From contig JAKALO010000012.1 in NCBI GenBank assembly GCA_021824125.1, positions 1 through 32,691 on the forward strand: 32,691 nt of DNA, written 5' to 3'. Every line of letters starts with the position of its first letter. Positions within the stretch are counted from its first letter, which is position 1. The position numbers and the translations under genes are program-made. A model generated the notes under the pieces. That model ran no database searches. It saw nothing but the letters and a program-made list of their open reading frames with translations, and had not been told where the DNA came from. Shown piece after piece: positions 1-32,691 of the stretch. Source of the stretch: Deltaproteobacteria bacterium (GTDB lineage Bacteria; Desulfobacterota; Deferrimicrobia; Deferrimicrobiales; Deferrimicrobiaceae).

Positions 1-22
1 ACGCGGCGAGGATCCTTTCGGA

Positions 23-235
23 GTGACGGCGATGACGCGGGCCGCGGGGACAGGGTCCTGGAAGGTAGTCGAGATCACCGACGTCGGCGACCACGAGATC
101 GAATCGGCGCTGAACCGCCTGGCGAGAGAGGGATACCGCTTCGAGTCGATCCACTTCGTGACGCAGCCGGGGAACCGGCGGCCGACGATGGCTTTCCTGT
201 TCTTCGCGCGCAACGAAAATCCCGCCGGGGAGTGA
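23..235 (+). CDS. small DUF4177-like protein
   Basis: 70-aa ORF with GTG start (alternative ATG at 32); pattern WKVVEI...IESALNRLAREGYRFESIHFV resembles DUF4177-type small proteins; stop lies 4 nt before the next ATG. Confidence 0.55.
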   Translation: MTAMTRAAGTGSWKVVEITDVGDHEIESALNRLAREGYRFESIHFVTQPGNRRPTMAFLFFARNENPAGE

Positions 236-239
236 ACGG

Positions 240-725
240 ATGGCTTTCCGCTGGCAGGACCAGAGGGAGTTTTTCAAGGACGCCCGCCGGGCCAGGTACC
301 TGTCCCGCCTGGTCGCCAAGGCCGCGGACCTGATCATAGCGATGTCGCTGTGGCACGTTCCAGGCGCCGCGGGGGTCTTCGCGTCCCTCTTCTACATCCT
401 TATGTGCGACGGCTTCCCGGGTGGGCGAAGCGCGGGGAAGAGACTGACCGGCCTGAAGGTCGTCCGCGTCGACCGGGAAGGAATGGATTTCCAGTCGTCC
501 CTCCTTCGAAACCTGACCGTCGCCGCGCCGTTCCTTATCTACCTCGTCCCCGTGGCGGGACCCTTCCTGGCGTACACCGTGGGGCTGGTCGTCCTCCTCA
601 TAGAGGTCTACCTGGGCTTCTACGACGCCGACGGCCAGCGGGCGGGGGACACCCTCGCCGAGACGCTCGTTGTGGAGCACCCCCAGGTGGCGGATGGCGT
701 CGCTCTTTCTGATCGACGGGCATAA
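240..725 (+). CDS. RDD family membrane protein
   Basis: 161 aa, several hydrophobic segments, RDD-like motifs (RYLSRLVAKAADLII; GRSAGKRLTGLKVV; DGQRAGDTLAETLVV). Confidence 0.8.
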   Translation: MAFRWQDQREFFKDARRARYLSRLVAKAADLIIAMSLWHVPGAAGVFASLFYILMCDGFPGGRSAGKRLTGLKVVRVDREGMDFQSSLLRNLTVAAPFLIYLVPVAGPFLAYTVGLVVLLIEVYLGFYDADGQRAGDTLAETLVVEHPQVADGVALSDRRA

Positions 726-3261
726 CGTCCTCTACCGCGCCTTCTTCGGGGTCCCCCGGCTTTCCGCGCCGGACGGGACGCCCACCAACGTCGTCCTGGG
801 AGTCGCCCGGATCCTCCTCAAGATCCTCCGTCAGGACAAGCCCGCCGCCGTCATCGCCGTCTTCGACAGCCGGGAGCCGACCCCGCGCCACGCGCTATAT
901 CCGGAGTACAAGGCGAACCGCCTGAAGGTACCCGAGGACCTCGCGGCGCAGATTCCGCTGGTGAAGGAGGTGATCGACGCGCTGGGCGTGCGACGCGTCG
1001 AGGTGCCGGGCGCGGAGGCCGACGACATCATCGGCACCCTGTCCCGCATGGCCGAGGAGCGTGGGATGGAAGTCGTCATAATCTCGTCCGACAAGGACCT
1101 CTACCAGCTGGTCTCCCAGAAGGTCCGGGTGCGGGACGCGATGAAGGAGCGGATGGTGGGGGAGGCGGAGGTCCGGGAGACCTTCGGAGTCGATCCCTCC
1201 CAGGTGGTGGACCTCCTTGCGCTCGCCGGCGACCCCTCCGACAACGTCCCGGGCGTTCCCGGGATCGGAGAGAAGACGGCGGGGGAGATGATCCGGGAGT
1301 TCGGGACGCTTTCGGAACTTCTTGAACGCCCCGACCGGCTCAAGGGGAGCCGCAGGGACAAGATCGAGAAGAACGCCGCGACGGCGAGGCTCTGCCGGAC
1401 GCTCCTGACGATCGACCGCCGGGTAACCCTGGACGAGAGCCTTGACGATCTCGCACTTCGCCCGATGGAGGCCGGGCGGGTCGCCTCCCTTTTCCGGAAG
1501 CTGGGATTCAGGAAGCTGCTCGAAGAGCTGGGGCTGGACACCGAGCCCTCCCTTCCCCTTCGGGATGAGGTGCCGGCAAGCCCGCGGGAGTGGGCGATGG
1601 TTTCCGGGGCGGCGGAACTTTTTCCCGGCGTCGGTAATGGGGAGCTCTCCGGGGCGGCCGTCGCCGCCGGAGGTAAAGGGTGGGCGGGCGTTTCGGCGGC
1701 CGGCCGCGGGACCTTCGTCCTCCCCGAATCCGGCGTCCCGGAAGCCCTTCGGCGTCTCGGGGACCTCTGCGAAAGGATCTTCATCTTCGACGGGAAAGCC
1801 ATAATCCGCGCCCATGGCGGTCAACTGCCGGGGAAGCCCCTGCCGCTCTTCGACCTGCAGGTTGCCGGGTACCTCCTCGCCCCGGACGACGGGACGCCGA
1901 CCCTGGCCAGGCTTTTCGCACGGCATCATCCCGACGGACCGGCCGCGTCGGCGGAGTCTCCGGAAGCCCGTGCCGCGGAGGATGCCGGGGCGCTCCTTTC
2001 GCTGGGCCTGGTCCTGGACGGGAAGCTCGAGGAGGCGGGCCTCACGCAGATCTTCCGCGATGTCGACATGCCTCTCCTGCCGGTCCTTTACCGGATGGAG
2101 GAGGCGGGGATCCGGATCGACACGGGAATTTTCCGGGATCTGTCCGGGGGGCTGGGCCTGGGAATCCGGGCGATAGAGGAAAAAGTCGCACGCATCGCCG
2201 GCCCCGACTTCAACATCAACTCCCCGAAGCAGCTGGCGTTCCTGCTCTTCGAGAAACTGGGGCTCCCCCCTCTGAAGAAGACCAAGACAGGCTACTCGAC
2301 CGACGTCGAGGTCCTGGAGCAGTTGAGGGGCGCCCACGAGATCCCGGCACTCGTACTGGAGTACCGCGGACTCGCCAAGATCAAATCAACCTACGTGGAC
2401 GTGCTTCCGGAAATGGTCGACCCCCGCGACGGCCGGATCCATTCGACGTTCAACCAGACGCAGGCCGCCACCGGGCGCCTCGCCTCCTCCGACCCGAACC
2501 TGCAGAACATACCCATCCGGACGGACCTCGGGCGGCGCATCCGCTCCGGGTTCGTGGCGGACCCCGGCTGCCTCTTCGTGGGGGCGGACTACTCCCAGGT
2601 GGAGCTGCGGCTGCTGGCGCACCTCTGCGGCGATCCGGGGCTGATCCGCGGGTTCCTCGACGGCGAGGACATCCACGCGGCGACCGCCAGGGTGGTCTTC
2701 GGGGTCTCTTCTTCCGAGGTCACACCCGAGCTTCGCCGGAGGGCGAAGGTTATCAACTTCGGCATCCTGTACGGGATGAGCCCCTTCGGGCTCTCCCGCG
2801 AGCTGGGAATCGGGGGGAGGGAGGCGAAGGAGTACATCGAACAGTACTTCAGCCGCTACCCCGGGGTGCGCGACTACATCGATCGGGAGAAGGGGCAGGC
2901 CGCGAAGGAAGGGTACGTGAAGACCATCCTGGGGCGGCGCCGGTATTTGCGGGACATCAATTCAAGGAACAAGGTCCTCCGGGAGGCGGCGGAGAGGATG
3001 GCGATCAACGCCCCTATCCAGGGGAGCGCCGCGGACATCATCAAGCTCGCGATGATACGCATCGACCGGGAATTCATGGAGCGCGGGATGGGGTCCCGCC
3101 TGGTCCTCCAGGTGCACGACGAGCTGATCGCCGAGGCCCCGGAGCGGGAAGCGGACGAAACCGGGAGGATCGTGCGGGAGGCGATGGAAGGGGTGGTCAC
3201 CCTCTCCGTCCCCCTGACCGTTTCCGTCAGCCGGGGGAAGAACTGGGGGGAAATCCATTAA
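694..3261 (+). CDS. polA: DNA polymerase I
   Basis: N-terminal 5'-3' exonuclease (FLIDGHNVLYRAFFG, DNVPGVPGIGEKTA) and family A polymerase motifs (DYSQVELRLLAHL, RRRAKVINFGILYGMSPFGL, LQVHDEL). ORF opens at 670 but MASLFLIDGHN at 694 fits the family start. Confidence 0.96.
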   Translation: MASLFLIDGHNVLYRAFFGVPRLSAPDGTPTNVVLGVARILLKILRQDKPAAVIAVFDSREPTPRHALYPEYKANRLKVPEDLAAQIPLVKEVIDALGVRRVEVPGAEADDIIGTLSRMAEERGMEVVIISSDKDLYQLVSQKVRVRDAMKERMVGEAEVRETFGVDPSQVVDLLALAGDPSDNVPGVPGIGEKTAGEMIREFGTLSELLERPDRLKGSRRDKIEKNAATARLCRTLLTIDRRVTLDESLDDLALRPMEAGRVASLFRKLGFRKLLEELGLDTEPSLPLRDEVPASPREWAMVSGAAELFPGVGNGELSGAAVAAGGKGWAGVSAAGRGTFVLPESGVPEALRRLGDLCERIFIFDGKAIIRAHGGQLPGKPLPLFDLQVAGYLLAPDDGTPTLARLFARHHPDGPAASAESPEARAAEDAGALLSLGLVLDGKLEEAGLTQIFRDVDMPLLPVLYRMEEAGIRIDTGIFRDLSGGLGLGIRAIEEKVARIAGPDFNINSPKQLAFLLFEKLGLPPLKKTKTGYSTDVEVLEQLRGAHEIPALVLEYRGLAKIKSTYVDVLPEMVDPRDGRIHSTFNQTQAATGRLASSDPNLQNIPIRTDLGRRIRSGFVADPGCLFVGADYSQVELRLLAHLCGDPGLIRGFLDGEDIHAATARVVFGVSSSEVTPELRRRAKVINFGILYGMSPFGLSRELGIGGREAKEYIEQYFSRYPGVRDYIDREKGQAAKEGYVKTILGRRRYLRDINSRNKVLREAAERMAINAPIQGSAADIIKLAMIRIDREFMERGMGSRLVLQVHDELIAEAPEREADETGRIVREAMEGVVTLSVPLTVSVSRGKNWGEIH

Positions 3262-3306
3262 CCCGCGCCTCCCGACGATGAATAGATCCGGGAAAAGATC
3301 CGTCCT

Positions 3307-3897
3307 ATGAGTGAAAAGGAGAAAAAGGGCGTCCCCGACGATGTGCTGATACGCGCTTCCCTTTCGGGGGACGAGGATTCGTTCCGGGAACTGATGGAAC
3401 GGTATAAAAACCGCGCTTTCCACGTCGCGCTGGGGATCACCAGGGATTCGGACGACGCGCTCGACGTGGTACAGGACTCCTTCGTGAAGGCGTATTACAA
3501 CTTGAAGGAGTTCCGGTTCGGCTCGAATTTCTACACCTGGTTCTACCGTCTCCTCGTGAACCAGGCGATCGACCGGTGGCGGAAATCGTCGAGGACGAAG
3601 ACCGTTCCCCTCGACGAGACGTGGCTTTCGGAGGATGGGTCGCCGCCCGACTCGGTGGCGTATCCCAGGACACCGGAGGAGCTCGCGCAGAACCGTCAGT
3701 TGTCGGAGGCTCTGACCAGGGCGATCGAGGCTCTCCCGGAGTACCACAGGGCGGTCATAACCCTTCGGGAGGTGGAGGGGCTCTCGTACGAGGAGATAGC
3801 CGAAGTTCTCAAGTGTTCCGTGGGTACCGTGATGTCGCGCCTGCATTACGCCCGTGCGAAGCTGAAAGAGGCGCTGAAAGGGTTTCGGGAAGGGTAG
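3307..3897 (+). CDS. ECF-type RNA polymerase sigma factor (RpoE-like)
   Basis: Region 2 (DALDVVQDSFVKAYYNL, FYTWFYRLLVNQAIDRWRK) and region 4 (ALPEYHRAVITLREVEGLSYEEIAEVLKCSVGTVMSRLHYARAKLKEAL). Confidence 0.93.
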   Translation: MSEKEKKGVPDDVLIRASLSGDEDSFRELMERYKNRAFHVALGITRDSDDALDVVQDSFVKAYYNLKEFRFGSNFYTWFYRLLVNQAIDRWRKSSRTKTVPLDETWLSEDGSPPDSVAYPRTPEELAQNRQLSEALTRAIEALPEYHRAVITLREVEGLSYEEIAEVLKCSVGTVMSRLHYARAKLKEALKGFREG

Positions 3898-3901
3898 CGT
3901 C

Positions 3902-4378
3902 ATGGAATGCGGAAAAGTGCTGCAGGTTTTGCAGGAAGAGATCGACGGGCGGCTCCCGCCCTCCGAGTCGGCCGGGGTCCGCGGCCACCTGGAGTCCTGC
4001 GCCTCTTGTGCCGCCGAAGCCGCGGCGTACAGGCGCGTGGGGGTGCTGCTCCGGGCGTGGACCGGCGCGCGCGAAGCGGAAAACGCCCCGCGCCTGGACG
4101 CGATGTGGACCCGGGTCCGCGCCGGGATCGACGAGCGGAAGGAGCGGGGACGGTTCGCCTCCATGGCGCGGAAGTGGTTCTGGCTCCCCGCGGCCGCGGC
4201 GCTTGCGGGTTTGGCCCTGCTGTTCTATTCTTCGGGGGTGAGCAGGCCCCCGTTCAACCCGACCAGTTTCGATGTGGCGGTGGAGAACCTTGAATCGGAC
4301 ACGGCGACCGTGGCCCTTGTCGACAGGGGGGAGGACCTCCCCCGGGTGATCTGGATCTTCGAAAATGACAAGACCTGA
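3902..4378 (+). CDS. anti-sigma factor with putative zinc-finger (zf-HC2-like) and one TM helix
   Basis: HLESCASC motif near the N-terminus, TM segment WFWLPAAAALAGLALLFY, immediately downstream of the ECF sigma gene. Confidence 0.8.
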   Translation: MECGKVLQVLQEEIDGRLPPSESAGVRGHLESCASCAAEAAAYRRVGVLLRAWTGAREAENAPRLDAMWTRVRAGIDERKERGRFASMARKWFWLPAAAALAGLALLFYSSGVSRPPFNPTSFDVAVENLESDTATVALVDRGEDLPRVIWIFENDKT

Positions 4379-4829
4379 GGCCCGCCGGGGGTTTTACGCC
4401 CCGTTCATCGCATTCCTGGCTCTCCTCCTCTTCTCCGGGGGCGCGGTGTCCGCATCCCGGGACCCGGTTTCCGTCGAAATCGGCGTGGTAGTCGCCTCCG
4501 GCAAGGGAAGCTCGATCGATCCTTCCCTCTCCTCCCTCCGCACGAAGCTGCAGTCGATGTTCAACTACTCTTCCTACACACTGCTCGACCGGATGAAGCG
4601 CCCCCTTGCGATCGGGGAAACCGGGGATTTCAACCTCCCCGGAAACCGCGCGATGCGGGTGACCCCGGTCGACGCACCCGGCAACAAGGTCCGGCTCGCG
4701 GTGCAGATCATGGAGGGGGGGAAGAACCTCCTGACCACCACGCTGGGGTTGAGCCGCGGGGGGATGGTGATTGTGGCGGGCCCCCCACACCAGTCCGGCG
4801 TCCTGATCCTCCTCATATCCGCCGAATAA
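4365..4829 (+). CDS. secreted/exported hypothetical protein
   Basis: 154 aa with signal peptide-like N-terminus (FIAFLALLLFSGGAVSA); overlaps the end of the anti-sigma gene by 14 nt, suggesting translational coupling. Confidence 0.65.
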   Translation: MTRPEARRGFYAPFIAFLALLLFSGGAVSASRDPVSVEIGVVVASGKGSSIDPSLSSLRTKLQSMFNYSSYTLLDRMKRPLAIGETGDFNLPGNRAMRVTPVDAPGNKVRLAVQIMEGGKNLLTTTLGLSRGGMVIVAGPPHQSGVLILLISAE

Positions 4830-4948
4830 CCGCCTTCCGTGTGAATATATTTCCTGCATCCGTCGTCTGATGGGTGAACAGGGAACTTTTTCGAGGGTGC
4901 CGGGTTTAATCCGGCAGGGCGTAAAACCGGCAGAAGGAGGAAGAGACG

Positions 4949-5398
4949 ATGAAAAAGATAGTGGCCATTGTCGTTGCGGCGGGTCTTCTGGGCGCCATGG
5001 CGCCGTCCCCGGCTTCCGCGGGTCAGCGCGAGTGGGCGACGGCCGGCAAGATCCTCACCGGGGTCATCGGGCTTCATATCCTGGGGAACGCCCTTGCGAA
5101 CCCCTACCCGTACCATGCCCCCGCTTACGCCCCGCCGCCAAGGGTTTACTACCCGCCCGAACAGGTGTGGGTACCGGGGCGTTATGAGACGCGCCTCGAC
5201 CGGCAGTGGGTCCCCGGCCACTGGGAGATCGAGCGGGCCGGCCGTCATCGGGACCGCTACGACCGCTACGACGGCGATGACGACGACGGCCGCGACGGCG
5301 ACGACGGTTACGGCCGTGAAACCCGCCGGGTCTGGATTCCAGGGCACTACCGGGACGTCGAGGTGAGGATGTGGGTCCCGGGCCACTGGGAAGGGTAG
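4949..5398 (+). CDS. exported YXWGXW/WVPGHW repeat-containing protein
   Basis: Signal peptide, repeats VWVPGRYE / QWVPGHWE / VWIPGHYR / MWVPGHWE, AGAAGGAGGAA RBS region upstream. Confidence 0.75.
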   Translation: MKKIVAIVVAAGLLGAMAPSPASAGQREWATAGKILTGVIGLHILGNALANPYPYHAPAYAPPPRVYYPPEQVWVPGRYETRLDRQWVPGHWEIERAGRHRDRYDRYDGDDDDGRDGDDGYGRETRRVWIPGHYRDVEVRMWVPGHWEG

Positions 5399-5453
5399 GG
5401 CACAGGGAATAAGACCGGACCGTAGACCCGTCAACCAACCTTTAACGCAACGA

Positions 5454-5483
5454 CCCCCGGATCGATCTCCGGGGGTTTTTTTT
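5454..5483 (+). terminator. Rho-independent terminator downstream of the WVPGHW protein
   Basis: CCCCCGGA-TCGATC-TCCGGGGG stem followed by TTTTTTTT. Confidence 0.85.
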
Positions 5484-5565
5484 AAATTGTCTCCGTCCTC
5501 ACGGAGGCTATCCTGATAAAGTGGTCGGGCGATAACATTCCTGACACGACGAAAGGGAGCCCCCC

Positions 5566-6366
5566 GTGACCGATCAACCATCCTCCGCCCCTGGTTCCCC
5601 TTTGAGAAACTCCCTGTGGAACCTCCTGTTCCGGATAGTTTCCTCCACGGACCACTCGAGGACGGTCTGGACCGCCGTCCTGCGCGGCGCCTGCCTCGCC
5701 TTCTTCAAGGAGCCGATCGACGACCTCCCGGCGAGCGACAACGACGCGTCCCGCGCCGCCTTCCGGGATCGCTTCCTCTCCTTGCCGGACCACCGCCTCT
5801 ACGATCTGGTCGAGTTCCTGCTCGTCGACGACAGGGCGGGCCTCAAGGAGGTGGACAGGAAACTGATCCGGCGCAGCATGAACGAGATACTGGACTTGGA
5901 GGGCGCCCCGGTGCGCCTCCTTCGCGACAAGTTCGTCCCCCTCCCGGATTCCCTCGGGTTCGACGCGGTCGCCACGGCGGAGGAGAAACTCGACCTGTTC
6001 GACCTGCCCGCGGCCTCCCGTCACCTCGATTCCGCGCTCGGCTACCTTTCCAGGCGGCCCGAGCCGGCGTCGTGGGAGGCGGTGCGCGAGGCCTCGCTGG
6101 CCGTGGCGGCGGTGGTCCGCAGTTTCGGTGACAAGGAGGGCAAGATAGCCCTGGGGACCGTCGCGCCTGTCGCAGAGTCGTTCGGGATCCCGCCGGACCT
6201 GCTGGCCGGTATGGAGATAATCCTGCGCCGGTGCCATGCGGTGAGCGGACTGCCGGGTTCCGGACCGGTCGGCGTTCCCGTCGACCACCCCGAGGCGACT
6301 TTCCTCGTCGTCTTCTGCTCCTCGGCGATCAACTACCTTTTACGTTCGCGAGAGGCGGCCGGGTGA
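5566..6366 (+). CDS. AbiJ N-terminal-domain (AbiJ_NTD4)-like protein
   Basis: Pattern matches by eye: FRDRFLSLPDHRLYDLVEFLL, RRSMNEILDLEGAPVRLLRDKFVPL, HLDSALGYLSRRPEPASWEAVREASLAVAAVV, IALGTVAP..., HPEATFLVVFCSSAINYLL. Confidence 0.55.
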   Translation: MTDQPSSAPGSPLRNSLWNLLFRIVSSTDHSRTVWTAVLRGACLAFFKEPIDDLPASDNDASRAAFRDRFLSLPDHRLYDLVEFLLVDDRAGLKEVDRKLIRRSMNEILDLEGAPVRLLRDKFVPLPDSLGFDAVATAEEKLDLFDLPAASRHLDSALGYLSRRPEPASWEAVREASLAVAAVVRSFGDKEGKIALGTVAPVAESFGIPPDLLAGMEIILRRCHAVSGLPGSGPVGVPVDHPEATFLVVFCSSAINYLLRSREAAG

Positions 6367-6924
6367 GGGGACGGCGGGACGGCGCCGCAGCAGGGCATCG
6401 ACGACGTCAGCCGCGGATGGAACGACCTCGAAAAGATCGATGTTTTTAGGGGAGACGGTCCGGACCTTCACGGAACGGCGGCACCAGGAGAGAACAGGGT
6501 CGAACCACCCCGTTGTGTTGGCGACCACAATCGGGCGCGAGTGCAGTCCCAGCTGTTTCCAGGTGAGAATCTCGAAGAATTCGTCCATCGTGCCGAACCC
6601 CCCCGGCAGGACGGCGAAGGCGTCGGCGCGCCGGCTCATCTCCTGCTTGCGTTCGTGCATGGAGCCGGTTTCGACCATTTCCGTGAGGCTTTCATGGGCG
6701 AGCTCCTTGGTGCGCAGGAACGTCGGGATTACGCCGATCGCTTTTCCCCCTCCAGCCAGTATCCGGTCGGCCAGGATTCCCATGAGCCCGACGGATCCCC
6801 CTCCGAAGACGAGCGAGATGTCCTCCTCGAGCATCCGGTCGGCGAGCAGGAGGGTGTCCTCCCTGAACCTTTCAGGGACATGGTTGCTTGAAGAGCTGAA
6901 CACGCACAGGCGTCGGATCTTCAT
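6340..6924 (-). CDS. LOG family (TIGR00730) Rossmann-fold protein / putative phosphoribohydrolase
   Basis: LVFGGGSVGLMGILADRILAGGGKAIGVIP, SMHERKQEMSRRADAFAVLPGGFGTMDEFFEILTWKQLG (canonical PGGxGTxxE). Start set at MKIRRLCVFSSSS inside the longer ORF. Confidence 0.92.
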   Translation of the reverse strand: MKIRRLCVFSSSSNHVPERFREDTLLLADRMLEEDISLVFGGGSVGLMGILADRILAGGGKAIGVIPTFLRTKELAHESLTEMVETGSMHERKQEMSRRADAFAVLPGGFGTMDEFFEILTWKQLGLHSRPIVVANTTGWFDPVLSWCRRSVKVRTVSPKNIDLFEVVPSAADVVDALLRRRPAVPSPGRLSRT

Positions 6925-7011
6925 CCTCGAAACCATACGTCTAAACACGGAAAAAGGGAAGCGCACGAAAGGGCGGGGAAACGAGCGGGAAAAATGTGTG
7001 GCTGAAATATC

Positions 7012-7041
7012 TTGACATTGGGGGAAACCATTAAATACTAT
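7012..7041 (+). promoter_or_regulatory. sigma70-type promoter candidate for cysK
   Basis: TTGACA (7012-7017), 18-nt spacer, TACTAT (7036-7041) in an AT-rich patch; GGGAGG RBS just before ATG 7074. Confidence 0.6.
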
Positions 7042-7073
7042 ATAGACGATAGACATAATATGGGAGGTCTGGC

Positions 7074-8057
7074 ATGACAAAATGGTTCCAGGATAACTCG
7101 CTATCCATAGGTCATACGCCTCTGGTGAAGCTGAACCGGATCGTCGACGGCGACGGTGCGACCGTTCTGGGGAAGGTGGAGGGGCGCAACCCGTCTTATT
7201 CCGTGAAGTGCCGGATCGGCGCCTCCATGATCTGGGACGCGGAGAAGAAAGGGCTCCTGGGCCCCGGCAAGATCATCGTCGAGCCGACTTCCGGGAACAC
7301 CGGGATCGCGCTGGCTTTCGTCGCCGCCGCGCGGGGGTACGGGATCATCCTGACGATGCCGGAGACGATGAGCGTCGAGCGCCGCATGGTCCTCAAGGCG
7401 TTCGGGGCGAAACTCGTCCTGACCGAGGGGGCGAAGGGGATGAAAGGGACGATCGACAAGGCGGAGGAGATCGTGGCGTCCGACCCGGGGAAATATTTCA
7501 TGCCCCAGCAGTTCAAGAACCCGGCGAATCCGAAGATCCACGAGGAGACCACTGGTCCGGAAATATGGGAGGGCACGGGCGGACAGGTAGATGTCGTCGT
7601 ATCGGGCGTCGGCACGGGCGGTACGATCACGGGGGTTTCACGCTATTTGAAAAACACGAAGGGTAAGAAGATCGTCTCCGTGGCGGTCGAGCCGTCGCAC
7701 AGCCCGGTGATCACGCAGAAACTGAGGGGCGAGCCGCTCAAGCCCGGGCCGCACAAGATCCAGGGAATCGGCGCGGGGTTCATCCCCGACGTGCTGGACC
7801 TCTCTTTGGTCGACCGCGTCGAGCAGGTGACGAACGAAGAGGCGATCGACTACGCGCGGCGCCTGGCACGGGAGGAAGGGCTTCTCTCCGGAATCTCCGC
7901 CGGGGCGGCTGCGGCCGTCGCGGCCCGGCTGGCGAAGCTCCCCGAATTCACGGGTAAGACGATCGTGGCGATCCTTCCCGACGCCGGGGAGCGGTACATG
8001 ACGACCGCGTTGTTCGAAGGGTGGTTCGACCAGGAAACGGCTACGGACACGATTTAA
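7074..8057 (+). CDS. cysK: cysteine synthase A (O-acetylserine sulfhydrylase)
   Basis: [23 protein letters not shown] (PLP Lys), [47 protein letters not shown]. Confidence 0.95.
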
Positions 8058-8059
8058 AC

Positions 8060-8770
8060 TTACGTCCGCACGCCGACATAGAGGGTGACGATCCCGAACG
8101 TGAGTGGCCGGACCTCGACCGCGCCGCAGCCCGCCGCCCTCATCATCTCCGCGAACACGGGCGGATCCGGGAACGCCTGTACCGACTCGGGAAGGTAGAC
8201 GTAGGCGCTTCGTTTCGAGAGCAGGCCGCCGATCCGCGGGAGCACCTTCGTGAAGTAGAAGCGGTACAGGGCTGCGAAGACAGTGCCCTCCGGCTTCGAA
8301 AACTCCAGCACGACGACCTGCCCGCCCTGCCTTACGACCCTGCACATCTCCATGAGGCCCCGCTCCCGGTCCGCCACGTTCCGTATCCCGAAGGCGACGG
8401 AAGCGGAGTCGAAGGCCTCGTCGCGGAACGGGAGCGACTCGCATGGGGCCCGCACGAAAGCCATCCTGTCCGGTTTCCCGGGGCGCCCCGCCTTTTCACG
8501 GCCGATCAGCATCATCTCCAGGGAGATGTCGGCTCCCGCGACGTACGCACCGTCCCCTTTCTGTCTCCGGATCTCCAGCGCCACGTCGGCGGTCCCCGTC
8601 GCCACGTCGAGATGCCGTCCGCCCCTGGCCGGCCGGATACGGGAAACGGCCTCCCGTCGCCAGGTCCTGTCCCGCCCGAGGGAGAGGAGACGGTTCAGGA
8701 AATCGTATCTCGGCGCGATCGCGGAGAACATCTCGCCGATCCTTCGGTTCCGTTCGTCCATCCGGTGCAC
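8060..8770 (-). CDS. ubiE: UbiE/MenG-type demethylmenaquinone/ubiquinone C-methyltransferase
   Basis: FSAIAPRYDFLNRLLSLGRDRTWRREAV, HLDVATGTADVALEI, VAFGIRNVADRERGLMEMCRVVRQGGQVVVLEFSKP. Confidence 0.93.
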   Translation of the reverse strand: MHRMDERNRRIGEMFSAIAPRYDFLNRLLSLGRDRTWRREAVSRIRPARGGRHLDVATGTADVALEIRRQKGDGAYVAGADISLEMMLIGREKAGRPGKPDRMAFVRAPCESLPFRDEAFDSASVAFGIRNVADRERGLMEMCRVVRQGGQVVVLEFSKPEGTVFAALYRFYFTKVLPRIGGLLSKRSAYVYLPESVQAFPDPPVFAEMMRAAGCGAVEVRPLTFGIVTLYVGVRT

Positions 8771-8961
8771 GTCACGCCCCGCCGGGAAGATTTTCAGGTG
8801 GACCAGTATACCAGCCTCCTTCCGGGAAAAAATAAAAGAGGAACCAATCGACCAATTCCGGGTTTAAATACGACATGGGACCGATGCACGAAGGTGAATT
8901 TATCTCCCTGTCCCGCCGTCCAAGGGACATGGGATATCATGGTAGAGGGGGTCGATCCGGG

Positions 8962-10671
8962 ATGAAGCGCATATCCGCATTTTCCGTGTTCGTGGCTGCA
9001 TTGGTCGTCCTGTCGGTCGCAGCGCTTTCGGGGCCGGTCCTGGCGGAGGAAAAAGATAACGGGGACGAGGGGTTTCCCGCGTACTCAGTGGCGCGCCTGA
9101 AAGTATTCGAGGGGACGGCCTGGGTGCGCATGCCGGATTCGGGCGAGTGGGAGGAATTCGCCACGAACAGCCCGGTCCCCGAGAGGTCCCGAGTCAACAT
9201 ACCCGAAGGATCCGAGGCCGAGCTCCAGTTCCACGGAGGCCAGTTCGTCCTTCTGACCGGCGGGACCGAAATCGACGTCCGCAGGTTCGACGATCAGGTT
9301 TCGGCATTCCGTCTCCGCTCGGGCGAAATCCGGTTCGACCTTCCCCCGGAGGATTTTTCGCCGGTGAGGGTGGCGATCCCCGGTGACGGAAAAACGAGTT
9401 TCCCCGTACCGGGCCGGTACTGGCTGTTCGTGCAGGAGGACGGGCAGACCCGGCTGGTGGTGCGTTCCGGCGAGGCCGCCGTCAAGGTCGAACGGGGTGA
9501 TTTCCGGGTCAAGGCCGGCGAGGCCGCGATGATCGGCCAGGAGGTCCGGATCACCGCCTACGGAGGCGGCGATGAGGATAATTACGCCTCTCCTCCTCCC
9601 CTGTCCGAGGAGGAGAGGAGGGTGGACGCCCCCCCCGCCACGGTGCGGGAGCTTCGGGACTACGGCGAATGGGTGAACACGACGGACTACGGCTACGCCT
9701 GGCGCCCCCGCGTCGTCGTCGGCTGGACACCTTACTATTACGGGCGATGGGCATGGGTGTCTCCCTTCGGGTGGACGTGGGTGTCGTATGAACCGTGGGG
9801 CTGGTACCCGTACCACTACGGATGGTGGGTGACCGACCCGGTATTCGGTTGGGTCTGGTCCCCTTACCGTTCGTTCGCCTCCGTGAGCATCACCTTCGGT
9901 TTCGGGAACTTTCGCCATTATCACAGGGGAACCCATTTCTACCCGGGGAACGTGCGCTTCGTGAGGGAAGGCGGAAACGTGCGATGGATTCCGCTGCGGC
10001 CCGGGGAGCGGTTCACGCGGTCCGGCTTCACCCGGTCCGACCCGCGGCTTGCCCGCTGGGAGAGGCCGCTGGAGCGGAATGCGGTTTTCGTGAGGGGTGT
10101 CGATAACCGGGGGAAGAGGGAGTGGCGCGACTGGTCGGCAGTTCGCAAGGACAGGCGCGACGTGGTGGTAAGAGCTCGCGGGGAACGCGTGGGACAGCCG
10201 CCGCCGCGCCCGGTCGCTCGTCCGCGCGACGGGGATTCCGCCGTCAAGCGGCGCCCGGAACGCGTACGCCCCGAAAAGCAGATACACGTGGAGCCGCGGC
10301 CCCGCCCGGACCGCGACAAGGTGGTGCGTCCCCCGGAAGGAAGGAGCACGCCTGAGAAACGGCGTCCGGATCCGGCGCCTGCCGTTCGACCCGAAAGGGA
10401 TCGTTCCCGGCGTTCCGGGCCGGAGTCCAGTATTCGCGAGGAGAAGGTAGCGCCGCCGCCACGTCCCGAGCGCGTGGAGAGGGCCACGCCGCCGCCTCCG
10501 CGGGTTTCTACACCGCCTCCCCGGGTTTCCACGCCGCCTCCCCGGGCGCAGGAACGACGTGAAGTGCCGGGAGGTCGCGTCCCTTCCCCGGATGTGGGTT
10601 CCGGCAAGGACGGGAGAGGTCGAGACAATCCGGGTGAACGTGGAGATAGGGGCGTGGGGAACCGAAGATAA
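8962..10671 (+). CDS. exported FecR-domain / DUF6600-like Trp/Tyr-rich protein
   Basis: Signal peptide (start at MKRISAFSVF, 8962), FecR-like N-terminal half, W/Y-rich block YYYGRWAWVSPFGWTWVSYEPWGWYPYHYGWWV, Arg/Pro-rich C-terminal tail. Confidence 0.75.
   Translation: MKRISAFSVFVAALVVLSVAALSGPVLAEEKDNGDEGFPAYSVARLKVFEGTAWVRMPDSGEWEEFATNSPVPERSRVNIPEGSEAELQFHGGQFVLLTGGTEIDVRRFDDQVSAFRLRSGEIRFDLPPEDFSPVRVAIPGDGKTSFPVPGRYWLFVQEDGQTRLVVRSGEAAVKVERGDFRVKAGEAAMIGQEVRITAYGGGDEDNYASPPPLSEEERRVDAPPATVRELRDYGEWVNTTDYGYAWRPRVVVGWTPYYYGRWAWVSPFGWTWVSYEPWGWYPYHYGWWVTDPVFGWVWSPYRSFASVSITFGFGNFRHYHRGTHFYPGNVRFVREGGNVRWIPLRPGERFTRSGFTRSDPRLARWERPLERNAVFVRGVDNRGKREWRDWSAVRKDRRDVVVRARGERVGQPPPRPVARPRDGDSAVKRRPERVRPEKQIHVEPRPRPDRDKVVRPPEGRSTPEKRRPDPAPAVRPERDRSRRSGPESSIREEKVAPPPRPERVERATPPPPRVSTPPPRVSTPPPRAQERREVPGGRVPSPDVGSGKDGRGRDNPGERGDRGVGNRR
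10492..10546 (+). repeat. 21-bp in-frame tandem repeat, about 2.6 copies, encoding (RVSTPPP)n
   Basis: CCGCCTCCGCGGGTTTCTACA / CCGCCTCCCCGGGTTTCCACG / CCGCCTCCCCGGG. Confidence 0.8.
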
Positions 10672-10804
10672 GACCACTGGGTTATTTGGCGCAACAGGGT
10701 TATTCCACCTTAGGCGAATATATCGGCATAACCAGGAAAACAATTGATTTGATTGGTTAAATAAACAGTAATGGATATTGTTTGATTTATGGCATTATAT
10801 TTGC

Positions 10805-10838
10805 TGTGACCTCCTGGTAAGAAAATGCGGAGGTCGCA
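10805..10838 (+). promoter_or_regulatory. Shine-Dalgarno-sequestering hairpin upstream of the tlpA-like gene
   Basis: TGTGACCTCC (10805-10814) pairs with GGAGGTCGCA (10829-10838): 10 bp with one G-U, 14-nt loop; GGAGG is 7 nt from ATG 10841. Confidence 0.6.
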
Positions 10839-10840
10839 CG

Positions 10841-11353
10841 ATGCAATTAACCGGTATCCGAAAGTCCCTCGTCGGGTTTTTCCTCGTGGTCTTTGTCCTC
10901 CTGGCGGCTCCCGCGGTCGCGGTGACGCTGCACCCGGGGGACGAGGCGCCCAACTTCTCCCTGAAGGACATCGACGGGAACAAGGTTTCCCTCGGTCAGT
11001 TCCGGGGAAAAACGGTGGTGATCGCGTTCTGGTCCACCTGGTGCTCGCGTTGCGAGGAGGAACTGACGTTCCTGAAGGATAGCTTCGGCAAGCGGAACGA
11101 CGTGGTCGTCCTGCTTGTCAACCAGGATTCCGAAAAATCGGTGTCGCTCCTCCGGGTGCGCACGGTGAAGGAGAAGCTGGGGATCACCTTCCCCATCCTC
11201 ATGGATGAAGGCCTGGCGCTCTGGGATGGTTTCGGGATCAACGCCCTCCCGACCTCCGTCGTCATCGGCAAGAACGGGGTGGTCAAGATGGTGGAGTCGA
11301 ACTTCTACTGGGCCTCGCCCGAGAAACTGATAGAAGCCGTCGAGCAGGGCTGA
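10841..11353 (+). CDS. TlpA/ResA-like thioredoxin-fold redox protein
   Basis: Signal peptide; DEAPNFSLKDIDGNKVSLGQFRGKTVVIAFWSTWCSRCEEEL (CxxC); INALPTSVVIGKNGVV (cis-Pro). Confidence 0.88.
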   Translation: MQLTGIRKSLVGFFLVVFVLLAAPAVAVTLHPGDEAPNFSLKDIDGNKVSLGQFRGKTVVIAFWSTWCSRCEEELTFLKDSFGKRNDVVVLLVNQDSEKSVSLLRVRTVKEKLGITFPILMDEGLALWDGFGINALPTSVVIGKNGVVKMVESNFYWASPEKLIEAVEQG

Positions 11354-11366
11354 AAACGGCCCCGGA

Positions 11367-12785
11367 TTACCGTTTCGGCCGGGTTTCGCGAGAATCCCTA
11401 TAAAGCGACAGCGCCAGGGTTTTTGCCTCTTCCCGCCGCCCGATCCTGCCCGTCAAGGTGGCCTCCCGGATCTCTTCCAGGATCGACCGCACCCGCGGCC
11501 CGGCCGGGATCCCCGCGTCGAGGAGGTCCTGCCCGGTCAGGAGCGGGGGCTTCCTTACGGCTATCGCGAGCGACGCACGGAAATCCGATTCCTTTCCGCC
11601 CTCCGTCTTTCGGACCGCCTCGTGAAGGGCGAGCAGCGGCCCCGGGTTTTTCCACCTTCCGATGAGGGATTCGATGCGGGCGTGCGGATTCCTCGACAGT
11701 CCTGCGTGGGCGAGCCGGTTCCGGTCCGAAAGGAGCCTCATGACGGTCCGTACCTGGGGAAAGTGGAGGCGTCGCGCGGCGGCTTCCGTCAGGGGGAGAC
11801 GGAATATATTCCGTTCGTCCCCCGTTTTTCCTTCGCATTCGGCCTTCGAAGCGTCCACGAGCAGATTGGCGAAAAGCAGGGCAGGGGGGAGGGGCCGGCC
11901 CATCGATTTCTCGAGAAACCGGTACCGTCTCTTCATCCGCTCCGGGAAATCCGCGTTACGCGTGGCGGGCCCGGGAAGGAGAGCCTGGAGGATGCCCGCG
12001 CGGGAAAGGTCCTCAACCGTTCCCGCCGGGTTTGCCGAAAGGGATCGGAGCAGCTCGACGGCGACGCGTTCCCCGGAGGCGGATGAGAGCAGTGCCGGGG
12101 CTGTCCGGAGGATGGCTTTCCATGTCCCCTTCTCGATGGATCCTCCCCGCCGCTCGTTTTTCTGCCGGATGGCTCGCAGGATCCGCAGCGGGTCTTCGCG
12201 GAAACGCTCCTCCGGCTTCCCGACTCCACGGATGAGGTTCCGCCCGAGGTCGTCGATGCCGCCGAAAAAGTCGACGGCCGAGCCGTCCAGGCTGGTTCCC
12301 TCCCGATGGAAGGCGAAAAGGAGGCTGTTGATCGTGAAGTCGCGCCTGGCGACGTCTTTCCGTGCGTCCACGTCCCTTGTCCGGGTGGTGGAATCCCGGC
12401 GCCCGGTCCCCGTGGATCGCTCCGTGCGGGCCGGCGACACGTCGATCTCCTCGTCCGCCCAGGTCGCGCGTACCTTGTAGACGGTGAACGCTTTCCCGAC
12501 CGGAAGGACGCGGCTAATGCCCAGCCGCTTCGCCGGGAGGGACCCCAACAGGTTTCCCAGGTTTTCGAACCCGATTCCGGCGACCATAATGTCCATGTCA
12601 TTCCCCGTTTTCCCCTCGACCAGGTCGCGCACGAATCCGCCCACGAGGTAGGATCTACCCCCGGCGTCTTCGACGGTCCGGCAGAACGACTCCAGGAAAC
12701 GCCACAGCGGCTTTCGCCCGCGCAGGGCCCGCAGGACCCTGGAGGAAACCCGCCGTGGAACGGGTTTTGGAGACTGCGTGCCCAT
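11367..12785 (-). CDS. CCA tRNA nucleotidyltransferase / poly(A) polymerase family protein
   Basis: YLVGGFVRDLVEGKTGNDMDIMV, RRDFTINSLLF, DFFGGIDDLGRNLIRGVGKPEERFREDPLRILRAIR. Confidence 0.9.
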   Translation of the reverse strand: MGTQSPKPVPRRVSSRVLRALRGRKPLWRFLESFCRTVEDAGGRSYLVGGFVRDLVEGKTGNDMDIMVAGIGFENLGNLLGSLPAKRLGISRVLPVGKAFTVYKVRATWADEEIDVSPARTERSTGTGRRDSTTRTRDVDARKDVARRDFTINSLLFAFHREGTSLDGSAVDFFGGIDDLGRNLIRGVGKPEERFREDPLRILRAIRQKNERRGGSIEKGTWKAILRTAPALLSSASGERVAVELLRSLSANPAGTVEDLSRAGILQALLPGPATRNADFPERMKRRYRFLEKSMGRPLPPALLFANLLVDASKAECEGKTGDERNIFRLPLTEAAARRLHFPQVRTVMRLLSDRNRLAHAGLSRNPHARIESLIGRWKNPGPLLALHEAVRKTEGGKESDFRASLAIAVRKPPLLTGQDLLDAGIPAGPRVRSILEEIREATLTGRIGRREEAKTLALSLYRDSRETRPKR

Positions 12786-13331
12786 TCAGGCCGTCAGGTA
12801 CCCCTTTTCCAGAAGTGCCGCAACGACACGCCGCGCGGCATCCGCAGGCGTTTCCCGGTCCCCGTTCACGACCAGGTCCGGCGCCTCCGGCGGCTCGTAG
12901 GCGGCATCGATGCCGGGGACGTTGCGGGCGGAACCGTCGCGGCTCCTGCGGTAGATGCCCTTGGGGTCCCTGGTTTCGCAAACCGCAAGGGGGCAAGCCA
13001 CGTACACTTCGATGAACCGGGGGATTTGCCGCTTCGCCCTGTCCCGCCAGGCGCGGCGGTTGGCCGTGGCGTCGAAGATCACGGACACGCCGTGCCGGAC
13101 GAGCAGCTGTCCTATGTGGGCCATCGCCCCGTAGAAGACCTCCCGTTCACGCTCGTCGTAGCGAGGGTCGGGAGTGAGGATCAGGCGCAGGGCGTCGGAT
13201 TCAAGGACGGATAAGTTCACCCCTCGCCCCGAGAGCTCGGCTTCGAGCGCCGCGGCCAGGGTCGACTTCCCGGAGGCCGGGAGACCCGTGATCCACACGG
13301 CGAATCCCTGTCGCGCCTTGTTTTCAGGCAC
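12786..13331 (-). CDS. adenylyl-sulfate kinase-like P-loop kinase
   Basis: VWITGLPASGKSTLA (Walker A), FIEVYVACPLAVCETRDPKGIYRRSRDG, YEPPEAPDLVV; the usual DGD is replaced by ESD. Confidence 0.8.
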   Translation of the reverse strand: MPENKARQGFAVWITGLPASGKSTLAAALEAELSGRGVNLSVLESDALRLILTPDPRYDEREREVFYGAMAHIGQLLVRHGVSVIFDATANRRAWRDRAKRQIPRFIEVYVACPLAVCETRDPKGIYRRSRDGSARNVPGIDAAYEPPEAPDLVVNGDRETPADAARRVVAALLEKGYLTA

Positions 13332-14412
13332 CGCAGTAGTCGTTTACCAGACCCGGGTCGAAGGCCTGCGAGTCGAGTACCGCATGCAGAAACGCGAAGA
13401 GTTTCCGCCGGACGTCGTCGGCAAGCGTCGGGTACCAGAGGGGGTTTGCCATGACCAGTCCGCGGAAGGCGTAGAAGGGCGCCGCCACCTCGAGGATCTC
13501 CGTGTCCCCGCTTTTTTCCATGTACCGGTCCCAGAACCGGCGGAACAGGGTTTCGAAGCCCCCCGCGAGACGGCCGTCGCGCTGCAGCGAGGAGAAGAGG
13601 TAGTTCCCGGTGATGGATGTGACGTCGTCCGCGGGGTCGCCCCACTCGCCGCGGGAGCGGTCGATCACGCTGAAGTCGGTCCCTTCCCGGAACAGGATGT
13701 TGTATGGGTGGAAATCCCCGTGGACCCGTCGCAGCCGGTGGGTGCGCTCCTTCAGGCGCCATCGCCAGGCGACGCAGCGGTGTTCGATCGCCTCCAGGAT
13801 CTCCTTGGTTATGAAACCGCACCGGGGCGGATAGCTGTCGGCGAGGCCCATGATGCATTCCCCGTGGCCCAGCAATTCGCGGATCCGCCGCGCGTAGAGG
13901 CCGGGGTCGGTTCCGCGCTGGCGGTGGATGTCGGCCAGGTAGTCGCAGAGTGCGTCGGCGCGCGCCAGGTCGAGGTCGGAGAGCGACCCGCCCGCCTGAA
14001 GGCGGGAGAGATCGTGGATGTACCCTTTCCCTTCCACGAACTCGGCAAGGAGGAAGAACTCCTCGAGTTTCCCGACGGAGAGGAGCCCGCCTTCCTTCAC
14101 GAAGCCCCCGACGTCGATCGACCGGGCGTGGCGGGGGAGACGGTTGAAGGTATCGTGATCCCAGAGCAGCATCTGGGCACGGTCCGACATGTGTTCGTGC
14201 CCGAAGGGGCCGGGCGAGAGGGTCTCGACGACGACCTTCCGGAGCCGCCCCCCCGCCTCGCAATCCACCAGGACGGGCATGCCGTAGCCGTACCCCTTCA
14301 AGGCGCAGTCCCGGACCTTTTCCCCGAGGATGGAAAGGCGCAGGACGCGCACTGGCGCCCCAAGGACGGTCGAGAGGTAAGGTTCGAGGTTCTCCCGGGA
14401 AAGTTCCGGCAT
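13324..14412 (-). CDS. APH-like (aminoglycoside phosphotransferase family) kinase
   Basis: Start at MPELSREN with GGAGGGGGC RBS; VHGDFHPYNILF (HxDxxxxN) and FSVIDRSRGEWGDPADDV; 8-nt overlap with the APS-kinase-like gene. Confidence 0.8.
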   Translation of the reverse strand: MPELSRENLEPYLSTVLGAPVRVLRLSILGEKVRDCALKGYGYGMPVLVDCEAGGRLRKVVVETLSPGPFGHEHMSDRAQMLLWDHDTFNRLPRHARSIDVGGFVKEGGLLSVGKLEEFFLLAEFVEGKGYIHDLSRLQAGGSLSDLDLARADALCDYLADIHRQRGTDPGLYARRIRELLGHGECIMGLADSYPPRCGFITKEILEAIEHRCVAWRWRLKERTHRLRRVHGDFHPYNILFREGTDFSVIDRSRGEWGDPADDVTSITGNYLFSSLQRDGRLAGGFETLFRRFWDRYMEKSGDTEILEVAAPFYAFRGLVMANPLWYPTLADDVRRKLFAFLHAVLDSQAFDPGLVNDYCGA

Positions 14413-14579
14413 GCCCCCTCCTTTCGTTCTCATTTTACACCTCGGCGAAATGCCGGTTAGTGGTTGGATTGAGAGCCCGATGAGGATATGCTGATATATT
14501 AAAAATTCATTCCTGTTGACGAAGGACACGAGCGTTTCGACGTGGTCAGGCGCTTGTGAAGACAAAGGGGGATCATTCG

Positions 14580-15038
14580 ATGAGGAGATTTTCGGGATTC
14601 CTGGCCTTGGTTCTGGCGACGGCGTTCGTTTTTGCCGGCGTGGAGGCGCTCGCTTTCGGAAACATGTCCAAAACGAAAGGCGGCGACGGCGGAAAGGCGG
14701 CGTCTTTCGACAAAACGCCTGTCGAAAAGGCCAAGGGGCCGGATTCCTACACCGTGGCCGAGATATACAAGAAAAGCGCGGAACTGGACAAGAAGAGCGT
14801 CGCCGTCCGGGGCAGGGTGACCAAGGTGTCGGCCGGCATTATGGGGAAGAACTGGGTCCACCTGCAGGACGGCAGCGGGGACCCTTCGAGCGGGACGCAC
14901 GACCTGGTGGCGACCTCCCAGGACCTGCCCTCCGTCGGGAACGTGGTGACGGCCCGCGGCACCCTGTACAAAGACAAGGATTTCGGTTCGGGATACGCGT
15001 ACAAGGCGATCGTGGAGGAGGCGACCTTAAAGCCCTGA
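14580..15038 (+). CDS. exported OB-fold-like protein
   Basis: Signal peptide; KKSVAVRGRVTKVSAGIMGKNWVHLQDGSGDPSSGTHDLVATS resembles bacterial OB-fold exported proteins. Confidence 0.6.
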   Translation: MRRFSGFLALVLATAFVFAGVEALAFGNMSKTKGGDGGKAASFDKTPVEKAKGPDSYTVAEIYKKSAELDKKSVAVRGRVTKVSAGIMGKNWVHLQDGSGDPSSGTHDLVATSQDLPSVGNVVTARGTLYKDKDFGSGYAYKAIVEEATLKP

Positions 15039-15051
15039 CGGTTATCGCGGC

Positions 15052-15423
15052 TTATCTCCGGCCGGGTTTGCTCTCGTGAGGGCCCGGCGGCATGTGGAAG
15101 GGCGTGACGTTGCCGTGGGGCGCGGCCAGGGCGACGATCTTGTTCGCGCCCTCCTTTTCCACCTCGTCGATGCGAACCATGGCCGACAGCGGGATGTACG
15201 TGCGCTTGACGCCCGCGAACTCGGACTTCAGCTTTTCTTCCGATGGGTCGACGAGAACCCCTCCGCGGCTTCCGAAGATTATGTCCTCGACCTCGACGAA
15301 CGCGAAGAGATCTCCCTGGGACACTTTACGCGCATAGAGTTCGTACAGGTTCCCGTGGTTCTGGAAGAGCACGCGGTAGATGGGCTTCTGTTTGGCGGCC
15401 GCCGTTTTACTGGAGTTTCCCAT
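15052..15423 (-). CDS. DUF1820 family protein
   Basis: IYRVLFQNHGNLYELYARKVSQGDLFAFVEVEDIIFG...LVDPSEEKLKSEFAGVKRTYIPLSAMVRIDEVEKEG. Confidence 0.85.
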   Translation of the reverse strand: MGNSSKTAAAKQKPIYRVLFQNHGNLYELYARKVSQGDLFAFVEVEDIIFGSRGGVLVDPSEEKLKSEFAGVKRTYIPLSAMVRIDEVEKEGANKIVALAAPHGNVTPFHMPPGPHESKPGRR

Positions 15424-15453
15424 CTTTCAAGTATAGCAGTATCCGGGAGAAAA

Positions 15454-15607
15454 TGGAGCCGGCGGTCGGGATTGCCCGCCTGAGCCTCCGCGATCACGCG
15501 ATCGGCTTGTGCGGCGCGGTTTCGGGCTGACGGGCTCCACAAGGTCGCCCTCTTCCTCGCTGCTCGCTCGGCGCCCGAAACCGGTTCAATCCCTTTATGG
15601 GGCTCCA
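15454..15607. repeat. tRNA-3'-end-derived element with imperfect terminal inverted repeats
   Basis: Left end TGGAGCC-GGCGGTC-GGGATTG (15454-15474), right end CAATCCC-TTTATGG-GGCTCCA (15587-15607); internal 11-bp inverted repeat CGGTTTCGGGC (15517-15527) / GCCCGAAACCG (15573-15583). Confidence 0.6.
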
Positions 15608-15645
15608 AATTTTAGTTGGGATACTACGTTGAAAAATTTGGAGCC
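15601..15645. terminator. 13-bp perfect inverted repeat at the 3' end of tRNA-Thr, possible terminator or part of the palindromic element
   Basis: GGCTCCAAATTTT (15601-15613) and AAAATTTGGAGCC (15633-15645). Confidence 0.5.
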
Positions 15646-15713
15646 GGCGGTCGGGATTGAACCGACGACCTGCTGATTACGAATCAGCTGCTCTACCACT
15701 GAGCTACGCCGGC
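15639..15713 (-). tRNA. tRNA-Thr (anticodon CGT), CCA encoded
   Basis: Minus strand GCCGGCGTAGCTCAGTGGTAGAGCAGCTGATTCGTAATCAGCAGGTCGTCGGTTCAATCCCGACCGCCGGCTCCA; full cloverleaf, anticodon loop TTCGTAA. Confidence 0.96.
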
Positions 15714-15773
15714 GTTACGCGTCGGGCAAAGAGAAGTTGCAGCCAGTAAGACTATGGATAGCGCCGCCCAAAG

Positions 15774-17303
15774 TCAAGGGTGCTCGATCTGGTACTGCTC
15801 GATGTGGAACTTGTCGGACGCCGAGATGTTGATCTTCATGCCGTAGCGCGTCTCCAGCATCTCGAGGAACATCCGCTCTTCGCCGAACAGCTCCTCCGCG
15901 AGCGCCGGGTGCACGTGGAGCGAGACCTGCTTCCCGGAGAGCAACGCGCCCTGCCGCTCGAGCGCCCGGAATATATCGTAGCAGATCGTCTTCTTCGACT
16001 TGATGACCCCCTCGCCCGAGCAGTAGGGGCAGGCCTCCGAGAGCGACCGCGCCAGGCTCTCGCGAACGCGTTTCCGCGTCATCTCGACAAGCCCCAGCTC
16101 CGAGATCTTGCAGATGGTCGTCTTGCTCCGGTCGGCGCGCAGGGTCTCGACCAGCGCCTGGTACACCTTCTCGCGGTTCTCCTCGTTCTTCATGTCGATG
16201 AAGTCGATGGTTATGATCCCGCCGATGTTGCGCAGGCGAAGCTGGTAAACGATCTCCCTGACCGCCTCCAGGTTGATCTTGACCGTCGTCTCCTCCAGCG
16301 AGGTGCGGCCTACGTATTTCCCCGTGTTGACGTCGATCACCGTAAGAGCCTCGGTCTGCTCGATGACGATGTACCCGCCGCTCTTTAGCCAGACCTTCTT
16401 GTCGAGGGCGCGCGCCAGCTCGATCTCGATGCCGAAGTGCTCGAAGATCGGCTGCGGGCCTTCGTGTAGCTCGATCCGGTCCTGGATGCGCGGGAAGAAT
16501 TGCGCCGCGAACCCCAGTATCCTGCCGAACTCCTCCTTGTCGTCGACCACGATCCGGTCCATGTCCGCGGAGAAGAGGTCGCGCACGGCCCGCAGGGAGA
16601 GCGACAGCTCCCGGTGGACCTGGGTGGGCGCGCTGGAGGCGTCGCTTTTCTTCTGGATCGACTCCCAGAGGCGGACCAGGTAGTCCATGTCCGCCTTGAT
16701 TTCCGCATCCGTTTTTCCTTCCGCCGCCGTCCGGACGATCGCCCCCATCCCCTCGGGGCGTATCTTCTCGACGATCCCGCTCAGGCGCTCCCTCTCCTCC
16801 GGGTCGTCGATCCGCCGGGAGATCCCGATGTGGCCGGACCAGGTGAGCAGAACGAGGTGCCGTCCCGGCAGGGTGATGTGGCTGGTGATCCGCGCTCCCT
16901 TGGTGCCCAGCGGTTCCTTCGCGACCTGCACCAGGATGTGCTGCCCCTCGCGTATAAGCCCCTCGATCGGCGGCAGGAAGTGCTCCTGCGGGTACCTCGC
17001 TTCCCGGATGCCGATCTCGTCCGGAAGAACGGATTCCTCGCCCCCGTCGGAGTCGAACTCCAGTTGCGGGGTAACGAAGTCCCCGGCGAAGAGAAAGCCC
17101 GCCTTGTCCATGCCGATGTCTACGAAGGCGGCCTGCATCCCGGGGAGCACCCGGATGACCTTCCCCTTGTAGATGTTGCCGACGATGTTCTGCTCACCCC
17201 TGCGCTCCAGGAGGAACTCGACGAGGATCCCCGAATCCAGGGTGCCCACGCGCGTCTCGTAGGGGGAGGCGTTGATGACTATGAGCTTGTTGGATTTCTG
17301 CAC
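15774..17303 (-). CDS. rng: ribonuclease G (Rne/Rng family)
   Basis: IVGNIYKGKVIRVLPGMQAAFVDIGMDKAGFL, NIGGIITIDFIDMKNEENREKVYQAL, SELGLVEMTRKRVRESL, CPYCSGEG. Confidence 0.96.
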   Translation of the reverse strand: MQKSNKLIVINASPYETRVGTLDSGILVEFLLERRGEQNIVGNIYKGKVIRVLPGMQAAFVDIGMDKAGFLFAGDFVTPQLEFDSDGGEESVLPDEIGIREARYPQEHFLPPIEGLIREGQHILVQVAKEPLGTKGARITSHITLPGRHLVLLTWSGHIGISRRIDDPEERERLSGIVEKIRPEGMGAIVRTAAEGKTDAEIKADMDYLVRLWESIQKKSDASSAPTQVHRELSLSLRAVRDLFSADMDRIVVDDKEEFGRILGFAAQFFPRIQDRIELHEGPQPIFEHFGIEIELARALDKKVWLKSGGYIVIEQTEALTVIDVNTGKYVGRTSLEETTVKINLEAVREIVYQLRLRNIGGIITIDFIDMKNEENREKVYQALVETLRADRSKTTICKISELGLVEMTRKRVRESLARSLSEACPYCSGEGVIKSKKTICYDIFRALERQGALLSGKQVSLHVHPALAEELFGEERMFLEMLETRYGMKINISASDKFHIEQYQIEHP

Positions 17304-17304
17304 G

Positions 17305-19797
17305 TTATCGTTTCCCGCGGGGAACCAGTTCCGCCGTCATTTTCTTCGGTGCGAACCGGTCGGGCGGCAACGCGACGCCAAGAAGACCGGAGGCCCCGTC
17401 GAGCGGCCGTACGCCCCTGCCCGTTCCATGGATGATTGTAATGAAGAGCGCGCCGTCATTCATCAGAAAATTCGACACGAGGGGTTTCAGGTCGATCTCC
17501 TGCCGGCCGTCCTCCCTCGAAATCGCCACGGGGAAAGAGCGGGAAGCCTGGAATGCTTCCCACGCGCGGGCTACCCGCCCGGGATCCACCTCGCCGGGAA
17601 GCCCGTATGGCGGCAGGGGATCGATGCGGTACGCGCAGACGAGGTCGAAATCGGAAAGGCGTGGAGACCCCGGGGGCACGTGTTTCGCCGAAACGATCCG
17701 GATTCCCCCGGGCAGGAACTCTGACTGCCTCTTTTCGATCTCCGACGCGACCACGGGAAGGTAAAACTCCGCTTCCACGAATTCCGAGAGGCTTTCGGTT
17801 CCGACGGGCAGCGCGGGGGAGAAGGAGAGGCGCGGGGCGGGGTTGAACCCCTGGCTGTAGGCGACGGGAAAGCCCGCGCGCCGCAGGGACCGGCCCCAGA
17901 GGGACTGGATCTCCAGCCCGGAGAGATATCGGGCGGGACCTTCCTTGGAGTACCGGATGCGGACGACGTGCCGTCCGGCCGCCGCGGGGGCGCCGCCGAC
18001 TCCCGGGTCCACTCCCGGGGCCCGCCTTTCACCCATGCGATCCGGGGAATAAGTGACGTTTCCGAGCCCCGGCGGGCAGGCGCCGCACGCGGAGCATGCG
18101 TCGGCGCGGCAGTCGGGGGTGGGCTCCCCGGACCTCGACTTCTCCCGCTCCGAAAGAAGGAATCCGCGGTCGATCCCGGCGTCCACGAAATCCCACGGGA
18201 GCGGGTGCGCCGGGTCCCGTTCCTCGAGGTACCCGCGGGGGTCGATCCCCGCTTCCCGGAACGCCTGGCCCCACGCCTCGGGGCGGAACGACTCGGTCCA
18301 CGCGTCGAAGCGCGCCCCCAGCCGGTAGGCCCGGAGGAGGACGCCGGCGAGCCGCGAGTCCCCGCGCGAGAAGACCCCTTCGAGCTCGCTGACGGCGGCG
18401 GAGTGGTGCTTCACCTCGACGTTCCTGTCCCGGCCGACCTCCGCGCGCACGATCGCCAGCCGCTCCCCTATCTCCTCTTTCCCGATCTGCCGCTCCCACT
18501 GGAACGGGGTGTGCGCCTTGGGGACGAAGGCCGACAGGCTCACGGTGACCGAGTTGCGCCTTCCATGGGTCCGGGCGACGGAGGCCACCTTTCTCGCGAG
18601 GCGCCCGACGGCGGCGACGTCCTCCAGGGTTTCACCCGGGAGCCCGACCATGAAGTAGAGCTTGAGCGTCTGCCACCCGTTGGCGTAGATCCACTCGGCG
18701 GAACGCAGGAGTTCCTCGTCCCGGATGTCCTTGTTGATGGACTTCCGGAGCCGCTCCGAGCCCGCCTCAGGGGCGAGCGTGAATCCCGTCTTTCGGACTT
18801 TCCGGATCTGGCGGACGGTGTTTTCGCTCAGGGCGTCCAGGCGGATCGAAGGCAGGGAGACGGAGACGCGTTCCGGGGAAAGCGTCTCCATCGCCTCCGT
18901 GATCAGGCGGTCGATGCAGCCGTAGTCCGCGGCCGAAAGGGAGAGCAGGCCGACCTCGTCGTACCCGGTACGGGGCGCCACTTCCTGCAGATAGCGCAGA
19001 AGGAGCAGGGGGTCCCGCTCCCGCACCGGGCGGTAGACGTAGCCAGCCTGGCAGAACCGGCATCCCCTCGTGCAGCCGCGGGAAATTTCCATGCTGAGCC
19101 TGTCGTGCACGACGCGCATTGCCGGAAGTATAGGGGCGGGGAGCAGGGGTGAACCCGCAAGGTCCGGCAGGACGCGCCTGGAAACACGGGTGGAGACACC
19201 GGGGACGAACACCCCCTCGACCCGGGAAAGACCCCGCAACAGGTCGCCCCGCGTTCCTTTTCGTTCCTTCCACGACTGGACGCAGGAGAGGATTTCCAGG
19301 ATCGCTTCCTCGCCGTCCCCCACAAGCAGCGCGTCGAAGAACGCTTCGACGGGCGCGGGATTCAGCGTGCACACCCCGCCGCCCAGGATCAGCGGGTCGT
19401 TTTCCCTGCGCTCGTCGCGGAGCAGCGGGATGCCGGAAAGTTCCAGCATCGAGAGTACGTTCGTGTACGTCAGTTCGTAGCAGAGGGAAAACCCGATGAC
19501 GTCGAAATCGCGCACCGGCCGCGCCGATTCGAGGGAACAGAGAGGGATCGCGTTATCGCGCAGGTGCCCCTCCAGGTCCCGCCAGGGCGCGAATGCCCGC
19601 TCGCACAGGATGCCCGGCCGGGAGTTCAGTATCTCGTGGAGGAGGAGGATACCGAGGTGGGACATCCCGATCTCGTAAACGTCCGGAAACGCAAGCAGGA
19701 CGCGGATATCCGCGCTTTCCCAGGGCAGGAGAGGACGTCGTACCTCGCTTCCGCAATAGCGGGACGGTTTCTGGATCGAAGGAGGAATCGTTCTCAT
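17305..19797 (-). CDS. TIGR03960-type B12-binding-like radical SAM protein fused to a TIGR03936/DUF2344 domain
   Basis: SRGCTRGCRFCQAGYVYRPVRER (radical SAM CxxxCxxC); C-terminal IRYSKEGPARYLSGLEIQSLWGRSLRRAGFPVAYSQGFNPAPRLSFSPALPVGTES; adjacent to rng. Confidence 0.93.
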   Translation of the reverse strand: MRTIPPSIQKPSRYCGSEVRRPLLPWESADIRVLLAFPDVYEIGMSHLGILLLHEILNSRPGILCERAFAPWRDLEGHLRDNAIPLCSLESARPVRDFDVIGFSLCYELTYTNVLSMLELSGIPLLRDERRENDPLILGGGVCTLNPAPVEAFFDALLVGDGEEAILEILSCVQSWKERKGTRGDLLRGLSRVEGVFVPGVSTRVSRRVLPDLAGSPLLPAPILPAMRVVHDRLSMEISRGCTRGCRFCQAGYVYRPVRERDPLLLLRYLQEVAPRTGYDEVGLLSLSAADYGCIDRLITEAMETLSPERVSVSLPSIRLDALSENTVRQIRKVRKTGFTLAPEAGSERLRKSINKDIRDEELLRSAEWIYANGWQTLKLYFMVGLPGETLEDVAAVGRLARKVASVARTHGRRNSVTVSLSAFVPKAHTPFQWERQIGKEEIGERLAIVRAEVGRDRNVEVKHHSAAVSELEGVFSRGDSRLAGVLLRAYRLGARFDAWTESFRPEAWGQAFREAGIDPRGYLEERDPAHPLPWDFVDAGIDRGFLLSEREKSRSGEPTPDCRADACSACGACPPGLGNVTYSPDRMGERRAPGVDPGVGGAPAAAGRHVVRIRYSKEGPARYLSGLEIQSLWGRSLRRAGFPVAYSQGFNPAPRLSFSPALPVGTESLSEFVEAEFYLPVVASEIEKRQSEFLPGGIRIVSAKHVPPGSPRLSDFDLVCAYRIDPLPPYGLPGEVDPGRVARAWEAFQASRSFPVAISREDGRQEIDLKPLVSNFLMNDGALFITIIHGTGRGVRPLDGASGLLGVALPPDRFAPKKMTAELVPRGKR

Positions 19798-19848
19798 GAT
19801 TTTCTACATTCCCAATTAATTTTTGAAAAATCAATGGTTTCAAGTTAG

Positions 19849-19862
19849 ATTATCCGGATAAT
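19849..19862. promoter_or_regulatory. perfect 14-bp palindrome in a divergent intergenic region
   Basis: ATTATCCGGATAAT, 25 nt upstream of the ATG at 19887; TTGAAA (19823) and TAGATT (19846) form a possible -35/-10 with a 17-nt spacer. Confidence 0.5.
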
Positions 19863-19886
19863 GGCAATTGTGGGAAATATTCCTCA

Positions 19887-22181
19887 ATGCGTTTGATCTG
19901 GAACCAGGGCGCAGGGTTATCGTTCCGGCCGGAGGAGTTCTTCGGCCGCGAGGAGGAATTGGCCGCCCTCTCTCGCGTCTGTCTCGAGGGAAGGTCCGGC
20001 ATCGGTTCGTCCGTGATGATCTTCGGGCCCCCCAACATCGGGAAGACCTCCATCCTCCTGAAGCTGAAGCACGACCTCCAGCGGCTGCAGGAAGGCAGCC
20101 CGGCCCCCCGTCCCTTCCCGTTCTACTTTTCATTCAGCAAGATCCTTTCGCATCCCCTGGCGCTCTCCCAGCATTTCCTCCAGGAGTACCTGTGGCAGGT
20201 ACTGGCCTTCCTGGGGGAGTCGCCCCTCGGTGCGTTCGACGCCGAGGCGATGTGCGAGAGGCTCGGGATGTTCGGCCTCGACGAGTGCCGGGAATTCCTC
20301 AACGCACACAGGATGTGCGCGGAGCGCGGCGACGGCCTGTCGGCGCTCGTGAACGCACTCTCCCTCCCGTTCGGTTCCGGGAGAGAGGTGTTCTACCCCG
20401 TGTTGCTCTTCGACGACTTCCAGTACACGTCCAAGCTGCAGAACATGCCCGACGGCGCCATCCTCTCGATCCTGCGTTCCCACATAAAGTCGGGCCATTT
20501 CCCGATGATCATCTCGGGTTCGTCTCCGGGGCACGTCACCGCGTCCCTCAAGAGGGAAGGGCTTTACGGGACCTTCCAGCTGATGGAGGTTGGGGGGCTT
20601 TCCCCGGCGGCCTCCGCAAGGATGTGGGCGTCCGTTTTCGAGCGGCGGCAGATCGGGATGCCCCCGCAAATACAGACCCGCGCGGCGGCACGGCTGGGGC
20701 ACGTTCCGATCTACCAGCGGATACTCGCCGATGAGATCTCCTTCCGGAACCTGCAGGTCACCGACGTGATCGGGTTCGAGAACGTTTTCGCGCTCTCCGT
20801 CACGGAGGGGCAGCTCAACCGGTACTGGCGCGAGTTCTTCGAGAACGCGTTTCCCGACAGGCTGCGGCGCGTGCGCGCCATCAAGTTCCTGAAGCGCGTC
20901 GTCTGCGACCAGTTCCCCCTGGACACGTTCGAGGGGGCGTTGTCGCTTCTGGGGACTTCCCCCGCGGAGGGCGGGGAGATCCTGTCCTCGCTGGAGTTCA
21001 AGGGCCTGCTGAAGTCCGACTTCGAGCAGCTGCGGTTCGTGAACGACCCGGTGCTGGCCGATTTCCTTTACTGGGCGTTCGAGCGGGGTGTCGTCGGCAA
21101 GACCTCGTCACAGGTCGCCGCGTCACTCGTGCAGTCAAAGCTTTCGTATGCCGCCCTCGATGCGGTGGAGGGCGGAAGGGAAAAGTGGATCGCCGTCACA
21201 AAGGAGCTGATGCGAAGGTGGGACTGCCGCGAAGTCCCGACGCTCCTGTTCCGGTTCGGCGGCTTCCGGGAGCGGTTCGACGGGAAGGGGCTCCTCGAGG
21301 TCGTGATCGGGATGGAGAAGGAGGCGCAGAAGCTCCGGCTGCCCAAGATCAGCTCCGTGTCCACCGGCTACAAGACCAGGCGGGGCGGCCCGCGGTTCGA
21401 TTTCGACCTGGTCGCGTACGGGTTCCACGAAGCGGAGTTCTCCGAGGAGAACCTCGTGATATGGGCCGTGGACGTGACGACGGAGAAGACGCTCACGGCA
21501 AGGTCGGTGGAGCACTTCGAGAACCGGTGCAGGCTGCTGAGCCTGGAGAAGGGGCTCAGGGACGAGCAGCTCCGGAAGTGGATCCTGTTCGAGGGGGCCG
21601 TCGACCCCGCCGCCGTCGAGCTCGTGGCGCGGTACGACATCTTCCTGACCCATCGCTCCCAGATGCGCCTCTTCCTCAACCTGTTCGGAATGGAAGAGAT
21701 AGATCTCGAGCCAGATGTCCGCAGGCCCGCCGAGGTGCCGCCGGGGACGGAGCCACTGGAGTTCGAGCTGGTCCTGCCGATAAAGGCGGACACGGAGGTC
21801 GTGGCGGCCCGCGTGGCGGAGGAGGTGGCGGCCTACGCCTCCCTCGACAAGGATACGGTGGACCGGGTCAAGATGGCGATCATCGAGGCGTGCATAAACG
21901 CTTTCGAGCACAGCGGAGCGGAGTCCGGCAAGGTCCGGCTGCGGTACATACTCTCCCCGGAGAAGATCGAGCTCTTCGTACAGGACGAGGGCAAGGGGTT
22001 CCGCGGGGGGCGGACCGGCGAGGAGAGCAAGCGCAACAGGGGCTGGGGGCTGAAGCTCATTCGGGAGCTTGTGGACGACGTGGAGATCATGACGGGCGAC
22101 CAGGGGACCACGGTGCGGATGGTGAAATTCCTTGGTTCCGCGCCCGAGAAAGAGGAGGGGGGATCGCAAGGTCCCGGGTGA
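19887..22181 (+). CDS. multidomain P-loop ATPase - nuclease-fold-like region - RsbW-like HATPase protein
   Basis: FFGREEELAAL + GPPNIGKTSILLKL (Walker A) + VLLFDDFQ (Walker B); C-terminal IIEACINAFEHS (N box), VQDEGKGF (G1), RGWGLKLIRELVDDV (G2). Confidence 0.8.
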   Translation: MRLIWNQGAGLSFRPEEFFGREEELAALSRVCLEGRSGIGSSVMIFGPPNIGKTSILLKLKHDLQRLQEGSPAPRPFPFYFSFSKILSHPLALSQHFLQEYLWQVLAFLGESPLGAFDAEAMCERLGMFGLDECREFLNAHRMCAERGDGLSALVNALSLPFGSGREVFYPVLLFDDFQYTSKLQNMPDGAILSILRSHIKSGHFPMIISGSSPGHVTASLKREGLYGTFQLMEVGGLSPAASARMWASVFERRQIGMPPQIQTRAAARLGHVPIYQRILADEISFRNLQVTDVIGFENVFALSVTEGQLNRYWREFFENAFPDRLRRVRAIKFLKRVVCDQFPLDTFEGALSLLGTSPAEGGEILSSLEFKGLLKSDFEQLRFVNDPVLADFLYWAFERGVVGKTSSQVAASLVQSKLSYAALDAVEGGREKWIAVTKELMRRWDCREVPTLLFRFGGFRERFDGKGLLEVVIGMEKEAQKLRLPKISSVSTGYKTRRGGPRFDFDLVAYGFHEAEFSEENLVIWAVDVTTEKTLTARSVEHFENRCRLLSLEKGLRDEQLRKWILFEGAVDPAAVELVARYDIFLTHRSQMRLFLNLFGMEEIDLEPDVRRPAEVPPGTEPLEFELVLPIKADTEVVAARVAEEVAAYASLDKDTVDRVKMAIIEACINAFEHSGAESGKVRLRYILSPEKIELFVQDEGKGFRGGRTGEESKRNRGWGLKLIRELVDDVEIMTGDQGTTVRMVKFLGSAPEKEEGGSQGPG

Positions 22182-22188
22182 ATCGGAG

Positions 22189-22542
22189 ATGAATTACCTG
22201 ACTGTAAGGACCCGCAACGCGGGGGACGCTTTCGTGGTGTACATCGACGGGTACCTGAACAGCCTCATGGGGGAAGAGGTGGAAAGGGTGGTCCAGGAGG
22301 TCCTGGACGGGGGGGTCAGGAAGATCCTCCTTAATTTCGAGGGGACCCGCCTGATCAACAGCATCGGGATCTCGATCATCATCGGCGTCGTGGAGAAAAT
22401 CATGGAGCGGAACGGGGTGCTCGCCTTCTGCTGCCTCTCCCGCATCAACCGGGAACTGTTTCAGATGACCGGCGTGGCGCGCCACGTCCGGGTATTCGAT
22501 CGGGAGGAAGAGGCTCTTGGCCATTTCAGTCAATCCGGGTAA
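22189..22542 (+). CDS. STAS-domain anti-sigma factor antagonist
   Basis: VRTRNAGDAFVVYIDGYLNSLMGEEVERVVQEVLDGGVRKILLNFEGTRLINSIGISIIIGVVE; NSIG aligns with the SpoIIAA DSSG phosphorylation site. Confidence 0.88.
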   Translation: MNYLTVRTRNAGDAFVVYIDGYLNSLMGEEVERVVQEVLDGGVRKILLNFEGTRLINSIGISIIIGVVEKIMERNGVLAFCCLSRINRELFQMTGVARHVRVFDREEEALGHFSQSG

Positions 22543-23812
22543 GGTCGCGCATTCCTGCGACAAACGCCTGCCTGCCGGGCGGCGCGAGGCGTTCAAGCTC
22601 AAGGCGCTTCGGGATTTCACGTTGTGCATGGGGCGGTCCCGCGACTTCGACGAGTCCCTCCACCTGGCGCTCATGGTCATACTGGGCACCTATTCCATCG
22701 CCAAGGGCGCCCTGTTCCTGGAGGAGGACGGCGAATTCCGGGTGCGTGTCTCCCGCGGACTTCCCCCGGGAATCCCTCCCATCGACAAGTCGGCGGATCT
22801 TGTCGCGGCGCTGCGCCGCACGAGACGGCCGGTGAGCCTGGGGCGGACGACGATCAACGGTGCGATCAGGAAAGCGGCCTCCGATGTGGAACGGGCGGTG
22901 CCCACGTTCACGGTGGAGTTCCTGTGCCCCCTCGGGGCCCGGAACGGTTACCTCGGGATTCTCGTTCTCGGCCCCACGTTTTCCGGGGAGCCCATGACGG
23001 TCAGGCAGCGCGAGACGCTGAGCGTGATGACATCCTTCCTGTCCACGCACATATCCAACCAGCGTGTGATCGCCGACATCTCCCGCCTGAACGACGTGCT
23101 CCGTTTCCAAATGGAGGAGAACGAGCGCCTGATCGACGGGATGCGGGAGATATACATCGACACCATCCGCGCCCTCGCGACGGCGATCGAGGCCAAGGAC
23201 CCTTACACCCGCGGGCATTCCGAGCGCGTGGCGAAGATATCGGTGTCGATCGCGAAGGGACTGGACCTGCCGGAGGGCGAGGTGGAGGCGATCCACATCG
23301 CCTCCATTCTCCACGATGTCGGGAAGATCGGGACCGCGAAGAACATCCTGAACAAGCCGTCGGCGCTCACACCCGAGGAGATCGGCGAGGTCCGGAAGCA
23401 TCCGAGGACCAGCTTCGAAATACTGTCCAAGATCAGGTTCCCGTACCCGAACGTCGCGCTTCTTGCCAGGGACCACCACGAACTGCTGGACGGATCCGGC
23501 TATCCCGCCGGCAAGCGTGAGCACCAGATACCGATCGGCTCGCGGATCATCGCCCTTGCCGACGCGTTCGATGCGATGGTCTCGGACCGCCCGTACCGGG
23601 ATGGCTTGTCCCTGGTTGCCACGCTGACGGAGATACGGTCCTGCATCTATCGCCATTACGACCCGAACGTCGCGCGGGTCTTCCTGCGGTACCTGCGGAA
23701 CGAGATCTCCGGCGAATCCCCTGTGCCGGTGATCTTCCCGGAATTGAGGAGGGGCTATTCCCGTGTGGAAGCTCTCGACATCATCGTGAGAACGCTTCGT
23801 GACCTTAACTAG
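22517..23812 (+). CDS. GAF-like sensor + HD-GYP c-di-GMP phosphodiesterase
   Basis: TTG start with GGAGG RBS inside the STAS gene; HSERVAKIS, SILHDVGKIG, RDHHELLDGSGYP, IALADAFDAMVSDRPYR. Confidence 0.93.
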   Translation: MAISVNPGKVAHSCDKRLPAGRREAFKLKALRDFTLCMGRSRDFDESLHLALMVILGTYSIAKGALFLEEDGEFRVRVSRGLPPGIPPIDKSADLVAALRRTRRPVSLGRTTINGAIRKAASDVERAVPTFTVEFLCPLGARNGYLGILVLGPTFSGEPMTVRQRETLSVMTSFLSTHISNQRVIADISRLNDVLRFQMEENERLIDGMREIYIDTIRALATAIEAKDPYTRGHSERVAKISVSIAKGLDLPEGEVEAIHIASILHDVGKIGTAKNILNKPSALTPEEIGEVRKHPRTSFEILSKIRFPYPNVALLARDHHELLDGSGYPAGKREHQIPIGSRIIALADAFDAMVSDRPYRDGLSLVATLTEIRSCIYRHYDPNVARVFLRYLRNEISGESPVPVIFPELRRGYSRVEALDIIVRTLRDLN

Positions 23813-23816
23813 CCCT

Positions 23817-24626
23817 CTACGGTCTCCGCGCCGTTCCCGGCGGTAATCCCGCAAGCAGCACCCGCAGGGCGGCCAGCCCCCGGTGGAAGTGCTCTATCCG
23901 GTGGGGTTCCAGGGTGAGTATGGGAAAGGCTCCCGCGTCCAGCGCCGCGTGAAGTATCCCGCCGAAGTTTACGGAGCCTTCGCCGACCGGAAGGTGGTCG
24001 TCGCGCGTTCCCCGGTTGTCGTGGACGTGCAATTCCCGGAGTTCCGGGCCGAATGCCTCAACCCACTTGTGGACGGGAATACCGGAAAACAGGGCTGCGT
24101 GACCCGGGTCCAGGCAGAAGCCCAATCGCTTCGACCCGATCGCCTCCGCCAGCCGGAGCATGTGATCCGGGACTTCGTCGAACACGTTTTCCAGGAACAG
24201 GTCGACGCCGGTCTTTTCCGCCGATTCCATGGCCTCCCCGAGCGTCCGCCGGGCGGGCTCCAGCCACTTCAGGGGGTCGAAGTCGTAGATCCAGCCCGAG
24301 TACCCGCCGTGGACCACGATCCCCCGGGGGTGGAACAAGGGGGCGAGTTCTATCGCCTGCCGGAGACGTCGGGAAGCTACCCTCCGGGCCTCCTCGTCGC
24401 GGGCGCCGGGGCAGATATCCTCGAATGGGGCGTGAAAAGTGACGCTTTTAACGCCCGCCGCGCGCACCGTTTCAGCAAGGCTTTCCGCGCGTCCGGGAGA
24501 GAGGGAGTCGAGGGAGGCCCCCGAAAGGTAGATTTCGGGTCCGACGCCCGTACCGGCGAGCAGGCGCACCGTTTCGGGGTTCCCGAGCATCTGGCAGGGA
24601 ACCGTGGCGTGTATCGTCCAGTCCAT
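23817..24626 (-). CDS. sugar phosphate isomerase/epimerase-like TIM barrel protein (AP endonuclease 2 superfamily)
   Basis: TFHAPFEDICPG, VVHGGYSGW, LFLENVFDE, LGFCLDPGHAALF, LHVHDNRGTRDDHLPVGEGSVNFGGIL; start at MDWTIHAT. Confidence 0.85.
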   Translation of the reverse strand: MDWTIHATVPCQMLGNPETVRLLAGTGVGPEIYLSGASLDSLSPGRAESLAETVRAAGVKSVTFHAPFEDICPGARDEEARRVASRRLRQAIELAPLFHPRGIVVHGGYSGWIYDFDPLKWLEPARRTLGEAMESAEKTGVDLFLENVFDEVPDHMLRLAEAIGSKRLGFCLDPGHAALFSGIPVHKWVEAFGPELRELHVHDNRGTRDDHLPVGEGSVNFGGILHAALDAGAFPILTLEPHRIEHFHRGLAALRVLLAGLPPGTARRP

Positions 24627-24728
24627 TTTCCCCAAACCTTTTCCTCCAGGGCGGGATTTCGGTCCGGAGAAGCGTACCCCATCGCGTGGCGCGGGGCAAG
24701 CGAGTCGCCCGGACAACATGGATAATGC

Positions 24729-24757
24729 TTGACAATTAACTGTATACTGCATACATT
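24729..24757 (+). promoter_or_regulatory. promoter with imperfect dyad operator for the GntR gene
   Basis: TTGACA (24729-24734), 17-nt spacer, TACATT (24752-24757); imperfect dyad TGTATACTGCATACA (24741-24755). Confidence 0.5.
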
Positions 24758-24774
24758 ATCCGGCAAACTGCGAA

Positions 24775-25461
24775 ATGGCGTGGGGGTTGATATTGCTGCA
24801 GAAACTGAAAATCCAGATCGACAGCCACATGACGCTGCGGGAAAAAATAGTGGAAACGGTGCGCAGCGCCATCGTCAACGGGCAGATCCCGGCCGGCACT
24901 CGGGTGGCGGAGCCGGAACTGGCCGACCGCTTCGGCATCAGCCGGACCCCGATAAGGGAGGCGTTCCGCCAGCTCGAGTCCGAGGGGTTCATCACGGTCA
25001 TCCCCCGCAAGGGAGCGGTCGTCGCTTCGCTCTCCGCGAAGGACATCTCCGACTTCTACGATCTCAAGACCGTGCTCGAGGGGTACGCGGCGCGGTGCGC
25101 GGCCAGGACTTTGACTGAAAAGGAAATCGTCAAGATGGAGACGGTGAACCGCCAGATGGAGGCGGCCGCCGCCAAGAAGGACCTTCGCAAGGTGCTGACC
25201 CTTCACAACGAGTTCCACGACATCTTCCTCAAGTCGTGCGGAAACGAGAAGCTTCACTCCATCGTCCAGAACCTCGTGAGGCAGTTCCAGCGGTTCCGGC
25301 TGATCGTCGCGATCCGGGGAAAGATGGACGGTTCCATCAAGCAGCACGAGGAGATCATCGACGCGTTCCGAAAGCAGGATGCCGCCCTCGCCGAGAACCT
25401 TGTGATGAAGAACGCCCAGTACGGGAAGAAAATCCTTCTCCGGGAACTGGCGAAGGGCTGA
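24775..25461 (+). CDS. GntR family (FadR/FCD subfamily) transcriptional regulator
   Basis: wHTH: VRSAIVNGQIPAGTRVAEPELADRFGISRTPIREAFRQLESEGFI; FCD: HNEFHDIFLKSCGNEKLHSIV...QHEEIIDAFRKQDAALAENLV. Exact start uncertain. Confidence 0.93.
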   Translation: MAWGLILLQKLKIQIDSHMTLREKIVETVRSAIVNGQIPAGTRVAEPELADRFGISRTPIREAFRQLESEGFITVIPRKGAVVASLSAKDISDFYDLKTVLEGYAARCAARTLTEKEIVKMETVNRQMEAAAAKKDLRKVLTLHNEFHDIFLKSCGNEKLHSIVQNLVRQFQRFRLIVAIRGKMDGSIKQHEEIIDAFRKQDAALAENLVMKNAQYGKKILLRELAKG

Positions 25462-25482
25462 CGCGGTTCGCGACCGCGGGTT

Positions 25483-26892
25483 ATGCCCGATCCGGCAGGA
25501 CTCCGAAGCCTTCCCTCCGTAGCATCGATGCTTGCGGCCGACGAGGTGCGGCAGGCGCTGTCCGTTCACCCCCGGCCGGTAGTCGTGGACGCCATCCGCA
25601 GGATACTGGACCACTTCCGAAGCGAGGCCGCCGCGCCGCCCGTCCGGAGCCGCGAGGAATGGGCATCCCTGCTCCTGTCCCGTCTGCCGGGCGAGATAGC
25701 GACCGGGGAGGAAGAATCCCTCGGGAGGGTCATCAACGCGACCGGCGTAGTTATCCACACCAACCTCGGCAGGGCGCCGCTGCCGGAAGAGGCGATCCGC
25801 GCCGTCTCCCTGGTCGCCCGGGGGTATTCCAACCTGGAGTTCGACCTCGCGTCGGGGGGTCGCTCTTCCCGCCTCGTTCACGTGGAAAAGCTGATCCTTT
25901 CGCTGACGGGCGCCGAATCGGCGCATGTCGTGAACAACAACGCGGCCGCGGTGCTCCTTTGCCTCGCCGGGCTGGCGAGGGGCCGGGATGTACTCGTAAG
26001 CCGTGGGGAACTCGTCGAAATCGGCGGCTCGTTCCGGATTCCGGACATAATGACGGAAAGCGGCGCCGCCCTGGTAGAGGTTGGAACGACGAACCGGACG
26101 CGGCTTACGGACTACGAAAGGGCGGTGACCGGCCGGACGGCGCTGCTCCTGAAGGTCCACAGGTCCAATTTCCGCATCACAGGGTTCACCGAGGAGGTTT
26201 CGGCGGGGGACCTCTCGACGCTGGGAGACCGGTTGGGGATCCCGGTCCTGGAAGACCTCGGCTCGGGAGCCTTGTTCGACTTCTCCGTCGCGGGAATCGC
26301 GGGGACTCCGACCGTCCGTCAGGCGCTCAGGCAAGGCCCCGGCATCGTTACGGTGAGCGGTGACAAGCTGCTCGGGGGCCCCCAGGCGGGGATCATCGTG
26401 GGGCGCAGGGAGCTGGTGGCGCCCCTGAAGAAACACCCCCTCTCGCGGGCCTTGAGGATAGACAAGATGGGGCTTGCGGCGTTGGCGGCGACGTTGAGGC
26501 TCTACGCCGACGAGCGCAGGGCCGTTCGGCGGATACCGGTTCTCGCCATGATGACGGACGGGGAGGGTTCCGTGCTCGCGCGTGCCCGGAAACTTGTCCG
26601 GAGGGTGAGGAGGGGGGGCGGAGCCGGACTTCTCCTTTCCGTCGAGAAAGGCCTTTCTTCCCCTGGCGGAGGTGCGATGCCCGACGTCCACCTCCCGACC
26701 GTCTGCGTCGCCCTATCACACCCGGCTGTCAGAGTCGAGGACATCGAGGAGAGGCTCCGGGGCGGGAAACCCCCGGTGATCGCCCGGATCGTAAGGGGAA
26801 AACTGCTCCTGGACATGCGGACGGTCCGCGACGACGAGCTCCCCGAACTGGCGGCTGCGCTCCTGGCCGCCGTCGAAAAGAAAGCATGTTGA
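25483..26892 (+). CDS. selA: L-seryl-tRNA(Sec) selenium transferase
   Basis: RVINATGVVIHTNLGRAPLPEEA, YSNLEFDLASGGRSSR, VNNNAAAVLLCL, VSRGELVEIGGSFRIPDIM, TVSGDKLLGGPQAGIIVG. Confidence 0.95.
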   Translation: MPDPAGLRSLPSVASMLAADEVRQALSVHPRPVVVDAIRRILDHFRSEAAAPPVRSREEWASLLLSRLPGEIATGEEESLGRVINATGVVIHTNLGRAPLPEEAIRAVSLVARGYSNLEFDLASGGRSSRLVHVEKLILSLTGAESAHVVNNNAAAVLLCLAGLARGRDVLVSRGELVEIGGSFRIPDIMTESGAALVEVGTTNRTRLTDYERAVTGRTALLLKVHRSNFRITGFTEEVSAGDLSTLGDRLGIPVLEDLGSGALFDFSVAGIAGTPTVRQALRQGPGIVTVSGDKLLGGPQAGIIVGRRELVAPLKKHPLSRALRIDKMGLAALAATLRLYADERRAVRRIPVLAMMTDGEGSVLARARKLVRRVRRGGGAGLLLSVEKGLSSPGGGAMPDVHLPTVCVALSHPAVRVEDIEERLRGGKPPVIARIVRGKLLLDMRTVRDDELPELAAALLAAVEKKAC

Positions 26893-26923
26893 ACGGGCGA
26901 CCTTTCGCAGTGTATAAGAAGAT

Positions 26924-27520
26924 ATGTTGAATTCCGGCGTACTTGTCCTGAATCGCGCGTTTTTCCCGGTACACGTCACCAGCGTCCGCAGGGCGTTCTG
27001 CCTGCTCTATTCAGGTCTCGCCCGGGCGATAAATTCCCGATACGAGATGTTCGATTTCCAGTCCTGGAGCGAGCTTTCCATTCACGCCAGCGACGAGGCC
27101 GTGGGCCTCGTGGGGAGGATGATCCGGATCCCGAGGGTCGTCGTCCTGGTCGCCTACGACCGGGTACCCAAGCGCACCGTGCGCTTCAGCAGGCACAACA
27201 TCTTCGTAAGGGACCGGAACACCTGCCAGTATTGCGGGAGGAACTTTCCTCGCAGCGAGTTGAACCTCGACCACGTCATCCCGCGGTCCCGCGGGGGGAA
27301 GACCACCTGGGAGAACATCGTCTGCAGCTGTCTCCCCTGCAACAAGCAGAAAGGGGGGATGCTTCCAGACGAGACGGGCATGCGGATGATAGTGCGCCCT
27401 GGCCGGCCGCGCTGGACCCCCGAGTACGCGTTTTCCCTTCGGACCCCGATTCACCGGGAGTGGATTCCGTTCCTGAACCTCGTCGATTTCACCTATTGGA
27501 ACCTCGAACTCGAAAGGTGA
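26924..27520 (+). CDS. HNH endonuclease family protein
   Basis: RNTCQYCGRNFPRSELNLDHVIPRSRGGKTTWENIVCSCLPCNKQKGG (HNH with two CxxC zinc ligand pairs). Confidence 0.92.
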   Translation: MLNSGVLVLNRAFFPVHVTSVRRAFCLLYSGLARAINSRYEMFDFQSWSELSIHASDEAVGLVGRMIRIPRVVVLVAYDRVPKRTVRFSRHNIFVRDRNTCQYCGRNFPRSELNLDHVIPRSRGGKTTWENIVCSCLPCNKQKGGMLPDETGMRMIVRPGRPRWTPEYAFSLRTPIHREWIPFLNLVDFTYWNLELER

Positions 27521-27688
27521 CCCCCACCCCGAAAGTCCCGGCCCGGGGTCGTCTCGAATCCCTGTTATTCGAGGAGCCGGTTATGCCCCGCGGGGGAATT
27601 TTTGCCTGTCGCGTAAAAACAGTTGCGATGATACCCCTAAATTATGCTAAATATAGTTTAATTTATATTTCTATTTGGTGACTATTCG

Positions 27689-29386
27689 ATGTCCGTGATG
27701 GCAACGAAAATCGGGGAAATGCTCCTCAAGGGGAACCTGATAACTCCCGAGCAGTTGAGGAGCGCCCTGGAGACCCAGAAAAAAACGAAGGAGCGGGTCG
27801 GCTCGCTCCTGGTCAAGTCCGGCTCCATCAAGGAGCCGGAGCTGCTCGCCTTCCTCGGGCGCCAGTTCAACATCCCCGTCATCGACCTCGCGAAGTACGA
27901 GATCAACGGCGAGGTCGTGCGCCTGCTCCCCGAAGAGATGGTCCAGAAGCACCTGGCGCTCCCGATCAACCGCATAGGCGCAAAGCTGATCGTTGCCGTG
28001 GCGGACCCCTCCAACATGGCGATCATCGACGCCATCGGGTTCAAGACCGGCTACGCGGTCGAGCTGGTCCTCGCTTCCGAGCGGGAAATCACCACCGCGA
28101 TCAACAAGTACTTCGACCAGACGATGGAATTCAAGGACATCATCTCGGAACTGGACGAAGACCTGGAAGTCGTGCGGGAAGAGGACCTCGAAACACTGGA
28201 CCAGGATACGCGTGTCGACGACGCGCCGGTCGTCAAGCTGGCCAACTTCATCCTCACCGACGCCATCAAGAGGCGCGCCTCCGACATCCACGTCGAGCCG
28301 TACGAGAAGGAATTCCGCGTGCGCTACCGGGTGGACGGGGTTCTCTACGAGGTGATGCGCCCCCCGCTGAAGCTGCGCAATGCCCTCTCCTCGCGCCTCA
28401 AGATCATGTCGAGCCTGGACATCGCGGAGCGGAGGCTCCCGCAGGACGGCAGGATCAAGCTGAAGATCGGCAAGGGCAGGGAGATGGACTTCCGCGTATC
28501 GGTCCTGCCGACCATCCACGGCGAGAAGATCGTCATGCGCCTGCTGGACAAGGCGAGCCTTCAGCTCGACATGACCAAGCTCGGCTTCGAGGTGGAGGCG
28601 CTGAAAGACTTCCAGGAGTCGATCCACCGACCTTACGGGATGATCCTGGTCACCGGCCCCACCGGCTCGGGCAAGACGACGACCCTGTACTCGGCGCTCT
28701 CGGACCTTAACAAGACCTCGGACAACATATGCACGTGCGAGGACCCGGTGGAGTACAACTTCGCCGGCATAAACCAGGTGCAGACCAAGGAGGAAATCGG
28801 GCTCACGTTCGCGGGGGCGCTCCGCTCGTTCCTCCGCCAGGACCCCGACATCATCATGGTCGGTGAGATCCGGGACTATGAAACCGCGGAGATCGCCGTC
28901 AAGGCCGCGCTCACGGGGCACCTCGTGCTCTCCACCCTCCACACGAACGACGCGCCGAGCACGATCACGCGGCTTCTCAACATGGGAATCGAGCCCTTCC
29001 TCGTCTCCTCGTCGCTCAACCTCATTGTTGCGCAGCGGCTGGCCAGGCGGATCTGCGCGAACTGCAGGGACGAGGTGAAGATCCCGCCGAAGGCGCTGAC
29101 CGACGCCGGGATGAAGCCCGAGCGCCTGAAGCACGCCAAGCCGTGCAAGGGCAAGGGCTGCGACGACTGCAACGGGACCGGGTTCCGCGGGCGCGTCGCC
29201 CTCTACGAGGTGTTGCCGGTCAAGGAGGAGATCAAGGACCTCGTCCTGCGGGGGGGGTCGGCGATCGAGGTGAAGCGGGAAGCGATCCGCATCGGGATGA
29301 AGACGCTCCGGCAGTCAGGGTTGTCGAAAATAGAAGAAGGGGTCACCACGCTCGAGGAAGTGCTCCGGGTGACCGCCCCCGATTAA
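27689..29386 (+). CDS. pilB: type IV pilus assembly ATPase PilB
   Basis: GspE N-domain, VTGPTGSGKTTTLYSAL, Asp box RASDIHVEP, FLRQDPDIIMVGEIRD, C-terminal zinc motif CANC...CKGKGCDDC. Confidence 0.96.
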   Translation: MSVMATKIGEMLLKGNLITPEQLRSALETQKKTKERVGSLLVKSGSIKEPELLAFLGRQFNIPVIDLAKYEINGEVVRLLPEEMVQKHLALPINRIGAKLIVAVADPSNMAIIDAIGFKTGYAVELVLASEREITTAINKYFDQTMEFKDIISELDEDLEVVREEDLETLDQDTRVDDAPVVKLANFILTDAIKRRASDIHVEPYEKEFRVRYRVDGVLYEVMRPPLKLRNALSSRLKIMSSLDIAERRLPQDGRIKLKIGKGREMDFRVSVLPTIHGEKIVMRLLDKASLQLDMTKLGFEVEALKDFQESIHRPYGMILVTGPTGSGKTTTLYSALSDLNKTSDNICTCEDPVEYNFAGINQVQTKEEIGLTFAGALRSFLRQDPDIIMVGEIRDYETAEIAVKAALTGHLVLSTLHTNDAPSTITRLLNMGIEPFLVSSSLNLIVAQRLARRICANCRDEVKIPPKALTDAGMKPERLKHAKPCKGKGCDDCNGTGFRGRVALYEVLPVKEEIKDLVLRGGSAIEVKREAIRIGMKTLRQSGLSKIEEGVTTLEEVLRVTAPD

Positions 29387-29413
29387 ACGGGAAGGGCGAA
29401 GGAGAGGATTCCG

Positions 29414-30511
29414 ATGATCGCGATGCACGAGATGCTCAGCATCATGTACGAGAAGGGCGCTTCCGACCTGCACATAACCACGGGGATCCCCCCGACCATC
29501 CGGGTGGACGGGCGCCTGCTCCCGATGCCCGCGGAACCACTGACCCCCCCGGACACCAAGCGCCTCTGCTACAGCATCCTGACCGAGGCGCAGAAGCAGC
29601 GCTTCGAAGAGGAACTGGAACTCGACCTCTCCTTCGGTGTGAAGGGACTGAGCCGGTTCCGCGCGAACATCTACATGCAGCGGGGGGCGGTGGCGGGGGC
29701 CTTCCGGACGATTCCGTTCCGCGTGCGGTCGTTCGACGAGCTGGGCCTGCCGGCCAACCTGAAGGACCTGTGCAAGAAACCGAGGGGGCTCGTGCTGGTA
29801 ACGGGGCCGACCGGCTCCGGAAAATCGACGACCCTCGCGGCCATGATCGACAAGATCAACGCCGAGAGGCAGGAGCACATCGTCACGATCGAGGACCCTA
29901 TCGAATACCTGCATCCCCACAAGAAGTGCGTCATCAACCAGCGGGAGGTGAACGCGGACACGCAGAGCTTCAAGAAGGCGTTGAAGCACATCCTGCGCCA
30001 GGACCCGGACGTAGTCCTCGTCGGCGAGATGCGCGACCTAGAGACGATCGAGGCAGCCTTGACCGTGGCGGAGACCGGGCACCTGGTGTTCGCCACGCTG
30101 CACACCAACTCCTGCGTTCAGACCATAAACCGCATCCTGGACGTATTTCCCCCCTACCAGCAGCCCCAGGTCAGGGCGCAGCTTTCGTTCGTGCTCGAGG
30201 GGGTCGTGTCGCAGATCCTGCTGCCCAAGGCGTCCGGGACGGGAAGGGTGCTTTGCCTGGAGGTGATGATCCCCAACCCGGCGATCCGGAACCTCATAAG
30301 GGAGGAGAAGGTCCACCAGATCTACTCGCAGATGCAGGTGGGGCAGGCCAAGTTCGGGATGCAGACGATGAACCAGTCGCTGCTTGCCGCCTTCCTCCGC
30401 AGGGAGATCACGCTCGACGACGCGGTCGGAAGGAGCTCCGACCCTGATGAGTTCCGGAACCTGATGACGCAGGCGCACAACGCCCCGCAGGCCCCCGGGC
30501 GAAGGGGATAG
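29414..30511 (+). CDS. pilT: type IV pilus retraction ATPase PilT
   Basis: GASDLHITTGIPPTIRVDGRL, VTGPTGSGKSTTLAAMIDKIN, LRQDPDVVLVGEMRDLETIEAALTVAETGHLVFATLHTNS. Confidence 0.96.
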   Translation: MIAMHEMLSIMYEKGASDLHITTGIPPTIRVDGRLLPMPAEPLTPPDTKRLCYSILTEAQKQRFEEELELDLSFGVKGLSRFRANIYMQRGAVAGAFRTIPFRVRSFDELGLPANLKDLCKKPRGLVLVTGPTGSGKSTTLAAMIDKINAERQEHIVTIEDPIEYLHPHKKCVINQREVNADTQSFKKALKHILRQDPDVVLVGEMRDLETIEAALTVAETGHLVFATLHTNSCVQTINRILDVFPPYQQPQVRAQLSFVLEGVVSQILLPKASGTGRVLCLEVMIPNPAIRNLIREEKVHQIYSQMQVGQAKFGMQTMNQSLLAAFLRREITLDDAVGRSSDPDEFRNLMTQAHNAPQAPGRRG

Positions 30512-30535
30512 CGGGAAGGACCTTCGGAGGAGACG

Positions 30536-31747
30536 ATGCCGAAATTCGAATGGGAAGGCAAGACAAGGGCTGGGGGGACCATGACGGGGGAGCTCGACGC
30601 CCCCAACGAGGCGTTCGTCCTCGCACAGCTCCGCCGTCAGCAGATCGTCCCGGTGAAGGTCAGGCAGAAGTCCAAGGACCTCGGGTTCAAGATGCCCGGA
30701 TTCGGGAAGAAGGTCACGCAGAAGGAGCTGGCGATCTTCACGCGGCAGTTCGCAACCATGATCGACGCCGGGCTTCCCCTGGTCCAGTGCCTGGACATCC
30801 TGGGACTGCAGCAGACGAACCAGGCGTTCAAGTCGGTCGTCATGAAGGTGAAGGAAGACGTCGAGAGCGGCTCCACCTTCGCAGATGCGCTCCTGAAGCA
30901 CCCGAAGGTTTTCGACGAACTCTTCGTCAACCTGGTGGCCGCGGGTGAAGTGGGCGGGATACTCGACACGATCCTTTCGCGCCTGGCGGCATACATCGAA
31001 AAGGCGATGAAGCTCGCCAAGAAGATAAAGAGCGCGATGGTCTACCCCTCCACCATCCTCGCGGTCGCGGTCGTCGTCACGGTGGTGCTGCTGCTCTACG
31101 TCATACCTATCTTCGGGAAGATGTTCGCGGACTTCAACCAGGAGCTGCCCGCGCCCACGCAGTTCGTCCTGGCCCTGAGCGATTTCACGCGCAAGTATTT
31201 CCTCCTGGTGATCGTCGTGTTTGTCCTGATCGGAATGGCCATACGCTGGTATTACGGCAAGGAAGGCGGACGGAGGAACATCGACCGTATTCTCCTCAAG
31301 ACACCCATAATAGGGAGCCTCCTGCAGAGGATCGCCGTGGCCCGCTTCGCGCGCACCCTCGGCACGATGGTGAGCAGCGGCGTGCCGATCCTGGAAGGCA
31401 TGGACATCGTCGCCAAGTCCGCGGGGAACAAGGTGATCGAGGAAGCCATTACCCGGGCGCGGCGGAGCATCAGCGAGGGAAAGACGATCGCGGACCCGCT
31501 GGCCGAGAGCAAGGTGTTTCCCGTGATGGTCACCCAGATGGTCGCGGTCGGCGAGGCCACCGGTGCGCTGGACACGATGCTCAACAAGATCGCCGACTTC
31601 TACGACGACGAGGTCGACTCGGCCGTGGACGCCCTGACCGCGCTGCTCGAACCGATCCTGATGATCTTCCTCGGCGTGGTGATCGGGGGGCTGGTCATCG
31701 CCATGTACCTGCCGATCTTCAAGCTGGCCGGCGTCGTCGGGGGATAA
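30536..31747 (+). CDS. pilC: type IV pilus inner membrane platform protein PilC
   Basis: ELAIFTRQFATMIDAGLPLVQCLDIL, VAAGEVGGILDTILSRLAAYIEKAMKL, ALLEPILMIFLGVVIGGLVIAMYLPIFKLAGVV. Confidence 0.96.
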   Translation: MPKFEWEGKTRAGGTMTGELDAPNEAFVLAQLRRQQIVPVKVRQKSKDLGFKMPGFGKKVTQKELAIFTRQFATMIDAGLPLVQCLDILGLQQTNQAFKSVVMKVKEDVESGSTFADALLKHPKVFDELFVNLVAAGEVGGILDTILSRLAAYIEKAMKLAKKIKSAMVYPSTILAVAVVVTVVLLLYVIPIFGKMFADFNQELPAPTQFVLALSDFTRKYFLLVIVVFVLIGMAIRWYYGKEGGRRNIDRILLKTPIIGSLLQRIAVARFARTLGTMVSSGVPILEGMDIVAKSAGNKVIEEAITRARRSISEGKTIADPLAESKVFPVMVTQMVAVGEATGALDTMLNKIADFYDDEVDSAVDALTALLEPILMIFLGVVIGGLVIAMYLPIFKLAGVVGG

Positions 31748-31749
31748 AC

Positions 31750-32691
31750 GTGCCCCCGGTTTCCGCCCCGGGGCGGGGAGGGGAACCTGCGGGGACCAGA
31801 AACCTCCTTCTGGTGCGGACGGGCATCACCTTCGCCCTCCTGGCGTCGGTGGTGTCCGTCCAGTTCCAGGAGCCCGAGCTTTTCGTCGTCGGGGGCTTCA
31901 AGTATCTTTACGCCGCCGTCGTAATCTCCTACGGGTGGCTCCTGTTACGGTTCGCCGTCTGGGGCGGCGGTGAACTTTCCCTCGCGGTCTCCATCATCCA
32001 GGCGCTGGTGGACGTGGCGTTCGTTTCCACGATCGTGTTCGCGACGGGGCTCTACGACAGCGTCTTCGCGTTCATGTACATCGTCATAATCCTCCTGGGA
32101 AGCCTCGAACTCTACCTGAAGGGGGCGATGATCTGGGCGGTCCTCTCCGCCGCTTCCTACGTTTCCATGATGTACCTGCAGTTTCGCGGCGCGCTCGTTC
32201 CCCCGGGCGGGGACACCGTATACCTGACGTGGTCCCACTTTCTCCGCCCCTCCCTCACGAACTCATTCGGTTTTCTCCTGACCGGCGTTCTCGCCGGCCT
32301 CCTGGGGGAGGACATCCGGAAAACCCGCCAGCGCGTCCTGGCCCGCGAGGACGACCTGCAGAAGCTCGAGTCGTTCCACAAGCACGTGGTCGACAACATT
32401 CCTTCCGGGATCATAACGGCCGATATCCGGGGGAGGGTGAACCTCATCAACGACACGGCGTGCGGCATCCTCGGTGCCAGAAGGGACGAGGTGAGCGGGA
32501 AACGCATCGAGGAGGTCCTCGCCGGACTGGAGCTCCTGGACCCCCGCGGAGAGTCCCGCCTTCCACGTCCGGAGCTCTTTTTCCGCCGATCGGACGGTGC
32601 GGAGATCTTCCTGGGGTTTTCCTCCTCCCCCTTGAAGGACACGGAGGGCAAGGTGATCGGAAGGGTAGTGATCTTCCAGGACCTGACGCCG
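31750..32691 (+). CDS. pilS: PilS-like sensor histidine kinase (5' part; truncated by window end)
   Basis: GTG start; frame open for 314 codons to the last base; multiple TM helices, then PAS start HKHVVDNIPSGIITADIRGRVNLINDTACGILG; located directly after pilC. Confidence 0.8.
   Translation, partial: MPPVSAPGRGGEPAGTRNLLLVRTGITFALLASVVSVQFQEPELFVVGGFKYLYAAVVISYGWLLLRFAVWGGGELSLAVSIIQALVDVAFVSTIVFATGLYDSVFAFMYIVIILLGSLELYLKGAMIWAVLSAASYVSMMYLQFRGALVPPGGDTVYLTWSHFLRPSLTNSFGFLLTGVLAGLLGEDIRKTRQRVLAREDDLQKLESFHKHVVDNIPSGIITADIRGRVNLINDTACGILGARRDEVSGKRIEEVLAGLELLDPRGESRLPRPELFFRRSDGAEIFLGFSSSPLKDTEGKVIGRVVIFQDLTP

Follow-up and report, generated by a model that had tools for sequence, protein, structure and literature searches.

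In the window, a 32,691-nt stretch of DNA from a Deltaproteobacteria bacterium (class Deferrimicrobia), we identified a three-gene module that is real and conserved across several bacterial groups. We consider it an even bet that this module acts as a partner switch, in which a sensor-fused kinase would act on a STAS protein that in turn relays the signal to an HD-GYP enzyme. As originally predicted, the three genes are co-directional: on the plus strand, an ATPase-HATPase fusion (764 aa, ATG start, positions 19,887 to 22,181) is followed after a 7-nt gap by a STAS anti-anti-sigma-like protein (117 aa, ATG start, 22,189 to 22,542), whose gene overlaps by 26 nt that of a predicted GAF-like and HD-GYP phosphodiesterase (431 aa, TTG start, 22,517 to 23,812). 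A divergent gene (17,305 to 19,797) and a convergent gene (23,817 to 24,752), both on the minus strand, flank this block, and none of the three genes encodes a sigma factor. Protein identities were 40 to 90% within the class and 26 to 37% in another phylum with the order unchanged, so that the module cannot be put down to chance. By-eye comparison with the upstream sequences of 17 relatives pointed to a putative sigma-70-like promoter ahead of the fusion gene (TTGAAA-N17-TAGATT, 19,823 to 19,851, plus strand), recognizable in most relatives of the family, where the putative -10 element mostly reads TACATT instead of the TAGATT of the window. The upstream palindrome TTATCCGGATAA was rejected as an operator, since it was not conserved among relatives.

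We annotated the fusion protein using Pfam, NCBIfam, AlphaFold, Foldseek and its occurrence in class genomes. The two ATPase motifs expected near the N-terminus, Walker A (GPPNIGKTSIL) and Walker B (VLLFDDF), were found, and Pfam placed AAA_16 at residues 17-180 (E = 3e-8), with ATPase_2 also matching the N-terminus. The expected RsbW/SpoIIAB-type HATPase at the C-terminus was confirmed by HATPase_c_2 at residues 640-747 (E = 4e-23), by the aligned N, G1 and G2 boxes and by Foldseek, which superposed this part on RsbW and SpoIIAB from solved complexes with target-normalised TM scores of 0.76 to 0.94 (approximately 0.9 for RsbW). The HATPase thus has the fold of the RsbW/SpoIIAB kinase family, and the protein scored below the NCBIfam equivalog cut-offs for RsbW (51 of 145 bits) and SpoIIAB (35 of 135 bits). 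In the AlphaFold model (pLDDT 79), the first 400 residues or so resembled the archaeal ATPases 2qen and 2fna. Both predicted ends, a P-loop NTPase with a helical/winged-helix part (residues ~1-420) and the HATPase (~621-750), were supported, and between them lies a further domain (~430-604), tentatively PD-(D/E)XK-like, that the original prediction had overlooked. Two Sumerlaeota copies of the fusion (L059 and L060) lack the P-loop lysine, which suggests that ATP hydrolysis by the fused ATPase may be dispensable there. The other HATPase_c_2 match above cut-off in the window's genome, C213, was discarded as a second RsbW-type protein because it is an ordinary histidine kinase (SHELRTPL); the module is thus the only RsbW-type/STAS pair found in this genome.

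The middle domain (residues 430-604, positions 21,174 to 21,698, plus strand) was delimited tentatively from the AlphaFold model and Foldseek. Modeled separately, it reached a pLDDT of 91 and matched MspJI, AspBHI, Rpb5, Card1 and AF1548 with modest TM scores (0.37 to 0.47), and its sequence profile gave no match in the PDB. We tentatively describe it as a degenerate PD-(D/E)XK restriction-endonuclease-like fold whose active site is no longer intact. No catalytic lysine is conserved after the Asp/Glu position, so an active nuclease was rejected and the domain was tentatively taken as non-catalytic; one fusion, that of L081, does not have it at all. A role in anti-phage defense, considered in view of the STAND-like ATPase and the nuclease-like fold, was also rejected: PADLOC found nothing for the fusion or the STAS protein, and what it matched to the HD-GYP protein was weak and limited to HD/Cas3.

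The assignment of the second gene to the STAS family was upheld by Pfam (E = 1.1e-11), with SpoIIAA among the PDB matches (5e-9). Alignment of the homologues placed the predicted phosphosite at Ser58 in the motif LINSIGIS, and since an N-[S/T] pair occupies this site in all homologues, with Ser and Thr replacing only each other, the protein combines a STAS fold with a phosphorylatable Ser/Thr, as do SpoIIAA and RsbV; Ser58 is the probable phosphoacceptor. A STAS protein is encoded in 21 of 24 class genomes, exactly one in 18 of these 21, so that the STAS gene adjoining the fusion is usually the sole one of the genome. Two class genomes (G011 and G016) have no STAS protein in the whole genome, and in both the HATPase has lost its G2 box (in G016 the G1 box as well) with the P-loop intact; their close relative G001 has the STAS protein and an intact HATPase. 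Independently, in the Sumerlaeota genomes G064 and G065, the module is without its STAS gene, the N, G1 and G2 boxes of the HATPase are destroyed, and other STAS proteins are encoded elsewhere. In G002, where STAS was likewise not matched, the contig ends within the fusion gene, which makes this genome uninformative for pairing. As the tree demands two independent changes, the coincidence of STAS loss with HATPase decay strongly supports the proposed partnership, in which the HATPase and the STAS protein would act as a pair.

The third gene had been predicted to encode a GAF and canonical HD-GYP protein. The HD-GYP part was confirmed by HD_5 in Pfam (E = 1e-34), by PDB matches and by an alignment in which the catalytic motifs are complete (GHSERV, HDVGK, HHELLDGSGYP and ADAFDAM), placing the protein in the HD-GYP family; the GAF domain of the window protein received no Pfam call and is suggested, weakly, through its homologues. 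Among solved structures, the HD-GYP domain is best matched by 5z7c, a 3'3'-cGAMP phosphodiesterase, followed by 4mcw, and the substrate is for this reason not fixed by sequence. C-di-GMP appears the likelier substrate, because a GGDEF partner is encoded with the module in other lineages and because class genomes gave numerous GGDEF-type matches.

The original prediction called for a search of this architecture and gene order in other genomes. The fusion was present in 24 of the 26 class genomes sampled, the two others being 88% and 75% complete, and the whole neighborhood of the module is kept across the class, which points to vertical inheritance. Profile searches detected both fusion halves in about 8 of 40 Sumerlaeota genomes and in another six genomes from the window's phylum (families f11, f53, f59 and f92). 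The order ATPase-HATPase, STAS, GAF-HD-GYP was found in nine genomes outside the class, three Sumerlaeota (L036, L059 and L060) and six from other families of the window's phylum (L076-L081; in L078 a contig end cuts the HD-GYP gene). In six of these nine (L036 and L076-L080), a gene upstream of the fusion encodes a PocR-GAF-GGDEF protein whose GGEEF motif is intact, the call for L079 being based on sequence similarity and the motif without a Pfam scan; in L081, a TPR protein takes this place. The conserved order held only in part within the class, as the adjacent HD-GYP gene is absent from about 11 of the 22 genomes with a readable downstream region, nine of which retain the STAS protein and an intact HATPase. 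The window module contains no diguanylate cyclase, the output enzyme of SiaABCD-type systems. A PocR-GGDEF cyclase encoded elsewhere in class genomes was sought and rejected: each genome gave 13 to 25 matches, and among the matches listed, all aligned to GAF/GGDEF parts and none to PocR.

A phosphatase is a defining part of classical partner-switching systems, and the original prediction had noted its absence from the module. This was borne out and, for the SpoIIE family, extended to whole genomes: a PP2C phosphatase of the SpoIIE/RsbU type (PF07228) was found in none of 20 class genomes, namely the window's own and 19 others, nor in four relatives that carry the cassette with the cyclase (G182, G234, G257 and G339). 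SpoIIE proteins were present in Sumerlaeota, G112 and G320. Of 18 class genomes, two gave a PP2C_2 match; the window's own genome is among these, with a partial reading frame where a contig ends. The missing SpoIIE-type phosphatase would be unusual in a classical phosphorylation switch. A dedicated phosphatase does not appear to be a conserved part of the system, which leaves room for some other phosphatase.

We propose the following mechanism. The STAND/archaeal-type ATPase of the fusion would shift its conformation with nucleotide and signal, the nuclease-like middle domain being the probable ligand- or partner-binding part. This change would open or close the HATPase, which would bind the neighboring STAS protein, as the genome comparison indicates, and phosphorylate Ser58, as the conserved residues suggest. 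Free STAS protein would then bind the GAF/linker region of the HD-GYP enzyme and set its activity, so that the signal would be read as c-di-GMP breakdown. In related lineages, the PocR-GAF-GGDEF cyclase of the cassette would supply the opposite reaction, and a cassette with the cyclase could set a local c-di-GMP balance. Reset may occur through an unrecognized phosphatase, through fresh STAS synthesis or without phosphorylation. A further elaboration seems to us quite improbable: a c-di-GMP toggle of four parts, in which a single STAS protein, held or freed by the RsbW domain of the ATPase fusion, acts on both the GGDEF cyclase and the HD-GYP enzyme of one operon and is reset by the ATPase without a PP2C phosphatase. 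In the window's own lineage, the phosphodiesterase arm is the only one of the two present.

We infer that the STAS protein controls the HD-GYP phosphodiesterase, and the predicted link between STAS switching and c-di-GMP turnover drew support from the conserved GAF-HD-GYP neighbor in distant lineages and from the GGDEF protein in the cassette elsewhere; it is weakened by the class genomes, about one in two, that have no adjacent HD-GYP gene. It follows that the HD-GYP enzyme is not the sole target in all class genomes, and that the STAS protein must have another role or target in some, given the nine genomes that keep it with an intact HATPase. The same genomes favor a different explanation, possible but in our view doubtful, in which the ATPase-HATPase/STAS pair is a signaling unit whose target, be it a sigma factor, another cyclic-di-nucleotide enzyme or the pilus machinery, is encoded outside the module and the HD-GYP gene is merely co-transcribed. 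HATPase-STAS pairs also adjoin GAF-histidine kinases in other genomes, confirmed by Pfam as histidine kinases in L082 and L083. In favor of the HD-GYP enzyme as the target, the STAS-adjacent GAF domains of such sets (L082-L084) scored, in a small sample, 53 to 104 bits against the profile of the cassette HD-GYP GAF, above the 26 to 41 bits of the cassette-cyclase GAFs. A target elsewhere also sits poorly with the order of STAS then HD-GYP kept in distant lineages, which would be difficult to account for if the two were not functionally tied, with the GGDEF cyclase in the same cassette, and with G064 and G065, where STAS loss is accompanied by decay of the GYP motif of the HD-GYP protein. Weighing the conserved order, the cyclase and the GAF scores against the roughly 11 of 22 genomes without an adjacent HD-GYP gene left us evenly divided on the full chain from kinase to HD-GYP enzyme.

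The other explanation to be weighed concerns the switch itself. In known systems, SpoIIAB partner binding is governed by the bound nucleotide; here, the HATPase might likewise hold or release the STAS protein according to whether it carries ATP or ADP, as dictated by the fused ATPase, and a phosphatase would be unneeded. The lack of SpoIIE-type phosphatases in the class and in the four cassette-bearing relatives, together with the scarcity of PP2C_2, is in keeping with such a phosphorylation-free switch, but the conservation of the N-box Glu and of a STAS Ser/Thr that exchange only mutually argues against it. Moreover, the phosphatase search covered SpoIIE and PP2C_2 and left the one partial PP2C_2 candidate in the window's genome. 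The Asn that stands here for the Asp of SpoIIAA is compatible with phosphorylation, since in P. aeruginosa SiaB phosphorylates SiaC at Thr68, next to Asn67 (PMC8457831). We regard the phosphorylation-free switch as unlikely.

STAS control of diguanylate cyclases has been described for SiaC-SiaD (PMC8457831) and HsbA-HsbD (PMC6482189) and, as cited in PMC8457831, for BgrV-BgrR of Sinorhizobium. The SiaABCD system of Pseudomonas aeruginosa is similar in that its kinase phosphorylates a small STAS-like protein, which exerts direct control over a c-di-GMP enzyme encoded next to it (PMC8457831), as we infer here, but its output is a diguanylate cyclase, its module includes the SiaA phosphatase and its kinase has no fused P-loop ATPase. 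In HsbR-HsbA-HsbD of P. aeruginosa, c-di-GMP metabolism is likewise connected to an anti-sigma-type kinase through a STAS protein (PMC6482189); the output is again a cyclase, HsbR is both PP2C phosphatase and kinase, and no ATPase fusion is described. The same connection is made by BgrSTUWV-BgrR of Sinorhizobium (as cited in PMC8457831), again with a cyclase output and no described ATPase fusion. RsbW/RsbV and SpoIIAB/SpoIIAA of Bacillus share with the module the HATPase and STAS folds (PDB 6m36/6m37, 1th8 and 1til), the N-box Glu and Asn, and Ser at the phosphosite; in contrast, the HATPase here forms the C-terminal end of a 764-aa ATPase, the residue preceding the Ser is Asn rather than Asp, the module has no sigma factor and the genome no SpoIIE/RsbU phosphatase. 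The archaeal AAA+/STAND-like proteins PAB2304 (2qen) and SSO1545 (2fna) share the fold of the N-terminal ~400 residues and ATPase_2/AAA_16, but the RsbW-type domain that the fusion carries C-terminally is absent from the solved proteins. RmdB, a phosphodiesterase of Streptomyces, works by a different mechanism, through direct binding to a sigma factor (PMC13232838). Our coverage of the literature was incomplete; within it, no paper described a STAS/RsbW switch paired with an HD-GYP enzyme, nor an RsbW fused to an ATPase.

Taken together, we see the module as a variant of partner switching, set apart from the classical systems by the SpoIIE-type phosphatase sought and not found and by the RsbW/SpoIIAB equivalog scores not reached. 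With no SpoIIE-type phosphatase conserved, the question arises of how such a switch is reset, and a kinase with a built-in ATPase sensor would be a design for which we found no description within that literature coverage. The cassette is small and recurrent in many uncultured bacteria. Known STAS switches govern the synthesis of c-di-GMP; this cassette suggests that its breakdown may be governed in the same way, with both arms in one operon in some lineages.

In two genomes of the class, G011 and G016, we observed that the fusion gene (L018 and L019, respectively) was kept in the absence of both the STAS and the HD-GYP genes. The P-loop of these two fusions is intact and their HATPase is decayed, and this sequence pattern suggests that the ATPase part of the fusion may have a separate role of its own. 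Just upstream of the window's fusion gene lies a perfect 12-bp palindrome, TTATCCGGATAA (19850-19861), which was not kept in the upstream sequences of the relatives.

Outside the cassette, consecutive genes at L082, L083 and L084 encode a stand-alone RsbW-type HATPase, a STAS protein and a GAF-containing protein, the latter being a histidine kinase in the L082 and L083 sets. These sets are a related switch whose output differs from that of the cassette. A search of the genome that carries the window found a single phosphatase candidate of the PP2C_2 family, a partial frame at a contig end (L065, G000:C21:3-530).

Downstream of the module, a GntR/FCD regulator gene (24775-25461) precedes a gene for SelA, the L-seryl-tRNA selenium transferase (25483-26892), which hints at selenoprotein synthesis. 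The type IV pilus genes PilB, PilT and PilC (27689-31747) follow about 4 kb downstream of the module, a neighbourhood common to genomes across the class. PilB carries an MshEN domain, a c-di-GMP-binding type of domain. PilB and the pilus genes are a possible reader of the c-di-GMP signal.
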